In this document: positions 1 through 64,000 of the stretch, one piece after another | Position numbering within the stretch: the first letter of the stretch is position 1 | How the letters are laid out: every line of letters begins with the position of its first letter | DNA from: Bacteroidaceae bacterium | GTDB lineage: Bacteria; Bacteroidota; Bacteroidia; Bacteroidales; Bacteroidaceae | Length of the DNA stretch: 64,000 nucleotides | Direction: 5' to 3' | Assembly (NCBI GenBank): GCA_017615125.1 | Contig: JAGAAS010000042.1 | Coordinates: 1 to 64,000, forward strand | Made by a program: the position numbers and the translations under genes | The notes under the pieces: model-generated | The model's input: only the letters and a program-made list of their open reading frames with translations | Database searches by the model: none | Told to the model about the DNA's origin: nothing

Positions 1-186
1 CATCTCTACAAACCCTCCGGGAAGCTTCATCTCCTCCACACAGTGGAGTCCCACTGCAATGAAGAATAGCGAAATGACCTGCTGACCGGCCGTCATTGAC
101 GGCCAGCAGAATATGGCATGCAGGGCGACACTGACCGCGAGCCCCATCATAATCCAGAAATTGTTTTTTACCAAGAACTTTTTCAT
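1..186 (-). CDS. HXXEE-type membrane protein, 3' end outside window
   Basis: The reverse strand reads from ATG at 184-186 to the window edge without a stop, giving 62 residues beginning MKKFLVKNNFW. There is a hydrophobic N-terminal segment (WIMMGLAVSVALHAIFCW) and a second one that runs into LHCVEE, which matches the H-x-x-E-E signature naming the HXXEE family of small multi-pass membrane proteins of unknown function. The protein is cut by the window edge, so total length cannot be judged. It starts 15 bases after the stop of the small reading frame at 201-329, so the two may be co-transcribed. The family call rests on one short motif plus hydrophobicity. Confidence 0.6.
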   Translation of the reverse strand, partial: MKKFLVKNNFWIMMGLAVSVALHAIFCWPSMTAGQQVISLFFIAVGLHCVEEMKLPGGFVEM

Positions 187-200
187 ACGAGACTACTTGT

Positions 201-329
201 CTATTTACTGAAACGATTTTTGAGCATTGCCTTGGCGAGTTTCGGCATATCGGTGAGTTTGTTGCCGAAAACCCTCTGGACTCCCGCTTCCAGCATAGCA
301 AAGCCGAAGAGGAACCAGGGGAGATGCAA
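201..329 (-). CDS. Possible small membrane-protein reading frame without a clear start
   Basis: The reverse strand carries an open frame ending at TAG 201-203 that reads like protein: a hydrophobic stretch LHLPWFLFGFAML followed by a basic tail ending KNRFSK. The only ATG (294-296) would give 31 residues; a TTG at 327-329 gives 42. The open frame extends further upstream into the terminator hairpin at 361-397 but has no ATG there. It may be a short real gene with an alternative start, or the remnant of a longer gene whose 5' end was lost. It lies 15 bases upstream of the HXXEE gene, in the same direction. I do not recognise a family. Confidence 0.3.
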   Translation of the reverse strand: MHLPWFLFGFAMLEAGVQRVFGNKLTDMPKLAKAMLKNRFSK

Positions 330-360
330 CTGCCGGAGGATTATTCCCTCCGTGCCTATG

Positions 361-397
361 AAAAAACGAGCGAGGGGCTCTGTTGCTGAGCCCCTCG
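361..397 (-). terminator. Intrinsic terminator after the OmpH-like gene
   Basis: A 10-base perfect stem (CGAGGGGCTC at 371-380 with GAGCCCCTCG at 388-397) is followed on the reverse strand by a run of six T (361-366). It lies 19 bases past the ompH-like stop. Confidence 0.85.
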
Positions 398-416
398 GGT
401 GATGTGTGTCAGGATG

Positions 417-1004
417 TTATTTTGCGTAGCGGGCGTTGAGTCCGTCCACTACCTCCTGGGTGATGTTCATGGCCTCGTCGGCATAGAGGATGTTGTCGCC
501 TATGCGGCTGAGGATGAGCGTGTAGCGATGGTCGGCATTGTAGACCTTGAGGAACGAGTTGATGGAGTCGCGGATGATCTGGTCGTTCTTGGCGCTCTCG
601 GCAGCAAACTCGTTGGTGAGCCTCTCCTGCTTGGCCTGCAGGTCCTGCTGCTTCTTCATGATGCGGTTGTACTCCGACTCGGCACGCTCGCGCGACACGA
701 AGGCGTTGTTGTCAACCTTGCTCTGGAACTGCTCCATCTCCTTCTGCAGGGCGGCAGCTTCCTTGTTGAGCTGGGCGGTGATGTTCTCGCGCTTGTTGAT
801 CATGTCCTCGTTGAGCGACATCCAGAAGTCGTAGCTCGTGAGCAGCGTGTCGATGTTGACATAGGCGATGCGCAGGCCGGTAGCGCAGCTATCGGTGTCG
901 GCGGCAGCAGCGGCGGTGCCAGCTGCGTTGGGGTTGCACCCGGTAAGACTCAGCATCACTACGGATGCCACAACAGCCATGAAGGCGATACGGAATGATT
1001 TCAT
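417..1004 (-). CDS. OmpH/Skp-family periplasmic chaperone-like lipoprotein
   Basis: 195 residues. It begins with a lipoprotein signal ending LSLTGC (lipidated Cys at residue 23), followed by an Ala-rich linker and a YVNIDTLL strand. Next comes a long heptad-rich coiled coil (residues about 65-145, with QLNKEAAALQKEME and KKQQDLQAKQERL) and a C-terminal strand segment DHRYTLILSRIGDNILYADEAMNIT. This strand/long helical hairpin/strand plan is that of OmpH/Skp chaperones, which hold unfolded outer-membrane proteins in the periplasm. Family members are often plain secreted proteins; lipid anchoring is common in Bacteroidetes versions. A small membrane protein gene sits 42 bases upstream and both probably use the promoter at 1301-1331. 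Chaperone activity is inferred from the family. Confidence 0.85.
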   Translation of the reverse strand: MKSFRIAFMAVVASVVMLSLTGCNPNAAGTAAAAADTDSCATGLRIAYVNIDTLLTSYDFWMSLNEDMINKRENITAQLNKEAAALQKEMEQFQSKVDNNAFVSRERAESEYNRIMKKQQDLQAKQERLTNEFAAESAKNDQIIRDSINSFLKVYNADHRYTLILSRIGDNILYADEAMNITQEVVDGLNARYAK

Positions 1005-1046
1005 TGTTTCCTTTCTAATGATTTATAATTCGTTTTTCTTCTTTTG

Positions 1047-1271
1047 TTATTGTTCCTCTTTCTTGCTTTTCTCGTCCACAGCCATGGGGTTCTTCAGGCG
1101 TGCCTCGAAGTCCTGAGCCTGCACGCAGTGGATGCCTCGCTTGCGCAAGGCCTTGCTCTGCCCTATGTGCTGGCTGCGGAAGGTGCCGTTCCGTTTCAGT
1201 AGGATGTTCACGCAAAACAGGATCATTGCGAAAGCGAGAAATCCGACGGAAAAAAGCATAGTCTTAATCAT
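1047..1271 (-). CDS. Small single-pass membrane protein, unknown function
   Basis: 74 residues: one N-terminal membrane helix (residues 4-25, MLFSVGFLAFAMILFCVNILL), then a basic soluble segment containing SQHIGQSKALRKRGIHCVQAQD and a charged tail. The arrangement suggests an N-out or signal-anchored peptide with a conserved-looking GQSKALRKRGIHC box. I recall similar short hypothetical proteins in Bacteroidales but cannot name a function. It is the first gene after a near-perfect Bacteroidetes promoter (1301-1331) and lies directly upstream of the OmpH-like gene, so envelope biogenesis is a guess from context only. Confidence 0.7.
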   Translation of the reverse strand: MIKTMLFSVGFLAFAMILFCVNILLKRNGTFRSQHIGQSKALRKRGIHCVQAQDFEARLKNPMAVDEKSKKEEQ

Positions 1272-1300
1272 TTTCTATATCTTTGCCGTGAAAATGCATG

Positions 1301-1331
1301 CAAAGGTAGTGCAAGGCAAGCGAAAGACAAA
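1301..1331 (-). promoter_or_regulatory. Bacteroidetes-type promoter for the small membrane protein/OmpH genes
   Basis: On the reverse strand TTTG (1328-1331) is followed after 19 bases by TACCTTTG (1301-1308), matching the -33/-7 consensus. The gene start is 29 bases downstream of the -7 element. The rest of the 1272-1568 gap shows no second clear promoter; an isolated TATTTTTG at 1343-1350 faces pepD without a matching TTTG. Confidence 0.8.
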
Positions 1332-1568
1332 ATAATTTAGTTTATTTTTGGATTTCAGCACCCCTACCTGCCTAAAAAAGAGCGGAAAACGGGCAACAGA
1401 GCCGGAAACGCCCCTCCTTGCCGCCGTTTTTCGGGAAAAGGGGCTGGGCGGCACCCCTCTCCCCCGTGAGGGCAAATCCGTCCGGCGGAACAATAAAACG
1501 CCCTCTTCCGACGTTATCAATAATAAAAACGAACAGAAGGAAAAACCTAAAAAAATAAAAACATCATC

Positions 1569-3041
1569 ATGAGTACATCAAAGCTGAAGCCTGCAAGGCT
1601 GTTTGAGATTTTTGAAGAGATTTGTCAAGTGCCCCGCCCCTCGAAGCACGAAGAGAAGATATCCGCCTTCCTCGCCGACTACGGACGACGCCACGGACTG
1701 GAGACGAAGGTCGACGCTGTAGGCAACGTCGCCATCAGCGCGCCTGCCACGCCCGGCATGGAGAACCGCAAGGCCATCATCCTCCAGGCACACATGGACA
1801 TGGTGTGCGAGGCCAACCGCGGCGTCAAGCACGACTTCATGACCGACCCCATCGAGACCTGCGTCGAGGGCGACTGGCTCCGCGCCAAGGGCACCACGCT
1901 GGGTGCCGACGACGGCATAGGCGTCGCTGCTGCCCTCGCCGTGCTCACCGACAAGAAGCTCCGCCACGGACCCGTGCAGGCTGTCTTCACCGTCGATGAG
2001 GAGACAGGGCTCACAGGCGCTGAGGCCATGAAGAGCGGCTTCATGCAGGGCGACATCCTCCTCAACCTCGACTCCGAGGACGAGGGCGAGATGTTCATCG
2101 GCTGCGCCGGAGGCTGCCGCACCGACGCCCGCTTCCGCTTCGACTGGACGAAGGTGCCCGAGGGACAGTTCTTCTTCACCCTCACCGTCGATAAGCTCAT
2201 GGGAGGCCATAGCGGCGACGACATCAACAAGGGGCACGCCAATGCCAACAAGGTGCTCAACCGCCTGCTCTGCCGCCTCAACGAGAAGTTCGGCATCTCG
2301 CTCTGCCACATCGAGGGCGGCAACAAGCACAACGCCATCCCCCGCGAGGCCTGCGCCGTCTGCGCCATCGACAAGAAGTTCAAGGAGGCCCTCTCCGCCG
2401 AGGTCAACCTCTTCGCTGCCGAGGTGCAGGCCGAGTTCGCCGCTGTCGAGAGCACCGTCAACATCACCCTCGCCTCCACCAAGGCACAGGAGATGTGCAT
2501 CGACGCCGACACCGCCCACCGCTTCCTGCTCGCCTGCTACGCGGTGTTCAACGGCGTGTTCGCCATGAACTTCGACGTCCCCGGCCTCGTCGAGACCTCC
2601 AGCAACCTCGCCTCCATCCGCATCGAGGAGGGCGAGTCGCCCTACCAGGGTGTCATCCACATCGTCCTCAGCCAGCGCAGCTCCACCATGAGCGGCCGTC
2701 ACGACGTCACCCATGCCGTGTGCGCCTGCTTCCGCCTGGCAGGGGCCGAGACGGAGACCGGCGAGGGCTACCCCGGCTGGAAGCCCAATGCCGACAGCGA
2801 GATCCTCAAGGTCGCCGTCAAGACGTACGTCGACCTCTTCGGCAAGGAGCCCAAAGTAAAAGCCATCCACGCAGGCCTCGAGTGCGGACTGTTCGTCGAG
2901 AAGTACCCGGGACTCGACATGATCTCCTTCGGTCCTACCCTCCGCGGCGTCCACAGCCCCGACGAGCGGCTGCTCATCCCCACCGCCGACCTCTTCTGGC
3001 GCCATCTCGTCGCCATCCTCGAGAACGCCCCCGAGAAGTAG
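1569..3041 (+). CDS. pepD: Aminoacyl-histidine dipeptidase (Xaa-His dipeptidase, M20 family)
   Basis: 490 residues, the usual PepD length. It hydrolyses Xaa-His dipeptides in the cytoplasm with two zinc ions. Visible M20 landmarks are QAHMDMVCE (first zinc ligand His75, Asp77), GADDGIGVAAALA (bridging Asp about 115), VDEETGLTGAEAM (catalytic Glu144/145), LDSEDEGEMF, the GGHSGDDI lid-domain motif near residue 210, and a C-terminal GPTLRGVHSPDE with the last His ligand. No signal peptide. Codon use is strongly GC-rich in third positions, like the lipoprotein gene that starts 24 bases after the stop. The ATG at 1569 is preceded by an A-rich leader without a clear Shine-Dalgarno, which is usual in this phylum. 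Confidence 0.95.
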   Translation: MSTSKLKPARLFEIFEEICQVPRPSKHEEKISAFLADYGRRHGLETKVDAVGNVAISAPATPGMENRKAIILQAHMDMVCEANRGVKHDFMTDPIETCVEGDWLRAKGTTLGADDGIGVAAALAVLTDKKLRHGPVQAVFTVDEETGLTGAEAMKSGFMQGDILLNLDSEDEGEMFIGCAGGCRTDARFRFDWTKVPEGQFFFTLTVDKLMGGHSGDDINKGHANANKVLNRLLCRLNEKFGISLCHIEGGNKHNAIPREACAVCAIDKKFKEALSAEVNLFAAEVQAEFAAVESTVNITLASTKAQEMCIDADTAHRFLLACYAVFNGVFAMNFDVPGLVETSSNLASIRIEEGESPYQGVIHIVLSQRSSTMSGRHDVTHAVCACFRLAGAETETGEGYPGWKPNADSEILKVAVKTYVDLFGKEPKVKAIHAGLECGLFVEKYPGLDMISFGPTLRGVHSPDERLLIPTADLFWRHLVAILENAPEK

Positions 3042-3065
3042 CCCGCCCCCGCCCTCCGTACGCCC

Positions 3066-4556
3066 ATGACCGTCCGTCTGCGTCCCCTTACCGCTCTGGT
3101 AGCCGTCGGCCTCGTGCTGATGGCTACCCTGGCGTGCACCGACGACATGGAGTACTCCCGCGACCCGCGCCACACGCTCACCTTCTCGCACGACACCATC
3201 GCCTTCGACACCCTGTTCACCCACGTGGGCTCGTCCACAGCTGCCTTCAAGGTGCTGAATAAGACCTCCGCCCACCTGCTCCTCAGCGACGTGCGGCTCG
3301 CCGGAGGCTGGCAGTCGCCCTTCCGCGTCAACGTCGACGGGCGCTACGACACGCGCTGGACCGATGTCGAGGTGCGCGCGGGCGACAGCATCTGGGTGTT
3401 CGTCGAGGCCACCCTCCCCGACACCGACGGCGACTATATCTACGCCACCCGCGACTCCCTCCTCTTCACCCTCGCCAGCGGCGTCAGCCAGAAGGTGCTG
3501 CTCACCGCCTCGGGCTGGAACGCCGTCGAGCTGCGGGGCGTCACCCTGCGCACCGACACCACGCTCCTCGGCTCCCGCGCCTATGTCATCTTCGACAGCC
3601 TCGTGGTGTCTGCCGGGCACACGCTCACCGTCGAGCCGGGTACCGTGCTCTGCTTCCACGACCGTGCCTCCCTCCTCGTCGATGGCACCGTCCATGCCGC
3701 AGGCACCCTCGACGAGCCCATCGTCTGGCGTGGCGACCGTCTCGACTACCTCCTCACCAACCTCCCCTACGACCGTGTCGACGGGCAGTGGGGCGGCATC
3801 GCCCTGCGCCGCGGCTCCACGGGCAACGTCTTCACCCATTGCGACATCCACAGCTCCTCCTTCGGCATCCGTGCCGAGGGCAGCGCCGACGCCGAGAGCC
3901 TCCTCACCCTCGAGAACACCACCATCCACAACACCACCCTCCACGGCCTGCAGCTCACGCTCACCAGCGGGCACGCCTACAACTGCCAGTTCACCAATGC
4001 CGGAGGCCACTGCGCCACCCTCCTCGGCGGCACCTTCGACTTCCTCCACTGCACCTTCGCCAACTTCTACTGGCGCTACGGGCAGGGCACCGCCCTCGAC
4101 ATCGCCAACATCCGGGGCGACACCCTCTTCCCCCTCGCCGTCACCTTCACCAACTGCATCGTCACCGGCCGTAGCGCCGACGAGCTCAGCGGGCAGGTCG
4201 TCGAGGTGCGCGACAGCACCGGTGCCGTCACCTCCTCCGCCGACTACCTCTTCTCCCACTCCCTCCTCAACACCCCCCGTGTCGAGAACGACCACTACCA
4301 GCACATCACCTGGGAGAGCCCCGACAGCACCGTCTGGGGCGCCGCCCACTTCGTCAACGCCACCAACATCTACCAGGGCTGCGACTTCCGCCTCCTCCCC
4401 CTCAGCACCGCCCGCGGCATCGGCACCGACGCCTTCCTCTCCCTCTGCCCCCTCGACAAGCTCGGCACCGCCCGCACCGACACCATCGATGCCGGCTGCT
4501 ACCAGCTGCCCCGCAACGGGCAAGTAGAGGAAAATAGCCCAAACTCTAAACTCTAA
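3066..4556 (+). CDS. Surface lipoprotein with right-handed beta-helix repeats
   Basis: 496 residues. An N-terminal signal ends in LATLAC (lipidated Cys at residue 24), followed by an acidic TDDME sequence typical of export to the cell surface in Bacteroidetes. Residues 40-170 look like an immunoglobulin-like domain. Residues about 180-400 show repeated short strands with Asn/Gly/His turns (GTVLCFHDRASLLVDGT, FTHCDIHSSSFGIR, LENTTIHNTTLHGLQ), typical of a parallel beta-helix. No catalytic signature of polysaccharide lyases is evident, so a binding or adhesin role is as likely as an enzyme. The last codons (NSKL and stop) are written by the heptamer array at 4541-4596, so the C-terminus was probably altered by repeat growth. 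It may be co-transcribed with pepD. Confidence 0.7.
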   Translation: MTVRLRPLTALVAVGLVLMATLACTDDMEYSRDPRHTLTFSHDTIAFDTLFTHVGSSTAAFKVLNKTSAHLLLSDVRLAGGWQSPFRVNVDGRYDTRWTDVEVRAGDSIWVFVEATLPDTDGDYIYATRDSLLFTLASGVSQKVLLTASGWNAVELRGVTLRTDTTLLGSRAYVIFDSLVVSAGHTLTVEPGTVLCFHDRASLLVDGTVHAAGTLDEPIVWRGDRLDYLLTNLPYDRVDGQWGGIALRRGSTGNVFTHCDIHSSSFGIRAEGSADAESLLTLENTTIHNTTLHGLQLTLTSGHAYNCQFTNAGGHCATLLGGTFDFLHCTFANFYWRYGQGTALDIANIRGDTLFPLAVTFTNCIVTGRSADELSGQVVEVRDSTGAVTSSADYLFSHSLLNTPRVENDHYQHITWESPDSTVWGAAHFVNATNIYQGCDFRLLPLSTARGIGTDAFLSLCPLDKLGTARTDTIDAGCYQLPRNGQVEENSPNSKL

Positions 4557-4596
4557 ACTCTAAACTCTCAACTCTTAACTCTCAACTCTAAACTCC
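4541..4596 (+). repeat. Heptanucleotide tandem array, eight AACTCTA-type units
   Basis: Eight contiguous 7-base units: four AAACTCT, then CAACTCT, TAACTCT, CAACTCT, and AAACTCC. The stop codon of the lipoprotein gene (4554-4556) lies in the second and third units. Confidence 0.95.
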
Positions 4597-4613
4597 CCCT
4601 CCTTCCTCCGTCC

Positions 4614-4654
4614 TTATTAGCCCCTTAGCCTTTGGCCTTATTAGCCCCTTAGCC
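4614..4654 (+). repeat. 24-base tandem duplication
   Basis: TTATTAGCCCCTTAGCC occurs at 4614-4630 and again at 4638-4654, separated by TTTGGCC, giving a 24-base period. Confidence 0.9.
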
Positions 4655-4914
4655 ATCAACGTGTTTTCTTTGTTTTTCTTCCCGTAAGGGCAGCAATCCA
4701 AGGATTGCCCCGGGATGTCGGAGCGCAGGGCGGAAGCGAGCTTCCATCCCCATGCACGACGGCAGCACAGGAAGAGCGCGTCAGCGCCCCCCTTCGGGAA
4801 GGGTTTTCAATGTTTTTGTTGAAAGTCGTTGCTATCGCCATCGTAGCGAAGCGTATCGTAATGAAAAGTATCGTAGGCGATGAATCGCCGTATCGTTTTA
4901 ATCAGTTCCACGAT
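4655..4914. other. Intergenic stretch with inverted repeats and TATCG motifs
   Basis: No gene found. It lies between the convergent lipoprotein and endonuclease genes. It holds GGCAGCAATCC/GGATTGCC as an inverted repeat (4689-4709) and several TATCG/ATCG units at 4829-4896 resembling the hexamer microsatellite inside the neighbouring endonuclease gene. Confidence 0.5.
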
Positions 4915-6117
4915 TCACCAAGAGATCTCCACCCTCACGTACACCGGCAGGTGATCGCTGTAGCCACCCCAGTAGCGGGGACCCTGGTACGTGCGCCGCG
5001 GGCGGTAGCCCCCGTACAGCGGCTCGCGCTCCAGCACGAACGGCTCGCTGAACACCTGCGCCCCCTCCGCCGCGACGTGCACCGACGACGCCTCGTCCAG
5101 TAGCGACGGCGACACCAGCAGCTGATCCAGCTGCTCCCATCGGCCACGGTAGCGGTACGTGCCCCCCAGCGAGCGTGTCACGTTCTCCAGCGGCAGTGAC
5201 TGCACCGCCTCCCCCTCCGGCGTCTCGTTGAGGTCGCCCATCACCACGATGTACGCCTGCGGGCATACCGTCCGGATGGAGTCCACCAGCCCCGTCACCA
5301 CGTCCGCAGCCCTCTGGCGCAACGGCTCCGTGCGTCTCCTCCCCTCCAGGCGGCTCGGCCAGTGGCAGACGACCACGTGCAGCGTGTCGCCGTTCGTCAG
5401 CTCCCCCCACGCATACAGGATGGGACGCGCATGCGCCTCTGCGCGCACCTCCCTCACCGGCACCGGGCACGCCCTCGTGCCCAGCAGGTGGAACAGGCTC
5501 GGACGGTACATCAGCGCGATGTCTATCCCTCGCGGGTCGTCGCCCTCGCTCATCACGTAGCGGTAGCCCGCGCCGCGCAGCAGCGAGTGTCCGGTCAGGA
5601 GTGTCATCACGCTGTCGTTCTCCACCTCCGCCAGCCCCACCAGCATCGGTGCCACGTCCGTCCCGATGGCCGTCACCACCTGGGCGATGTGTCGCACCTT
5701 CTCCTGCATCCTCCACGGCGTCCACCGCCGCCGTCCCTCCGGCAAGAACTCGTAGTCGTCGCGCAGCGAGTCGTGCCGGCAGTCGAACAAGTTCTCCACG
5801 TTGTAGAACACCACTTTCGCACCCATCCCCTCCTGCGCCGCCAGGCAAGCACCGCCAGCCGAAGGGCCAAAAGGCGAAGAACTATCGTTATCGTTTTTGC
5901 TATGACTAACGCTAAGGCTATGGCTATGGCTATCGCTAAGGCTGGCAAATAAGGCCAAAGGGCCAAAAGGCGAAGGGCTATCGCTATCGTTATCGTGGGT
6001 GCGAAGCACCGTATCGTTATCGTTTTTGCTATCGCTATGGCTACCTAGCGAAGGGCACACACCGCCTAGCAGCAGGCAGAGCAGCACGACAAGGAAACTC
6101 TTTTTACGGCACATCAT
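4915..6117 (-). CDS. Exported endonuclease/exonuclease/phosphatase-family protein
   Basis: Reading from ATG at 6115-6117 gives 400 residues: signal peptide MMCRKKSFLVVLLCLLLGG, then a Ser/Asp/Asn/His low-complexity segment of about 75 residues with two SPFGP blocks, then a catalytic domain. The domain shows the EEP motifs NVENLFD, LAEVEND, CHWPSRL, VMGDLNETPEG and the C-terminal GYSDHLPVYV. Such enzymes cut DNA, RNA or phosphodiesters with Mg2+; the substrate cannot be told here. AAGAAGGA lies 7 bases before the chosen start. An in-frame ATG at 6154-6156, inside a dispersed repeat, would add 13 residues (MEKETFFFKKEQS) and is possible. A longer open frame reaching 6426 is rejected because it overlaps rlmH. 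The low-complexity linker is encoded by hexamer repeats (5866-6050). Confidence 0.8.
   Translation of the reverse strand: MMCRKKSFLVVLLCLLLGGVCPSLGSHSDSKNDNDTVLRTHDNDSDSPSPFGPLALFASLSDSHSHSLSVSHSKNDNDSSSPFGPSAGGACLAAQEGMGAKVVFYNVENLFDCRHDSLRDDYEFLPEGRRRWTPWRMQEKVRHIAQVVTAIGTDVAPMLVGLAEVENDSVMTLLTGHSLLRGAGYRYVMSEGDDPRGIDIALMYRPSLFHLLGTRACPVPVREVRAEAHARPILYAWGELTNGDTLHVVVCHWPSRLEGRRRTEPLRQRAADVVTGLVDSIRTVCPQAYIVVMGDLNETPEGEAVQSLPLENVTRSLGGTYRYRGRWEQLDQLLVSPSLLDEASSVHVAAEGAQVFSEPFVLEREPLYGGYRPRRTYQGPRYWGGYSDHLPVYVRVEISW
5866..6050 (+). repeat. CTATCG/TTATCG hexamer microsatellite inside a gene
   Basis: Degenerate six-base units (CTATCG, TTATCG, CTATGG, CTAAGG) and two copies of GGCCAAAAGGCGAAG encode the Ser-Asp-Asn-His linker of the exported nuclease. 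Six-base units keep the frame, so length changes alter linker size only. Confidence 0.85.
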
Positions 6118-6123
6118 CGATTG

Positions 6124-6206
6124 TTCCTTCTTGAAAAAAAACGTTTCCTTCTCCATACAGCAAGATTCCTTTCTCCAAAATGAATTATCCCTTCTCGAAA
6201 CGGAAA
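6124..6206 (-). repeat. Diverged copy of the purine-rich dispersed repeat (copy E)
   Basis: On the reverse strand AAGGAATCTTGCTGTATGG is followed by AGAAGGAAACG and flanked by GAGAAGGG and T/A runs. It aligns with the sharper copies at 31478, 50144, 56087 and 62620. Its ATG (6154-6156) is in frame with the exported nuclease gene. Confidence 0.6.
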
Positions 6207-6212
6207 CCTCTT

Positions 6213-6686
6213 TTATCCGTGGTGGTAGGGTTGGTTGTGGAGGATGGTGAGGGCGCGGTAGAGCTGTTCGGTGAAGATGAGGCGCACCATCTGGTGGGAG
6301 AAGGTCATGGGTGAGAGGGAGAGCCGGGCGTGGGCGGCGTCGTAGACGGCGGGTGAGAAGCCGTAGGGGCCTCCGATGATGAAGACGAGGCGGCGGGGGA
6401 CGGTGTTCATGCGCTGCTGGAGCCACTGGGCAAAGGCTGCGGAGGTGTAGGTGCGGCCTGCCTCGTCGAGGAGGACGACGTAGTCGCCGGGCTGGAGCTG
6501 GCGGAGGAGCTGCTCGCCCTCGAGCTGGCGCTGCTGGTCGTGGGTGAGGTGGCGGACGTCGCGGATGTCGGGGAGCTCGCGTACCTCGAGGGGGAGGTAG
6601 TGGGCGGCGCGGGCGACGTAGTCGTCGACGGCGGTGCGGAGGTAGCGGTCGTCGGTCTTGCCTACGGCGAGGAGGAGGATTTTCAT
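6213..6686 (-). CDS. rlmH: 23S rRNA (pseudouridine-1915-N3)-methyltransferase
   Basis: 157 residues, the standard length of RlmH. The protein starts MKILLLAVGKTDD and carries the SPOUT-fold cofactor region LVFIIGGPYGF (residues 100-110) and the C-terminal SLSPMTFSHQMVRLIFTEQLYRA block that forms the trefoil knot and active site. RlmH uses S-adenosylmethionine to methylate a pseudouridine of helix 69 in the assembled ribosome. The ATG at 6684-6686 overlaps the TGA of the YihY gene, so the two are translationally coupled. Long open frames on both strands through this GC-rich region are shadows. Confidence 0.95.
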   Translation of the reverse strand: MKILLLAVGKTDDRYLRTAVDDYVARAAHYLPLEVRELPDIRDVRHLTHDQQRQLEGEQLLRQLQPGDYVVLLDEAGRTYTSAAFAQWLQQRMNTVPRRLVFIIGGPYGFSPAVYDAAHARLSLSPMTFSHQMVRLIFTEQLYRALTILHNQPYHHG

Positions 6687-8020
6687 GGCTGGAGGTCCTT
6701 GACGAGGAGCTCGCTCTCGGCGTTGTACATGCCCTCCTTGCTGCGCATGAGCGCTTGCCACTGGGGGCTGAACTTCTGGGCGTAGTCGGTCTTGAAGTCC
6801 TCGCTGCCGCTGGTGTCGAGGGTGCGGAGGACGTAGCCGACGGTGAGCTGGTTGATGTCCATGGTGGGCATGTAGCGGTAGTTGTCGGACTTGGCGTCGG
6901 GGTCGCCGACGGAGCAGATGAGGCCGTCGTCCTCGAGCTCGTTGATGACCTTGCCGGCGAGGCGGAAGGGGATGTCGGCCTCGGAGGCGAGCTCGGGGAG
7001 GTTGTAGGGTTGTCCGCCCTCCTCGAAGCGCTTGCAGATGAGCGACATGAAGAGGACGCAGGAGAAGTCGTAGAAGCGGTTGCTGACGTTCTCGACGTCC
7101 TGGCTGAAGCTGTACTGCCGTATGTTCTGGCTGACGTAGGTGAGCTCGACGCCGAAGAGGACGATGCACCAGGCGATGTTGATGAAGAAGAGGATGAGGG
7201 GTATGGCGGCGAAGGAGCCGTAGATGGCGTTGTAGGCGGAGATCTTGACCTGCACGTTGATGTAGAAGTAGAAGAAGGCCTGGAAGAGGATGCCCATGAG
7301 CATGCCGGGGACGATGGCGTGGCGGAACTGCACCTTGGTGTTGGGGAAGAAGATGTACATGCCGGTGAAGATGAGTCCCATGAGGATGTAGGGCGTGGCC
7401 TTGATGGCGAAGCTCATGAAGGTGCTGAGGAAGAGGAGTCCCTCGAGTCCCTGGTAGACCTGCGTCATGAAGATGGACCATCCGCTGATGAGGATGAGGA
7501 TGATGGGCAGGAGGAGGAACATGGAGAAGTAGTCGGTGATCTTGCGGAAGTAGCTGCGCTGCTTGCGCACGCCCCAGATCATGTTCATGCTCTGCTCGAT
7601 GTTGCCCGTGAGGCTGATGATGGCCCAGAGGAGGACGAAGAGGCCTACGCCGACGAAGACGCCGCTGTGGGTGTGCTCGAGGTAGGAGTCGATGAACGAG
7701 AGGATGGTGTCGACGGTGTTGCCTCCGACGGCGATGCCCTTGCGGAGGAGCGACTCCATGAGGTTGGAGAAGCCGAAGCCCTTGGCGATGGCGAAGAGGA
7801 GGGCGAGGATGGGGACGATGGAGAAGAGGGTGGAATAGGTGAGCGCCTTGGCGCGCATCTGCACGCGGTCGCCGGCGTAGCGGTTGATGGAGAGGTAGAT
7901 CACCTTGAGCAGGTAGTTGCGGTTGTACTGTCCGCGCGTCACCTCGGTGTCCTTGACGCGCCAGACGGAGCGGGTGAGGAAGGTGACGATGCGTTTGACG
8001 TTGTCTATCAGAAAAGCCAT
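6683..8020 (-). CDS. YihY/BrkB-family inner-membrane protein with winged-helix tail
   Basis: 445 residues. Residues about 55-310 hold the YihY/BrkB module: GDRVQMRAKALTYSTLFSIVPILALLFAIAKGFG, further membrane helices (VFVGVGLFVLLWAIISLTGNIE; FSMFLLLPIILILISGWSIF; ATPYILMGLIFTGMYIFF), and the signature near IYGSFAAIPLILFFINIAWCIVLFGVELTYV. The C-terminal 130 residues look like a winged helix (LPELASEADIPFRLAGKVINELEDDGLI). Some family members were wrongly called RNase BN; the true role is unknown (transport or export has been proposed). It lies about 50 bases downstream of RNase P RNA in the same direction and overlaps rlmH by four bases, so it may depend on readthrough from the rnpB promoter. 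Confidence 0.9.
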   Translation of the reverse strand: MAFLIDNVKRIVTFLTRSVWRVKDTEVTRGQYNRNYLLKVIYLSINRYAGDRVQMRAKALTYSTLFSIVPILALLFAIAKGFGFSNLMESLLRKGIAVGGNTVDTILSFIDSYLEHTHSGVFVGVGLFVLLWAIISLTGNIEQSMNMIWGVRKQRSYFRKITDYFSMFLLLPIILILISGWSIFMTQVYQGLEGLLFLSTFMSFAIKATPYILMGLIFTGMYIFFPNTKVQFRHAIVPGMLMGILFQAFFYFYINVQVKISAYNAIYGSFAAIPLILFFINIAWCIVLFGVELTYVSQNIRQYSFSQDVENVSNRFYDFSCVLFMSLICKRFEEGGQPYNLPELASEADIPFRLAGKVINELEDDGLICSVGDPDAKSDNYRYMPTMDINQLTVGYVLRTLDTSGSEDFKTDYAQKFSPQWQALMRSKEGMYNAESELLVKDLQP

Positions 8021-8068
8021 CTCAATATACTGTTTGCGGGCTGCGGGCCTCGGGTGTTATCTCAAAAA

Positions 8069-8425
8069 AGGGAGCAGCTGGCCTGTAAGCCGGGTTCTGT
8101 ACCCCCGCGGGGGGCGTCTGTCATCTATCTCGGTCCGCTGTCGCCAACGGACTCTAGCGTTCTACCCTCCGGCTCGGACGGGCCGCCCTCGAGCGCCGGT
8201 ATACATGAACTTGCAACTCCCAAGACGCACAGCCTGCCGATCGCTCGGCAGCTGGTGAGCTCTTGCCTCACCTTCTCACCCTTACCCCGCGGGGGGCGGT
8301 TGTTTTCTTCTGCGTTACTCTGCCGTCGCCGACAGCTTCCCGTTAAGAAGTGGGATGCCCTGTGTTGCCCGGACTTTCCTCCTGCCCCCGAAGGGCAAGC
8401 GACAGACCGTCCAACTGCTTCCAAT
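8069..8425 (-). ncRNA. rnpB: RNase P RNA (class A)
   Basis: Read on the reverse strand, the region shows the conserved blocks of RNase P RNA: GAGGAAAGTCCGGGC near the 5' end, GGGTAAGGGTGAGAAGG and CAAGAGCTCACC, ACCGGCGCTCGAGG, GATAGATGACAGAC, and a 3' end with CAGAACCCGGCTTACAGGCC that pairs with the 5' end region. It is the catalytic RNA that trims tRNA 5' ends. Ends are estimated to within a few bases; the 5' end is set by the promoter at 8430-8460, and a T-run follows the 3' end. Confidence 0.95.
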
Positions 8426-8429
8426 GGGA

Positions 8430-8460
8430 CAAAAGTACGATTAAGTGAGAGAAATGCAAA
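8430..8460 (-). promoter_or_regulatory. Promoter of RNase P RNA
   Basis: On the reverse strand TTTG (8457-8460), 19 bases, then TACTTTTG (8430-8437): a perfect Bacteroidetes -33/-7 pair placed just upstream of the RNA 5' end. Confidence 0.9.
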
Positions 8461-8577
8461 AGAAAAGTTCATTTTTCTTTTCATTTCCGAGCGATAGTAC
8501 CTTAAACCGATAGGTTAAATTTAGTGCAAGGTGAGAGAAAAACCAAATTTATTTGAGTTTTTCCGAACCGCAGCCTA

Positions 8578-8602
8578 CTTTAAACGATGAATATCGTTAA
8601 AG
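8578..8602 (+). promoter_or_regulatory. Palindrome, candidate operator of the Fur-family gene
   Basis: CTTTAAACGAT (8578-8588) and ATCGTTAAAG (8593-8602) form a nearly perfect inverted repeat around a 4-base centre, upstream of the promoter. A weaker version (TTAAACC, GATA, GGTTAAA) is at 8502-8519 in the first copy of the duplication. An operator for autoregulation is an inference. Confidence 0.45.
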
Positions 8603-8633
8603 TTAGGGTAAGATGTGAGAAAAAACAAATTTA

Positions 8634-8666
8634 TTTGCGTTTTTCCGAAAAAGACCTCTACCTTTG
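8634..8666 (+). promoter_or_regulatory. Promoter of the Fur-family gene
   Basis: TTTG (8634-8637), 21 bases, TACCTTTG (8659-8666). The ATG at 8671 is only four bases beyond the -7 element, so the message may have almost no leader. Confidence 0.8.
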
Positions 8667-8670
8667 CGGT

Positions 8671-9105
8671 ATGAATGAAGCGGATCTGGAGATGCGGATG
8701 AAGGAGCACGGCGTGCGTCCCACAGCCATGCGCCTGCTGGTGCTGAGAGCCCTCACGGAGGCGACGGGCACGCTCACGCTGCGCGACCTGGAGGACGTGC
8801 TGGCGCCTGCCGACAAGAGCACCCTCTTCCGCACGCTCACCCTCTTCCAGGAGCATCACCTGGTGCACGCCATCGAGGACGGCACGGGCTCGACGCGCTA
8901 CGAGGCGTGCCTGAGCCACACCAGCCATCAGGAGAAGGACGACCAGCACGTGCACTTCCACTGCACCCGCTGCGGCAGCACCTTCTGCCTGACGGAGACG
9001 CCCATACCGCCCGTCACCCTTCCCGAGGGCTACGAGGCCGAAACATCCAACTTTGTGATGACAGGCCTCTGTCCCCGCTGCGCCCGACGCCTCGCACGCG
9101 GATAA
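8671..9105 (+). CDS. Fur-family metal-responsive transcriptional regulator
   Basis: 144 residues. The N-terminal half is a winged helix (VRPTAMRLLVLRALTEATGTLTLRDLEDVLAPADKSTLFRTLTLFQEHHLVH). The C-terminal half has the metal-binding dimerisation domain with HTSHQEKDDQHVHFHCTRCG and a second CxxC pair, GLCPRCARR, typical of the structural zinc site. Whether it senses iron, zinc or peroxide cannot be settled; absence of the usual Fur HHDH string and the two CxxC pairs make a Zur-type role thinkable. The start is ATG at 8671 because the promoter -7 element ends at 8666; an upstream in-frame ATG at 8587 would lie before the promoter. It precedes the B12 operon but a terminator separates them. 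Confidence 0.85.
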   Translation: MNEADLEMRMKEHGVRPTAMRLLVLRALTEATGTLTLRDLEDVLAPADKSTLFRTLTLFQEHHLVHAIEDGTGSTRYEACLSHTSHQEKDDQHVHFHCTRCGSTFCLTETPIPPVTLPEGYEAETSNFVMTGLCPRCARRLARG

Positions 9106-9107
9106 AG

Positions 9108-9147
9108 GACTCTTCCCGAAAAGAGTCAAAAAAACATAGTTTTTTTT
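9108..9147 (+). terminator. Probable terminator after the Fur-family gene
   Basis: GACTCTT (9108-9114) pairs with AAGAGTC (9121-9127), and a T-run follows at 9140-9147 after an A-rich spacer. The distance of the T-run makes it less than ideal. Confidence 0.5.
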
Positions 9148-9182
9148 CCACTTTCAATTTTTTTATACTACCTTCGCGCCCT

Positions 9183-9420
9183 GAAGTGGTTTCGGAAGGG
9201 CACCCTCGTGCTGCCCCGATGAGTAAATTGGAATCCGGTGTGAATCCGGGACAGTACCTGCTGCTGTAAATCCTCCTTCGAACAGAAGGGAAGAAGTTTG
9301 TTGAAATCGCAACGCCACTGGTGCGGGAAACCGACTGGGAAGGCACAACAAACAGGGACAAGTCAGAAAACCAGCCACCGAGAAACAAGAACTGATTCCT
9401 GCCTGCAGGTGTACGGGCGA
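9183..9420 (+). promoter_or_regulatory. Cobalamin (adenosylcobalamin-class) riboswitch
   Basis: Conserved elements are visible in order: GGAATCCGGTGTGAATCCGG and GGACAGTACCTGCTGCTGTA (core and L5), GCCACTGG, CGGGAAACCGACTGGGAAGG, then the B12 box at 9361-9379 (AGTCAGAAAACCAGCCACC). A CCTGCCTGCAGG element at 9398-9409 can form the L13 hairpin that kisses L5 next to the start of the receptor gene at 9428. Binding of B12 derivatives normally shuts off the downstream import genes. A weak -7 (TACCTTCG, 9169-9176) sits just upstream. Confidence 0.93.
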
Positions 9421-9427
9421 GAAGAGT

Positions 9428-11482
9428 ATGAGAGGACAAAGAAGAAAGCTACAGCTGGTATGGTGCCTTGCGATGTGTCTGACAGCACTTCGCGCCTACG
9501 CCGCGCATACATATGTGTGCGAGGAGCTGACGGACGAGCCCCTTGCCATTGACTCCATCACCCACGCGCTGGACGAGGTGCTCGTCGTCGCCCAGCACAG
9601 CACACGCGAGATAGCCCCCGTGCAGGAGCTGGGCGGAGGGAAGCTCAGGAGGCTCTCGGTGTACTCCGTTGCCGACGCCCTGCGCTACTTCAGCGGCATA
9701 CAGATCAAGGACTACGGAGGCATAGGGGGGCTGAAGACGGTGAACGTGCGCTCGATGGGAAGCCAGCACGTGGGCGTCTTCTACGACGGCGTGCAGCTGG
9801 GGAACGCCCAGAACGGCACCATCGACCTGGGGCGCTTCTCGCTGGATAACATGGAGAGCATCTCGCTCTACAACGGGCAGAAGAGCTCCATCCTGCAGTC
9901 GGCCAAGGACTTCGCCTCTGCCAGCGCTGTGTACATGCGCACGCGCCGCCCTGTCTTCGAAGGCTCCGAGAAGGACCATTGGAACATAGGCATGAAGGCA
10001 GGCTCGTTCGACACGTACAACCCCTCGCTGCTGTGGGAGCACCGGCTCGACTCGCTCGTAAGCTCGAGCGTGAGCGCCGAGTACATGACCACCAGCGGGC
10101 GCTACCCATTCACCCTGCGCAAGAAGGACGGCTACGACACCACGATGGTGCGCCAGAACGGCGACGTGGAAGCCCTGCGCGTGGAGGCAGCCCTCTTCGG
10201 AAGGACGGCACGTGCCGACTGGCGCACGAAGGTCTACCTCTACGACTCGGAGCGGGGCTTCCCGGGTGCTGCCGTGCGCGAGTCGCCCGGGCAGTTCAGC
10301 CATCAGGACAGGCAGTGGGATACCAACGCCTTCGCGCAGGGAAGCCTGCACTACGACGTCTCGGACTTCTACAGCGTTCAAATGCTCGCGAAGTACGCCT
10401 ACGACTACCTGCACTACCTCTCCGACCCCCGCCTCGACGTCTCCACGATGTACATCGACAACCACTTCCGCCAGCAGGAGAGCTACGCCTCGGCAGCACA
10501 CCTCTTCACGCTGACACCCTGGTGGAGCATCGCTGCCTCGACGGATATCCAGTACAACACCCTCGCTGCCGACCTGACCGACTTCGTCTTCCCCACCCGC
10601 CTCACGGCGCTGGCGTCGGCAGCCTCGTCCCTCGAGTGGAGCCGCCTGCGCATGCAGGGAAGCCTCCTTTACACCCATGTGAACGACCATACCCGCCTGG
10701 AGAGCGCCAACGCAGGCACCCTCCGTCGCGTGACGCCAACCCTCCTGGCGTCGTGGAAACCCCTGGAGCACGCCGACTGGAACCTGCGCGCCCTGTATAA
10801 GAAGGTGTTCCGCATGCCTACCTTCAACGACCTGTACTACACGTTCATCGGCAACGCCAACCTCAAGCCCGAGTACACCACGCAGTACAACCTCGGCACG
10901 ACGCTCACCCTTCACAACGAGGGCAGCGTGCTGCAGCGCCTGACACTGCAGGCCGACGCCTACTACAACACCGTGAAGGACAAGATCATTGCAATGCCCA
11001 CCTCCAACCAGTTCCGGTGGACCATGATTAACCTGGGCTACGTGGAGATACGGGGCTTAGACCTCGCGCTGCAGACGGAATGGGCGCTGGGTGCCACGCG
11101 CCACACAGGGCGCCTCACCTACACCTTCCAGAAGGCGCAGGACATGACCGACGAGAGCAGCCCCTGGTACGGAGGGCAGATACCCTACATCCCCTGGCAC
11201 AGCGGCTCCCTCGTCTACTCGGGCGACTATCGCCAGTGGGCGTGGAACATCAGCTTCATCTACACCGGCGAGCGCTACGAGTCGGTAGCCAACATTGCCG
11301 AAAATCACGCGCAGCCCTGGTACACGACGGACTGCAGCCTGTCGCACACCCTGCCCCTGAGCATCGGGACGCTGCGCACGACGCTGGAGATAAACAACCT
11401 GTTCAACCAGCAGTACGAGGTAGTACAGTGCTACCCGATGCCTGGAATAAACGGCAGGCTGAAGTTCGGATTAACGATTTGA
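9428..11482 (+). CDS. btuB: TonB-dependent outer-membrane cobalamin receptor (BtuB-like)
   Basis: 684 residues. A signal peptide (QLVWCLAMCLTALRAYA) is followed by a TonB-box-like segment LDEVLVVAQH near residue 50 and a plug domain (SVADALRYFSGIQIKDYGGIGGLKTVNVRSMGSQHVGVFYDGVQLGNAQNG). A 22-strand-type barrel with many alternating aromatic strands follows, ending LKFGLTI. The plug and length fit BtuB-type receptors, and the cobalamin riboswitch directly upstream supports B12 or a precursor corrinoid as cargo. It imports corrinoids across the outer membrane using TonB energy. It is the first gene of a four-gene run with the surface lipoproteins that follow six bases later. No corrinoid periplasmic or inner-membrane transporter is in the window. 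Confidence 0.92.
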   Translation: MRGQRRKLQLVWCLAMCLTALRAYAAHTYVCEELTDEPLAIDSITHALDEVLVVAQHSTREIAPVQELGGGKLRRLSVYSVADALRYFSGIQIKDYGGIGGLKTVNVRSMGSQHVGVFYDGVQLGNAQNGTIDLGRFSLDNMESISLYNGQKSSILQSAKDFASASAVYMRTRRPVFEGSEKDHWNIGMKAGSFDTYNPSLLWEHRLDSLVSSSVSAEYMTTSGRYPFTLRKKDGYDTTMVRQNGDVEALRVEAALFGRTARADWRTKVYLYDSERGFPGAAVRESPGQFSHQDRQWDTNAFAQGSLHYDVSDFYSVQMLAKYAYDYLHYLSDPRLDVSTMYIDNHFRQQESYASAAHLFTLTPWWSIAASTDIQYNTLAADLTDFVFPTRLTALASAASSLEWSRLRMQGSLLYTHVNDHTRLESANAGTLRRVTPTLLASWKPLEHADWNLRALYKKVFRMPTFNDLYYTFIGNANLKPEYTTQYNLGTTLTLHNEGSVLQRLTLQADAYYNTVKDKIIAMPTSNQFRWTMINLGYVEIRGLDLALQTEWALGATRHTGRLTYTFQKAQDMTDESSPWYGGQIPYIPWHSGSLVYSGDYRQWAWNISFIYTGERYESVANIAENHAQPWYTTDCSLSHTLPLSIGTLRTTLEINNLFNQQYEVVQCYPMPGINGRLKFGLTI

Positions 11483-11488
11483 GAAACC

Positions 11489-12655
11489 ATGCGAAAAAGA
11501 ACGACATATCCACTACTGCTTCTGCTGCTGACAGCCCTGCTGATGCTTGCGGGATGCCATCAAGAGGAGCCCATCATACCAAGCGTAAAGACGCAGGTGA
11601 CGGCGCCCGAGGTGCTGCCCCGCACGAAGGGGTTCTTCCTCCTCAACGAAGGCAACATGGGCAGCAACAAATGCACGCTCGACTTCTTCGACTACGCCTC
11701 AGGCACCTACTACCGCAACATCTACGCCGAGAGGAACCCAGGCGTCGTGCAGGAGCTGGGCGATGTGGGCAACGACCTTGCGGTGTACGGCAGCAAGCTC
11801 TACGCCGTTGTCAACTGCTCCCATTTCGTGGAGGTGATGGACGTGCGCAGCGCGCGGCATCTGGGCCAAGTCAGCATCCCCAACTGCCGCAGCATCGTCT
11901 TCGAGGGGCGCTACGCCTATGTATCGTCGTATGCAGGCCCTGTGCGCATCGACCCCAACGCCCGTCTCGGCTACGTGGCCCGCATCGATACCGCCACGCT
12001 GCAGATTACCGATACCTGCACCGTGGGCTACCAGCCCGAGGAGATGGCGATAGCCAACGGCAAGCTCTATGTAGCCAACTCCGGAGGGTACCGCGTTCCC
12101 AACTACGACACTACCGTCAGCGTCATCGACTTGAGCACCTTCAAAAGGGAGAAGGACATCGACGTTGCCGTCAACCTCCATCGGATGGTGCTCGACGAAA
12201 AGCGCTCGCAGCTCTTTGTCTCCTCGCGCGGCGACTATGGGCAGACGCCTTCGGGCATCTACGTCATCGACACCCGTGCCGACAAGGTGACAGGCTCCAT
12301 CCCTCTCTCGTGCAGCAGCATGACGCTGGCAGGCGACTCGCTCTACGTCGTCAGCGCGGAGTGGAATGCCGCAAAGGCGTCGTACCAGACGACATACGCC
12401 ATCTACGATGTTGCCAGGCAGCAGGTTCTTCCCCGCCCGTTCATCGCCGACGGCACGGAGACGTCTATCGACAAGCCCTACGGGCTCGCTGTCAACCCCG
12501 ACAACGGCGATATCCTTGTCACCGATGCTGCCGATTATATCACCCCCGGCACCCTGCGCTGCTACAGCCCTCAGGGGAAGCTGCGCTGGAGCGTCACCAC
12601 AGGCGACATCCCAAGTAAGATTGCATTTACGACAAAATCATTTATTCTTCAATAA
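11489..12655 (+). CDS. btuG: BtuG-like surface lipoprotein, seven-bladed-propeller B12 binder
   Basis: 388 residues. A lipoprotein signal ends LMLAGC (Cys23) with HQEEP behind it, an acidic surface-export-type sequence. The rest is a YncE/DUF5074-like beta-propeller with repeated blades: GDVGNDLAVYGSKLYAVVN, VEVMDVRSARHLGQVSIPN, PEEMAIANGKLYVANSGG, VSVIDLSTFKREKDIDV, KPYGLAVNPDNGDILVTDA. In Bacteroides thetaiotaomicron BtuG proteins of this design sit on BtuB and bind cobalamin very tightly before passing it to the receptor. Position six bases after the BtuB-like gene and under the B12 riboswitch supports the same role here. The assignment is by architecture and context. Confidence 0.85.
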   Translation: MRKRTTYPLLLLLLTALLMLAGCHQEEPIIPSVKTQVTAPEVLPRTKGFFLLNEGNMGSNKCTLDFFDYASGTYYRNIYAERNPGVVQELGDVGNDLAVYGSKLYAVVNCSHFVEVMDVRSARHLGQVSIPNCRSIVFEGRYAYVSSYAGPVRIDPNARLGYVARIDTATLQITDTCTVGYQPEEMAIANGKLYVANSGGYRVPNYDTTVSVIDLSTFKREKDIDVAVNLHRMVLDEKRSQLFVSSRGDYGQTPSGIYVIDTRADKVTGSIPLSCSSMTLAGDSLYVVSAEWNAAKASYQTTYAIYDVARQQVLPRPFIADGTETSIDKPYGLAVNPDNGDILVTDAADYITPGTLRCYSPQGKLRWSVTTGDIPSKIAFTTKSFILQ

Positions 12656-12684
12656 TTTATTAACCACATTTATCTAAAAACAAA

Positions 12685-13458
12685 ATGAAAAAAATCAATC
12701 TTTTTCTGGCAGCCATCATGGCTGTAATGGTATTCGCAAGCTGCGAAGAAGGTAACGACACCATCGAGAAGGTTCTCACCTTCGAAGGTGCCGCCTGGAA
12801 CGCCCTCATCGACAATCCCGAGTATGGAGGCAAGCTCCTCTACGGAGAAGAAGGGCAAGGTTTCGATCATAATGCCTACACGTGGACCGATGCCGAGACA
12901 GGCTTGTCCACATCGGGCCTTGTAAACGCCTGGGGCGCCTATGCCTACTGGAATGGCGGAATGGCTATCTCCAACTACGTGATGACAGACTACTCGAAGG
13001 CATCCTACACGAACCAGCTCTCTGTTCCCGTCGCTCCCCTCAACGGCACCAACTTCTGCGTCTTCTTCGGCACAGGTGAGCCGGGTGCGCTTCCCTATCT
13101 CTACTTCCCCGCTGGCGAAGCACACACCATCAAGAGCATGAGCGTCATCCCGACATCGTACCTTCTTAACACACTGAAGAACGGCGACGGATGGAGCATC
13201 GACGCCATCGCCGAGGGACAGTATGTCGACATCGCTGCCTACGGATACGACGTCAACGGAAACCTCGTGAAGGAGACCTCCCTCCGCCTCGCTGACGGGC
13301 AGAACATCGTCACCAACTGGAAGACCTTCGACCTCAGCAGCCTGGGCGACATCAACAAGCTGGAGCTGGCTGTAGTGGGTAACGTCAACAACAGCTACGG
13401 CTTTGCCGAGCCTGCCTACTTCGCCTTCGACAACGTTGTCGTTGTCTTCAACGAATAA
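12685..13458 (+). CDS. DUF4465-type surface lipoprotein of the B12 operon
   Basis: 257 residues. A lipoprotein signal ends VMVFASC (Cys20), followed by EEGND. The mature part is a beta-sandwich with LTFEGAAWNALIDNPEYGGKLLYG, SGLVNAWGAYAYWNGGMAISNY, SVIPTSYLLNTLKNGDG, and an ending AYFAFDNVVVVF, matching my memory of DUF4465 proteins found in Bacteroidetes corrinoid loci. It could be an accessory corrinoid-binding protein comparable to BtuH-type proteins, but that is an inference from operon position. It follows the BtuG-like gene by 29 bases. Base composition is a little less GC-rich than btuB. Confidence 0.7.
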   Translation: MKKINLFLAAIMAVMVFASCEEGNDTIEKVLTFEGAAWNALIDNPEYGGKLLYGEEGQGFDHNAYTWTDAETGLSTSGLVNAWGAYAYWNGGMAISNYVMTDYSKASYTNQLSVPVAPLNGTNFCVFFGTGEPGALPYLYFPAGEAHTIKSMSVIPTSYLLNTLKNGDGWSIDAIAEGQYVDIAAYGYDVNGNLVKETSLRLADGQNIVTNWKTFDLSSLGDINKLELAVVGNVNNSYGFAEPAYFAFDNVVVVFNE

Positions 13459-13479
13459 TTTCCACCAACAAACAGGTTA

Positions 13480-14397
13480 TTGAAAGTGACGCATTTCCCT
13501 ACGACTCCGCTACGGCTGCTTTTCGGCACGTTGCTTCTGGCAACGCTCTGGGCCTGCACGCCCGACGAGGAAGAAACCGTCCTCCAGGCAAGCTGCAACC
13601 GCGTGTGGGCTTACATGCCTGCACCCGGGCAGTTCATCAACGAAGGGTATTCGCTGACAACGATGGACGAGGCTTGCCGATGGGCTGAGAGCAGGCTCAA
13701 GGAAGAGCTGTACGTCAGCCTGGGGGCCTTCGGGGGATATATCGTCGTCGGCTTCGATCATGCTATTGTCAACGACGGCAGTTATAATCTCTCCATCAAA
13801 GGCAACGCCTACGACGGCAACAGCGAGCCGGGCATCGTGTGGGTGATGTGCGACACGAACGGCAACGGCAAACCCGACGACACGTGGTATGAGCTGCGCG
13901 GCTCCGATGCAGACGACAGTTCCACTTGGCACGACTACGAAGTGACGTACCATCGTCCTTCGGAGCCAGGACAACCCGTACGCTGGACTGACAATCACGC
14001 GCAGGAGGGCTATGTGGACTATCTTGCTGCCTACCATCAGCAGGACACGTACTACCCCCTCTGGGCCGATGCCGACAGTCTGACGCTTAAGGGCACGCGG
14101 TTAGCCCCGCACAGCTACGACGCCAGCGGAAACGGCACGCTGTGGATCAACGAGAGCTTTGCCTGGGGATATGCCGACAACTACAGTGCCGAAGACCTCT
14201 TTGCCGATCCTGACGGAATGAAATGCAATCATTTCCGCATCAGCGATGCTGTGGACGAAAAGGGCTCCCCCATACGGTTCGACTCCATCCACTTCGTAAA
14301 GGTGCAGACAGCCGTCCTCGCCCAGTGCGGATGGATAGGCGAAGTCTCGACAGAGGTGATTGCTATCCGCGACTATAACCTGCTAAAGAAAAAATAG
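13480..14397 (+). CDS. Surface lipoprotein of the B12 operon, unknown function
   Basis: 305 residues from a TTG start at 13480 (the frame has no ATG near; GTG at 13486 is the alternative). A lipoprotein signal ends ATLWAC (Cys26) followed by TPDEEE. The mature protein has SLGAFGGYIVVGFDHAIVNDGSYNLSIKGNAYDGNSEPGIVWVMCDTNGNGKPDDTWYELRGSD: an extracellular beta-sandwich with a DTNGNGKPDD loop resembling a calcium-binding turn. The C-terminal part repeats this style (FDSIHFVKVQTAV...GWIGEVSTEVIAIRDY). I recall proteins like this annotated only as cell surface proteins beside BtuB/BtuG genes. Being 21 bases after the DUF4465 gene and before a terminator, it is the last gene of the riboswitch-controlled operon. 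Confidence 0.7.
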   Translation: MKVTHFPTTPLRLLFGTLLLATLWACTPDEEETVLQASCNRVWAYMPAPGQFINEGYSLTTMDEACRWAESRLKEELYVSLGAFGGYIVVGFDHAIVNDGSYNLSIKGNAYDGNSEPGIVWVMCDTNGNGKPDDTWYELRGSDADDSSTWHDYEVTYHRPSEPGQPVRWTDNHAQEGYVDYLAAYHQQDTYYPLWADADSLTLKGTRLAPHSYDASGNGTLWINESFAWGYADNYSAEDLFADPDGMKCNHFRISDAVDEKGSPIRFDSIHFVKVQTAVLAQCGWIGEVSTEVIAIRDYNLLKKK

Positions 14398-14435
14398 ATG
14401 TTTTTCTCATGATAATCTATTGATTACTGTTTGCT

Positions 14436-14472
14436 GGGAGGCCATGCTCGTGAGAGTGTGGCTTCCTTTTTT
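14436..14472 (+). terminator. Intrinsic terminator of the B12 operon
   Basis: GGGAGGCCA (14436-14444) pairs, with one G-U pair, with TGGCTTCC (14459-14466), followed by six T. It lies between convergent genes. Confidence 0.7.
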
Positions 14473-14477
14473 CCCAA

Positions 14478-15506
14478 TCACGCAGGAAAGGTAAAGGTGA
14501 ACATAGTCAACGGCGGATTGCTGTCGCATGTCAGCGTTCCTCCATGCAGTTCCATGATACGACGCGCGAGAGCCAGCCCTATGCCCGTGCCCTCTTTCTT
14601 TGTGCTATAAAAAGGCTGGAATATCTGTTCTGTTTCGGAAGATGCGATGAGAGGACCGTTGTTGCTGACGACAATGCGGATCTCTTCTGACGACTTGGAG
14701 GCGTGCAGGCTAATATGTCCGTCTCCTTGCCCGTCAATGGCTTGCATTGCATTACGAACGATATTCAACAACGCCAGCCGTACGAGTTTTTCATCGGCAT
14801 GAAGGGTTGGCTCACCCTGCGCAGAGTAGCTGACGCGTTGTGCCATCGGCTCACAGTTCAGAGTCAAGCGCAGTCCTTCAAAGAGCATCCGTACTGGAAT
14901 ATCAGCCCATTGCGGATCGGGAAGCTGAGTCAGTTCTTGATAATGTTCCAGAAAGCTACGAATGCCTTCTGCTTGCTGATGAATGATAGAGAGAGACTCC
15001 GCACGCTCTTCCTCTGAGATGGAGGTTGTCTGCATCCAATCCGTGAGCGAGATGATGGGTGTGACAGAGTTGCGAAGCTCGTGCGCCATCACGCGCAAGA
15101 TGCGGTCGTAGTATTGTCGCTGCGATTCCATACCTGCACGATCGAGACAGTAGGATTGGAGCACGCGATTCATATCGCGGAGAACAGGCCCTAACATGGG
15201 GTCGTCAGATCGTGGCAGGCGTGCCGTCGTATCACGGTTCTCCATCGCTCCCACAAAAAAAGTTGTCTGATGCAACGGAAGACGCACGAGGTGCCACAGA
15301 CGGATAATTGCCCAGACACAGACGATGAGACAAACAATTCCCGCTAATGAAAGGCCAAGAGGCGAAGAGGCCAACGGATCTAATGACGATGGCGCTATGG
15401 AACTGAAGGCACTGCAAAGGGTGGCAGTCAGTCCACTTACGGAAACAATCATGACAAGAAGCGTTGCTATCAGATGACGCGAGTAATGTCGACTATACGA
15501 GGCCAT
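14478..15506 (-). CDS. Two-component sensor histidine kinase
   Basis: 342 residues. Two N-terminal membrane helices (HLIATLLVMIVSVSGLTATL and LGLSLAGIVCLIVCVWAIIRL) enclose a very short periplasmic loop of about 20 residues, so sensing is probably in the membrane or cytoplasm. Next come an H-box VMAHELRNSVTP (His142), an N-box LLNIVRNAMQAIDGQ, and the G boxes VSNNGP and GTGIGLALARRIMELHGG. It autophosphorylates and passes phosphate to the response regulator encoded immediately upstream; the two genes overlap by 14 bases, indicating a coupled pair. The pair diverges from the multi-permease efflux locus, which it probably controls. Confidence 0.9.
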   Translation of the reverse strand: MASYSRHYSRHLIATLLVMIVSVSGLTATLCSAFSSIAPSSLDPLASSPLGLSLAGIVCLIVCVWAIIRLWHLVRLPLHQTTFFVGAMENRDTTARLPRSDDPMLGPVLRDMNRVLQSYCLDRAGMESQRQYYDRILRVMAHELRNSVTPIISLTDWMQTTSISEEERAESLSIIHQQAEGIRSFLEHYQELTQLPDPQWADIPVRMLFEGLRLTLNCEPMAQRVSYSAQGEPTLHADEKLVRLALLNIVRNAMQAIDGQGDGHISLHASKSSEEIRIVVSNNGPLIASSETEQIFQPFYSTKKEGTGIGLALARRIMELHGGTLTCDSNPPLTMFTFTFPA

Positions 15507-16134
15507 AACGTTTCATCTTACTGTATAAGGTAGAACGACTGATGCCAAGAGCCTTTGCGGCTGCCTTGATATTCCCGTTGTGTTCTCTTATAATCTCCTT
15601 GATGTGCTCACGCTCCATTTCGGCGAGAGACGAAGCCGTATTCAGACTTTTCTCTGTCGGTACCTCTTTGGCTCCTTCGTCCATCTGCGCCTTGTTTTCT
15701 TCCTTCTCCTCAGCAACTGGCTTCTGGCGGAGGGATGTTTCCCTGTGTTTCTTTACGGCTTCTGCTATTTTCTGCACAAGCTGAGCATTGTCCCAAGGTT
15801 TCTGTATAAAATCATCGGCTCCCTGCTTCATACAGTTCACAGCCAAGTCTATTCCACTGAATGCCGTAATCAAAACAACAGCTGGAGGATTGTCCAGACA
15901 GCTGTAGCGCTTAATACGGTTCAGCCAAAAGATTCCGTCTGCCCCGTCCATCTTTCCTTTTCCAAAATTCATGTCCAACAACACGACATCCACATTTCCT
16001 TCCCGTATTATCGCAGGAATCAGTTGAGGGTCGCTCACAGCAGCCACTGTGCTGAACGAATCCTTCAAAACGAGACGTAGCGACTGCAGCACCGCCACAT
16101 TGTCGTCGATGATGAGTACACGCGCTTGAATCAT
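15493..16134 (-). CDS. Response regulator: receiver plus Fis-type HTH, no AAA+ domain
   Basis: 213 residues from ATG at 16132-16134. The receiver domain (1-125) has Asp10/Asp11, phospho-acceptor Asp54 in VVLLDMNFG, the switch Thr90 region VVLITAFSG and Lys112 in IQKPWD. A charged linker (about 130-165) is followed by a Fis-type helix-turn-helix, EREHIKEIIREHNGNIKAAAKALGISRSTLYSKMKRYGLV. This is an NtrC-like protein that has lost or never had the sigma-54-activating ATPase domain, comparable in plan to PrrA/ActR regulators. The open frame reaches 16344 but the N-terminal extension is not protein-like. Its target is probably the divergent efflux operon; see the shared boxes at 16207 and 24291. 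Confidence 0.9.
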   Translation of the reverse strand: MIQARVLIIDDNVAVLQSLRLVLKDSFSTVAAVSDPQLIPAIIREGNVDVVLLDMNFGKGKMDGADGIFWLNRIKRYSCLDNPPAVVLITAFSGIDLAVNCMKQGADDFIQKPWDNAQLVQKIAEAVKKHRETSLRQKPVAEEKEENKAQMDEGAKEVPTEKSLNTASSLAEMEREHIKEIIREHNGNIKAAAKALGISRSTLYSKMKRYGLV

Positions 16135-16206
16135 GAGGCCAAAATAACGATAAAAATACGATTTACACAAACAAAACGCCCTAAATTCAAGAAACCGCAA
16201 CGATAA

Positions 16207-16226
16207 AGTGTCCAAAAACGAAACAC
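16207..16226 (+). promoter_or_regulatory. Candidate response-regulator box upstream of tolC-like gene
   Basis: AGTGTCCAAAAACGAAACAC contains TGT-N11-ACA and nearly repeats the box at 24291-24310. It begins 80 bases before the -7 element at 16287, in the intergenic region shared with the divergent regulator gene. Confidence 0.55.
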
Positions 16227-16261
16227 AATTGCAGAAAAACACAAAATTGACGTTTCCTTTA

Positions 16262-16294
16262 TTTGGGGGATAGACCTTTCCTCTCCTACTTTTG
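16262..16294 (+). promoter_or_regulatory. Promoter of the efflux operon
   Basis: TTTG (16262-16265), 21 bases, TACTTTTG (16287-16294); the coding start follows 21 bases after the -7 element. Confidence 0.85.
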
Positions 16295-16314
16295 TGAAGC
16301 CAAAACGAAAAAAA

Positions 16315-17814
16315 ATGAAAGAACATTGGATTTCTCTCCGGCATTTCATTCGCAGAGTTGCGCTTGTATCAGCTACAGCTGCTCTGTTAACCATCCCGTC
16401 TTTCGGGAGGGAGAGCGTAAGTTTTTTCACGCTGGAAGAGGTGATTAGCCTTGCACAGGAACAATCTCCTGCAGCACAAGCGGCTCGCCACAGTTTTCAG
16501 TCGTCCTACTGGACATGGCGCAACTATCGCGCCAGTCTGCTGCCCTCGCTCAGTTTTTCGACATCGCCCTACCTCAATCGCAACACAGATTATGTCTCTT
16601 TGGGCGATGGCACCGAAGCCTATGTACGCCACAACAATCTCAAGACCGACCTCACCTTTGACCTCTCGCAAAGCATCTGGCTGACGGGAGGCACGCTCTC
16701 TGTGAAAAGCACAGCGCGGCGGCTCGATCTTCTCGGAGGAGGCAGCACCACCTACAACCTACAGCCGCTCACTGTGGTCTATTCGCATAGCCTGCTTGGC
16801 TACAACGGCATGCGCTGGAATCGACGCATCGAACCGCTTCGCTATCGCGAAGCCCGCAAGCAGTATGCTGAGACGATGGAGCTCGTTGCCTCGCAGGCAA
16901 GCACCTACTTCTTCCATCTTGCCTTAGCACAAACCAACCTTGAGATTGCAGAACAAAACCTTTCCACAGCTGACACGCTTCAAAGCTTCGCGCGCGGGCG
17001 ATATAATATAGGTACGATTACTGAAAACGAATTACTCCAGTTGGAACTCAACAAACTGACCGAGGAAGCCAACGTGCTTGCTGCACAGACAGCTCTTGAC
17101 GAAGCAGAAGATCTCCTTCGCACCTTTCTCAATCTCCAGGATGATGATTCGCCGCTCAGCGTCCGTATCGATACCGTTGTGCCTCTGTTTGTTGTACCCA
17201 TTGATAAAGCAATGGAGCTTGCCCGTCAGAACAGCCCCGACATAGAACGATGGGAACGCCAGCGCCTGCAGAGCGAAGAAAACCTTGCCTATGCCAAAGC
17301 AAATGCAGGGTTGAAGGCCAGCGTCTATATGCAACTGGGTCTGGCACAGACAAGCGATGACCTGCACACAGCCACACATGGCTTCAGAGACGAGCAGTAT
17401 GTCAGCGTAGGCGTCAGCTTACCTATTCTTGACTGGGGCCGAGGCCGCGGGCAAGTGCAATTGGCTCGTTCAAACCTTGACCTCACCAATACGCAGATTG
17501 AGCAGTCAACCATGAGCTTCGAGCAAAACGTGGTGAAAGTCGTCAAGCAATTCAACCTTCAGGGACGTCGCGTTAGCATTGCTCACAAAACCATGCAGAC
17601 CGCCCAGCAACGCTACGAAGTGGCACGGCGACTCTACGTAATGGGAAAAAGCACGATTCTTGATCTCAACAGCGCCATCAGCGAGAAGGACAGCGCTTAT
17701 CGAGGCTACGTCAGCGCCCTCAGCACCTACTGGAGCCTTTTCTATACCCTCCGAAGTCTCACTGCATACGACTTCCAATGGCAGCTGCCCATTGAATACG
17801 AATACGATGTTTAG
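16315..17814 (+). CDS. TolC-family outer-membrane efflux protein
   Basis: 499 residues from ATG at 16315; the frame also has a GTG at 16294 but that base lies in the promoter -7 element. An N-terminal signal (VALVSATAALLTIPSFG) is followed by the two-fold repeated TolC plan: FTLEEVISLAQEQSPAAQAARHSFQSSYW, then strands and long helices (AQTNLEIAEQNLSTADTLQSFARGRYNIGTITENELLQLELNKL), and a second half with VSVGVSLPILDWGRGRGQVQLARSNLDL and RYEVARRLYVMGKSTILDLNSAISEKDSAYRGYVSALSTYWSLFYTLRSLT. It forms the outer-membrane exit duct for the ABC transporter encoded downstream. First gene of the operon; the next gene starts 34 bases later. Confidence 0.93.
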   Translation: MKEHWISLRHFIRRVALVSATAALLTIPSFGRESVSFFTLEEVISLAQEQSPAAQAARHSFQSSYWTWRNYRASLLPSLSFSTSPYLNRNTDYVSLGDGTEAYVRHNNLKTDLTFDLSQSIWLTGGTLSVKSTARRLDLLGGGSTTYNLQPLTVVYSHSLLGYNGMRWNRRIEPLRYREARKQYAETMELVASQASTYFFHLALAQTNLEIAEQNLSTADTLQSFARGRYNIGTITENELLQLELNKLTEEANVLAAQTALDEAEDLLRTFLNLQDDDSPLSVRIDTVVPLFVVPIDKAMELARQNSPDIERWERQRLQSEENLAYAKANAGLKASVYMQLGLAQTSDDLHTATHGFRDEQYVSVGVSLPILDWGRGRGQVQLARSNLDLTNTQIEQSTMSFEQNVVKVVKQFNLQGRRVSIAHKTMQTAQQRYEVARRLYVMGKSTILDLNSAISEKDSAYRGYVSALSTYWSLFYTLRSLTAYDFQWQLPIEYEYDV

Positions 17815-17848
17815 TTAAGAAGTAAGAGTTAAGAAAAAGAGTTTTGTT

Positions 17849-20296
17849 ATGAACAGAGCACTATTCAGTCATTACCTCAAGGTGGCCGTGCGCAGCCTGG
17901 CGCGCTACAAGTCGCAGACCGTCATCTCCATCGTCGGCCTTGCCGTCGGCTTCGTCTGCCTTGCCCTTTCCAGCGTGTGGGTCAGATGGGAAAACACCTT
18001 CGACAACTTCCACCCGGGCGCCGACCGCATGTACATGGTGTGGGACAAGGGACTGGACGAACTAAGATTTGACAACCGCATGCCGCGCGCCAACGGTGCG
18101 CTGAAAGCTGTGCTTCCCCGCGACTACCCGGAGGTGGAAAACGCCTGCTACTATTACACTGGCTTGGTAGGGGAAAAGGAAGGCTTTAAAGTACCTGTGC
18201 GGGAACTTTACACCGATACGACGTTCCTCTCCATGTTTTCCCTATCGCTCATCGAAGGTGAGATGCATGAGGAGAAGGAAGAGAACTGCTACGTCTCTGA
18301 AGAGTACGCCCTGAAGCGTTTTGGCGCGGAGAGTGCTGTCGGAAAGCCCTTTCTTAGCTATCTTCCATCCTTGACCATTGATGGCGTGTTCAAGGGCTTT
18401 CATCATTCCAGCCTGGCTTTTGACCTTTTGGCCGTTCTCCGTTCATCGGAAAAACAATTCTCTGCCTGCCAGATTGTCCAGCTGAAGCAGGGTACAGACC
18501 TCCGTGCCTTCGAAGCCAAGTTGAACGCTATCGACAACGACGAGCTGCGCAAGGGGGAAATAGAACTTATCCCCCTGAGTCGCGCACACCGCTACATGAA
18601 GGATGTAGCGCTGAACAAGGAGAATCTCAGCTATCGCCACCTGCGTTTCTTCCAATTGGTGAGCGCGCTGCTGGTGGCCTGCGTGTTCATCAACTTCCTC
18701 GTGCTCTTCCTCATCCGCGTTCGTGGACGCCAACGGGAGATGGCGCTGCGCATGGTGCACGGCGCGAAGCCGCGTATGCTGCTTGAGCAGTTCGTAGTGG
18801 AATTACTGCTTACGCTGGGCTTGGCGCTGGCCTTGGGCTTGTTCCTGACCTTTGCCGTGAAGGACATCTTTGCGGAGTATGCGGGAATTGATTTGTCTGG
18901 CAGCTACGTTCTGGGTAACGCCTTGCTCTTCATGGCCATCATCGCTGCCGTCTGCCTCGTCATCGCCACCGTAAGTGTGGAGGTGGTACGCCGAAGCACC
19001 ATCCGCCGCTCCCTCATGCCTGGCGGCGGACGGAGGAACAATACTTTCACCAAGATTGGCACGGGCGTACAGTTGGCCGCAAGCCTCTGCCTTATCGTCT
19101 GTGCTGCCTTCATGCTCAAGCAGCTCTACTTCATGAAGAACACCGACTGGGGCTACGACATCAAGGGGCACATGCACTTCCAACTCAATGGCACCCGTGA
19201 CCCCGAGCACCCCGACACACCGCTGAGCTATGGAGCGATAGACTATGACAGAACCAGTAAGGGGTTAGACGTGGAGATGATGGACCGTTTGCGCAAACTG
19301 CCCTATGTGCAGAGTGCCAAGAGTGCAGGCGAAGACCCCATCGGGCTATACGAACGGAACTTCGGTGGCCGGGACGCGGGCACCTTCTTTAAGATGCGGC
19401 CGATGCACGAGGGCGAGATGCCCAACGACATATCGAACGACCGCATAGTGGATGAGGGCATACCAATTACAATCATTAGTATCGACAATGACCTGAGTGA
19501 AGCCGGGCTTACCGCAGTGGAAGGGGCGCTGCCCATCAATCCCCGTGCAGGCGACGTAGCCATCACCGAAAGGACGCGCGAACTGCTGGGCGTAGAGTCG
19601 GCCGTGGGGATGCAGCTCATGGTGTCGGGATTCAGCTTTAACGGCGCTCCACCCGAAACGCACCACTACACCGTGAAGGCCGTCGTCAAAGACATCTACC
19701 TCGACTCACCCACACAAACCGCTCTACCCTATATCCTCGGAGACCACGGCTGGACGTTCTTGGACAGCAAGATTGCCGTTCGCTACGACCCCGCCCACCG
19801 CGCCGAGCTGGCAAAGGAGCTGCAGGCGATGCTGGACGAACATCCAGAGCTGATCTTTGACGTCGTCTGGCACGAGGACGAATGGGCCGAGCTGATGCGC
19901 AGCGAGGACAACCTCGCCCTGCTGATGACCATCGTCAGCATCATCGCCGTGCTGATTGCTGTCTTCGGCGTCTATAGCATCATCACGCTTGCCTGCCGCC
20001 AGCGCCGCAAGGAGATTGCCCTCAGGAAGATTCACGGCGCCAAACTCCGCAACATCCTCAGCATGTTTATAAAGGAGTACGGCCTCATCCTCCTCATCAG
20101 CAGCTTCGTAGCTTTCATCGTAGGCTTTATCATCATGCACGGTTGGCTGGAGCAGTACGTCAAGCGCACACCCCTCTCGTGGTGGCTCTTCGCCGGTATC
20201 TTCCTCGCCACCGCCCTGCTCATCGCCCTCTGCGTGGGCAGCCGGGTGTTGAGGACCGCCCGCGAAAACCCTGCCGATGTGGTAAAGAGCGAATGA
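17849..20296 (+). CDS. MacB/FtsX-type ABC permease, paralog 1
   Basis: 815 residues. Order: N-terminal cytoplasmic stub MNRALFSHYLKVAVRSLARYK, helix 1 (TVISIVGLAVGFVCLALSSVW), first periplasmic domain (about 50-265), three helices of the first FtsX domain (FFQLVSALLVACVFINFLVLFLIRVRGRQREMALRMVHGAKPRMLLEQF...), helix 5 after a basic loop (MPGGGRRNNTFTKIGTGVQLAAS), second periplasmic domain (about 430-670), then the C-terminal FtsX domain with VFGVYSIITLACRQRRKEIALRKIHGAKLRNIL. The 8-helix plan lacks its own ATPase, so it must use the one at 29386-30066. It resembles paralog 4 very closely at both ends and differs in the periplasmic parts. Such permeases drive mechanotransmission or efflux, not classical substrate passage. 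Confidence 0.9.
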   Translation: MNRALFSHYLKVAVRSLARYKSQTVISIVGLAVGFVCLALSSVWVRWENTFDNFHPGADRMYMVWDKGLDELRFDNRMPRANGALKAVLPRDYPEVENACYYYTGLVGEKEGFKVPVRELYTDTTFLSMFSLSLIEGEMHEEKEENCYVSEEYALKRFGAESAVGKPFLSYLPSLTIDGVFKGFHHSSLAFDLLAVLRSSEKQFSACQIVQLKQGTDLRAFEAKLNAIDNDELRKGEIELIPLSRAHRYMKDVALNKENLSYRHLRFFQLVSALLVACVFINFLVLFLIRVRGRQREMALRMVHGAKPRMLLEQFVVELLLTLGLALALGLFLTFAVKDIFAEYAGIDLSGSYVLGNALLFMAIIAAVCLVIATVSVEVVRRSTIRRSLMPGGGRRNNTFTKIGTGVQLAASLCLIVCAAFMLKQLYFMKNTDWGYDIKGHMHFQLNGTRDPEHPDTPLSYGAIDYDRTSKGLDVEMMDRLRKLPYVQSAKSAGEDPIGLYERNFGGRDAGTFFKMRPMHEGEMPNDISNDRIVDEGIPITIISIDNDLSEAGLTAVEGALPINPRAGDVAITERTRELLGVESAVGMQLMVSGFSFNGAPPETHHYTVKAVVKDIYLDSPTQTALPYILGDHGWTFLDSKIAVRYDPAHRAELAKELQAMLDEHPELIFDVVWHEDEWAELMRSEDNLALLMTIVSIIAVLIAVFGVYSIITLACRQRRKEIALRKIHGAKLRNILSMFIKEYGLILLISSFVAFIVGFIIMHGWLEQYVKRTPLSWWLFAGIFLATALLIALCVGSRVLRTARENPADVVKSE

Positions 20297-20338
20297 TTGT
20301 TAGTTAAGAATTAAGAGTTAATAGTTTTTAGAAAAAGT

Positions 20339-21592
20339 ATGGATATTCCCCTTCCCCAACGTCCCTGGTACATCCGCCATCGCGGAATGCTCCTCGCCGG
20401 AGTAGCTGCCATCGTCGTTCTTATAGCACTTGTGCTGGTCGCCCTTCGTCCCAAGACTTTGCGGCTTGCTGTCGACTCCATCGCCATCAGCGAGGTTACA
20501 CTGACCGAGTTCACCGAGTATGTCAACGCCGACGGTGTCCTCCAGCCCATCCGCACCGTGCGTGTGGGAGCCGTTGAAGCTGGCACCATCAGCGAGATTG
20601 TCGCCGAGGAGGGCGCTATGGTGCGCGAGGGTGACACCCTCGTCCTCCTCACCAACCCTGAGCTTGAGCAGCAGATTGCCGACCAGCGTGCCGCCTTTGC
20701 CCGACTGCTCCGCTCACAGCGAGAGAAGGAACTTGAGATGAAGCAGAAGCGCATCACCATCCGCCAACAAACGCTGCAGGCTTCCTACGAACTCGCAAGG
20801 CTCGAGAAGCAGTTCCGTCTCGACCAAGAGGAGTTCCGCATGGGCATCAAGAGCCGTGCCGAACTCGACTTGGCCGAAGCCGAATATAACTATCGTCACC
20901 GCAGCGCCGAGTTGCAGCTTGAGAGCCTGCGCAGCGACTCTGCCCTTGCCTCCCTTCATGCCGAATCGACTCGTAACGAGCTGGCCGACGAACAGCAGCG
21001 TTTGCGCCGTGCGGAGGCACGATTGGCCGATCTCATCGTCAGAGCCCCTTGCGACGGACAGCTCAGCAATATTAACGCCGTCCTTGGCCAGAAAATCGGC
21101 AGCGGCAGCGAGGTAGGCGAAATAAAGATAATGGACCGCTTCCGCCTGGCCTCATCGCTCAACGAATACTACATCGACAAGCTCGCCGTGGGGCAGTTGG
21201 CCACCGTCACCTATGGTGATGCCGCCTACTCCCTGCGAATCAGCCGTATAGTCCCTGAAGTGAAAGATCACTCTTTCCCGGTCGACCTCGTCTTCACAGA
21301 CTCCATGCCTGCCAACGCCCGCATCGGCAAGGGCTATCAGGCAAAGATTGAGTTCTCCGCAGCTGAGCCTGCCGTTGTCATTCCCAAAGGAAACTTCTAC
21401 TCGTTTACCGGCGGCAAATGGATATTCCGTCTCTCGTCCGACGGGCATACAGCCCGACGCGTATCCATCACCATCGGACGTCAGAATCCTCTTTTCTACG
21501 AAGTAACCGAGGGGCTCCAGCCCGGCGACTATGTCATCACCTCTGGCTACGACACCTTCGGCGATGTCAAGGAGATACGCTTGAAAAATTAG
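20339..21592 (+). CDS. Periplasmic membrane-fusion (HlyD/MacA-type) protein
   Basis: 417 residues. One N-terminal membrane anchor (GMLLAGVAAIVVLIALVLVAL), then a first lipoyl half (VNADGVLQPIRTVRVGAVEAGTISEIVAEEGAMVREGDTLVLL), a long coiled coil (about 105-230: NPELEQQIADQRAAFARLLRSQREKELEMKQKR...), the second lipoyl half (LIVRAPCDGQLSNINAVLGQKIGSGSEVGEI), a beta-barrel domain and a membrane-proximal end. It bridges the permeases to the TolC-like duct. Located between permease paralogs 1 and 2; only one fusion protein serves four permeases. The intergenic piece before it (20297-20338) carries TTAAGAG heptamers. Confidence 0.92.
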   Translation: MDIPLPQRPWYIRHRGMLLAGVAAIVVLIALVLVALRPKTLRLAVDSIAISEVTLTEFTEYVNADGVLQPIRTVRVGAVEAGTISEIVAEEGAMVREGDTLVLLTNPELEQQIADQRAAFARLLRSQREKELEMKQKRITIRQQTLQASYELARLEKQFRLDQEEFRMGIKSRAELDLAEAEYNYRHRSAELQLESLRSDSALASLHAESTRNELADEQQRLRRAEARLADLIVRAPCDGQLSNINAVLGQKIGSGSEVGEIKIMDRFRLASSLNEYYIDKLAVGQLATVTYGDAAYSLRISRIVPEVKDHSFPVDLVFTDSMPANARIGKGYQAKIEFSAAEPAVVIPKGNFYSFTGGKWIFRLSSDGHTARRVSITIGRQNPLFYEVTEGLQPGDYVITSGYDTFGDVKEIRLKN

Positions 21593-21669
21593 TTCAGTCG
21601 CGACAAGAAAAGAAAAAGTTAACCGGTGCGGAACGATTGTTTAAAAAACGACGGATTATTAAACAAAAG

Positions 21670-21753
21670 AAATATTGTTTAACTCTAAAAAATTATTGTT
21701 TAACTCTAAGGATTTATTGTTTAACTCTGGCAAATTATAGTTAAACAATATTT
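21670..21753 (+). repeat. Three 21-base iterons closed by an inverted copy
   Basis: ATTGTTTAACTCT occurs at 21674, 21695 and 21716, an exact 21-base period (two helical turns). The first unit with flank, AAATATTGTTTAACT (21670-21684), is perfectly complementary to AGTTAAACAATATTT (21739-21753). The array sits in the 267-base gap between the fusion protein and permease 2; the rest of the gap shows no gene and no clear TAnnTTTG promoter. Confidence 0.9.
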
Positions 21754-21859
21754 TCCGAAACGAAAAACGCTTGCTCACAGTACATAAGTCCATCGGACAG
21801 AAACGAATTATCTTCACCTGACAAAAACAACGTGAATCACTCAACATAAAAAGAACAAT

Positions 21860-24259
21860 ATGAAAAAGGGTTTGTTTCCTCATTATACCATTGTAGGCGT
21901 CCGCAATCTACAGCGCTACAAGTTGCAGAGCATCATATCCATCGTCGGCCTCGCCGTGGGCTTCGTCTGCCTTTCGCTGTCGGCCCTCTGGCTGCGCTAC
22001 GACAACAGCTACAACACCGACCTCCCCATCGATGCCCCCGAGCGCACCTATGCCCTGGGCGGCTCGTGGCGCAGCGGCGAGTTCACCCTCACCGTGCCCG
22101 GAGGCCTGCGCGAAGAGATGAACAAATGGCCCGAGGTGGAGGCCTGGTGCCTCAACCTGCAATCGACCACCGATCTTGAAATCGACGGCGTAAAGGAAGA
22201 GGTCGCGTTTATTGACATCGACAAGACCTTTGCTAACTTCTTCCATTTCGACGTCGTGGCCGGCCCCGCCGACTTCTGGACGACCAACAAAGGCGACGAC
22301 ATGTACCACCTCGCGTTCAGCGAGTCGTATGCCCGCAAGAAATTCGGCCAGGAGAACCCCATCGGTCGGAAGGTCAAGATAGAGGGAGGAACCGAGGCCG
22401 TCGTCGAGGCCGTTGTCAAGGACTTCAGCCGCCACAGCTCGTTCACGTTCGACATCGCCTACATCATGCCCATCGACGGTACAAATGACTCGCGCGGTAG
22501 CTGGCAGCCCACGCTCGTCCGCCTCGCGCCGGGCGACGAGGCAATGGCCTCGTTCTTGAAGAAGATTGACGAACACGTGGAATGGGAGGGCACCGAGCCC
22601 TTGCACGGCAAGATAGAGCCCCTCACCAAGATGGGCCGCTGGAAGGACAACGCAAAGCTCTCCTACGCCCACATGCGCGCCTTCCTCCTCATCAGCATCC
22701 TGCTCACCGTTTGTGCCCTCATCAACTTCCTCACGCTCTACCTCACCCGTCTGCGCGGCCGAAAACGCGAGATGGCGCTACGCCTCGTCAACGGCTCTAC
22801 GCATCGCGGCCTCGTCGGCATGTTCGCCACCGAGCTACTCGTCACCCTCGGCTGCGCCACCATGCTGGGCGTGCTGCTGGTGTTCCTGCTGCGCGACCCG
22901 TTCGCCGCGTTTGCGGGTATCGAGATGGGCGGCGTCTATGTCACAAAGGGTGCGTTCCTCATCATGGTCGGCGTGCTCGCCGTCTGTCTCATGCTGAGTC
23001 TCGGCGCCGTGGAGATTGTCCGCCGCCGCACACTCCAATCGTCCATCAACCCCGCCGCCGCTCGCCGCCACGTCTTTTCGTCGGTCAGCATCGGCGTGCA
23101 GCTCGCCGTCAGCCTCACGTTCGTGTTCTGCGCGGTGGTGATGCTGCGCCAGCTGTGGTTCATGCGCAATACCGACAACGGCGTCGTGATGAAGGACCGC
23201 GCCTATCTCACCATCGGCCCTGCCGACCGACTGAACTTCAACATGACTCACCACATCGACGACAATGGCATCCCGCAGAAACTCGCCGCCCTACCCGCCA
23301 TCGAACTCGTCAGCCGCGACTGGAATTTCTGGATGCTCGGCATGTCGAGCCGCTCCTACGAAGTCAGCCTCAGCGAAGACCCCGAGAGCGAGTTCGTCGA
23401 GGTCACCAACTATCGCGGCCTCTTCGACCCGGGCGACCCCATCTACGGCTTCACCGTCCTTGAAGGCACGCTGTCCCGCTACGACACGTGGAACCCCTCA
23501 GAGGTCATCATCGACGAGCAGACGCGTGCCCGCCTCGGCCTCGCCGACGGCGCCGTCGGCAAGACCGTCTGGTACCGCGGCCATGGCGACAAGAGCAAGA
23601 AAGTGGGCACCATCGGTGCCGTCGTCCGCGACGTCACCGTCCGCTCCGCGAGGACGGATTCGCGCATCTTCCCCATCTTCATCCGCCGCGTCAGCGAGGA
23701 CGAGCGGAACAACTTCCGCTCACACTGCCAGTTCGTCCAGTTCGCCTACCGTCACGGTATGAAGAAGGAGATGGAGGCGCAGGTCGCCGAGCTGATGAAC
23801 GGCTTCTCCGAGATACGATGGGACCTGAATTACGCCGACGAAATCATGAAGGAGTTGACCGAAAGCGACCAGAACCTCGGCCGTCTGCTCCTGCTCGTCA
23901 CCCTCGTGGCTATGCTCATCGCCGTTTTCGGCGTCTATAGCATCATCACCCTCGCCTGCCGCCAGCGGAGGAAAGAGATTGCCCTCCGCAAAGTGCACGG
24001 CGCCAAGCGGAAGGACATCCTCGGCATGTTCGTCCGTGAGTACGGCCTCATCCTCGTCATCAGCAGCTTCGTGGCCTTCATCGTAGGCTATGTCATCATG
24101 CACGACTGGCTGGAGCAGTACGTCCGCCGCATCGCTATAGGTCCGCACTACTATTTGCTCATACTCGTCATCACCATTCTACTCATTGCCCTCTGCGTTG
24201 GCTCACGCGTCCTACGCACGGCAAGGGAGAATCCCGCCGACGTGGTGAAAAGCGAATGA
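21860..24259 (+). CDS. MacB/FtsX-type ABC permease, paralog 2
   Basis: 799 residues with the same 8-helix plan as its neighbours: helix 1 SIISIVGLAVGFVCLSLSALW, a first periplasmic domain, first FtsX domain (FLLISILLTVCALINFLTLYLTRLRGRKREMALRLVNGSTHRGLVGMFATELLVTLG), helix 5 after a NPAAARRHVFSSVSIGVQLAVSL loop, second periplasmic domain, and a C-terminal FtsX domain with FGVYSIITLACRQRRKEIALRKVHGAKRKDILGMFVREYGL. It pairs with paralog 3 rather than 1 and 4. No ATPase domain. It follows a 267-base gap holding iterons, so it may be regulated separately from the tolC-permease 1-fusion protein run. Confidence 0.9.
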   Translation: MKKGLFPHYTIVGVRNLQRYKLQSIISIVGLAVGFVCLSLSALWLRYDNSYNTDLPIDAPERTYALGGSWRSGEFTLTVPGGLREEMNKWPEVEAWCLNLQSTTDLEIDGVKEEVAFIDIDKTFANFFHFDVVAGPADFWTTNKGDDMYHLAFSESYARKKFGQENPIGRKVKIEGGTEAVVEAVVKDFSRHSSFTFDIAYIMPIDGTNDSRGSWQPTLVRLAPGDEAMASFLKKIDEHVEWEGTEPLHGKIEPLTKMGRWKDNAKLSYAHMRAFLLISILLTVCALINFLTLYLTRLRGRKREMALRLVNGSTHRGLVGMFATELLVTLGCATMLGVLLVFLLRDPFAAFAGIEMGGVYVTKGAFLIMVGVLAVCLMLSLGAVEIVRRRTLQSSINPAAARRHVFSSVSIGVQLAVSLTFVFCAVVMLRQLWFMRNTDNGVVMKDRAYLTIGPADRLNFNMTHHIDDNGIPQKLAALPAIELVSRDWNFWMLGMSSRSYEVSLSEDPESEFVEVTNYRGLFDPGDPIYGFTVLEGTLSRYDTWNPSEVIIDEQTRARLGLADGAVGKTVWYRGHGDKSKKVGTIGAVVRDVTVRSARTDSRIFPIFIRRVSEDERNNFRSHCQFVQFAYRHGMKKEMEAQVAELMNGFSEIRWDLNYADEIMKELTESDQNLGRLLLLVTLVAMLIAVFGVYSIITLACRQRRKEIALRKVHGAKRKDILGMFVREYGLILVISSFVAFIVGYVIMHDWLEQYVRRIAIGPHYYLLILVITILLIALCVGSRVLRTARENPADVVKSE

Positions 24260-24290
24260 GTAACTTGATGAAGGAGGGAATGCAAGGGAA

Positions 24291-24310
24291 AGTGTCCAAA
24301 AAACGTACAG
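24291..24310 (+). promoter_or_regulatory. Candidate response-regulator box upstream of permease 3
   Basis: AGTGTCCAAAAAACGTACAG shares AGTGTCCAAAAA and a TGT-N11-ACA frame with the box at 16207-16226, and begins 78 bases before a -7 element at 24369 (80 at the first site). Confidence 0.55.
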
Positions 24311-24347
24311 TTTTTAATTAAAAAAGGAAAATGTAATTCTTTTTCGC

Positions 24348-24376
24348 TTTGTCCCGATTATTTGCCTATATTTTTG
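24348..24376 (+). promoter_or_regulatory. Possible promoter of permease 3
   Basis: TATTTTTG at 24369-24376 with TTTG at 24348-24351. The 17-base spacer is shorter than the 19-21 seen elsewhere in the window, so a regulator may be needed. Confidence 0.5.
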
Positions 24377-24413
24377 CAGAGTGAAAAAAGAGAACAATTG
24401 TTAGAACAAACAA

Positions 24414-26795
24414 ATGAAACAAGGACTATTGGCTCATTACCTCAAGGTGGCCTTGCGCAGCCTACAGCGCTACCGTCTGCAGAGCATCATCTCCATCGTC
24501 GGCCTCGCCGTCGGCTTCGTCTGCCTCTCGCTGTCGGCCCTCTGGATTCGCTACGACAACAACTACAACACCTTCGTCCCGGGTTACAAAGACATTTACG
24601 CCATCGGGGCCGTATTAAATGGAAGTTTTAGGGCCTCCGCCCCTGGAGGACTCATTACGGCCATGGACGAATGGCCCGAGGTGGAGGCAAAGGCCAAATA
24701 CGCCATTCTGTCTGCCTATATTGGTGATGAAACGGAAGGACGCAAGTCGCTCATCGCACACACGTCGCTATTCGACATCCTGCCACTTGATGTCGTGCAG
24801 GGCGACCCGATGTTCGGCACGCATCTCGACGAGCAGAGCGTTGCGTTGACGGATGAATATGCCCGCACGCTTTTCGGCACGGAAGACCCCGTTGGGCAAA
24901 AGCTGGTGGTCGATGGCGAGGAGAAGACCGTCGTAGCCATCGTTCGCACCTTCGAGCCGCACACCACCTTCCAATTCGACCTCGTCGAAGGGATGCACGA
25001 CTACTATTACACGCTACCTGCCGCCTACATGTCCGTGTTGGTGCGGCTTCATCCGGGCGACGACGTGCGCGATTCGTTCGAGCAGAAGATTGCCGAATAT
25101 CGCCCCTATGAGAGAGCCGAGCCCATCCAAGGGCGGCTCATTCCTCTGAACAAGCTGCATCAGTACGACCAACTGAAAAACCTTTCGTATGCTCACATGC
25201 GCGCGTTCCTTCTTATTAGTATCCTGCTCACCGTCTGCGCGCTCGTCAATTTTCTCACCCTCTATCTGAACCGTCTGCGTGGTCGGAAGCGCGAGATGGC
25301 GCTGAGGCTCGTGCATGGCTCAAGCCATCGCGGATTAGTAGCGATGTTCGCCACCGAGCTGCTCGTCACGTTGGGCTGCGCCATCTTGCTTGGCATGGTG
25401 CTGGTGTTTGTCCTGAAAGATCCCTTTGCCAATTTTGCTGACATTCAGGTGGGCAGCGGATTCATCATGGGTCGTTCCCTCCTTATCATGCTGGGTGTGC
25501 TCGTCGTATGCCTCGTGCTGAGCCTCGGATCGGTAGAAATTGTACGGCGCCGCACTCTCTCGTCGTCCATCAACCCTGCCGCAGCAAGGAAACATGTATT
25601 CTCGTCCGTCAACATCGGCGTGCAGTTAGCCGTCAGCCTCTGCTTCGTGTTCTGTGCCGTGGTGATGCTGCGCCAGGTGTGGTTCATGAAAAACACCGAC
25701 TTGGGCGCACGCATCAAGGACACAGCGGCCATCTACTTCGAACTCCCGTCTCCTCGTGCTCTTCATCAAGTGAACAGTAGGAATCTCGGTTCGAACAACG
25801 AAGAGATGTTTGTCAAGAACAACGATATAGGAAACATGCTGGCTGCCCTTCCTGCCGTCACGGATGTCATGTTGGGCAACAACTTTTTCTCTGGCAGCCG
25901 GCAAATCATGACCCTTACTGTCAAGAACACGCTTGAAAGCGATTTGGTGGAAACCATCTTCTACAATGGGGTGTACGACCCGGCCAATCCCATCTACGGC
26001 TTTACCGTGGTGGAGGGCACACTACCCACGGAGGAGTCATGGAGTGACAACGAGGTCATCATCAGCGAGTCCATGCGCGACCGACTGGGGCTGAAGGAGG
26101 CACTCGGAAAGACCATCTATTACAGTTATGGCTACAACTGGAGCGAGTATCCTCCCAAAGCGGTCATTGTAGCCTGTGTTGTCAAGGACATTCTGACATT
26201 CGACCTCCACGTTCAGCCTGAACCCATGCTTCTCCATCGTCCCAATGAATACAATCGTTCCTTTGACCTCATCAACATCTCCTATCATCACGGCATGAAG
26301 CGCGAAGCAAAAGAGCAGATTGCAGAGATGATGAAGGCCTTCCCCGACGTGGAGTATAAAATAATCTTTGGAGAGGATCGCTTCCACCAAATGCTGAAGA
26401 GCGAGCACAACCTCAGCCGCCTGCTGACCATCGTTACTGTTGTGGCTATCCTAATTGCCGTCTTTGGGGTCTATAGCATCATCACGCTTGCTTGCCGCCA
26501 GCGGAGGAAGGAGATTGCCCTGCGTAAGATACATGGCGCAAAGCTCCGCGACATCCTGATGATGTTCGTCCGTGAGTACGGCCTCATCCTCGTCGTCAGC
26601 TCCGCCGTCGCCTTCATCGTGGGCTACCTCATCATGCACGGCTGGCTGGAGCAATACGTCCGCCGCATTACCGTCGGCCCCGTGTTCTACCTCGGCATCT
26701 TCGTCGCCACCGCCCTGCTCATCGCCCTCAGCGTAGGCACCCGCGTCTGGCGCACCGCCCGCGAAAACCCCGCCGACGTCATCAAGAGCGAATAA
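24414..26795 (+). CDS. MacB/FtsX-type ABC permease, paralog 3
   Basis: 793 residues. Helix 1 (SIISIVGLAVGFVCLSLSALW) and the first FtsX domain (FLLISILLTVCALVNFLTLYLNRLRGRKREMALRLVHGSSHRGLVAMFATELLVTLG) are close to paralog 2; the C-terminal domain (VFGVYSIITLACRQRRKEIALRKIHGAKLRDILMMFVREYGL) is shared by all four. Periplasmic domains (about 50-260 and 430-650) differ from the paralogs and presumably set specificity. It ends 35 bases before permease 4, without terminator, so permease 3, permease 4 and the ATPase probably form one transcript. No ATPase domain of its own. Confidence 0.9.
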   Translation: MKQGLLAHYLKVALRSLQRYRLQSIISIVGLAVGFVCLSLSALWIRYDNNYNTFVPGYKDIYAIGAVLNGSFRASAPGGLITAMDEWPEVEAKAKYAILSAYIGDETEGRKSLIAHTSLFDILPLDVVQGDPMFGTHLDEQSVALTDEYARTLFGTEDPVGQKLVVDGEEKTVVAIVRTFEPHTTFQFDLVEGMHDYYYTLPAAYMSVLVRLHPGDDVRDSFEQKIAEYRPYERAEPIQGRLIPLNKLHQYDQLKNLSYAHMRAFLLISILLTVCALVNFLTLYLNRLRGRKREMALRLVHGSSHRGLVAMFATELLVTLGCAILLGMVLVFVLKDPFANFADIQVGSGFIMGRSLLIMLGVLVVCLVLSLGSVEIVRRRTLSSSINPAAARKHVFSSVNIGVQLAVSLCFVFCAVVMLRQVWFMKNTDLGARIKDTAAIYFELPSPRALHQVNSRNLGSNNEEMFVKNNDIGNMLAALPAVTDVMLGNNFFSGSRQIMTLTVKNTLESDLVETIFYNGVYDPANPIYGFTVVEGTLPTEESWSDNEVIISESMRDRLGLKEALGKTIYYSYGYNWSEYPPKAVIVACVVKDILTFDLHVQPEPMLLHRPNEYNRSFDLINISYHHGMKREAKEQIAEMMKAFPDVEYKIIFGEDRFHQMLKSEHNLSRLLTIVTVVAILIAVFGVYSIITLACRQRRKEIALRKIHGAKLRDILMMFVREYGLILVVSSAVAFIVGYLIMHGWLEQYVRRITVGPVFYLGIFVATALLIALSVGTRVWRTARENPADVIKSE

Positions 26796-26827
26796 TTTGA
26801 AGTTAAGAGTTAAGAAAAATACTTTTG
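26796..26827 (+). promoter_or_regulatory. Promoter-like element with heptamer repeats in its spacer
   Basis: TTTG (26796-26799), 20 bases, TACTTTTG (26820-26827). The spacer contains two AGTTAAG heptamers. The ATG of permease 4 follows only two bases later, so a functional promoter here would give a leaderless message; it could be coincidental. Confidence 0.4.
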
Positions 26828-26829
26828 TA

Positions 26830-29349
26830 ATGAACACTTCACTATTCAGTCATTACCTCATTGTTGCCCGCCGCAGCCTCAGCCGCTACCGCACGCAAAG
26901 TATCATATCCATCGTCGGCCTTGCCGTAGGCTTCGTCTGCCTCGCCCTCTCCAGCGTGTGGGTGAGATGGGAAAACACGTTCGACAACTTCCACCCAGGC
27001 GCCGACCGCATGTATATGGTTTGGGACAAAGGGTTGGACTTCGGCAAGCACAACCTCACCACCATCGCCCCACGCGCCAAGAACGAGCTTGCCTTCGCCC
27101 TGCGGGGCGAGTACCCCGAGGTGGAGTGCGCCACCATGATGGAAATCGACAGTGAAACCGAGAAATCGGGCTGGAAACTGCCGTTCACCACCATTGGGGC
27201 CGACACGTCGTTTGTCAGGATGTTCAACGTAAAGCCCATCGAAGGCGAACTGACCACCTTGTCGCAATCGAACCTGAACATCATGGTTACCGACGAATAC
27301 GCGCTGAAGCGGTTTGGCGAAGGAAGCCCCATCGACAAGGTGTTCAATGCGTTCAGAATACCCACCGGGGATTTAAGTGCCGTCAGGAGCGAACCCGTCA
27401 AGGGCGTCATCAAGGCATGGCACCATTCGTCGTTCGCCTTCGATGTGCTGTTTCTTGAAGACGGCACGAACGTCAGTTCCAGGTTTAATTACGGCGGCTT
27501 GTTCAATACGGTGGTCGTCCGCCTGCGAAAGGGCGCTTCTGCCGCTGACTTTGAGAAGAAGCTGAATGCTATTGAGATTGGCGTGAAGCGCGTCGGTGAA
27601 ATCACCCTCGTCCCCATCAGTCAGGCCCACCGCCTTTTGGGCGACACCCGTCTGCACAAGGACAACCTCAGCTACCGCCACCTGCGCTACTTCCAGTTGG
27701 TGAGTGCGCTGTTGGTGGCCTGCGTGTTCATCAACTTCCTCGTGCTCTTCCTCATCCGCGTCCGCGGACGCCAGCGGGAGATGGCGCTGCGCATGGTTCA
27801 TGGTGCCAAGCCGCGGATGTTGCTCGCGCAGTTCGTGGTGGAGCTACTGCTGACGCTGCTGCTGGCGATGGCACTCGGCCTGTTCCTGACGTTCGCCGTG
27901 AAGGACGTTTTTGCGGAGTATGCGGGCATTGACCTCGCGGGCGGTTACATCATGGGGAATGCGCTGCTCTTCATGGCGGTCATCGCTGCCGTCTGCCTCG
28001 CCATCGCTACCGTGAGCGTGGAGGTGGTACGCCGAAGCACCATCCGCCGCTCCCTCATGCCTGGCGGAGGACGACGAAACAACACCTTCACGAAGGTCTG
28101 CACAGGTGTGCAGCTCGCTGTCAGCCTCACGCTCATCTGCTGCTCGGCCTTTATGCTCAAACAGCTCTATTTCATGAAAAACACCGACTGGGGCTACCCC
28201 ATCAAGGGCCGTATGCACTTCGTGGCATTAGCTACGCGCAATCCTATCGTCCCCGACGCGCCTGAATGGGGCGGACCTTTCCCTTTTGATCCTGAGTGGA
28301 AAGAGTCGGTGCTTCGCCGCCTGAACCAACTGCCCTACGTCATCAAGGCCTCCGACCAGGCGGAAGACCCCATCGGCCTCTATGGACGCCGCACGGGTGG
28401 AATGACCTGGACTATGCTGCCCGGTATTGTTGACGAGGGCGACAATGACAAGACGTACGAACACGTCCGAAGTCGAGGCTTCTCCGTCCACACGTTCTAC
28501 GGCTTCAAGGACCTCCGCGACCCGACGCTCGGCATCGCTGTCCTCGAGGGCGCGCTGCCCGACCCCGAAAGGTGGACGAACGAGGTCGTCATCACGGAGA
28601 AGACGCGCGAGCTGATGGGCGTAGAAAAGGCTGCCGGCAGCGACATCATGATAGCGAGGGACGACTTCCGTAATAGCCCCGACGGCAGCCTCAACGTCGT
28701 CAAGGCGCCGAATCACTACGTGGTGGCAGCGGTCATCAAGGACCTCTACCTCGAGTCGCCTTCCGACGAGCCCTATCCCTGCGTACTGATGAAAGACGGT
28801 ATCCGCTTTGGAACAGACGAAATGATTTCCGTCCACTACGCTCCCGCCCACCGCGCCGAGCTGGCGAAGGAGCTGACGGCCATGTTCGACGAGCAATCCG
28901 ACATGATTTTCGACATGGTGTGGCACGAGGACGAATGGGCCGAACTGATGCATAGCGAGCAGAACCTGAGCCGCCTGCTGACGGTGGTCAGCATTGTGGC
29001 AGTCCTTATCGCCGTCTTCGGCGTCTATAGCATCATCACCCTTGCCTGCCGTCAGCGCCGCAAGGAGATTGCCCTGCGTAAAATACATGGTGCCAAGCTA
29101 CGCGACATCCTCAGTATGTTCATTAAGGAGTACGGCCTTATCCTTCTCGCCGGTGCCTTCGTGGCTTTCACGGTCAGCGACATCGTCATGCACGGATGGC
29201 TGGAGCAGTACGTCAAGCGCACGCCACTCTCCTTGTGGGTCTTTACAGCTATCCTCGTCATTACAGCCCTTCTCATTACCCTTTGTGTGGGCAGCCGCGT
29301 GCTGAATACCGCCCGCGAGAATCCCGCTGACGTGGTGAAAAGCGAATAA
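26830..29349 (+). CDS. MacB/FtsX-type ABC permease, paralog 4
   Basis: 839 residues from ATG at 26830; an upstream in-frame ATG at 26797 would add 11 residues encoded by heptamer repeats and is less likely. Same 8-helix plan. The first 70 residues (FSHYLIVARRSLSRYR..., SIVGLAVGFVCLALSSVWVRWENTFDNF, DRMYMVWDKG) are almost those of paralog 1, as are the first FtsX domain (FFQLVSALLVACVFINFLVLFLIRVRGRQREMALRMVHGAKPRMLL) and the basic MPGGGRRNNTFTK loop. The two periplasmic domains differ, the second being longer. Ends 36 bases before the ATPase gene. Confidence 0.9.
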   Translation: MNTSLFSHYLIVARRSLSRYRTQSIISIVGLAVGFVCLALSSVWVRWENTFDNFHPGADRMYMVWDKGLDFGKHNLTTIAPRAKNELAFALRGEYPEVECATMMEIDSETEKSGWKLPFTTIGADTSFVRMFNVKPIEGELTTLSQSNLNIMVTDEYALKRFGEGSPIDKVFNAFRIPTGDLSAVRSEPVKGVIKAWHHSSFAFDVLFLEDGTNVSSRFNYGGLFNTVVVRLRKGASAADFEKKLNAIEIGVKRVGEITLVPISQAHRLLGDTRLHKDNLSYRHLRYFQLVSALLVACVFINFLVLFLIRVRGRQREMALRMVHGAKPRMLLAQFVVELLLTLLLAMALGLFLTFAVKDVFAEYAGIDLAGGYIMGNALLFMAVIAAVCLAIATVSVEVVRRSTIRRSLMPGGGRRNNTFTKVCTGVQLAVSLTLICCSAFMLKQLYFMKNTDWGYPIKGRMHFVALATRNPIVPDAPEWGGPFPFDPEWKESVLRRLNQLPYVIKASDQAEDPIGLYGRRTGGMTWTMLPGIVDEGDNDKTYEHVRSRGFSVHTFYGFKDLRDPTLGIAVLEGALPDPERWTNEVVITEKTRELMGVEKAAGSDIMIARDDFRNSPDGSLNVVKAPNHYVVAAVIKDLYLESPSDEPYPCVLMKDGIRFGTDEMISVHYAPAHRAELAKELTAMFDEQSDMIFDMVWHEDEWAELMHSEQNLSRLLTVVSIVAVLIAVFGVYSIITLACRQRRKEIALRKIHGAKLRDILSMFIKEYGLILLAGAFVAFTVSDIVMHGWLEQYVKRTPLSLWVFTAILVITALLITLCVGSRVLNTARENPADVVKSE

Positions 29350-29385
29350 GAACATTATTTATTAACAGATAAAAATCAATCAATT

Positions 29386-30066
29386 ATGGCACTTATCAAA
29401 ACAGAAAATCTGAAGAAAGTCTTCCGTACGGAAGAAGTAGAAACGTGGGCTCTCACCGATGTGACGCTTGAAGTGAACGAAGGAGAATTCGTCGCTATCA
29501 TGGGCCCGTCGGGCTGTGGCAAATCAACGTTGCTCAACATTCTCGGTCTACTTGACAACCCTACCGAAGGCGTCTACTCGTTAGGAGGAACTGATGTAAC
29601 GAAGATGACGGAGGACCAGCGCACCGAAATTCGAAAAGGCTTGCTCGGTTTTGTATTCCAGAGTTTCAATCTCATCGACGAACTAAACGTGCAGGAAAAC
29701 ATTGAGCTGCCTTTGCTCTACATGGGTGTGCCCGCTTCCGAGAGACATCAGCAATCGGAAGAGATGATGCGACGCATGGGCATCAGCCATCGCGCCAAGC
29801 ACTTCCCAAATCAGCTGTCAGGTGGACAGCAGCAACGTGCAGCCATCGCGCGTGCCGTCATCGCAAAGCCAAAGCTAATTCTTGCCGACGAACCGACGGG
29901 TAACCTCGACAGCACCAACGGCAAAGAAGTAATGAGCCTGCTCACAGAGCTCTGGAAAGAAGGCACAACAGTAGTAATGGTAACGCACAGCCAGCGCGAC
30001 GCCGGATACGCATCACGCATCATCAACCTCTTTGACGGACACATCATAGAACAGTCCATTCTATAA
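29386..30066 (+). CDS. ABC transporter ATPase of the MacB/LolD type
   Basis: 226 residues. Walker A GPSGCGKST (residues 40-48), Q-loop FVFQSFNL near 90, signature LSGGQQQR near 143, Walker B KLILADEPTGNLDS near 165, and switch His in MVTHSQRDA. The GNLDS after Walker B and overall length are typical of the MacB/LolD/FtsE group. It is the only ATPase gene in the locus, so it presumably powers all four permease paralogs, as homodimers under permease pairs. It is the last gene before a strong terminator. Confidence 0.93.
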   Translation: MALIKTENLKKVFRTEEVETWALTDVTLEVNEGEFVAIMGPSGCGKSTLLNILGLLDNPTEGVYSLGGTDVTKMTEDQRTEIRKGLLGFVFQSFNLIDELNVQENIELPLLYMGVPASERHQQSEEMMRRMGISHRAKHFPNQLSGGQQQRAAIARAVIAKPKLILADEPTGNLDSTNGKEVMSLLTELWKEGTTVVMVTHSQRDAGYASRIINLFDGHIIEQSIL

Positions 30067-30097
30067 ACCGCTTTCACTAAGGCTAGCTTCTGAGGAT

Positions 30098-30144
30098 GCC
30101 CAGCGCGTTGTACAAAGCTACACAATGCGTTGGGCAACTTTTTT
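30098..30144 (+). terminator. Intrinsic terminator of the efflux locus
   Basis: GCCCAGCGCGTTGT (from 30098) pairs with ACAATGCGTTGGGC (to 30135) with two G-U pairs, followed by TTTTTT at 30139-30144. Confidence 0.88.
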
Positions 30145-30267
30145 GAAGGCTCTTTCATCCAAAAGTATCAGCAGGAAGGTTTTTATTTCGCTTTGCGACA
30201 AAAAAAAGATTTTCTGCCGTTTATTTTAAAAAAGGATAAGAAAAAGTAGGATGAACGGATTTTTTGC

Positions 30268-30275
30268 TACCTTTG
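30268..30275 (+). promoter_or_regulatory. -7 element upstream of the SIS-domain gene
   Basis: A perfect TACCTTTG; no TTTG is found at the expected distance upstream. The message would have a leader of about 60 bases. Confidence 0.6.
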
Positions 30276-30337
30276 CGCCACGAAAAAAAATAAGAACCAA
30301 TAGCAAAGGCAAAGTTTTTCACACTAAAACATAGCTT

Positions 30338-31345
30338 ATGAATCTCAAAGACAACAAGTACGCACAGTACTACCTTGTAAAGGAAATGATGGACACCGTT
30401 GAAACCGTCCGCAAGTTCGATCCTGCCTGCTCGAAGGGCGTTGCCGACGCCGTTAAGAAATCGGGGCGCCTCATGTTCTCGGGAGAAGGCTCCAGCCGTA
30501 TCATGCCGTCGAAGAACGCAGGACGGAAGGCAAAGCGCTGGGGATTAGACATCAACGTGCAGACAGAGGGCTCGCACCAGGCTTGCGAATACGACTTGAG
30601 CAAGTATGTGGTTTGCCTTGCATCCAACTCCGGGCGTACGAAGGAGACGCTGCTCCTTGCCAAAGACCTGAAAGCCAAGGGACACAAGCAGTTCTTCGGC
30701 CTTACCGCAAATGTGGGCACTCCCCTGGAGGATGTCTGCGTGAAGTCTCACGTCCTGCAGTGCGGCTGGGAGAATGCTGTAGCTGCCACGAAGAGCGTTG
30801 TGGAGCAGGCACTCTACTGCGAGAGCATCATCTGGAACGTTGCCGGGCGCGACATGAAGGCAGCCCTCGCTGCTCTTCCCGAGAAGCTTGATAAGGCTTT
30901 GACGATGGATATCCCCGCACAGGTGGTTGAGTGGGTGAAAGGTGCAAAGACCATCTATTTCGCCGGCATGAACGACGGAGTAGCTGAAGAGCTCACACTG
31001 AAGACAAACGAAATCACACGTCGCAAGAGCGACTTTCTTGAGGGTACCTATGCGCTTCACGGCATTGAGGAGGTGATGGAAGAGGGCGACATCGTATTTG
31101 TCGTCAACCCCATCGAAAGCGAGTATGAGAAGTATCAGACCGTCTTCGGCAACGCTCACGTACACGTTGTCGCTATTGATACCAAGCCCACTCCTTTCAC
31201 CACTATCGTAGTGCCCGAAGCAGGCGAGATGCAACCTTACGTATACCTCTGCGCAGGATGGAACATCCTCGTAGAAGTAGGCATCTCCGATGGAATCAAC
31301 CTTGACAAGCCCAATCGTGCCCGCAAGGTAGGCAACGAGATGTAA
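30338..31345 (+). CDS. SIS-domain sugar-phosphate protein (isomerase/deglycase-like)
   Basis: 335 residues with two SIS domains. The first (about 30-170) shows GRLMFSGEGSSRIMPSKNAGRKAKRWG and VVCLASNSGRTKETLLLAKDLKAKG, the phosphosugar-binding SNSGRT motif; the second (about 195-310) has TIYFAGMNDGVAEELTLKTNEITRRKSDFLEGTYALHGIEEVME, like the GlmS/FrlB family where a conserved Glu-His pair acts in isomerisation. It lacks the glutaminase domain of GlmS. Likely a cytosolic isomerase, deaminase or fructosamine deglycase acting on an amino-sugar phosphate; the exact substrate is unknown. It is a single gene between two terminators. Confidence 0.8.
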   Translation: MNLKDNKYAQYYLVKEMMDTVETVRKFDPACSKGVADAVKKSGRLMFSGEGSSRIMPSKNAGRKAKRWGLDINVQTEGSHQACEYDLSKYVVCLASNSGRTKETLLLAKDLKAKGHKQFFGLTANVGTPLEDVCVKSHVLQCGWENAVAATKSVVEQALYCESIIWNVAGRDMKAALAALPEKLDKALTMDIPAQVVEWVKGAKTIYFAGMNDGVAEELTLKTNEITRRKSDFLEGTYALHGIEEVMEEGDIVFVVNPIESEYEKYQTVFGNAHVHVVAIDTKPTPFTTIVVPEAGEMQPYVYLCAGWNILVEVGISDGINLDKPNRARKVGNEM

Positions 31346-31418
31346 GGCACCCCACTCCGCGCTGGATATAAAAATTCGTGCTAAATAGACGAGATTAGCG
31401 CTGGATATATAAAAAGGA

Positions 31419-31450
31419 AGAGCCTCCTTAACTGGAGGCTCTCCTTTTTC
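31419..31450 (+). terminator. Intrinsic terminator after the SIS-domain gene
   Basis: AGAGCCTCC (31420-31428) and GGAGGCTCT (31434-31442) form a 9-base stem with a 5-base loop, followed by a T-run. Confidence 0.88.
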
Positions 31451-31477
31451 GTTAATTTGACGTGCTTTCTACTTACG

Positions 31478-31575
31478 AAATTTTCCCTTCTCGAAAAAAA
31501 TTTTTTCTTTCTACATCTCGCGAGATTCTTTCTTCATACGGCGAGATTCTTTCTCGAAAAAGTTTTTTTCCTTTC
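31478..31575 (-). repeat. Purine-rich dispersed repeat, copy A
   Basis: On the reverse strand it reads CGAGAAAGAATCTCGCCGT, ATG, AAGAAAGAATCTCGCGAGATG, then AAAGAAAAAATTTTTTTCGAGAAGGG. Core CTCGCCGTATGAAGAAAGAA is identical to copies B, C and D. It fills the gap between the SIS terminator and the end of recA. Confidence 0.85.
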
Positions 31576-31589
31576 GGCCTATTAGCGCA

Positions 31590-32621
31590 TCATTGGTTGT
31601 GATGCTCCTTCATGGCTTCCTTGACTTTGGCTTCAATCTCCTCAGCCATCTCGGGATTGTCTTCTATCGCCTTGCGGCAGGCATCGCGCCCTTGGGCAAT
31701 ACGAGCACCGTCATAGCTGTACCAACTTCCCGACTTCTGCAGCACGCCGAACTCCTCGCCGAGTGTCATCAGCTCTCCGCTGCGGCTTATTCCCGTGCCG
31801 AACATAATGTCGAACTCTGCCTTGCGGAAGGGAGGAGCCACTTTGTTCTTGACAACCTTCACACGGACTTGATTGCCTATCACGTCGTCGCCGTCCTTTA
31901 TCTGAGTTACTCGGCGTATATCGAGGCGTACGCTTGCGTAGAACTTCAGCGCGTTGCCTCCGGTAGTTGTTTCGGGGTTGCCGAACATGACACCGATTTT
32001 CTCGCGCAACTGATTGATAAAGATGCACGTTGTCTTCGTCTTCGACACGGTGGACGTGAGCTTGCGCATAGCCTGCGACATGAGGCGCGCCTGAAGGCCC
32101 ACTCTGTTGTCACCCATATCACCTTCGATCTCAGCCTTAGGCGTAAGGGCAGCCACAGAGTCGATGACGATGATGTCGATGGCGCTGGAACGGATGAGCT
32201 GATCGGCTATCTCCAGAGCCTGCTCGCCGTTGTCGGGCTGAGCAATAAGCAGGTTGTCGACGTCAACGCCAAGATTTGCTGCATAGAAACGGTCAAAGGC
32301 GTGCTCGGCATCGATGAAGGCAGCGATGCCGCCCTGCTTCTGAGCCTCAGCCATAGCGTGGATGGCGAGCGTTGTCTTTCCCGACGACTCAGGGCCGTAG
32401 ATCTCGATGATACGTCCCTTCGGATAGCCTCCCACGCCAAGCGCGGCATCGAGGCCGATGGAGCCCGTCGGCACCACATCGATGTCCTGAACGCTATCGT
32501 CGCCCATCTTCATGATGGAGCCCTTTCCAAAGTCCTTCTCTATCTTCGCCATTGCAGCCTGCAAGGCTTTCAGTTTCTCGTTCCCGTTCTGCTCGAGAAT
32601 CTCTTCGTTTTTCTTTGCCAT
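31590..32621 (-). CDS. recA: Recombinase RecA
   Basis: 343 residues, normal length. Walker [10 protein letters not shown], Walker [11 protein letters not shown], the L1 region [22 protein letters not shown]2 region with [25 protein letters not shown], and the C-terminal DNA-binding domain ending in [17 protein letters not shown]. It forms ATP-dependent filaments on single-stranded DNA for strand exchange and induces the SOS response. A TATCTTTG -7 element lies at 32661-32668 on the reverse strand, 40 bases before the ATG; no SOS operator known to me is recognisable here. Confidence 0.98.
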
Positions 32622-32660
32622 ATACCTTATTTAAATTAGATTGTCATGATTAATGTCTGA

Positions 32661-32668
32661 CAAAGATA
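32661..32668 (-). promoter_or_regulatory. -7 element of recA
   Basis: TATCTTTG on the reverse strand; a TTTG lies 15 bases upstream (shorter than usual). Confidence 0.55.
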
Positions 32669-32780
32669 CTAAATAAAACGAGACAAAATGCGCTTTTCTG
32701 AAAATATTTTTTCTGCCAAAACGTCGCACATTCTGCCAGCATCCTCTGTCGGCATGTCATCAGCCCGCTCTGACGGAAGG

Positions 32781-32798
32781 CTGGCACGCGTGTTGCTG
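32781..32798 (+). promoter_or_regulatory. Sigma-54-type (-24/-12) promoter ahead of dnaK
   Basis: CTGGCACGCGTGTTGCTG matches the sigma-54 consensus TGGCACG-N4-TTGCW at every position, with GG (32783-32784) and GC (32795-32796) exactly 12 bases apart. The dnaK ATG is about 85 bases downstream. Upstream, TTCTGCCA occurs at 32711 and 32731 and an inverted GGCA near 32751, possible activator sites. No TAnnTTTG promoter is seen in this gap (32622-32882) facing dnaK. Confidence 0.7.
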
Positions 32799-32882
32799 CT
32801 TAAGACAATGTCTGCGAGTGTTTCCCCACAGACAAAAGTGTAACATTATTAACAAGAGTACAAACAATAAAATTTTAAGAAT

Positions 32883-34820
32883 ATGGGAAAAATTATCGGT
32901 ATTGACTTGGGTACAACCAACTCATGTGTTTCAGTTTTCGAAGGTAACGAACCTGTTGTGATTGCCAACTCAGAAGGCAAGCGCACCACACCTTCCGTAG
33001 TAGGATTCGTCGACGGTGGCGAGCGCAAGGTGGGCGACCCCGCCAAGCGTCAGGCCATCACCAATCCTAAGCGCACCGTCTTCTCCATCAAGCGCTTCAT
33101 GGGCGAGAATTGGGATCAGGTGCAGAAAGAGATAGCTCGTGTTCCTTATCCCGTCGTACGTGGTGACAACAACATGCCGCGCGTTGACATCGACGGACAT
33201 CTCTACACGCCACAGGAGATCAGCGCCATGATTCTTCAGAAGATGAAGAAGACTGCCGAGGATTATCTGGGACAGGAAGTGACGGATGCTGTCATCACCG
33301 TTCCTGCTTACTTCAGCGACAGCCAGCGCCAGGCAACGAAAGAGGCAGGCACGATTGCCGGACTCAACGTCCGTCGTATCGTCAACGAGCCTACGGCTGC
33401 TGCCCTCGCCTATGGTGTCGACAAAGCTAACAAGGACATGAAGATTGCCGTCTTCGACCTCGGTGGCGGAACATTCGATATCTCTATCCTTGAGTTCGGC
33501 GGAGGCGTGTTTGAAGTGCTCAGCACCAATGGCGACACCCATCTGGGCGGCGACGACTTCGACCAGGCTATCATCGACTGGCTGGTACAGGAGTTCAAGA
33601 ACGACGAGGGTGCAGACCTCACGGCCGACCCGATGGCTATGCAGCGTCTGAAGGAAGCTGCCGAGAAGGCCAAGATCGAGCTCTCCAGCTCCACAAGCAC
33701 GGAGATCAACCTCCCCTACATCATGCCCGTAGCAGGTGTTCCCCGCCATCTTGTAAAGACTCTCACCCGCGCTAAGTTCGAGAGCCTCTGCCACAACCTC
33801 ATTCAGGCTTGTCTCGAGCCTTGCCGCAAGGCTGTTGCCGATGCCAAGATCAGCACGTCCGATATCGACGAGGTAATCCTCGTGGGTGGTTCGAGCCGTA
33901 TTCCTGCCATCCAGCAGCTCGTTGAGAACTTCTTCGGAAAGACTCCTTCAAAGGGCGTCAACCCCGACGAGGTAGTAGCTGTCGGTGCCAGCATCCAGGG
34001 CGCCATCCTCAACCAAGAGGTAGGCCAGGACATCGTTCTTCTCGACGTCACTCCTCTTTCGATGGGTATCGAGACACTGGGCGGTGTGATGACAAAGCTT
34101 ATCGATGCCAACTCCACGATTCCTCTCAAGAAGAGCCAGATCTTCTCAACTGCTGCTGACAACCAGACGGAAGTTACCATCCACGTCCTTCAGGGCGAGC
34201 GCCCGATGGCTTCGCAGAACAAGTCGATCGGTCAGTTCAACCTTACGGGCATTGCTCCCGCACGCCGCGGTATTCCTCAGATTGAAGTAACCTTCGACAT
34301 CGATGCCAACGGCATTCTGAAAGTCAGCGCCAAAGATAAGGCTACCGGCAAGGAACAGGCTATCCGCATCGAGGCAAGCTCGGGCCTTAGCAAGGAAGAG
34401 ATTGAGCGCATGAAGGCTGAAGCACAAGCCAACGCTGCTGCTGATGCCAAGGAGCGCGAACGCGTTGACAAGCTGAATCAGGCCGACAGCATCATCTTCT
34501 CCACTGAACAGCAGCTGAGCGAACTTGGCGACAAGATTCCAGCTGGCAAGAAAGCTCCTATCGAGGCTGCTCTGCAGAAACTGAAAGATGCGCACAAGGC
34601 TCAGGACATCGCTGCCTGCGAAGCTGCCGAGAAAGAGCTTGAGACTGCTTTCCAGACTGCCAGCGCCGAGATGTATGCCCAGAGCGGTGCTCAGCAAGGC
34701 CCGCAAGGAGGCGCCGACTACAGCCAGTATACGGGAGGCCAGAACGGCGGATCACAGCAGGACAACGCCGGAAAGCAGGATGAGAACATCCAAGACGCCG
34801 ACTTCGAGGAGGTCAAGTAA
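32883..34820 (+). CDS. dnaK: Chaperone protein DnaK (Hsp70)
   Basis: 645 residues, full length. The ATPase domain starts [21 protein letters not shown] with phosphate-1 and phosphate-2 motifs ([16 protein letters not shown]) and [17 protein letters not shown]. The substrate-binding domain begins [20 protein letters not shown], with the lid after residue 500 and a disordered Gly/Gln tail ending QDADFEEVK, close to the DnaJ/GrpE-responsive EEVD-like end of bacterial Hsp70. It refolds client proteins with DnaJ and GrpE, neither of which is adjacent. It is a single gene bounded by a sigma-54-type promoter and a terminator. Confidence 0.98.
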
Positions 34821-34863
34821 GCGAAAACGAATCCGACAGATAGTCGGAAATAATAAAAAAGGA

Positions 34864-34900
34864 AAGCGGTGCAATTTATTAGTTGCACCGCTTCTTTTTT
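34864..34900 (+). terminator. Intrinsic terminator of dnaK
   Basis: AAGCGGTGCAA (34864-34874) and TTGCACCGCTT (34883-34893) form a perfect 11-base stem followed by TCTTTTTT. Confidence 0.92.
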
Positions 34901-34919
34901 CCTCTTTTGTTTTTTGGCT

Positions 34920-35510
34920 CTACCGTTTCCAGGCGTTGACGACCTCTCCGATATACATCGTATGGATGCCTGCAGGGAAGTTGCTGTACATATTCTTTGG
35001 TACGTCACTCCTGTATCCCTTTGGGTCGAAAGGAGCTGCATACATCGTCCTGCACTCTATCACCATCGAAGCTTCCGTATAGTAAGGCGTGCCATTAGGC
35101 GTAAAGGCGGTATGCAAACCAAGCGCCTTTGCCTTGTCTCCGTCCCTTCCACTTTTCCTTCCCATGTAGTTCAAAACGTTTCCGTTCTCTTTGTCAAACG
35201 ACATCACGGTAAAGTATTCCGCTTCGTCCATAAACTTCTTCGTATAGCGCGTCTCAGCTACATATACCGTCAGAGCCGTCTTACCCCACAAGGTTCCTAT
35301 TCCGCCCCATCCGATAGTCATAGCATTACTCTTATCTTCATTTCCCGCTGCCAACAGTTGCGCGTCACGGAACCATTGGAAGCCGTTGCTCTCAAATTCT
35401 TCCACTACGTTGAACGCCTGAAATCCCAGCTCTTCCTGTGCAAACATGCTGCCAGAAATCAACAACAGCATACCAGCCAAAACAATCCTACAGATACCTT
35501 TATTATTCAT
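34920..35510 (-). CDS. Exported flavin-reductase-like (FMN-binding split barrel) protein
   Basis: 196 residues from ATG at 35508-35510 (an in-frame ATG six bases upstream is the alternative; the open frame beyond lies before the promoter). A signal peptide (GICRIVLAGMLLLISGSMFA, cleaved before QEE) precedes a split-barrel flavin reductase domain: NAMTIGWGGIGTLWGKTALTVYVAETRYTKKFMDEAEYFTVMSFD, and NVLNYMGRKSGRDGDKAKALGL. Cytosolic relatives reduce FMN or act on small molecules. Presence of a clear secretion signal is unusual, since flavin would have to be bound in the periplasm. A TATCTTTG -7 element lies at 35531-35538. Confidence 0.75.
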   Translation of the reverse strand: MNNKGICRIVLAGMLLLISGSMFAQEELGFQAFNVVEEFESNGFQWFRDAQLLAAGNEDKSNAMTIGWGGIGTLWGKTALTVYVAETRYTKKFMDEAEYFTVMSFDKENGNVLNYMGRKSGRDGDKAKALGLHTAFTPNGTPYYTEASMVIECRTMYAAPFDPKGYRSDVPKNMYSNFPAGIHTMYIGEVVNAWKR

Positions 35511-35655
35511 AATCATTATTCCTTTTGCGGCAAAGATACGACAAAAAGAATACAAATGCAGTTTTGAAACTGAAAAACGACTTTTTTCCCTTGTTCCTCT
35601 TTTTATAGGCAAACCATAACTCTTCTTCACAACTCGCAATAATCATAAACTAGAA

Positions 35656-35690
35656 AATCCCTCCGACTTTAAGCCGAAGGGATTCTCTTT
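35656..35690 (-). terminator. Terminator after the BACON/dockerin gene
   Basis: AATCCCTCCG and CGAAGGGATT (35656-35684) form a stem around TTTAA; on the reverse strand TTTTC follows, and on the forward strand a T-rich run. It separates two genes on the reverse strand. Confidence 0.6.
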
Positions 35691-35759
35691 TCTTTCCCGA
35701 TTCTGCATCGTTGATTCCTCAAGCGGCATTGCCGCTGATTCAACAGACGCAAAGGCGGT

Positions 35760-38621
35760 TTATTGTCCCAGAATGATGCTTACCAGAGCTGTGACGTCGG
35801 CCACATCTACTGCGCCTTCCGCATCCTCGTTCACGTTGGCAGCAGCATTTACTGGCATATTGCCAAGAATCATGCTTACCAGCATAGTTACATCAGCCAC
35901 ATCCACACTTCCATCACCATTCACGTCACCCTTCTTGGCTGTATTCTCAACAAGTTGATAGAGATAAACTGGCGACTGGGAAGCACTAGCATAACAAGAG
36001 AAGAGAGAGCTGCCGCTATTGTATTGCATTACATTGCGAGTGTTCGCTCCCTGTGCAGTGACGGTTGCTGCACCAGTTTCTTCGTCAATCTCAATAGTCC
36101 AAACGCCGTTATCATCATTTTCTATCTGAGTTCTTAAATAGTTGCTACTACTACTTGCTGCATACAGATAGCCACGATAACCTACGTCGTAAATTGTGAA
36201 TTGATTGTCTGTACCTTCAATGACAAACTCAAACTCATTTGAAACAGTAAGAGTGCCATTCTCATCAACACTAGCTTCAACGACACCACGGTTATTATCT
36301 CTCTGCGCACCAATCACATTAACAACGCTGTCTACTGGGGCAGCAGCAATAACATAACGACTTCCAGATTCAACAGTTTTGGCAAGCTTATAAGTTTTCA
36401 TTGTGATAAACCTTTCTTGCTTAACAGTAATTTCTTTTGTTATTTCGCCACATGTCAATGTAATTATAGCTGTACGCTCATCACCTGTATTTGCTGATGT
36501 AGTAAAGGTAACCTCGTCTGTTCCTACAGTAATATTAGTAATCCAACTTGCAGAACACTCTGCATTCACAGAAGTTGCATCCAAAGGATAGATTAACCTG
36601 TAGACAATCTCCCCTGATGTAGCATCAGATGCAAGCGTTACATCAGAAGCAATAATTTCTGTAGTAGCCTCAGAAATAGTTATTGGCCCCACACCAATGT
36701 TAGAGCCTTTGGTGAAGTACAGACGAACATAGCGATCGTTGGATGCAAAGGTTTCTGTGGTTTCAAGGTTGACGATAGTATTCATAGCGCCACTGATGAC
36801 CAAATCTTCAACATCAGTAAAAGCCACGCCGTCAGCAGAGCTTTGAACCGTAATTGTCGATGAATTACCCCCCCCTATCATTTTCACTCCTACAGATACT
36901 CTACCAGGTTGACTATTAGTTTTCACCTGTATATAATCACCCGTATCATCTAATTTTATCATATACGGAGAATGACTAGTATAGTCTGAACCCAGTCCAT
37001 TTGTTATAATGCCACCTAAAACTTTAAAATCAGCACTTGTTCCCCCTTCCCAATTAAAAGGCAATGTTGCGAAATCGGCGATGTAGTGTTTCTGTGTCAC
37101 AGTCACAGTTTTGTTTTCTTCCGCTCCTTCATAAGAAAGTGTAATGATAGCCGTGCGGTCGGTAGAGGTCGTATTATCAGCGATAGTGAATTTGACAGTA
37201 TCTGTTTTCACCACGAAATTCGAAATCCAATTTGCATCAGTAGATGCTTCTATCGTCGTTCCTTCCACATTATGTTCAACCATATAATTAATATAGCCAG
37301 AAGCAGCATTCCAATCTAATGTGAATTGATCTTTGTTTACAACTATAACTGGTTTCTCATTCTTCACCACTTCTACATCGGTAGGATTGGCAATCTGAGT
37401 ATCGTTATAACAACCAATATTACCTGTTAAAGAAAGTTCATCGCCGACAGTATACTCCACATCCCCTGGTATACTACGCACCACGATAGATTTGTTATCC
37501 TGAGCAATAGTAGTATTAACTCCACTAATACTCTTTACTTCTGCATTATTAATTCTCACAAGCCAGCCCTGTTTATCACTTTCTAACACCTCTGCAATTG
37601 TCATCTCTTCCGGTTCAATGGAATTATTTTGCGACACCACTTCAACAACGAAAGGATCTTTTATTTCTAGCAACCCTTTATAATTCGTCAACGTGCCTCT
37701 TATCTTTATTTTGTCTCCTACAGTAAGAATAATTCCAAAGACACAAATAGCTGCTTCACTATCCTGAATATATGCCGTCGTTTCAACAGAGCTAGTCACA
37801 ACACCTTGGGTATAGACATCGCCCGTTTCTTGTTCGCGAACATCAGCGATGCTCTTCAGCTGAAGAATAGTATAGGATGCAGCTGCCACATTGCTAAATC
37901 CCCCTGAAGCGCCATAGGCAATAGCCTTTACTGTTGTCGTTTCGGACACAGTAAAAGCACCAGTATATAGTGTGCTTTCGTTAGTGGGATCTGTGCCATC
38001 TAGAGTATAATAAATTGAGGCGCCCTCAGTTTCGCAGATTATGGAAACACTCTGAGGCCCTGCATAGATTCCAGTAGCCAAATCGAATGTTGGCATTGCC
38101 ACAGAAGGAACTGCACTTTTCTCCCAAGTGACTTTCACTTCCGTCAGATACATAGCACCAGAATTAGAACGAAAACCTATAAAAGCATAATCTTCATCTA
38201 CCTCAAGTTCGGTGTTTGTACCTTTTTTAATAGTACCCAGTAATGTACCCTGATTTTCATCATACAAATCAGTTGCAGCAGTATACGCACTATTTTTACC
38301 ATACACATTTAAGGTACGGCCATCTGCAGTTTCTGCATTCCACGTTACAACAATTTTGGTAACCTTTCCGCCAGATACGGTTGAGACAACTCCTGAATTG
38401 GAGTTACTGGATCGTAATTGAATTGATTCTTTTCCACCTGCACTTTGCCCAGCATATACCGCATCCGAGTTGGATTTTTTGCCTTGCCATTCAACATAAT
38501 TAGTTCCTGTAATACCAGTAAGGGACTGATTTAGCTCGTCAGTAACTTCTTCGCCCCACACACTACCGCATACTAGCAGGAGGGCGACTGCCAGCAGGGA
38601 TTTTAGTAAGTTTTTTTTCAT
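35760..38621 (-). CDS. Large secreted BACON/chitobiase-C/dockerin-like multidomain protein
   Basis: 953 residues with signal peptide (SLLAVALLLVCGSVWG). Visible modules: an N-terminal beta-sandwich (about 30-165), a chitobiase/hexosaminidase C-terminal-type domain (about 170-255: GPQSVSIICETEGASIYYTLDGTDPTNESTLYTGAF), an OB-fold-like region (about 260-410: IADVREQETGDVYTQGVVTSSVETTAYIQDS), two BACON domains (about 435-510 and 660-735; ASWITNITVG...GDERTAIITLTCGEITKEITVKQE), another sandwich between them, a ricin-like stretch, and a C-terminal pair of dockerin-like repeats (GDVNGDGSVDVADVTMLVSMILG, then a second one with DVADVTALVSIILG). No catalytic domain is seen; a glycan-binding or scaffold role is likely. 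The gene is visibly richer in A+T than its neighbours. Confidence 0.8.
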   Translation of the reverse strand: MKKNLLKSLLAVALLLVCGSVWGEEVTDELNQSLTGITGTNYVEWQGKKSNSDAVYAGQSAGGKESIQLRSSNSNSGVVSTVSGGKVTKIVVTWNAETADGRTLNVYGKNSAYTAATDLYDENQGTLLGTIKKGTNTELEVDEDYAFIGFRSNSGAMYLTEVKVTWEKSAVPSVAMPTFDLATGIYAGPQSVSIICETEGASIYYTLDGTDPTNESTLYTGAFTVSETTTVKAIAYGASGGFSNVAAASYTILQLKSIADVREQETGDVYTQGVVTSSVETTAYIQDSEAAICVFGIILTVGDKIKIRGTLTNYKGLLEIKDPFVVEVVSQNNSIEPEEMTIAEVLESDKQGWLVRINNAEVKSISGVNTTIAQDNKSIVVRSIPGDVEYTVGDELSLTGNIGCYNDTQIANPTDVEVVKNEKPVIVVNKDQFTLDWNAASGYINYMVEHNVEGTTIEASTDANWISNFVVKTDTVKFTIADNTTSTDRTAIITLSYEGAEENKTVTVTQKHYIADFATLPFNWEGGTSADFKVLGGIITNGLGSDYTSHSPYMIKLDDTGDYIQVKTNSQPGRVSVGVKMIGGGNSSTITVQSSADGVAFTDVEDLVISGAMNTIVNLETTETFASNDRYVRLYFTKGSNIGVGPITISEATTEIIASDVTLASDATSGEIVYRLIYPLDATSVNAECSASWITNITVGTDEVTFTTSANTGDERTAIITLTCGEITKEITVKQERFITMKTYKLAKTVESGSRYVIAAAPVDSVVNVIGAQRDNNRGVVEASVDENGTLTVSNEFEFVIEGTDNQFTIYDVGYRGYLYAASSSSNYLRTQIENDDNGVWTIEIDEETGAATVTAQGANTRNVMQYNSGSSLFSCYASASQSPVYLYQLVENTAKKGDVNGDGSVDVADVTMLVSMILGNMPVNAAANVNEDAEGAVDVADVTALVSIILGQ

Positions 38622-38692
38622 TTTGGTTTGAGTTATTAGATTTATTTTGGTTTGATTTTCTACTGTTCGAAATGGATGGCGGAAAAACGGGG

Positions 38693-38700
38693 CAAAGGTA
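38693..38700 (-). promoter_or_regulatory. -7 element of the BACON/dockerin gene
   Basis: TACCTTTG on the reverse strand, about 70 bases before the ATG; no clear TTTG at the expected distance. Confidence 0.55.
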
Positions 38701-38995
38701 GTTTTTTTCTATGAAAAAAGGAGCGCTGAATAGTGCCTTTTTTTTGCACGGAAAATGTTAAAAAAAGAGGGCTTTATCCTAGTGCCCTTCTCGGCTATAC
38801 TTCTCACTTTGGAAAGATTATCAGATTATCAGATCATCGGGATATCAAAGAATCGGACGAAAGGGCAACTGTTTCTGATTTCGGAAAATCACAGAAGTTT
38901 CGGGAAAGCCTAGGGGCGAGAGGATGTTTCTCATGTTTCGATGGAAGTCTTCCTTTTTGCGAAGGTTCGTGAGAGAGTTTGGCCTTAACAAAAGA
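38701..38995. other. Intergenic stretch, no gene recognised
   Basis: Low-complexity A/T-rich DNA with TTATCAG repeated near 38818-38835. A 79-codon open frame on the forward strand has no homology that I recognise and no start signal. Confidence 0.5.
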
Positions 38996-39030
38996 AAGAA
39001 TCAGCACATCCTTTGACGTGCTGATTCTTA
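38996..39030 (-). terminator. Terminator after the tRNA gene
   Basis: AGAATCAGCAC (38997-39007) and GTGCTGATTCT (39018-39028) form an 11-base stem; on the reverse strand TTCTTTTG follows. Confidence 0.85.
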
Positions 39031-39037
39031 GTGGAGT

Positions 39038-39111
39038 AGCGGGACTCAGGATTGAACTGAGGACCTCATGATTATGAATCATGCGCTCTAACCAGCTGAG
39101 CTATCCCGCCA
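39038..39111 (-). tRNA. tRNA with CAT anticodon (Met, or Ile2 if lysidine-modified)
   Basis: The reverse strand gives a 74-base cloverleaf: acceptor GGCGGGA/TCCCGCT, D arm GCTC-AGCTGGTTA-GAGC, anticodon arm CATGA-TTCATAA-TCATG with anticodon CAT, variable AGGTC, T arm CTCAG-TTCAATC-CTGAG. The first acceptor pair is G-U, unlike an initiator C-A mismatch, so it is an elongator Met or an Ile2 tRNA; these cannot be separated by the anticodon alone. The CCA end is not encoded. A TACTTTTG -7 element is at 39133-39140. Confidence 0.93.
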
Positions 39112-39208
39112 ACGTTTTGCATAAATGCGCGGCAAAAGTAGTGCGTTTTTTTGAACCGTGCAACTTTTTCCGTTTTTTTTTGAAAAATCGAAAAAAACCT
39201 GCCGCGAG

Positions 39209-39240
39209 TTTGCTTTTATGAAACAAAAAGAATACCTTTG
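39209..39240 (+). promoter_or_regulatory. Promoter of the START-like gene
   Basis: TTTG (39209-39212), 20 bases, TACCTTTG (39233-39240). Confidence 0.88.
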
Positions 39241-39290
39241 CGAAAAATGACGAGAAATCGTCTGACTTTATACTTGAAAAGCACCCTATC

Positions 39291-39671
39291 ATGGAAAAAG
39301 TACATTTCGATGTTCCTCTCAACAGCAACTCCCGCGAGGTTATCTGGAGCGCAGTAGGCACCGTCGAGGGCATGAGCGCCTGGCTTGCCGACAGCATCGT
39401 CGAAGAAGAAGACGGCATCTTAACGTTCACCTGGGGCAAGCACGAGTCGCGCCGGGCTGAGCTCGTGTCGCGCCGGCTGAAGCACTACGTGCGCTACCAT
39501 TGGCTTGATGACAACCCCAAGACGTACTTCGAGCTGCGCATCAACCAAAGCGAGCTCACGCACAACTATTCGCTGGAGATTACCGAAGTGAGCTCCGAGG
39601 ACGACGCCGAAGGGCTGCAGCAGCTCTGGGAAGCCTACACCGAGAAGCTGCACCGCACGACGGGCATTTAG
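39291..39671 (+). CDS. START-like (SRPBCC/AHSA1-type) domain protein
   Basis: 126 residues, a single domain: KVHFDVPLNSNSREVIWSAVGTVEGMSAWLADSIVEEEDGILTFTWGKHESRRAELVSRRLKHYVRYHW, then a strand-helix end LQQLWEAYTEKLHRTTG. The start, the helix after the first strand, the TW/W pattern and the long C-terminal helix fit the helix-grip fold shared by AHSA1 and START proteins, which bind lipids or partner proteins. Bacteroidetes carry this short version as a single-copy gene; its ligand is unknown. It has its own promoter and a terminator, so it is monocistronic. Confidence 0.8.
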   Translation: MEKVHFDVPLNSNSREVIWSAVGTVEGMSAWLADSIVEEEDGILTFTWGKHESRRAELVSRRLKHYVRYHWLDDNPKTYFELRINQSELTHNYSLEITEVSSEDDAEGLQQLWEAYTEKLHRTTGI

Positions 39672-39731
39672 GAAGCAGCCCGGGAAGAGGAAAGATACAC
39701 AACGTTTCCACAAAGCCAGAATACAGGTACA

Positions 39732-39770
39732 AAGGGGACGTGTCGGCACAGACACGCCCCCTTCTTTTAT
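39732..39770 (+). terminator. Intrinsic terminator after the START-like gene
   Basis: AAGGGG-CGTGTC and GACACGCCCCCTT (39732-39763) form a stem with one bulge around GGCACA, followed by CTTTTA. Confidence 0.85.
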
Positions 39771-40185
39771 GCCTACTTGGTACCTTGCCAAGCTGAGACA
39801 AGGTAGCGGCATCCTCAATGAATCGGCAACATTTCCCCTTCCCCGCTCCTACTCCGACAAAACCCACAACACGCTTCGCCCGCTCTTTCGTCCGATTCTC
39901 ACGCTTCGTCATCCGTTTCTTTTTCAGCGGGGGTCTATCAACGCGTTGTCACACGTCTATCAACGCGTTGGTAGACCTCGATCAACGCGTTGATAGACCC
40001 CAAAAGTCAAAGGAAAACGTCAGCATGCAAAAGAATATCAGCACAAATGCCGTCCCAAACGAAACGCAAAAAAGCGGAGCCTCTTTTCTGCACAAACAAA
40101 CAAAAACAGAAAGGAGTGAAAATCAACCTATTTGTTCACAGAACAGCACTTTTTGCAACATTTTCGTAAAAAAAAGCCGATAATG
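39771..40185. other. Long intergenic region before the leader-peptide gene
   Basis: No gene recognised. It contains the palindrome array at 39931-40000, flanked on the left by a T/C-rich stretch (39880-39925) whose six-frame translation resembles the flank of the second array at 57775, so the whole 39880-40020 part behaves like a dispersed element. The remainder (40021-40185) is A-rich without features. Confidence 0.6.
39931..40000 (+). repeat. Array of three CAACGCGTTG palindromes, 22-base period (array 1)
   Basis: CAACGCGTTG lies at 39939, 39961 and 39983, exactly 22 bases apart, within GGGTCTATC...GATAGACCC outer arms that are themselves complementary. The same design occurs at 57775-57840. 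Confidence 0.92.
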
Positions 40186-40216
40186 TTTGCATTTCGAAAA
40201 AACATGTCTACCTTTG
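40186..40216 (+). promoter_or_regulatory. Promoter of the leader peptide/asnB transcript
   Basis: TTTG (40186-40189), 19 bases, TACCTTTG (40209-40216): a perfect pair. Transcription would start about 75-80 bases before the leader ATG at 40300. Confidence 0.92.
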
Positions 40217-40299
40217 CACTCGGAAAAACAAGGCCGTTTTCGCCTGCATGACTGCGGCAAAAAGACTTTGTTTTCACCGCCCAACAAACAAGGAAGAAT

Positions 40300-40425
40300 A
40301 TGGTTGTCAAATCGAGCAAAGACTTCTCCTTGACCTCCGGCGCATACGGAAGCCAGAATTGGAATAAGAACCAGCAGCAGAATCAGCAGCAGGTTCTTAA
40401 TAATAATTCTATTAATAAGGTATAG
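40300..40425 (+). CDS. Gln/Asn-rich leader peptide of the asnB attenuator
   Basis: 41 codons, ATG at 40300 with AAGGAAG six bases upstream (a good Shine-Dalgarno, rare in this window) and TAG at 40423-40425. Of the last 23 residues (19-41), seven are Gln and eight are Asn: three Gln at codons 25-27, Asn28, three Gln at 29-31, three Asn at 34-36 and Asn39. It is the only reading frame between a perfect promoter and asparagine synthetase, and it is followed within 60 bases by a strong intrinsic terminator. This is the architecture of amino-acid attenuator leaders (as in his, leu, trp operons), here matched to glutamine and asparagine. No signal peptide or membrane segment. A free-standing functional peptide cannot be excluded. 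Confidence 0.75.
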   Translation: MVVKSSKDFSLTSGAYGSQNWNKNQQQNQQQVLNNNSINKV

Positions 40426-40513
40426 ACCGGGGTGTATGAATAAAAGATGGTTTTATTTATAAGGTAAATAAGAGAAAATGACCGGTTCGAAAGAATTGGT
40501 CATTTTTGTTTTT
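40426..40513 (+). promoter_or_regulatory. Putative transcription attenuator upstream of asnB
   Basis: Terminator: AAAATGACCGGTTC (40475-40488), GAAA tetraloop, GAATTGGTCATTTT (40493-40506), a 14-base stem with two G-U pairs, then TGTTTTT up to 40513. Competing structures: ACCGG at 40426-40430, right after the leader stop, can pair with CCGGT at 40482-40486 and break the terminator stem. A hairpin ATGAATAAAA/TTTTATTTAT (40436-40445/40451-40460) and an alternative TTATTTA/TAAATAA (40453-40459/40465-40471) lie between. A ribosome finishing the leader would cover 40426-40430 and favour termination; one stalled at Gln or Asn codons would leave it free. No other promoter is visible before asnB. Confidence 0.7.
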
Positions 40514-40532
40514 AGGAAAACAAGAAAAGATT

Positions 40533-42203
40533 ATGTGTGGATTCGTAGGAATTTTTAAGAAAGACGGAAGCGCGCACGTCATGCGCGAGAAAGCCCTGAA
40601 GATGTCGGCCCGTATCCGTCACAGAGGACCCGACTGGAGCGGAGTCTTCTGCTGCGACCGTTGCGTGCTGGCTCATGAGCGCCTGGCTATCGTCGATCCC
40701 CTCTCGGGGGGACAGCCTCTGTACTCCAAGGACCGCAATCTGGTGCTGGCAGTAAACGGGGAGATTTACAATCACCGAGACATTCGTAGAAAGTTGGAAG
40801 GGCGCTACGAATTTCAGACGGGCTCCGACTGTGAAGTCATCCTGGCCCTCTATCGCGAGAAGGGTATCGGCTTTATTGAAGACCTGAACGGCATCTTTGC
40901 CTTCGCCCTCTACGATGCAGCGCACGACGAGTTCCTGATTGCCCGCGATGCCGTAGGTGTTGTCCCTCTCTACATGGGACGGGACAACGACGGAACCATG
41001 TATGTAGCCAGCGAGCTGAAGGCGTTGGAAGGGATGTGCGACAGCTACGAAACGTTCCCTCCGGGACATTACTACAGCAGCCGAAAAGGTGAGCTGAAAC
41101 GCTGGTGGACACGCGACTGGATGACGAGCATACCCCAGTCGGAGCTGTCGTTCGACGAGTCAAAGGAAGCCATCCACGATGCTCTGGAAGCTGCCGTCAA
41201 GCGCCAGCTGATGAGCGACGTGCCTTTCGGCGTGCTCCTCTCGGGCGGGTTGGACAGCTCTGTCATCAGCGCTATCGTGAAGAAATTCGCTGCAAAGCGA
41301 ATCGAGACGGACAGCATTCACGACGCCTGGTGGCCCCAGATCCATTCCTTTGCGATTGGGCTGGAAGGGGCGCCCGACCTTGCAAAGGCACGCGAAGTTG
41401 CCGCACACATCGGCACCATTCATCACGAGGTGCACTACACCATTCAGGAAGGCTTGGATGCTCTGCGCGACGTGATCAGGTTTATTGAGTCCTACGATGT
41501 CACTACCGTCCGCGCAAGCACTCCTATGTATCTGCTGGCGCGTGTCATTCGGAGCATGGGCATCAAGATGGTACTGAGCGGAGAAGGAGCCGACGAAGTG
41601 TTCGGAGGATATCTCTACTTCCACAAGGCGCCTGACGCCAAAGCCTTCCACGAAGAAACGGTTCGTAAGCTCAGCAAACTGCACCTCTACGACTGTCTGC
41701 GCGCCAACAAATCGCTAATGGCCTGGGGCGTAGAAGGACGCGTTCCCTTCCTCGACAAGGAATTCCTGGATGTTGCAATGAACATCAACCCTGCTTACAA
41801 AATGTGTCAGGGACAAACAATTGAGAAACGCATCGTGCGCGAAGCCTTCAGCGACATGTTGCCCTCGAGCATCGTCTGGCGCCAGAAAGAGCAGTTCAGC
41901 GACGGTGTGGGATACAGATGGATAAACACGCTGAAAGCGATGACTTCTGCCGAAGTGAGCGACACGATGATGGAACACGCTGCCGAACGCTTCCCCATCA
42001 ACCCGCCCATGAACAAAGAGGAGTATTACTACCGCAGTATCTACGAGGAATACTACCCCAGCGAATCGGCAGCACTCAGCGTACCCAGCGTGCCAAGCAT
42101 TGCCTGCAGCACCGCAGAAGCGCTGGCGTGGGACGCTTCGTTTGCGAAACTCAACGACCCCAGCGGTAGAGCGGTAAAGGGCGTGCACGAACAAGCGTAC
42201 TGA
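40533..42203 (+). CDS. asnB: Asparagine synthetase B (glutamine-hydrolysing)
   Basis: 556 residues from ATG at 40533, chosen because the glutaminase nucleophile must be Cys2 (MCGFVGIF). The upstream frame to 40506 runs through the terminator and is rejected. N-terminal glutaminase domain (2-190) with RIRHRGPDWSG, HERLAIVDPLSGGQPL, NGEIYNH; synthetase domain from about 200 with the PP-loop LLSGGLDSSVIS, EGADEVFGGYLYF and GVEGRVPFLDKEFLD. It converts aspartate, ATP and glutamine to asparagine, glutamate and AMP. Transcription must pass the attenuator at 40426-40513. The next gene starts 22 bases later. Confidence 0.96.
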   Translation: MCGFVGIFKKDGSAHVMREKALKMSARIRHRGPDWSGVFCCDRCVLAHERLAIVDPLSGGQPLYSKDRNLVLAVNGEIYNHRDIRRKLEGRYEFQTGSDCEVILALYREKGIGFIEDLNGIFAFALYDAAHDEFLIARDAVGVVPLYMGRDNDGTMYVASELKALEGMCDSYETFPPGHYYSSRKGELKRWWTRDWMTSIPQSELSFDESKEAIHDALEAAVKRQLMSDVPFGVLLSGGLDSSVISAIVKKFAAKRIETDSIHDAWWPQIHSFAIGLEGAPDLAKAREVAAHIGTIHHEVHYTIQEGLDALRDVIRFIESYDVTTVRASTPMYLLARVIRSMGIKMVLSGEGADEVFGGYLYFHKAPDAKAFHEETVRKLSKLHLYDCLRANKSLMAWGVEGRVPFLDKEFLDVAMNINPAYKMCQGQTIEKRIVREAFSDMLPSSIVWRQKEQFSDGVGYRWINTLKAMTSAEVSDTMMEHAAERFPINPPMNKEEYYYRSIYEEYYPSESAALSVPSVPSIACSTAEALAWDASFAKLNDPSGRAVKGVHEQAY

Positions 42204-42225
42204 TGACCCAGAAAGATGATGTGTT

Positions 42226-44094
42226 ATGGAGCCATTGAAGCATGAATGTGGTGTGGCGATGATTCGCCTGCTCAAGCCTCTCAGATATTATAAGGAGAAG
42301 TACGGGACGTGGTTGTACGGCCTCAACAAGCTCTATCTGCTGATGGAAAAGCAGCATAACCGCGGGCAGGAAGGAGCTGGGCTGGCGTGCGTGAAGATGA
42401 ACGCCTGCGCAGGCGAAGAGTACATGTTCCGGGAGCGCGCCTTAGGAAGTAATGCTATTGCCGAGATATTCCAGGCTGCACAACAAGCATGTCTGAATCA
42501 AGGCAACGAGTTGCTTGAAGAAGAAAGCATGCCCTTCATCGGAGAGCTGTATATGGGGCATCTGCGCTATTCAACCACAGGGAAAAGCGGATTGACGTAC
42601 GTCCACCCCTTCATGCGTCGCAACAACTGGCGCGCCAAGAACCTGTGCCTTTGCGGAAACTTCAACCTAACCAACGTTGACGAGATATTTGCCGACATCA
42701 CCTCCAAAGGCCAGCATCCGCGCATCTACAGCGACACATATATCATGCTCGAGATGATGGGGCATCGGCTGGACCGAGAAAGCGAGCGGCTGTTCAAAGA
42801 AGCACAAGACAAGCATCTGGAGGGAACGGAAATCACCCGTTATATCGAAGAGAACATCAACATCTGCAATGTACTTCGCACTTCTACTCCCAGCTTCGAC
42901 GGGGGCTATGTTCTCTGCGGCATCACGGGCAGCGGAGAGATGTTTTCTATACGTGACCCTTGGGGAATACGCACTGCTTTCTGGTACAAGGACGATGAAG
43001 TGTTGGTTGTTGCATCCGAAAGGCCTGTCATACAAACCACCTTTGAACTGGAAGCACATCAAATCAACGAGCTCCAGCCGGGACAGGCTCTTACTGTGCA
43101 CCAGAACGGCTCTATAGCTCTGACACAGATACTTCCCGCCCACGAGCTGAAAGCTTGCTCCTTTGAGCGGATTTATTTCAGTCGAGGCTCAGACCAAGAC
43201 ATCTACCGCGAGCGAAAAGCCCTCGGAGAGCAACTGACAGCTCAAATCACGGAAGCTGTCGATGGCGATGTGGAGCACACCGTCTTCAGCTTTATCCCTA
43301 ACACCGCAGAAGTTGCTTTCTACGGCATGCTCGACGGATTCAAAAAGCAGCACAACGAGAACAAGGTAAATCAGCTTTATGCGCTCATACAAGACCATCA
43401 GCCTACGAAAGAAGAACTTCGAAGTATCCTGCATAATTATGTCCGCAGCGAGAAGGTTGCCATCAAAGACATCAAGTTGCGTACGTTCATCGCCGAAGGC
43501 AATTCGCGCAACGATTTAGCTGCGCACGTCTACGATATCACCTACGGCTCGTTGACGCCTTACGAAGACAACCTCGTGATTATCGACGACAGCATCGTTC
43601 GAGGGACCACATTAAGAGAGAGTATCCTAAGGATTTTGGACCGTCTCCATCCGAAAAAGATAGTTCTGGTAAGTTCATGTCCCCAGGTGCGATACCCCGA
43701 CTACTACGGAATCGACATGCCTCACATGGAGGAATTTATTGCCTTCCGCGCTGCCATCGAACTGCACATCGAACGGGGCTCGTGGCAGACAATTTCCAAC
43801 GTATATAAAAAATGTATAGCGCAAAGTGCCCTACCTGCCGCTGAAATGCGTAACTTTGTAACGGAAATCTATGCACCCTTCACACCCGAAGAGATTTCCA
43901 CAAAGATTGTCGAGATGCTGCGCCCGAAAAATATGACAACGCCTATCCAAATTGTGTACCAGTCGCTTGAAGGACTGCACCGTGCTTGCCCGCATCATCC
44001 GGGCGATTGGTATTTCAGCGGTAACTATCCGACGCCTGGCGGGGTGAAAATGATAAACAAAGCGTTCATAGATTATTATGAATCCATTCATTAA
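42226..44094 (+). CDS. PurF-family amidotransferase/phosphoribosyltransferase, long form
   Basis: 622 residues, longer than standard PurF (about 460-510). The glutaminase nucleophile would be Cys8 (MEPLKHECGVAMI, exposed after removal of a propeptide as in many PurF proteins), with KQHNRGQEGAGLA, LYMGHLRYSTTGKSG and SIRDPWGIRTAFW. The PRPP site VIIDDSIVRGTTLRESI is near residue 455. It presumably makes 5-phosphoribosylamine from PRPP and glutamine, the first purine step, but a second specialised paralog is possible given the insertions and the glutamine-gene context. Part of the asnB transcript; pyrG follows ten bases after its stop. Confidence 0.85.
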   Translation: MEPLKHECGVAMIRLLKPLRYYKEKYGTWLYGLNKLYLLMEKQHNRGQEGAGLACVKMNACAGEEYMFRERALGSNAIAEIFQAAQQACLNQGNELLEEESMPFIGELYMGHLRYSTTGKSGLTYVHPFMRRNNWRAKNLCLCGNFNLTNVDEIFADITSKGQHPRIYSDTYIMLEMMGHRLDRESERLFKEAQDKHLEGTEITRYIEENINICNVLRTSTPSFDGGYVLCGITGSGEMFSIRDPWGIRTAFWYKDDEVLVVASERPVIQTTFELEAHQINELQPGQALTVHQNGSIALTQILPAHELKACSFERIYFSRGSDQDIYRERKALGEQLTAQITEAVDGDVEHTVFSFIPNTAEVAFYGMLDGFKKQHNENKVNQLYALIQDHQPTKEELRSILHNYVRSEKVAIKDIKLRTFIAEGNSRNDLAAHVYDITYGSLTPYEDNLVIIDDSIVRGTTLRESILRILDRLHPKKIVLVSSCPQVRYPDYYGIDMPHMEEFIAFRAAIELHIERGSWQTISNVYKKCIAQSALPAAEMRNFVTEIYAPFTPEEISTKIVEMLRPKNMTTPIQIVYQSLEGLHRACPHHPGDWYFSGNYPTPGGVKMINKAFIDYYESIH

Positions 44095-44104
44095 AAGAAA
44101 GGAA

Positions 44105-45718
44105 ATGAAAACAAAGTATATATTTGTTACAGGAGGCGTAGCTTCGTCACTCGGCAAGGGAATCATATCTTCGTCAATTGGCAGGCTGATGATGTCGCGC
44201 GGCTTCAAGATTACCATCCAGAAGTTCGACCCTTACATCAACATAGATTCGGGTACGCTAAACCCTAACGAGCATGGGGAATGCTATGTGACAACAGACG
44301 GGCACGAGGCAGACTTGGACTTGGGTCACTACGAACGATTCCTCGGCATCCAGATGCACAAGGCAAACAACATTACTACAGGACGAATCTACAAAGCAGT
44401 TATTGAAAAAGAACGGCACGGTACCTATCTGGGACATACCATCCAAGTAGTTCCACATATCACAGACGAAATAAAACGTAACATCCGCCATTGGGAAGAA
44501 CTGAACGAAGACGAACGTCCAGATATGGTCATCGTAGAAATTGGCGGTACTGTGGGTGATATAGAAAGTCTTCCCTATATGGAAAGCATCCGTCAGCTGA
44601 AATGGGAGTTAGGCCAAGATGCCGTAAGCGTCCATCTCACCTATATTCCCTATCTGGCTGCCGCTGGCGAGCTAAAAACAAAGCCCACCCAGCACAGCGT
44701 GCAGAAACTGCAATCGTATGGAATCCAGCCTGACATCTTGGTTTTACGCACGGAGCATGAGCTGAGCAGAGGGCTGAAAGCCAAGACAGCGCTCTTCTGC
44801 AACGTTGCCGAGAATGCTGTTTTCCAAAGCATTGATGCTCCCAGCATCTATCAAGTTCCTATTCTCCTGCAGCAACAAGGTTTGGACTCTATTCTTCTTC
44901 TTAAAATGAGATTGAATCCCGATGAATTCCCTTCCGACCTGAAGGCTTGGAATGCCTTCCTCGCCAAGCGCGAAGCTTCCCATGAAGAAGTACACGTAGG
45001 ACTCGTTGGAAAATATGACTTACAAGATGCATACAAAAGCATTCATGAAGCAACCTCCCATGCAGCCACTTACAATGGACGCAAGCTAAAGATGCAATTC
45101 ATCAACAGCGAAGAAATCACGAGCCAAAACGTTGAGGAGAAACTGAAAGGAATGGATGCCATCATCATTGGTCCAGGTTTTGGGCAACGGGGCATAGAAG
45201 GTAAAATTATCGCTGCCAACTTTACCCGCACGCACGACATCCCCACGCTGGGCATCTGCTTAGGCATGCAGTGCATGGTGATAGAATTTGCACGCTCTGT
45301 GATAGGACTACAGGAGGCTAACTCACGAGAACTCAACCCCGACACGCCCCACCCTGTTATTGATATGATGGAAGAGCAGAAAAACATCGTCAACATGGGC
45401 GGCACCATGCGATTGGGTTCATATCGATGCGAAGTGCAACACGGAAGCAAAGCAGAACAAGTATATGGTTCCCAAGTCATCAGCGAGAGGCACAGACATC
45501 GTTACGAATTCAACAACACATATAAAAAAGCGTTTGAAGTAAACGGCATGCAATGTAGCGGCATCAACCCCGAAAACGACCTTGTGGAGATTGTTGAGAT
45601 TCCACAAAACAGATTCTACATCGGTGTACAATTCCATCCCGAATACAGTAGCTCGGTTTTGCATCCGCACCCCTTGTTTATGTCATTGATAACAACATCT
45701 ATTAATAAAAATAATTAA
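44105..45718 (+). CDS. pyrG: CTP synthase
   Basis: 537 residues from ATG at 44105 (AAAGGAA upstream; the frame from 44078 overlaps the previous gene's end). N-terminal synthase domain starts KYIFVTGGVASSLGKGIISSSIGRLM and has QKFDPYINIDSGTLNPNEHGE and VIVEIGGTVGDIESLP; the C-terminal class I glutaminase has GICLGMQCMVIEFAR (nucleophile Cys) and FHPEYSS (His-Glu). It aminates UTP to CTP using glutamine. Follows the PurF-family gene by ten bases and precedes glutamine synthetase by five, so the four genes are surely one transcript. Confidence 0.97.
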   Translation: MKTKYIFVTGGVASSLGKGIISSSIGRLMMSRGFKITIQKFDPYINIDSGTLNPNEHGECYVTTDGHEADLDLGHYERFLGIQMHKANNITTGRIYKAVIEKERHGTYLGHTIQVVPHITDEIKRNIRHWEELNEDERPDMVIVEIGGTVGDIESLPYMESIRQLKWELGQDAVSVHLTYIPYLAAAGELKTKPTQHSVQKLQSYGIQPDILVLRTEHELSRGLKAKTALFCNVAENAVFQSIDAPSIYQVPILLQQQGLDSILLLKMRLNPDEFPSDLKAWNAFLAKREASHEEVHVGLVGKYDLQDAYKSIHEATSHAATYNGRKLKMQFINSEEITSQNVEEKLKGMDAIIIGPGFGQRGIEGKIIAANFTRTHDIPTLGICLGMQCMVIEFARSVIGLQEANSRELNPDTPHPVIDMMEEQKNIVNMGGTMRLGSYRCEVQHGSKAEQVYGSQVISERHRHRYEFNNTYKKAFEVNGMQCSGINPENDLVEIVEIPQNRFYIGVQFHPEYSSSVLHPHPLFMSLITTSINKNN

Positions 45719-45723
45719 AGGTT

Positions 45724-47910
45724 ATGAGCGAATTAAGATTTGATGTAGTGAAGAATGCTTTCAAGAAGAAAGCACTTCCCGTAGAAGCTCCCGAGGCACG
45801 CCCCACAGAGTATTTCGGCGAACTGGTATTCAATCGCGACAAAATGCAGAAATACCTTGACGCAAACACCTACAATGCGCTTATCAACTGCATTGAAGGG
45901 GGCACGGCGCTTGATCGTTCCACAGCAGACAAAGTGGCTACCGGCATGAAAACCTGGGCAATGGAGCACGGAGTGACGCATATCACGCATTGGTTCCAGC
46001 CCCTCACGGAAGGAACAGCCGAGAAACACGACTCGTTCATCGAATACGATCAGAAGACTAGCATCACAGAAACGTTCGACGGACGTTCGCTCATCCAGCA
46101 AGAACCCGATGCCAGTTCGTTTCCCAACGGAGGCATCCGAGCTACCTTCGAGGCACGCGGATACACAGCATGGGATCCTACGTCTCCTGTCTTTATCCAG
46201 GATGACACTTTGTGTATTCCTACCGTCTTCATTGCCTACACGGGGGAAGCCCTTGACTACAAGACGCCGCTGAAACGCGCCCTGAAGGCAGTGAATGATG
46301 CTGCCGTATCGGTATGTCAACTCTTCGATCCCAATGTCAAAAAAGTATACTCCTATCTTGGCTGGGAACAGGAATACTTCCTTGTTGACGAGGATCTTTA
46401 TGCCGCACGCCCCGACTTGATGCTGACAGGGCGCACGCTAATGGGGCATGCATCGTCAAAGAATCAGCAGCTCGACGATCATTATTTTGGCGCCATACCG
46501 AGCAGAGTGGCTGCCTTTATGAGAGAACTGGAGTTTGCAGGATTCCGTCTTGGCATTCCTCTGAAGACACGCCACAACGAAGTGGCACCCAATCAGTTTG
46601 AGTTGGCCCCAATCTATGGTGAAACGAACCTTTCCAATGATCAGAACCAACTTATCATGAATGAAATGAACACCATTGCCCGCAAGCACGGATTTGTGGT
46701 GCTGCTTCACGAAAAGCCCTTCAACGGCATCAACGGAAGCGGTAAGCACAACAACTGGTCTCTTGGCACCGACACGGGCGTGGGACTGCTCTCACCAGGA
46801 AAAGACGCCAAAAGCAATTTGCAATTTGTCACTTTCTTCGTCAACGTTTTGGCTGCCGTGCAGAAGCACAACGCCCTGCTAAAAGCATCTATCGCCAGCG
46901 CCACCAACGCCCATCGTCTGGGAGCCAACGAGGCTCCTCCAGCCATCATCTCCGCCTTCCTTGGAAGGACGATGACAGAGGTTTTGCACAAGTTACTTGA
47001 ACTTCCCTCTGACACGCCCATTGAAATAGCCGGTAAAAAAGGAGCTAAAGTGGGCCTTGTGGAGATTCCTGAAATATTTATCGACAACACCGACAGGAAC
47101 CGCACCTCGCCTTTTGCATTTACTGGAAACCGTTTTGAATTCCGCGCCATAGGAAGCAGCGCCAACTGCGCAGGAGCTATGACAACGCTGAATGCAGCTG
47201 TTGCAGATCAACTGGTTCAATTCAAAGCCGATGTTGACAAAGAACTGGCAAAAGGCAAAGCGCTTAATGTCGCCATTATGGATACGCTCAAGCCTATCAT
47301 CGCTTCCATTCTTGACACCGTTTGCTTCGACGGAAACGGCTATAGCGAGGAATGGAAAATGGAAGCACAACGTCGAGGACTTGACACAGAGACAAGCGTG
47401 CCGGAAATGATAAAGAAATTTACCTCTCCCGATTCCGTAGCGATGTTCAAACGCACAGGAGTATATTCCGAGAAGGAACTCGCAGCTCGTAACGAAGTGA
47501 AATGGGAAACATACACCAAAAAGGTTCAGATCGAAGCACGCGTTATGGGACGTATGGCTATCAACCACATCATCCCGGCAGCACTTGCCTACAAGAACAA
47601 GCTGCTCAGCAACATCCAAATGACAAAGGATGTCTTCCCAGAAGAGTATCAGACAATGGCTGCTACCGAGATATCAACGGTAAAAACCATCACCAAATAC
47701 ATTGCTGACTTGACATCGATGGTTGACGATATGGTGAATGCCCGAAAGGCAGCCAACAAGATAGAGGATGAGTACCAGAAAGCATGTGCTTATCACGACA
47801 TCGCCGAGAGTCTCTTTGCTATCCGGCGTCCTATTGATAAGCTGGAAGAGATTGTCGACAATGACCTCTGGCCCTTACCTAAATATCGCGAATTGCTTTT
47901 CATCAACTAA
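45724..47910 (+). CDS. glnN: Glutamine synthetase type III
   Basis: 728 residues, the size of GSIII (GSI is about 450-470). Shows THWFQPLTEGTAEKHDSF, the type III region with SSFPNGGIRATFEARGYTAWDP, the catalytic GWEQEYFLVDEDL, KTRHNEVAPNQFELAPIYGETNLSNDQNQLIMNEM, NGINGSGKHNNWSLGT and FAFTGNRFEFRAIGSS. It makes glutamine from glutamate, ammonia and ATP. It is the glutamine source for the amidotransferases encoded beside it; if the attenuator controls this transcript, glutamine shortage would raise its synthesis. A strong hairpin follows. Confidence 0.96.
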   Translation: MSELRFDVVKNAFKKKALPVEAPEARPTEYFGELVFNRDKMQKYLDANTYNALINCIEGGTALDRSTADKVATGMKTWAMEHGVTHITHWFQPLTEGTAEKHDSFIEYDQKTSITETFDGRSLIQQEPDASSFPNGGIRATFEARGYTAWDPTSPVFIQDDTLCIPTVFIAYTGEALDYKTPLKRALKAVNDAAVSVCQLFDPNVKKVYSYLGWEQEYFLVDEDLYAARPDLMLTGRTLMGHASSKNQQLDDHYFGAIPSRVAAFMRELEFAGFRLGIPLKTRHNEVAPNQFELAPIYGETNLSNDQNQLIMNEMNTIARKHGFVVLLHEKPFNGINGSGKHNNWSLGTDTGVGLLSPGKDAKSNLQFVTFFVNVLAAVQKHNALLKASIASATNAHRLGANEAPPAIISAFLGRTMTEVLHKLLELPSDTPIEIAGKKGAKVGLVEIPEIFIDNTDRNRTSPFAFTGNRFEFRAIGSSANCAGAMTTLNAAVADQLVQFKADVDKELAKGKALNVAIMDTLKPIIASILDTVCFDGNGYSEEWKMEAQRRGLDTETSVPEMIKKFTSPDSVAMFKRTGVYSEKELAARNEVKWETYTKKVQIEARVMGRMAINHIIPAALAYKNKLLSNIQMTKDVFPEEYQTMAATEISTVKTITKYIADLTSMVDDMVNARKAANKIEDEYQKACAYHDIAESLFAIRRPIDKLEEIVDNDLWPLPKYRELLFIN

Positions 47911-47927
47911 TTCATTATTAATCCAAT

Positions 47928-47990
47928 CCTCTGTCTGAATTCTCTATTCCAATTCTTTTCAAAACTGAACCCAGACAGAGGTTTTCCGAC
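47928..47990 (+). terminator. Terminator after glutamine synthetase
   Basis: CCTCTGTCTG (47928-47937) pairs perfectly with CAGACAGAGG (47972-47981), with a 34-base loop, followed by TTTT. Confidence 0.6.
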
Positions 47991-48001
47991 ATTTTGTTTT
48001 T

Positions 48002-48844
48002 ATGCCCCAGATAGCTTTCACGAAAATGCACGGTCTTGGCAACGATTATATCTATGTCAATACAATGCAATATCCTATTGCCAACCCAGCCCTTGCCTCG
48101 CGACTCTGGAGCGACAGGCACTTGGGAATTGGCTCAGACGGACTTATCCTGATAGGTTCTTCGGATAAAGCCGACTTCAGCATGCGCATTTTCAACGCAG
48201 ATGGCTCTGAGGCATTAATGTGTGGAAACGGAGCCCGTTGCGTGGGGAAATATGTTTTCGAGAAAGGTTTGACAAATAAAACAATCCTTACACTTGACAC
48301 GTTATCGGGAATAAAAACGCTGGAGCTATCTTTAAATAAAGAAGGAGAGGTGGAAACTGTGACTGTAGGTATGGGAATAGCAAGCCCCTTGCCTGTAGTT
48401 CGGAACGGAAAGACTGAACTTCTCGTAAACGAAACCCTTTCCGTTGAAGGACAATCTTTTCCTGCCACAGCTATTGACATAGGAAATCCCCATCTGGTAC
48501 TCTTCGTAAACGATATCGCATCTGTCAACATTCCCCTTGTCGGAAACCAGCTTGAAAACAGCCCGATGTTTCCCAATCGTGCAAACATAGAGTTTGCCCA
48601 GATAATTGACACGCATCACATCCGCATGCGCGTTTGGGAACGAGGAAGCGGCATCACCCAGGCTTGCGGGACAGGAGCCTGCGCTACTGCCGTAGCTGCT
48701 GTAATGAACAGGCTGACAGACCCTTCGCATTGTGAAATAATAATGGACGGAGGAGCGTTAAGCATCGCGTGGAACCCCGAGACTTCTCAGGTAAAAATGA
48801 CAGGAACAGCTACTACCGTGTTTGAAGGAACCATCAACATCTGA
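48002..48844 (+). CDS. dapF: Diaminopimelate epimerase
   Basis: 280 residues. Both catalytic cysteines are visible: [16 protein letters not shown] near residue 73 and [16 protein letters not shown] near 222, plus [13 protein letters not shown] at the N-terminus and IGSDGLIL. It interconverts LL- and meso-diaminopimelate for lysine and peptidoglycan synthesis. Its partner LL-diaminopimelate aminotransferase is encoded 11 bases downstream, so the two form a lysine/cell-wall pair. Confidence 0.97.
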
Positions 48845-48854
48845 CTTCTTTTAT

Positions 48855-50075
48855 ATGCCCATCTTAAACGAAAACTTCCTCAACCTGAGCCAGCGATATC
48901 TTTTTCAGGAGATAGCACGAAGGACTGCCGACTATCGCACTTCGCATCCTGATGCCGATATCATCAGTATGGGAATCGGTGATGTCTCACTTCCTTTGGC
49001 GCCAGCTGTCATTGATGCTATGCATCGAGCCGTAGATGAGGAAGCCCGACAGAAAACGTTTCGCGGATATGGGCCAGAACGAGGCTATCTCTTTCTAAGA
49101 GAGGCCATTGCAAACGGCGACTATGCAAGTCGCGGAATAGACATCTCGCCTGATGAGATTTTCGTAAACGACGGAGCAAAGAGCGACACAGGAAACATCG
49201 GGGATCTTTTCTCCGCAGACAACAAAGTCGGCATCGCCGATCCTGTCTACCCCGTATATGTCGATACGAATCTGATGGGAGGACGCCCTATCTACTATAT
49301 TCCCTGCAACGAAAAGAACTCTTTCACGGGCGATATTCCTCAGATAAAGCTCGATATCGTCTACCTCTGTTTCCCAAACAATCCTACCGGAGCTGTTATC
49401 ACCAAAGAAAAGCTCCAGATGTGGGTGGATTATGCTCTCGACAACGACTGCATCATCATGTACGACTCGGCATATAAGGCTTTTATCCGAGACGACTCTC
49501 TCCCCCATTCTATCTACGAGATTCCTGAAGCCCGAAAGTGCGCAATCGAGTTCCGAAGTTTCTCGAAGACTGCCGGCTTCACAGGCATCAGATGCGGCTA
49601 TACCGTCATTCCTGACGAAATCAGGCTGACAACGAAAACAGGCGAAAGAATCCAGCTCAACAAATGGTGGGAACGACGGCAAGGATGCAAATTCAACGGA
49701 GCATCGTACATCTCCCAACGAGGTGCCGAAGCAATCTACACGCCCGAAGGACTCGCCCAGACACAAGCTCAAACAGACTATTATCTTCATACCGCAAGCC
49801 TCATACGCCAATGCCTGGAATCGCTGGGGCTGCATCCACAAGGAGGGACAAACGCTCCCTACATCTGGGCAAAGACGCCCGAAGGGATGAGCTCATGGGA
49901 ATTCTTTGATTTCCTGTTAGATAAGGCTCAAGTTGTCATCACGCCTGGCGCGGGATTCGGAAAAGCAGGCGAAGGATGGTTTCGTATGACATCTTTCACA
50001 AGCAAGGAACAAACCGAATGCGCCTTAACGCGTTTCAAGTCGTGTTTCCCGGGAAAAAATTTGCAGAACCGATGA
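48855..50075 (+). CDS. dapL: LL-diaminopimelate aminotransferase
   Basis: 406 residues from ATG at 48855. Fold type I PLP enzyme with the Schiff-base Lys in EFRSFSKTAGFTGIRCGY, plus FPNNPTGAVITKE, YDSAYKAFI and DADIISMGIGDVSLPL. It transaminates tetrahydrodipicolinate directly to LL-diaminopimelate, bypassing succinylated or acetylated intermediates; DapL is the usual route in Bacteroidetes. Located 11 bases after dapF. Confidence 0.96.
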   Translation: MPILNENFLNLSQRYLFQEIARRTADYRTSHPDADIISMGIGDVSLPLAPAVIDAMHRAVDEEARQKTFRGYGPERGYLFLREAIANGDYASRGIDISPDEIFVNDGAKSDTGNIGDLFSADNKVGIADPVYPVYVDTNLMGGRPIYYIPCNEKNSFTGDIPQIKLDIVYLCFPNNPTGAVITKEKLQMWVDYALDNDCIIMYDSAYKAFIRDDSLPHSIYEIPEARKCAIEFRSFSKTAGFTGIRCGYTVIPDEIRLTTKTGERIQLNKWWERRQGCKFNGASYISQRGAEAIYTPEGLAQTQAQTDYYLHTASLIRQCLESLGLHPQGGTNAPYIWAKTPEGMSSWEFFDFLLDKAQVVITPGAGFGKAGEGWFRMTSFTSKEQTECALTRFKSCFPGKNLQNR

Positions 50076-50143
50076 GGCAGCAAGAGCAACATGATGCTTG
50101 CATCGATGCTGCCACATCGCGCGTCAGAAGAAGAGCATAAAAT

Positions 50144-50213
50144 ATGAAGAAGGGAAAAATTTTTTTTCTTTCTACATCTCGCCGTATGAAGAAAGAAAAA
50201 AAATTTTTTCTCC
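50144..50213 (+). repeat. Purine-rich dispersed repeat, copy B
   Basis: Contains TTCTTTCTACATCTCGCCGT, ATG, AAGAAAGAAAAAAAATTTTTTC. Core CTCGCCGTATGAAGAAAGAA is shared with copies A, C and D. It lies in the 295-base gap between dapL and carA, which otherwise holds only the carA promoter. Confidence 0.85.
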
Positions 50214-50287
50214 TAGCATATTTCAGCCTTCCGAAATCGGCCTTTGGGAGTTCTTTGACTTAGGATGAAAAATAAAACAAGTTTTAT

Positions 50288-50318
50288 TTTGTTCTCCGCT
50301 CATCTTTCACTACCTTTG
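50288..50318 (+). promoter_or_regulatory. Promoter of carAB
   Basis: TTTG (50288-50291), 19 bases, TACCTTTG (50311-50318). Start of carA is about 45 bases downstream, after a small GGAAG/CTTCC hairpin. Confidence 0.9.
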
Positions 50319-50370
50319 CAGATTGAAGAAAAAAGGCCTTAAAGGAAGAGCATCTTCCTCAAACCCAAAC

Positions 50371-51468
50371 ATGCAATCCTCTATGGAAAAAACAGCAATT
50401 CTGCAGTTGGCCGACGGCTCGCAATACGTCGGCCACTCGTTCGGATACGAAGGTTCCGTATCGGGCGAGATGGTATTCTGCACAGCTATGACCGGCTATC
50501 CCGAGAGCCTCACAGACCCCTCATATCAAGGGCAGATTCTGGTTCCCACCTATCCCATGATAGGCAACTACGGCGTTCCTGGCGACGAGAAGGACGAGCA
50601 CGGAATCTCCCGCTTCTTCGAGTCAGACAGGATACATCCCGTAGCCCTCGTCATCTCGGACTATTCTGTCGGCTACAGCCACTGGGATGCTCAGCGAAGC
50701 TTGGGCGACTGGCTTCGTCAATGGAAAGTGCCCGGATTGTACGGCATTGACACGCGGGCTTTGACTCAGAAGCTGCGCGAGCAAGGTTCTATGCTGGGAC
50801 GCATCATCTTCGACAACAATGAAGTCCCCTTCTACGACCCTAATAGCGTGAACCTCGTAGCACAAGTATCAACAGACCGTGTTGTAGAATACGGACACGG
50901 GCAATATAAAGTGGTGTTGGTTGACTGCGGAATGAAAAACAACATTCTCCGTTGTCTGCTCCGCTACGATGTTACCATCCGACGCGTACCTTGGGACTAT
51001 GATTTCACGAATGACGACTACGACGGACTGTTCATTTCCAACGGGCCGGGCGACCCCACGCAATGCGTTGCAACCATCAGTCATCTGCGCAAAGCCCTTG
51101 CCGACGAACGCCCCATCATGGGCATCTGCCTGGGGAACCAGCTGCTGGCTCTTGCCGCAGGCGCCTCCACATATAAATTAAAGTACGGGCACCGAGGTCA
51201 CAACCAGAGTGTACGCATACCAGGAACGCATAAATGCTTCGTCACCTCGCAGAATCACGGATTCGCTATCGACAACAAGACGCTTCCTGCCGACTGGGAG
51301 CCCTCATTTGAGAACCTCAACGACGGCACCAACGAAGGCATCCGTCATCGCACAAAGCCTTTCTTCTCCACTCAGTTCCACCCCGAAGCTGCAGGAGGCC
51401 CTGAAGATACGGAGAACCTGTTCGGACAGTTCTTTGAGAATATGGTCAACTATAAGAAACAGCACTAA
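50371..51468 (+). CDS. carA: Carbamoyl-phosphate synthase small subunit
   Basis: 365 residues from ATG at 50371; ATG at 50383 is also possible, and the frame upstream to 50323 starts inside the promoter region. N-terminal domain has LADGSQYVGHSFGYEGSVSGEMVFCTAMTGYPESLTDPSYQGQ; the class I glutaminase has GLFISNGPGDPTQC, MGICLGNQLLALAAG (nucleophile Cys) and FFSTQFHPEAAGGPED. The residue after CLG is Asn where many relatives have His. It supplies ammonia from glutamine to CarB for arginine and pyrimidine synthesis. carB starts 18 bases after its stop. Confidence 0.96.
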   Translation: MQSSMEKTAILQLADGSQYVGHSFGYEGSVSGEMVFCTAMTGYPESLTDPSYQGQILVPTYPMIGNYGVPGDEKDEHGISRFFESDRIHPVALVISDYSVGYSHWDAQRSLGDWLRQWKVPGLYGIDTRALTQKLREQGSMLGRIIFDNNEVPFYDPNSVNLVAQVSTDRVVEYGHGQYKVVLVDCGMKNNILRCLLRYDVTIRRVPWDYDFTNDDYDGLFISNGPGDPTQCVATISHLRKALADERPIMGICLGNQLLALAAGASTYKLKYGHRGHNQSVRIPGTHKCFVTSQNHGFAIDNKTLPADWEPSFENLNDGTNEGIRHRTKPFFSTQFHPEAAGGPEDTENLFGQFFENMVNYKKQH

Positions 51469-51486
51469 CAAACCCTCTTAACACAA

Positions 51487-54400
51487 ATGCAACAGTCACA
51501 ACGCATCCTCGTGCTCGGCTCTGGAGCACTCAAGATAGGCCAATCAGGCGAATTTGATTATTCAGGCTCACAGGCGCTGAAGGCACTACGCGAAGAGGGC
51601 AAGTACACGATCCTCATCAATCCGAATGTAGCTACGGTGCAGACGTCAGAAGACATTGCCGACGTCATCTACTTCCTCCCCATCACTCCTTTGTTTGTGG
51701 AGAAAGTCATTCAAAAAGAACATCCCGATGCTATCATGCTTGCCTTCGGAGGACAGACAGCCCTCAACTGCGGCATACAGCTCTACGAGCAGGGAATCCT
51801 TGAAAAGTACAACGTACGAGTGCTTGGTACGCCTATTCAAGCCATCATCGACACCGAGGACCGTGAGCGTTTTGCCGATATGCTTCGCAGCATCAACGTA
51901 AAAACTCCACGTAGCGAAGCTGTCAACAGCATCGAGGAAGCACTCAATGTGGTGCGCGAAATAGGCTATCCCGTTATTGTTCGGGCTGCCTATACATTGG
52001 GAGGGCTAGGCTCTGGCTTCTGCTCCAACGATGAGGAGCTCCGTCGGCTCGCTTCTACGGCTCTTTCGTACTCTCCTCAGATTCTGGTGGAGGAGTCGCT
52101 CAAAGGTTGGAAGGAAATAGAATACGAAGTGGTTCGGGATCAATATGACAACTGCATCACCGTCTGCAATATGGAAAACTTCGATCCGTTGGGTATCCAT
52201 ACGGGAGAGAGCATTGTTGTCGCTCCCTCGCAGACACTTAACAATCACGAATATCACATGCTGCGAAGCATAGCCTTGCGCATCATTCGGCACGTGGGAA
52301 TCGTCGGCGAATGCAACGTTCAGTATGCTCTGGATCCTAATTCCGACGACTACCGCGTCATCGAAGTGAATGCCCGACTTAGCCGTTCTTCCGCGCTGGC
52401 GTCCAAAGCGACAGGATATCCCCTTGCCTTCGTAGCAGCCAAACTGGGCTTGGGCTTCGGATTGGACGAGATTCCTAACGCAGTTACAAAGGTTACGACA
52501 GCGTGCTTTGAGCCCGCATTGGACTACGTTGTCTGCAAGATTCCTCGCTGGGATCTCGGCAAATTCGATGGAGTTTCCAAGCTCATCGGCTCTTCAATGA
52601 AATCGGTTGGAGAAGTGATGGCTATAGGGCGTAATTTCGAAGAGGCTATTCAAAAAGGTATGCGTATGGTGGGGCAAGGCCTGCACGGCTTTGTTGCCAA
52701 CACTATCGAAGTGCCCGACTTGGATTATGAGTTGCTTCATCCGACAGACAAACGCCTGCCCGCTATTGAAATCGCCTTCAAGAACGGCTATACCGTAGAA
52801 CAGTTGCACGAGATGACCAAAATTGACTCTTGGTTCCTTGAGCGACTGTACAACATCCACAAGCTAAGCACACGCTTGCAAGAAATTGCATCGCCTGAGG
52901 AAATCAGCTATGAGCTGTTGCTTGAGGCAAAACGATTGGGATTCAGCGATTATCAAATAGGTAAGTTTGTCATCAAAACGAGCGACATCGCGGCACACGA
53001 CAAAGGGCTGCAGATACGAGCACTCCGTCAGCGACTGGGAATCAACCCCGTCGTACGGCAAATCGATACGCTTGCTGGCGAATATCCTGCACGTACCAAC
53101 TACCTCTATCTTACTTATAGTGGCGACAAAGACGACATCTCCTTTGAGCGCGACGGACGTTCCGTCATCGTCTTAGGAAGTGGTGCCTACCGCATAGGCT
53201 CCAGCGTTGAGTTTGACTGGTGCGGAATGGCTGCTATCAGCAAGATCCAAGAGATGGGCTACCGCGCCATCATGATTAACTACAACCCTGAAACCGTCAG
53301 CACCGACTACGATATGTGCGACAGGCTCTTCTTCGACGAGCTCACCTTGGAGAGTGTGCTTGACATCTGCGAAAAGGAGCAGCCCAAGGGCGTTATCGTT
53401 TCGACAGGAGGACAAATCCCCAACAATCTTGCCTTGCTGCTCGACCGTCAGGGAATCAAAATCTTAGGAACGCCCGCTACTTCCATCGACAGAGCCGAAG
53501 ACCGACAGAAATTCTCCGAGATGTGCGATTCGCTCGGCATTGACCAGCCTCGTTGGCGGGAACTCACACGATTGGAAGACATCTATAACTTCATTGATGA
53601 AGTGGGACTCCCCGTTCTCATCCGTCCTTCGTATGTACTGTCGGGTGCTGCTATGCGCGTGGTAAGCAATCGCGACGAACTGGAATCTGCGCTTAAGAAT
53701 GCAGCTGAAGTGAGTCAAGAGCACCCCGTTGTTGTTACCGAATTTCTCCAACGGGCAAAGGAAGTGGAAATAGACGCCGTTGCCCAGAACGGAATCATCA
53801 AATGCTACGCCATCAGCGAACATATCGAATATGCTGGAGTTCACTCTGGAGATGCGACAGTAGTATTTCCTGCTCAGAAGCTTTACTACGAAACCATTCG
53901 ACAAATAAAGAAAATCTCGCGCAAGATAGCGGAAGAACTGAACATTTCAGGCCCGTTCAACATCCAGTTCCTTGCTAAGGACAACAGCCTGCGTGTGATA
54001 GAGTGCAACCTTCGCGCTTCTCGCAGTTTCCCGTTTGTTTCGAAAATCACGCGATTCAACTTCATCGGAATGGCTACGGAGATAATGCTTGGAAAAGAGG
54101 TTGAGCCTTACGGAAAGACATTCGTCGACATCGACTACGTTGGCGTGAAATCCTCTCAGTTCTCCTTCACGCGCTTGCTGAAGGCAGATCCCATCCTCGG
54201 TGTTGATATGTCTTCGACGGGAGAAGTTGCCTGCATAGGCGACAACTACTACGAGGCTTTGCTGAAGAGCATGATTTCCGTCGGATGCAACGTTCCCTCG
54301 AAAGACAAAGGCGTGTTGATGTCTTCGGGCCCTGCCCAATCGAAAGTGGAGTTGCTTGAGGCAGCAGAAGCCCTGCATCGCAACGGATACAAGCTTTACG

Positions 54401-54708
54401 CCACATCGGGCACAGCTTCGTTTTTGGCAGGAAACGGCATTCCCTCGGAAGTGCTTCATTGGCCTGACTCCACGAAGAAGCCCAACGTCATCGACTTCCT
54501 TAAAGATAAGCGCATTGACTTGGTGATAAACATTCCGAAGAATCACACGCAACGTGAGCTGGAAAACGGCTACCTCATACGCCGTACTGCCGTAGACTTC
54601 AACATTCCTCTTATCACAAACGCGCGCCTGGCAGCAGCTTTCATTCATGCTTTCTGCGAGATTGGCGTCGAAGGACTTTCCATACGTCATTGGGGAGAAT
54701 ACCGATAA
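51487..54708 (+). CDS. carB: Carbamoyl-phosphate synthase large subunit
   Basis: 1073 residues, full length. Two homologous ATP-grasp halves are clear: LVLGSGALKIGQSGEFDYSGSQALKALREEG at the start, paired with IVLGSGAYRIGSSVEFDWCGMAAISKIQEMG near residue 560; VIVRAAYTLGGLGSG and VLIRPSYVLSGAAM are the two ATP-binding loops, and IEVNARLSRSSALASKATGYPLA and IECNLRASRSFPFVSKITR the catalytic parts. A C-terminal regulatory domain follows (SSGPAQSKVELLEAAEALHRNG). It makes carbamoyl phosphate from bicarbonate, ammonia from CarA, and two ATP. Ends in a strong terminator. Confidence 0.97.
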   Translation: MQQSQRILVLGSGALKIGQSGEFDYSGSQALKALREEGKYTILINPNVATVQTSEDIADVIYFLPITPLFVEKVIQKEHPDAIMLAFGGQTALNCGIQLYEQGILEKYNVRVLGTPIQAIIDTEDRERFADMLRSINVKTPRSEAVNSIEEALNVVREIGYPVIVRAAYTLGGLGSGFCSNDEELRRLASTALSYSPQILVEESLKGWKEIEYEVVRDQYDNCITVCNMENFDPLGIHTGESIVVAPSQTLNNHEYHMLRSIALRIIRHVGIVGECNVQYALDPNSDDYRVIEVNARLSRSSALASKATGYPLAFVAAKLGLGFGLDEIPNAVTKVTTACFEPALDYVVCKIPRWDLGKFDGVSKLIGSSMKSVGEVMAIGRNFEEAIQKGMRMVGQGLHGFVANTIEVPDLDYELLHPTDKRLPAIEIAFKNGYTVEQLHEMTKIDSWFLERLYNIHKLSTRLQEIASPEEISYELLLEAKRLGFSDYQIGKFVIKTSDIAAHDKGLQIRALRQRLGINPVVRQIDTLAGEYPARTNYLYLTYSGDKDDISFERDGRSVIVLGSGAYRIGSSVEFDWCGMAAISKIQEMGYRAIMINYNPETVSTDYDMCDRLFFDELTLESVLDICEKEQPKGVIVSTGGQIPNNLALLLDRQGIKILGTPATSIDRAEDRQKFSEMCDSLGIDQPRWRELTRLEDIYNFIDEVGLPVLIRPSYVLSGAAMRVVSNRDELESALKNAAEVSQEHPVVVTEFLQRAKEVEIDAVAQNGIIKCYAISEHIEYAGVHSGDATVVFPAQKLYYETIRQIKKISRKIAEELNISGPFNIQFLAKDNSLRVIECNLRASRSFPFVSKITRFNFIGMATEIMLGKEVEPYGKTFVDIDYVGVKSSQFSFTRLLKADPILGVDMSSTGEVACIGDNYYEALLKSMISVGCNVPSKDKGVLMSSGPAQSKVELLEAAEALHRNGYKLYATSGTASFLAGNGIPSEVLHWPDSTKKPNVIDFLKDKRIDLVINIPKNHTQRELENGYLIRRTAVDFNIPLITNARLAAAFIHAFCEIGVEGLSIRHWGEYR

Positions 54709-54730
54709 AAGAACATATTTCATTGAGAGA

Positions 54731-54766
54731 GGGCTCATCTATAAAGATGAGCCCTTTCCTTTTTAA
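54731..54766 (+). terminator. Intrinsic terminator of carAB
   Basis: GGGCTCATC (54731-54739) and GATGAGCCC (54746-54754) form a perfect 9-base stem followed by TTTCCTTTTT. Confidence 0.92.
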
Positions 54767-54773
54767 ATAGAGA

Positions 54774-54807
54774 CAAAAAAGAGCGATGCCCGAAAGGACA
54801 CCGCTCG
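54774..54807 (-). terminator. Intrinsic terminator of the small barrel gene
   Basis: On the reverse strand GAGCGGTGTCC and GGGCATCGCTC form a stem with one mismatch around TTTC, followed by TTTTTT (54775-54780). Confidence 0.85.
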
Positions 54808-54827
54808 TAAATCACGCGTTTTGCCTA

Positions 54828-55274
54828 TTAGAAGCAGAACTTAACGCCAAAGCCTACGTCACTGTAGCCGAAGCCAAATTCAGGAAGTACGCTTACGCTG
54901 GGACGATAGTCCAGCGAGAAAGCAATAGGAACATTGGGGATTTTGTACTCAAGTCCGACTACAGCCTCAACGCCAACACCAATCTTTGCATTCTCTTTGA
55001 AGTTCCAAGCGCCTACATAGCCGCCAAGGCCATAGTAGAGGTTGAAACCATCAGCGATAACGGGAGTCTGCCACTCGTAGAGCACCTGCAGACGTCCGTA
55101 GTCGGTCCAACCAAGGTCGATGCCGAATTCAAGAGCGTTAGCACCCAGGTTTTCCTTGATAGTCAGACCTGCGTTGGCACCACCGCCACGTACTCCAATT
55201 GCCCAGTTGTAGTCCTGAGCGTTAACTGTCAGAGCTGAAACCAGCAGGACAGCAATCAGTAAAATCTTCTTCAT
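54828..55274 (-). CDS. Small outer-membrane beta-barrel protein
   Basis: 148 residues. Signal peptide KKILLIAVLLVSALTVNA cleaved before QDYNW. The mature part is made of about eight amphipathic strands with Gly/aromatic alternation: NWAIGVRGGGANAGLTIKE, ALEFGIDLGWTDYGRLQVLYEW, FNLYYGLGGYVGAWNF, AKIGVGVEAVVGLEYKIP, IAFSLDYRPSVSVLPEF, and a C-terminal strand SDVGFGVKFCF. It fits an 8-stranded OmpA/OmpX-like barrel with unknown role. A TATCTTTG -7 element is at 55304-55311. Single gene between terminators. Confidence 0.8.
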   Translation of the reverse strand: MKKILLIAVLLVSALTVNAQDYNWAIGVRGGGANAGLTIKENLGANALEFGIDLGWTDYGRLQVLYEWQTPVIADGFNLYYGLGGYVGAWNFKENAKIGVGVEAVVGLEYKIPNVPIAFSLDYRPSVSVLPEFGFGYSDVGFGVKFCF

Positions 55275-55373
55275 AGTTATAAATGATTAAATGATTTACG
55301 TTGCAAAGATATGCTTTTTTTTTGATAAACCTATTTTTCCTTTATTTTTTTTGATTTCGTGCATAGAGAAAGC

Positions 55374-55400
55374 GAGGCCTGCCCCTAAGGAGCAGGCCTC
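55374..55400 (-). terminator. Terminator of rplS
   Basis: GAGGCCTGC (55374-55382) and GCAGGCCTC (55392-55400) form a perfect 9-base stem; only a weak T-rich tail follows on the reverse strand. Confidence 0.75.
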
Positions 55401-55449
55401 ACTATGGTTTTTGAATGGATTCGCTAACCTAAAACTCTTCTCAAGAGGA

Positions 55450-55815
55450 TTACTGAGCCAGGTTGACTCTCTTCTCCTTGATGCGAGCCTTCTTACCCGT
55501 GAGAGCACGGAGGTAATACAGCTTGGCGCGACGAACCTTACCGATTTTATTTACGGTAATGCTCTCGATAGCGGGCGAGCTAATGGGGAAAATACGCTCT
55601 ACGCCTACGGTTCCCGACATCTTGCGGACCGTGAAACGCTTGTTGTAGCCGTGACCACAAATCTTGATGACTACGCCACGATAGAGCTGGATACGCTCTT
55701 TGTTTCCCTCAATAATACGATAAGCCACCGTCACGGTGTCGCCCGACTTAAACTTCGGAGCAGTGCCTTCCTTCCCGGTAGCAAATGCTTCTTCTGCAAC
55801 TTTAATTAAATCCAT
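55450..55815 (-). CDS. rplS: Ribosomal protein L19
   Basis: 121 residues, normal length. [96 protein letters not shown] covers the whole L19 family with the VGVER and RRAKLYYLR signatures. It sits at the 30S-50S interface. Promoter candidate on the reverse strand: TTTG (55928-55931), 20 bases, TTATTTTG (55900-55907, one mismatch). The gene stands alone, without the usual trmD or rpsP neighbours. Confidence 0.98.
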
Positions 55816-55970
55816 TTCTTCTTAATTATTAATTGTTTATCGTCCCAACCGGGCTTATCAAGTTACTCTTCCTCTGACAGCGGTCCGGCGAAAGCGGTGC
55901 AAAATAACGACATTTTTTTCAATCTGGCAAATAAACTGATGATTTTTTCACTTTTTTCCGAAAATAGCAC

Positions 55971-55978
55971 TATCTTTG
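55971..55978 (+). promoter_or_regulatory. -7 element upstream of the split nucleotidase operon
   Basis: TATCTTTG, about 135 bases before the coding start at 56116; no TTTG at the expected distance. Confidence 0.5.
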
Positions 55979-56086
55979 CGTAGGAAATCCTTGCAGTTCG
56001 GCTTCGGGCAAAAAGCTAAAAATTCGACTGCAAAAAGAGGCTCCATAAAGAGATGCTCAAGGACGAGCAATTTTTACTTAACAAAT

Positions 56087-56151
56087 AAAAATTTTTGGAG
56101 AAGGAATCTCGCCGTATGAAGAAAGAAAAAAAATTTTTGGAAAAGGGAAAA
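56087..56151 (+). repeat. Purine-rich dispersed repeat, copy C, supplying a start codon
   Basis: AGAAGGAATCTCGCCGTATG (56099-56118) brings AGAAGGA and, ten bases later, the ATG used by the downstream lipoprotein gene; AAGAAAGAAAAAAAATTTTT follows. Confidence 0.85.
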
Positions 56152-56898
56152 ATCGCCCTAGCTTCAGTTACCCTCTCGCTGCTCCTTGCGGGATGTTGGC
56201 ACAAGGCGGAAATCATCAGCATCGATGCTCGTCCGCTGCCCGTTACATCCGCTTTGGATGCCTGTCCCGATGAGAAAACATCGGAAATAGTTGACGAATA
56301 CAAGCAGAGAGTGCGCGAGGTGCAGGCTCCCGTACTCGGCACGTCTGCCACACTTATGGATAAGGATCGTCCGGAAGGCCTGCTCTCCAACTTCGCTGCC
56401 GACGCCATCCGCTGGAAGGCAGACGCCCTCAACGGCAAGCCCGTCGACTTCGCCGTCGCAAACATGGGCGGGCTGCGCAACGTTTTCCCAGAAGGGGACA
56501 TTACCGTCGGGCACGTCTTCAACGTCTTCCCCTTCGACAACTACCTCTTCCTGATGACGCTCACAGGCGCGCAATGCATCACCCTCTTCGAGGAGCTGGC
56601 AAAAGCCGGAGGGCAATGCATCAGCGGAGCTAACTTGGTGATAACCAGCGACGGGAAGATGGTTGACGCAAAGATCGGAGGCAAGCCCATTGACAAGACA
56701 GCCAGCTACCGGATCGCTACAATCGACTACCTTGCCGAAGGAAATGACGGAATGAGCATCCTCAACGAGGGCACCGAGCGCACGCCCTTCGAGGAAATGG
56801 TGCTGCGCCAGGTAGCTACCGACTACATCAAGACATTTACCGACGCGGGGCTCCCCGTAACTGCCGCCATCGAGGGACGAATCATCGTAAAAGACTGA
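56116..56898 (+). CDS. 5'-nucleotidase C-terminal domain lipoprotein (half of a split UshA-like enzyme)
   Basis: 260 residues from ATG at 56116. The first 12 residues (MKKEKKFLEKGK) come from a dispersed repeat, followed by a lipoprotein signal ending SLLLAGC. The mature part is the substrate-binding domain of 5'-nucleotidases: EGLLSNFAADAIRWKAD, VDFAVANMGGLRNVFPEGDITVGHVFNVFPFDNYLFLMTLTG, SYRIATIDYLAEGNDGMSIL. It lacks the metallophosphatase domain, which is encoded by the next gene four bases downstream. In UshA the order is phosphatase then this domain, so the genes are in reversed order. Probable role: periplasmic or surface nucleotide dephosphorylation together with the partner. Confidence 0.87.
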   Translation: MKKEKKFLEKGKIALASVTLSLLLAGCWHKAEIISIDARPLPVTSALDACPDEKTSEIVDEYKQRVREVQAPVLGTSATLMDKDRPEGLLSNFAADAIRWKADALNGKPVDFAVANMGGLRNVFPEGDITVGHVFNVFPFDNYLFLMTLTGAQCITLFEELAKAGGQCISGANLVITSDGKMVDAKIGGKPIDKTASYRIATIDYLAEGNDGMSILNEGTERTPFEEMVLRQVATDYIKTFTDAGLPVTAAIEGRIIVKD

Positions 56899-56902
56899 CG
56901 CT

Positions 56903-57748
56903 ATGAAAAAGACCGTTACCTATGCCCTGCTCTTCGCTTTGGCTTGCGCAGCAGGCATCATCATAGGGCTGAACCAGAAGAAAGAAGTCACCCTTACCTT
57001 TGTACAAACGAGCGACACGCACAGCTGCATCGAGCCCGACAGCAAGACAGGCTTGGGCGGCTACATACGGCGCGCCACACTCATCGACAGCCTGCGCCAG
57101 CATGTCGACAAGGACTTGCTGCTCTTCGACTGCGGCGACTACTCGCAAGGCTCCCTCTACTACACCCTCTTTCACGGCGAAACGGAAGTGCGCCTGATGA
57201 ACGCTATGGGCTACAATGCCGCTACGATAGGGAACCACGAGTTCGACTGCGGGGAAGAAAACATGCAGAGCCTCTTCGCGCTTGCCTCGTTCCCCATCCT
57301 TTGCGCCAACTACGATGTCAAGGGCACCTGTCTCGAGGGATGCGTCAAGCCCTATACCGTCTTCACGAAGAAAGGCGTGCGGATTGGCGTCTTCGGTGTA
57401 GCACCTCCTCTTGAAGGACTCGTCTTTAAGAAAAACTACGAGGGAATCACCTACCTCGACCCCATCAGCACAGCCAACGAGACAGCACGCAAGCTGCGCG
57501 AAAAGGAACGCTGCGATATTGTCATCTGCCTTTCGCATCTTGGCTGGCAGATGCCTGACATCGACATCGACGACGAGCGTTTCATTGCCGGCACAAGAGA
57601 TATCGACATCGTGATGGGAGGCCACAGCCACAGCGTTTTCCTGGAGCCTGCCCTCTACAACAATGCCGACGGGAAACCCGTTCCCCTGATGCACAACGGG
57701 AAGAACGCGCTCTACGTAGGACTCTGGCAAGTGAAGGTGAGGAAATAA
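56903..57748 (+). CDS. Metallophosphoesterase (catalytic half of a split UshA-like 5'-nucleotidase)
   Basis: 281 residues. N-terminal membrane anchor or signal (VTYALLFALACAAGIIIG). Metal-binding motifs in order: QTSDTHSCIEP (Asp, His), LLFDCGDYSQGS, ATIGNHEFDCGEE, VICLSHLGW and VMGGHSHSVF, the full set for a two-metal phosphoesterase. No C-terminal nucleotide-binding domain, which is supplied by the gene upstream. It should hydrolyse nucleotide 5'-phosphates in the periplasm; without the partner its specificity may be broader. Stop is followed by a palindrome array. Confidence 0.92.
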   Translation: MKKTVTYALLFALACAAGIIIGLNQKKEVTLTFVQTSDTHSCIEPDSKTGLGGYIRRATLIDSLRQHVDKDLLLFDCGDYSQGSLYYTLFHGETEVRLMNAMGYNAATIGNHEFDCGEENMQSLFALASFPILCANYDVKGTCLEGCVKPYTVFTKKGVRIGVFGVAPPLEGLVFKKNYEGITYLDPISTANETARKLREKERCDIVICLSHLGWQMPDIDIDDERFIAGTRDIDIVMGGHSHSVFLEPALYNNADGKPVPLMHNGKNALYVGLWQVKVRK

Positions 57749-57774
57749 ATGAGTTTTTTCTTTTGACTTCATGG

Positions 57775-57840
57775 GTTTATCAACGCGTTGATAAAGGTGT
57801 CTCAACGCGTTGATAAAGGTGTCCCAACGCGTTGATAAAC
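57775..57840 (-). repeat. Array of three CAACGCGTTG palindromes, 22-base period (array 2)
   Basis: CAACGCGTTG at 57781, 57803 and 57825, exactly 22 bases apart, with GGTTTATC and GATAAACC outer arms. The flanks match array 1 in inverted orientation. It lies between two convergent genes (57749-57974); no other feature is seen there. Confidence 0.92.
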
Positions 57841-57974
57841 CCTCATTGAAAAACAAACCGCAAGAAGCATCAGCAAACGATGCGATTACTGCGCTTGAAA
57901 TCGGATGAAATACAGCTGCTTTCAGGAGAACCCTTCTTCTCCCTGTCTGATGGGTACGCTTCCCTCTCGCCTTC

Positions 57975-58715
57975 CTATTCAAAATAGAAGGTAAGCATCA
58001 TCATCTTGCTGTATCCGGAAGAGAGGGATTGTGTGTATTTCAGCAAGTTCTTGTCTATCAAGTCCTGCCGGTTCTGCACAATGATGTCGCGCAAGCCAAA
58101 GCAGAACTTCAGCTCGGGAATCAGCTTGAAGAACGGCAGATAAAAGTCGCAGCCCATTCCTACCTCCACATAACAGTCGAAACGCTGCACCAGAATCTCC
58201 TTTTGCTTCTTGATGGTCAAGTCCATAGCAGGACTAAGCCCCGCTACCAGGTAGGGCCGATAGTTGTTGAAGCGCTGCGCCGCATATTTGACATCGAGCG
58301 GCACTGAAAGATAAGTCGACTTCACGGCTTGCTGCACGCGCACCTTGCCGAACTGATCGAAATAGGAAACTGTCTTGTCGCCGAAGTGCATCGAAGGAAT
58401 GACGCGGAACGAGAAGTAGGTATTCAGCCGAGCTTCGCCCAGCACTCCCACGCTAAAGCCTGGCGTATAGGATGCTACATCAGCATACCACGACTCTTCC
58501 GTTCCATCCTCTAAGGTATTGATAAAGCCTTTGTTCACGAACTCAATGTCCTGCGTGTGCATACCAAAAAGGAAACCGTAGTGCCAGGCACGCATGTCGA
58601 TATAAGGACGGTTCTGAACCTTCCTTTCCTGTGAATGCGCGGGCATCGTCTGGCAGACAAGTACCAGCACAGCTAAGAGCAACGCGGAGAATGACGACAA
58701 ACGTTGTTTCATCAT
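57975..58715 (-). CDS. porT: PorT-family outer-membrane beta-barrel protein
   Basis: 246 residues. Signal peptide (SSFSALLLAVLVLVCQTMPAHS) followed by QERKVQNRPYIDMRAWHYGFLFGMHTQDIEFVNKGF, then barrel strands: ASYTPGFSVGVLGEARLNTYFSFRVIPSMHFGDKTVSYF, KSTYLSVPLDVKYAAQRFNNYRPYLVAGLSPAMDL, VEVGMGCDFYLPFFKLIPELKFCFGLRD, ending MMMLTFYF. This matches PorT, a protein needed for type IX secretion in Porphyromonas gingivalis. If orthologous, it supports a type IX system, although no C-terminal sorting domain is obvious in the window. Other PorT-like barrels have unrelated roles. Confidence 0.8.
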   Translation of the reverse strand: MMKQRLSSFSALLLAVLVLVCQTMPAHSQERKVQNRPYIDMRAWHYGFLFGMHTQDIEFVNKGFINTLEDGTEESWYADVASYTPGFSVGVLGEARLNTYFSFRVIPSMHFGDKTVSYFDQFGKVRVQQAVKSTYLSVPLDVKYAAQRFNNYRPYLVAGLSPAMDLTIKKQKEILVQRFDCYVEVGMGCDFYLPFFKLIPELKFCFGLRDIIVQNRQDLIDKNLLKYTQSLSSGYSKMMMLTFYFE

Positions 58716-58826
58716 TCATTTAAACGACACGAAAGGGCTGTTATTGCAGAACGAAAGGCAAAAAAGCGAGGTAAAAGCTAAAAAAAACACTTTTTTTAAA
58801 CCAAACGACTTTTTTTTAGTCTTGGA

Positions 58827-58858
58827 TTTGGGCGATTCAATTGTTCGCCTTACATTTG
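58827..58858 (+). promoter_or_regulatory. Promoter of the ferredoxin gene
   Basis: TTTG (58827-58830), 20 bases, TACATTTG (58851-58858). Confidence 0.9.
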
Positions 58859-58890
58859 CAACGTATTATTAAACTTAATTTTCACAAACA

Positions 58891-59061
58891 ATGGCTTACG
58901 TAATCAACGACGACTGTATTAAGTGTGGTACATGTATTGACGAGTGCCCCAATGAAGCTATTTCTGAGGGTGAGACCAAGTATGTCATCGATCCTGATGC
59001 ATGCGTTGACTGCGGCACTTGCGCAGACGCTTGTCCTTCCGAGGCAATCCACCCGGAATAA
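58891..59061 (+). CDS. 2[4Fe-4S] ferredoxin
   Basis: 56 residues, ATG at 58891 and TAA at 59059. Two CxxCxxCxxxCP motifs: CIKCGTCIDECP (residues 9-20) and CVDCGTCADACP (38-49), each binding one 4Fe-4S cluster. Clostridial-type low-potential electron carrier in the cytoplasm, for pyruvate:ferredoxin oxidoreductase, hydrogenase or Rnf. Own promoter and terminator, so an independently expressed single gene; clustered genes would be needed to name its partner enzyme. Confidence 0.97.
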   Translation: MAYVINDDCIKCGTCIDECPNEAISEGETKYVIDPDACVDCGTCADACPSEAIHPE

Positions 59062-59086
59062 TACATCGCTTCTAACAAACAAAAAG

Positions 59087-59121
59087 AAGAGGATGCACGC
59101 TGTGTGCATCCTCTTTCTTTT
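59087..59121 (+). terminator. Intrinsic terminator of the ferredoxin gene
   Basis: AAGAGGATGCAC and GTGCATCCTCTT form a perfect 12-base stem with a 5-base loop, followed by TCTTTTG. The 59122-59206 gap holds nothing else. Confidence 0.92.
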
Positions 59122-59206
59122 GTCCCAATGAACAAATAGCTTTCAGCGATAATCTGAGAAGCGTCCGATAGGAGTTACGAACCTGCTATCAGGAAGCATT
59201 CACATA

Positions 59207-60346
59207 TCACCTGCTGGAAATAAACAGCAAGACTAGTACCATAACGATACCCACAGCAAGGGTTCGCCCTCCTGGATCTATGCGCTCCCACAACGAGAAA
59301 GCAATCGTGATATGTTTATTCGAATCCAGATTAATCTTACGAGTTACCATCTGCTCATATCTGTTAAGGTTAACGGCACGTACCGTATATTCTCCAGCAG
59401 GCAGAGTCAGACGATAGTTTGTATCTTCCCGCGCATAGAAAGCTTCTTTCTCGTTAATGAAGATTTTAGCATCGCCCTTACACTCAATAAGAAGCTTGAA
59501 TGTTGTTTCACTCCCGGTAGCCTCCGAAGTATGCTCCTTTGCTGACGCTTGATACATTGCGATAGGCGTATCAGTCCATTCTCCGCTGACGGGAAGAGCA
59601 ACAGGCATACGCTCTGCCTCCTCCTGAGCCTGAGCCATCGAGCGGCGCTCCTCGTCGGAATGCTGCTTATCGGTAAGTATTACACTAGCGCGGATTTTTC
59701 GAACTCCCACACGCCAGAGCCAAATGTCGGCAAGGACGAAGACAACAAAGGCAATCAGATAGGAAGAAGGATATTCAATCGTTCCCATCCAGAAAGCCAT
59801 CGTGTCGAACAATCCGTGTGCCAACATCGGAAGAAGGATGCTGCAGGCCATATAATATGTCCGTTTCTCCAAATGGAAGCGTGCCATCGAAAGGTAATAG
59901 CCCATAATGACAGCAAAGAGGAAATGCGCCGGAACAGAAAGCAAGGCGCGGCTGACAGCAACGTTCATGCCCCCCTCAACGACGTACATCACATTCTCAA
60001 GGCAGGCGAAGCCCATAGAAATGAATACGGCATAGACGATACCGTCTATGTATTCATCGAACTGAGGCGACTTCCACACAAGAATGAAAAGAGCCATCCA
60101 CTTGCAGAATTCCTCCGGGATGCCTGCTTCGAAGAAGCTCACCTTCAACGCATCGAGGAAGGTCTTCGGAGAAGAGGAGGATGCGAAGGGAGACATCAGC
60201 ACGATGACGGCAAACGTGCTATAGATTCCATAACGGAAAGCGCGGAAAAGCATATCGCGCGGCTCCGGGCATCGACGATCCTTCAGGTAGATGTAATAAA
60301 GCAAGACGGCGACAGGAGCTACCGCAGCTAGCAAGAGAATCAACAT
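59207..60346 (-). CDS. PrsW-family intramembrane protease with PEGA-like tail
   Basis: 379 residues. The N-terminal 220 residues form about seven membrane helices with the PrsW metalloprotease motifs: FEAGIPEEFCKWMALF (EE), FACLENVMYV (E-N), LSVPAHFLFAVIMGYYL (His) and LPMLAHGLFDTMAFW (His-D). The rest is soluble with a PEGA-like beta domain (about 285-355: FKLLIECKGDAKIFINEKEAFYAREDTNYRLTLPAGEYTVRAVNLNRYEQ), then a C-terminal membrane helix GIVMVLVLLFISS. Classical PrsW cuts anti-sigma factors in the membrane. The tail is unusual; it could bind cell-wall or protein ligands to control cleavage. Substrate unknown. Confidence 0.85.
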   Translation of the reverse strand: MLILLLAAVAPVAVLLYYIYLKDRRCPEPRDMLFRAFRYGIYSTFAVIVLMSPFASSSSPKTFLDALKVSFFEAGIPEEFCKWMALFILVWKSPQFDEYIDGIVYAVFISMGFACLENVMYVVEGGMNVAVSRALLSVPAHFLFAVIMGYYLSMARFHLEKRTYYMACSILLPMLAHGLFDTMAFWMGTIEYPSSYLIAFVVFVLADIWLWRVGVRKIRASVILTDKQHSDEERRSMAQAQEEAERMPVALPVSGEWTDTPIAMYQASAKEHTSEATGSETTFKLLIECKGDAKIFINEKEAFYAREDTNYRLTLPAGEYTVRAVNLNRYEQMVTRKINLDSNKHITIAFSLWERIDPGGRTLAVGIVMVLVLLFISSR

Positions 60347-60370
60347 CAGGTTTCCTTTTTGTTAATAGAG

Positions 60371-60408
60371 AAGCCCTGCCTCAACTGTGCGACAGCAAGG
60401 CAGGGCTT
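60371..60408 (-). terminator. Hairpin after the flotillin gene
   Basis: AAGCCCTGCCT (60371-60381) pairs with AGGCAGGGCTT (60398-60408), a perfect 11-base stem with a 16-base loop; only a weak T-run follows on the reverse strand. Confidence 0.65.
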
Positions 60409-60417
60409 ACCCTTTTC

Positions 60418-61797
60418 TTATTTCACCTCTTCGGCTTCAACTGTGGAAGGAGCATCGGTTTCCTTCTTCTTGCCGAGATATTCCGGAAGGTTCATACCTG
60501 CCAAATCGAACAAGTCGGTAAGAGGAGGAACAGACTTCATCAGCCCGCTGATAAAGTTGGCTGTTGAGCCCTTCCCATCGGCGCTGTTGCCGTTGTCCCA
60601 AACAGTAACATGATCGATGTTGACTCCCTTGACAGCCTCTACCTGAGTCTTCACGAGCTCGGGCAGTTTCTCGATGAGCAGCAGCATATAAGCCTTGTTG
60701 GCTTCGCCTCCGGCAGCTTCCACCATCTTGTCGTAACCCTGAGCCTGCTTGGTAAGAATCTCGTAGTAACCTTTACCTTCGGCTTCCATTTTTGCGAAGA
60801 TGGCATCGGCTTCACCTTTTGCCTTCACGCGCAGCTTCTCTGCCTCAGCCTCAGCTTCGATGACGATACGCTGACGCTCCACTTCCTGCGGAACGATAAC
60901 GTTAGCCTGCTGGGTTGAACGCTCACGCTCGGCACGCACAAGCTCGGCTTCCTTCTCGGCAGCATAGGCTTCCTGAAGGGCGTGAGCCTGCTGAACCTTC
61001 TCGGCAGCGACTGCTTTGCGCAGAGCCTCAGCCTCGCGCTCACGACGATTGGCGTTGGAGTTGGCAATCTCAATCTGGGCGTCGTTTTCTCCCTGAACGG
61101 CAAGAGCGTTTGCCTGACTGGTACGGATTCGAGTGTCTCGCACGGCTTCCGCCTTACCGATTTCTCCCATCTTGTCCTGCTCGGCAACGCTTACCTTTGC
61201 CTCGTTGATGGCTTTGGCTGCAGCCTCCTTACCGAGAGCCTCGATGTAGCCGCTCTCGTCCTTGATGTCGGTGACATTTACGTTGATAAGCCGCAGGCCT
61301 ATCTTCTTCAGTTCCACTTCCACATTCTTCGAGATAGCCTCGAGGAACTTGTCTCGGTCGCTGTTGATTTCCTCGATGGACATCGTTGCGATAACCAGAC
61401 GGAGCTGACCGAACAGGATATCGCGAGCCAGTTCCTGGATTTCGCTCGAAGAGAGCCCGAGCAGACGCTCAGCGGCGTTGTTCATTGAGTCGGACTCTGT
61501 GGAGATTCCGACGGTGAAGCGGCAAGGAACGTCAACACGGATGTTCTGACGCGAAAGGGCGTTGGTGAGGTTTGCATCGATGCTGATGGGCGTAAGGCTC
61601 AGGTAGGCATAGTCCTGAAGGATGGGCCACACGAACTTACCTCCGCCGTGAATACATTTGGCACTACCGCCGCCTGTCTTTCCGTAAACGACGAGAATCT
61701 TGTCCGAAGGACATCTGCGATACCTTCTGATGACAGCTGCAACCATCACCAGGACGACGACGATAAGCAGCAAGATGATAAAGAAAGGATTTTCCAT
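60418..61797 (-). CDS. Flotillin-like SPFH-domain membrane protein
   Basis: 459 residues. N-terminal membrane helix (FFIILLLIVVVLVMVAAVI), SPFH domain (about 30-210, KILVVYGKTGGGSAKCIHGGGKFVWPILQDYAYLSLTPISID) and a long Ala/Glu coiled coil (about 210-360: INEAKVSVAEQDKMGEIGKAEAV...EREAEALRKAVAAEKVQQAHALQEAYAAEKEAEL), ending in a conserved tail. Family plan as in FloT/YqiK. These proteins assemble in membrane microdomains. A NfeD-like protein is encoded 93 bases upstream in the same direction, the usual partner. Confidence 0.93.
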   Translation of the reverse strand: MENPFFIILLLIVVVLVMVAAVIRRYRRCPSDKILVVYGKTGGGSAKCIHGGGKFVWPILQDYAYLSLTPISIDANLTNALSRQNIRVDVPCRFTVGISTESDSMNNAAERLLGLSSSEIQELARDILFGQLRLVIATMSIEEINSDRDKFLEAISKNVEVELKKIGLRLINVNVTDIKDESGYIEALGKEAAAKAINEAKVSVAEQDKMGEIGKAEAVRDTRIRTSQANALAVQGENDAQIEIANSNANRREREAEALRKAVAAEKVQQAHALQEAYAAEKEAELVRAERERSTQQANVIVPQEVERQRIVIEAEAEAEKLRVKAKGEADAIFAKMEAEGKGYYEILTKQAQGYDKMVEAAGGEANKAYMLLLIEKLPELVKTQVEAVKGVNIDHVTVWDNGNSADGKGSTANFISGLMKSVPPLTDLFDLAGMNLPEYLGKKKETDAPSTVEAEEVK

Positions 61798-61889
61798 ATT
61801 GTTTGTTGTTAAATGATTGATAATTCTACCTTATTAATATATGTGAGCAAAGGGTTTCACTTGTTACTTTGAAAACGGGAAAAGGTTCC

Positions 61890-62456
61890 TTATGCCGGCT
61901 CCACTTCCACCGTATCGGTGCCGATGGTTCTCAGCACTTTAGCCTTAGCGCCTGTGGGAATACCGCTGCTGACAGAAACAGCATCTATTTCGTGTACCGA
62001 TCCGCGCACGCTGACCATCACCTTTCCCTTGCCTTCTCCTGCGGCAGGAATGCGGAGATAGACATCGGCAACCTGTCCCACCGTCTCCTCGAGGCGGAAC
62101 GTCTTGTCCACGCCCAGTTTCATCACCTGACGTACGATCAGCACCCAGACGAGCACAAACACAACACCCACTCCGACGGCTGCCAGCTGAAGCAGCGTGG
62201 GCGAAGAGATGACATTCTTGAAACAAACGCCTGCCCAGCCGTAGCCCAGCAGGAAGTTCACCAGGTTCTTAAAGGTAAAGAAGCCCGAGACGCCGTCGGC
62301 ATCCACGCCGTCAAGTCCGCCGGCATCCAGATCGGTGTCGTGATCAAGCCCCACAAACGTCATAATCGTCTGAATGACAAACACGATACTGGCTGCAATA
62401 GCAACCGTCCAAAAGATTTTCTGCGCCGGTTCAAGGGCATTGTATACTTCCATCAT
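61890..62456 (-). CDS. NfeD-like membrane protein, flotillin partner
   Basis: 188 residues from ATG at 62454-62456 (a second ATG follows at once; the longer open frame upstream is not protein-like and lies before the -7 element). Three membrane segments (IFWTVAIAASIVFVIQTIMTFVG; FFTFKNLVNFLLGYGWAGVCF; LLQLAAVGVGVVFVLVWVLIV) and a C-terminal OB-fold-type NfeD domain (LEETVGQVADVYLRIPAAGEGKGKVMVSVRGSVHEIDAVSVSSGIPTGAKAKVLRTIGTDTVEVEP). Typical companion of flotillins, thought to organise them. The two genes form an operon. TATCTTTG -7 at 62495-62502. Confidence 0.88.
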   Translation of the reverse strand: MMEVYNALEPAQKIFWTVAIAASIVFVIQTIMTFVGLDHDTDLDAGGLDGVDADGVSGFFTFKNLVNFLLGYGWAGVCFKNVISSPTLLQLAAVGVGVVFVLVWVLIVRQVMKLGVDKTFRLEETVGQVADVYLRIPAAGEGKGKVMVSVRGSVHEIDAVSVSSGIPTGAKAKVLRTIGTDTVEVEPA

Positions 62457-62619
62457 AGTTCTAATAGTTTTTTGTTTGTTGATAAATGGATATGCAAAGA
62501 TAAAATTATTTCTGACAATCAGCAAACTTTTTCGTTTTTTTAGCATACTTCCGGCTATAATTTCGAAGCAAAACGGACGGCGGAAAAAAGAGGCCCGAGA
62601 GCGTGTTTTGAGCAGGGCA

Positions 62620-62700
62620 AATTTTCGAGAAGGAATCTCGCCGTATGAAGAAAGAAAAAAAAATTTTCCCTTCTCGAAAAAATTTTTTGGAGAAAGAAAA
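62620..62700 (+). repeat. Purine-rich dispersed repeat, copy D
   Basis: Contains AGAAGGAATCTCGCCGTATG (62629-62648), AAGAAAGAAAAAAAAATTTT, then CCCTTCTCGAAAAAATTTTTTGG, with outer arms TTTTCGAGAAGG and CCTTCTCGAAAA complementary. It fills the gap (62457-62895) between the NfeD-like gene and the Crp/Fnr gene; the remainder of the gap (62703-62858) shows no feature. Confidence 0.85.
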
Positions 62701-62858
62701 ATCCGACAAGGGTAACACCTATTCTATTTTAGGCAAAAAAAGCCAACGAATTCATAGCGCAAGCAAGTCAGCCGAATTGCCTATTCTTTCGGGGCAGGAA
62801 GAGATATTTCTTTATGTTAATTTTTAACTGAAATGAGATGAAAAAAGCGTTTTTGCAC

Positions 62859-62866
62859 TATCTTTG
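62859..62866 (+). promoter_or_regulatory. -7 element of the Crp/Fnr gene
   Basis: TATCTTTG; no TTTG at the expected distance upstream. Confidence 0.55.
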
Positions 62867-62895
62867 CAACTCAAACGGGAAAAAGCGTTAACTGA

Positions 62896-63609
62896 GTGAA
62901 AGATATCGATTCATCTATGACGAAACGGCTGCTGTCGCTCTCCCTCTTTCAGGGGCTGACGACAGAGCAGCTTATGGACATATTGACAAAGACTCGCATC
63001 GAGTTTGCCAACGTGAAGGACGACTACATCCTTCGCGAGGGACAGCGACACGAGCAGATGGTCTTCGTCATTCAGGGAACCATCCTGCGCGAATACCGCG
63101 AGGAGAAGGGGCTTTTTACTTTCTTCGAGGAAATCGGCACCGACATCATCGAGCCTGAGTCCCTCTTCGGGCGCGACACAACCCTCCGAGCCAGCTATCG
63201 GGCAGAAGGGAGCGCCACGCTGGTTGTCTTCGACAAGAGGAATCTTTTCAACGTCTTCAACCACTTCGGCATCGTGCAAATCAACATCCTCAACTCGTTC
63301 TGCGCTACCATCCAGTCGCTTCGGCAAAAGGAATTTATCCCTTCGGGAAGGAATATCGGCACCTCCTTCTGCCAGTTTGTCAGCCAGTTGAGCACCCATC
63401 CTCTGGGAGAAAAGAAGATCGACATCACCCGCACCGACCTTGCCGTCATCTTAGGGTGCAACCGACGCGCTATGTCGGAAATGCTGGTAACGCTAGAGAA
63501 AGAAGGGCTCATCAGCATCGGCTATCGCTTGCTGACAATCCCCGATTTGGAGGCATTGCGGCAGAGAGTCGCACAATCGGACGAATCATCCCTTTCCCCT
63601 ACCTTTTAA
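62896..63609 (+). CDS. Crp/Fnr-family transcriptional regulator
   Basis: 237 residues from GTG at 62896; ATG at 62917 (residue 8) is the alternative. Cyclic-nucleotide-binding-type beta-roll (about 12-125: LFQGLTTEQLMDILTKTRIEF...EQMVFVIQGTILREY...IEPESLFGRDTTLRASYRAEGSATLVVFD) and a C-terminal winged helix (GEKKIDITRTDLAVILGCNRRAMSEMLVTLEKEGLISIGYRLLTIPDLEAL). The usual phosphate-binding Arg-Ser pair of cAMP sensors is not evident and there are no Fnr-type clusters of Cys at the N-terminus, so the signal is unknown. Confidence 0.9.
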   Translation: MKDIDSSMTKRLLSLSLFQGLTTEQLMDILTKTRIEFANVKDDYILREGQRHEQMVFVIQGTILREYREEKGLFTFFEEIGTDIIEPESLFGRDTTLRASYRAEGSATLVVFDKRNLFNVFNHFGIVQINILNSFCATIQSLRQKEFIPSGRNIGTSFCQFVSQLSTHPLGEKKIDITRTDLAVILGCNRRAMSEMLVTLEKEGLISIGYRLLTIPDLEALRQRVAQSDESSLSPTF

Positions 63610-63720
63610 AATATAACGAATACACCCTTGAAAACTATCTCAAACATAACCAGACAAGCGGAACGTCTCCACACGAGAAGGCAAAGCACGAAAAGTGCCT
63701 CCCTGCCCCACTCTGACGCA

Positions 63721-64000
63721 ATGAAAACGAAAGGCTGCCGACGCTTTCCGTTGGCTTCCTACATCATTCTTCTGGCAACCATCCTATCCTTCACTATGTG
63801 CAACAGCAACGACAATCCCTTCCTCGCGCCCTTCGGCACGCCTCACGAGACTATTCCCTTCGATCGCATCCGGCTCTCCCACTATGAGCCAGCCATCCTT
63901 GAGGGCATACGCCAGCATGATGCCGAGATAGCCTCTATCGTCGGCAACACCTCGCCTGCCGATTTCGAAAACACGATTGAAGCCCTCGACCGTTCGGGAA
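63721..64000 (+). CDS. dcp: M3-family peptidyl-dipeptidase (Dcp-like), 5' part only
   Basis: 93 complete codons before the window ends. A hydrophobic N-terminal segment (LASYIILLATILSFT) is followed by NPFLAPFGTPHETIPFDRIRLSHYEPAILEGIRQHDAEIASIVGNTSPADFENTIEALDRSG. The PFDRI-x(6)-EPAI and DFENTIEALDRSG strings are the N-terminal signature of M3 thimet-type dipeptidyl carboxypeptidases. The zinc site lies beyond the window. The N-terminal signal suggests a periplasmic enzyme that clips dipeptides from peptide C-termini. Confidence 0.85.
   Translation, partial: MKTKGCRRFPLASYIILLATILSFTMCNSNDNPFLAPFGTPHETIPFDRIRLSHYEPAILEGIRQHDAEIASIVGNTSPADFENTIEALDRSG

Follow-up and report, generated by a model that had tools for sequence, protein, structure and literature searches.

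A putative leader-peptide attenuator rich in glutamine and asparagine codons precedes asnB and other glutamine genes in Bacteroidales

In the his, trp, leu and phe leaders, a short open reading frame (ORF) rich in codons for the operon's own amino acid follows the promoter, a hairpin overlaps these codons, and a terminator competes with an antiterminator. The leader that we describe here likewise combines a promoter 5′ of the leader, a short codon-rich ORF, an overlapping hairpin and a terminator with a putative antiterminator. It differs from these classical leaders in using Gln and Asn codons together, in occurring in Bacteroidales, and in that one leader type is spread over a dispersed regulon with transport genes and glutamine-consuming enzymes among its members. 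To our knowledge, little is understood of how Bacteroidales sense glutamine or nitrogen status. One known class of glutamine riboswitch is the glnA RNA. The cyanobacterial glnA RNA motif is described as targeting genes for PII, glutamine synthetase and ammonium transporters (PMC2864571), kinds of target gene similar to those found here; unlike that structured RNA, the leaders of the window and of 14 related loci match no Rfam family at gathering score, and the Gln/Asn-coding ORF is the likely sensor.

According to PMC2965389, leader systems had at that time been shown only in Proteobacteria and Actinobacteria, apart from ermC; the paper itself adds a histidine leader in bacilli. Within Bacteroidetes, 5′ regions of B. 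thetaiotaomicron are reported to hold short ORFs reminiscent of leader peptides (PMC7366714), and strong clues for leader-peptide attenuation before amino-acid operons are reported in Flavobacterium psychrophilum (PMC9723704). Leader attenuation in this phylum is therefore not new in kind, and our leaders resemble those candidates as short ORFs in 5′ regions with signs of attenuation. The statements of these two papers on such ORFs name no Gln or Asn leader. Among the openly accessible papers listed in our literature search, none describes an attenuator of this kind keyed to Gln or Asn. While the mechanism is known, its specificity for Gln and Asn and the regulon seem to be undescribed.

The window, a 64-kb stretch of contig JAGAAS010000042.1 from a Bacteroidaceae bacterium, contains the following features.

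40186..40216, + strand: Bacteroidetes-type promoter, TTTG-N19-TACCTTTG (motif match; TAnnTTTG is also present upstream of related leaders)
40300..40425, + strand: 41-codon leader peptide ORF, MVVKSSKDFSLTSGAYGSQNWNKNQQQNQQQVLNNNSINKV, plus stop (read directly from the sequence; profile search and homologues)
40365..40399, + strand: hairpin H1, TAAGAACC (40365-40372) with GGTTCTTA (40392-40399) (fold, covariation, synonymous-codon null)
40425..40430, + strand: putative antiterminator segment GACCGG, at and just past the leader stop codon (comparison across loci; chance level in the window alone)
40435..40461, + strand: A/T-rich hairpin in the leader-terminator interval, predicted to lie within the antiterminator loop
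40476..40513, + strand: intrinsic terminator, stem 40476-40488/40493-40505 with GAAA loop and T-run to 40513 (folding)
40482..40487, + strand: part of the terminator 5′ arm, the competitor segment for the antiterminator
40533..42203, + strand: asnB, asparagine synthase B (glutamine-hydrolysing), the first gene after the attenuator
42226..44094, + strand: PurF-like gene (TIGR01134 at 133.9 bits, under its 350-bit cutoff; no match in a Pfam search at 1e-10)
44078..45718, + strand: pyrG, CTP synthase (glutamine-hydrolysing), start likely near 44105
45724..47910, + strand: type III glutamine synthetase (GSIII; glnN; GSIII_N at 253.9 bits)

An earlier note on this DNA, made from the sequence of the window, had proposed a Gln/Asn-sensing leader-peptide attenuator in front of asnB and the glutamine gene cluster. 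Comparison with relatives supports that proposal. The arrangement very likely works by ribosome-mediated transcription attenuation, as in his and trp leaders, senses charged Gln-tRNA and Asn-tRNA and is one copy within a regulon. Read along the sequence, the promoter is followed by the Gln/Asn-rich ORF, with H1 over its Gln/Asn codons and the complementary segment at its stop codon, and then by the terminator and the glutamine gene; this order recurs before genes that take up ammonium and before genes that make or use glutamine.

The promoter named in the earlier note is an exact match to TTTG-N17..23-TAnnTTTG, one of 11 in the window where 0.68 are expected. The same scan found no match between 40217 and 50287, so asnB, the PurF-like gene, pyrG and the GSIII gene probably depend on the promoter at 40186-40216. 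In particular, the interval 40426-40533 contains no Bacteroidetes promoter match, in line with the claim that no other promoter precedes asnB. A scan for sigma-70-type promoters gave a single + strand site (40330-40359), which is the chance level. Related loci follow the same plan: 61 of 69 have TAnnTTTG 5′ of the leader, 36 of them with a TnTG 17-23 nt before the motif, and only two of the 69 have TAnnTTTG in the stretch from the leader stop to 120 nt beyond the terminator. Thus, expression of the downstream gene seems to rely on readthrough.

The leader ORF, whose translation is predicted from sequence, starts at an ATG (40300) preceded by the Shine-Dalgarno-like AAGGAAG, ends at a TAG (40423-40425) and sits between the promoter and the first structural gene. 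As first described, seven Gln and eight Asn fall within its last 23 residues (19-41), and homologues share this clustering as NNNQ/QNQ runs. The terminator between leader and gene, also called previously, forms 15 pairs across 40474-40507, 13 of them in the core stem; its fold has −17.9 kcal/mol (z −6.3), and none of 200 shuffles was as stable. Homologues have a terminator at the same place, a property that their listing itself required.

By analogy with the classical leaders, we propose the following sequence of events; stalling, termination and the response to Gln/Asn are inferred. When Gln and Asn are plentiful, the ribosome would reach the stop codon and cover the antiterminator segment, the terminator would form, and transcription would end near 40513. 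When charged Gln-tRNA or Asn-tRNA is scarce, the ribosome would stall in the Gln/Asn run and disrupt H1, leaving GACCGG (40425-40430) free to pair with CCGGTT (40482-40487) before the terminator 3′ arm is made. RNA polymerase would then continue and transcribe asnB together with the PurF-like gene, pyrG and the glutamine synthetase gene. AsnB uses glutamine as its amide donor, and therefore a shortage of either Gln or Asn may bring a shortage of the other.

The pairing at the heart of this switch had been proposed as ACCGG (40426-40430) with CCGGT (40482-40486), giving two exclusive folds. Counting the stop-codon G and one G-U, it extends to six pairs (40425-40430 with 40482-40487), and when 40420-40488 is folded, GACCGG:CCGGTT is the minimum-energy structure (z −2.5; 4/200 shuffles as stable). 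The complementarity exists as claimed, but a 6-bp match in the window alone is within chance (p 0.125 and 0.123 against shuffles), and support for it comes from relatives. We scored the best ungapped pairing between the leader end and the terminator 5′ arm in 69 instances, many of them close relatives; 40 exceeded shuffles of their own stretch at p<0.05. When loci were collapsed to 23 dissimilar ones, the mean helix score was 17.1, versus 12.5 for dinucleotide-shuffled sequences (z 9.2; 0/300 shuffled sets). The Gln/Asn codon stretch, taken as a control, also showed more complementarity to this arm than its shuffles (z 5.3), apparently due to its AACCAG codons. In some relatives the GAACCAG codons are complementary to the terminator arm as well and may be a second antiterminator segment.

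Across loci, pairing of the segment would exclude the terminator, and the segment lies where a ribosome at the stop codon would mask it. Most loci have a core in which CCAG pairs with CTGG. In the commonest glnK leaders CCGG takes the place of CCAG, giving one G-U, and the window, its relative G005 and L199, a purF locus of another genus, pair CCGG with CCGG. The partner of terminators with GACTGGTCAA is TTGACCAG, and that of terminators with AGGCTGG is CCAGYC(T). Depending on the locus, the segment is coded as T-S-R, S-S-R, D-Q-R or D-R-S, in differing frames (ACC AGT CGG, GAC CAG CGG), and in the window, L223 and L087 it falls beyond the stop codon. Because it occurs in varied reading frames or past the stop, selection looks to act on the RNA. 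Covariation of the antiterminator itself appears modest: when segments were re-selected for each pairing, matched antiterminator/terminator pairs had only a modest edge over permuted ones (612/20000 permutations for 61 distinct loci, 1557/20000 for the 23 collapsed loci), since nearly all loci have one common motif. An earlier version of this test (5/5000) was biased by choosing segments against their own partner, and the 612/20000 version is fairer. Among 21 folded leader units, the antiterminator was in the minimum-energy fold before addition of the terminator 3′ arm in eight, the window among these. Once the 3′ arm was present, all 21 full-length RNAs preferred the terminator; the switch would therefore have to be kinetic.

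H1, a hairpin absent from the earlier note, lies inside the Gln/Asn codons. It is probably the pause, or 1:2, hairpin. In the window its eight pairs have −13.1 kcal/mol (z −5.9), and none of 200 shuffles was as stable. An eight-position stem, NNNGAACC...GGTTCNNN, occurs in the Gln/Asn run of 54 of the 68 loci searched and was not found in the other 14; of the 54 stems, 14 pair at every position and 40 leave one or two positions unpaired. The arms are TCAGAACC/GGTTCTGA in L142 and L248 and GCTGAACC/GGTTCAGT in L227 and L266. Aligning 18 distinct hairpins revealed double-sided changes at three of the eight pairs, and a covariation score of 0.168 versus 0.057 when shuffled (0/500) and at most 0.037 with the register slid. 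The criterion by which these 18 were chosen, best pairing around GAACC, is biased towards structure, and at one of the eight pairs seven rows are unpaired. The covarying stems that the earlier note had named as support, if found in relatives, are thus seen as compensatory changes in H1, with modest covariation in the antiterminator.

Codon usage provides a further line of evidence. Within Q-N-Q the Asn codon is AAC in 48 of 65 cases, compared with 72 of 575 elsewhere in the leaders (68 leaders, some of them related). A null that keeps the peptide and draws synonymous codons at random is unaffected by the GAACC-based choice of hairpins. Against it, real leaders fold better, the mean z being −1.34 over 21 dissimilar leaders, with p<0.05 in seven; the window leader folds at −18.7 kcal/mol versus −9.5 in this null (p 0.003). 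Codon choice in the leaders therefore seems to favour RNA structure beyond what the peptide requires.

The wider sample came from several searches. A scan of named genome contigs for AsnB relatives gave 228 loci, of which the best 80 were kept; 22 of these contain a leader plus terminator. The earlier note had suggested looking for the frame and terminator upstream of asnB in related Bacteroidales, and a Gln/Asn-rich ORF plus terminator does lie directly 5′ of asnB in 14 loci (L088, L111, L117, L122, L124, L125, L134, L135, L138, L144, L145, L148, L150 and L152), the frame being broken by a frameshift in L124 and L144. In eight further AsnB loci the leader lies within the flank, before a gene other than asnB. 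Leaders precede GSIII in L087 and L118, amtB in L091, L118, L120, L126 and L129, and an outer-membrane-like gene in L133; L142 has two tandem leader-terminator units before glnK-amtB, and L125, L135 and L150 have an additional leader before glnK. The other 58 of the best 80, nearly all of the closest relatives included, have no such leader at the thresholds used, some flanks being truncated where the contig ends; in L074, whose AsnB is the closest relative, only 319 nt of upstream sequence are available. The 69-locus set used above consists of 71 ORF-plus-terminator matches minus four dropped by eye (L088:585, L123, L134:5345 and, antisense to a real leader, L248:3580) plus L223 and L087, added by hand. 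Leaving the frameshifted L144 out of the antiterminator enrichment, permutation, H1 and synonymous-codon tests gives 68 loci.

Within the window's genus, genome G005 has a homologous leader, MVDKKDSRCSFTSGKSGRKNNDKGQQRQQQAPAYIITC, and a near-identical terminator directly before a GSIII gene whose product is 91% identical to that of the window. Leaders precede glnK and asnB in G003 and G016, and GSIII in G009. A single-sequence search with the window peptide against 101 relatives gave matches in 31 genomes at E≤1, and two foreign matches were read: that in L025 (G005) is the real homologue before GSIII, and that in L003 looks like chance.

We built a profile HMM from 13 peptides of asnB, glnK and GSIII leaders, with no information on neighbouring genes and no pyrG, glmS or purF leader in the training set. 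In 399 genomes of the family it gave 55 matches at E≤0.01 in 27 genomes, which represent 54 leaders, two matches being pieces of one frameshifted leader; 10 of the 55 are identical to a training peptide (7 asnB, 3 glnK). The next gene is glnK in 24 cases, asnB in 19, pyrG in four, glmS in four and purF in one, with one outer-membrane-like gene and one contig end. (For glnK, amtB, pyrG, glmS and purF, one representative each was identified by Pfam/NCBIfam and the others by a common N-terminal sequence.) Conservation of the peptide outside attenuation contexts had been named as evidence against the proposal; 52 of the 54 leaders directly precede glnK-amtB, asnB, pyrG, glmS or purF.

An RNA pattern independent of the Gln/Asn run, CCAGYC-N20..50-GGCTGGT-N3..13-AYCRGCC, gave 22 matches in 21 of 32 genomes, mostly picked for having leaders, and none with the reversed control. 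The next gene was glmS for 10 matches, pyrG for five, asnB for two, GSIII for two, amtB for one, an outer-membrane-like gene for one and unresolved for one, so that 20 of 22 lie before glmS, pyrG, asnB, GSIII or amtB; some of these places are also among the profile matches. The originally proposed targets, asnB and the glutamine cluster, stand but were too narrow, as leaders also precede glnK-amtB, pyrG, glmS, purF, GSIII and amtB elsewhere.

Over the order, the system is unevenly spread. The profile matched 11 of 393 order genomes at E≤0.1, and none of the nine foreign matches read (of 10) was leader-like. A similar RNA pattern gave eight matches in 324 order genomes versus six for reversed-pattern controls; two are real, both in G287 (amtB and GSIII), and the other six are unrelated, with neither a T-run nor a Gln/Asn-rich ORF. 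The distribution is patchy: several genera of the window's family have leaders, as do a second family (f19) and some uncultured Bacteroidales.

Other explanations make different use of the same ORF. The frame could encode a functional Gln/Asn-rich small protein, with the terminator simply ending its own short transcript, and part of some leaders is indeed conserved as peptide through synonymous changes ([AT]YNCL[SF]N[QK]MNDK). We consider this very improbable, because the C-terminal part of the leader differs between loci in frame, length and composition, yet the RNA segment CCRG persists, even where it falls beyond the stop codon. Both the codon choice described above and the single functional set of downstream genes also argue against it, as does the apparent dependence of those genes on readthrough, TAnnTTTG following the leader stop in just 2 of 69 loci. 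Peptide conservation upstream of the Gln/Asn run in glmS, pyrG, asnB and GSIII leaders of two genera could instead point to an arrest peptide, in which the nascent chain in the ribosome tunnel, rather than empty A-sites at Gln and Asn codons, would sense glutamine or some other signal and halt translation. This is unlikely, though less so than a small protein: neither the window leader nor any of the other 12 aligned asnB, glnK and GSIII leaders has the motif, and what these have in common is the Gln/Asn run.

Least probable of all, to the point of being nearly negligible, is a metabolite-binding riboswitch or T-box to which the ORF is incidental. The targets do resemble those described for the cyanobacterial glnA motif, namely PII, glutamine synthetase and ammonium transporters (PMC2864571). 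Rfam covariance models at gathering score, run on the window and 14 related loci, found only RNase P, tRNA and cobalamin RNA, all away from the leader, and we rejected riboswitch and T-box readings on this absence of matches; moreover, the conserved structure lies inside the coding run.

Taken as attenuators, the leaders would probably serve gut and rumen Bacteroidales as a switch, Gln/Asn-rich leader plus terminator, that turns on genes to make, import and spend glutamine when Gln and Asn run short. A Gln/Asn-codon leader repeated over a regulon is a concrete candidate for a sensor of glutamine and nitrogen status, and would extend the repertoire of leader attenuation by two amino acids, with one type of leader shared by dispersed genes that transport, make and consume the same metabolite. 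The combination of Gln/Asn-rich ORF and GGCTGGT terminator could be used to predict nitrogen-responsive genes. More tentatively, the leaders might be this lineage's main glutamine sensor: one cis-acting Gln/Asn attenuator, copied before glnK-amtB, GSIII, asnB, pyrG, glmS and purF, would coordinate nitrogen assimilation without a dedicated regulatory protein, and in some copies a conserved nascent-chain motif would add a second input.

We also considered a hairpin, P1, with the antiterminator in its loop, forming a pseudoknot. It reached p≤0.05 in 11 of 57 loci and p 0.46 in the window, for which we dropped it; in some locus groups the pseudoknot is suggestive. The gene downstream of a leader is itself interrupted in L211 (asnB) and L258 (glnK). 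By eye, proteins similar to the product of the outer-membrane-like gene are encoded after amtB in L125, L135 and L142.

A peptide motif, [AT]YNCL[SF]N[QK]MNDK[QL]N, lies upstream of the Q/N run in eight of the Gln/Asn-rich leaders, drawn from two genera. Four of these (L256, L263, L265, and L296) are glmS/pyrG leaders; the other four (L227, L266, L267, and L305) come from the window's genus, and their next gene, where read, is asnB or GSIII. The target genes differ, and there are many synonymous codon changes among the leaders carrying the motif. The motif is kept at the peptide level, a conservation not accounted for by codon counting alone.

In L142, glnK-amtB is preceded by a tandem pair of complete Q/N leader-terminator units:

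L142:3062-3259, unit 1
L142:3268-3484, unit 2

Three other loci encode proteins of ~230-250 residues that, when read by eye, look secreted or outer-membrane-like:

L216:826-1548
L133:1157-1909
L125:2859-3551, near amtB/glnK

In two loci, a Q/N leader lies directly ahead of such a gene. The L216 protein had no match in Pfam (1e-10) or NCBIfam (1e-5), and the L133 protein had none in NCBIfam.

Within the window, the PurF-like gene between asnB and pyrG (42226-44094) scored 133.9 bits against TIGR01134, well under the 350-bit cutoff, and had no Pfam match at 1e-10. Matches to it at E values up to 1e-100 occur in 241 of 295 genomes of the order. Perhaps it represents a distinct, conserved phosphoribosyltransferase-like family.

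The window also contains two ordinary RNAs and two arrays in which the near-palindrome (T)CAACGCGTTG(A) is present three times, spaced at a 22-bp period:

8070-8418, RNase P RNA
9181-9393, cobalamin riboswitch
39938-39993, near-palindrome array
57780-57835, near-palindrome array

In the genome to which the window belongs, the pattern AACGCGTT-N12..16-AACGCGTT, which is identical on both strands, has 72 matches on each strand, compared to 0 for reversed controls. The arrays may belong to a family of intergenic repeats or serve as an operator array.
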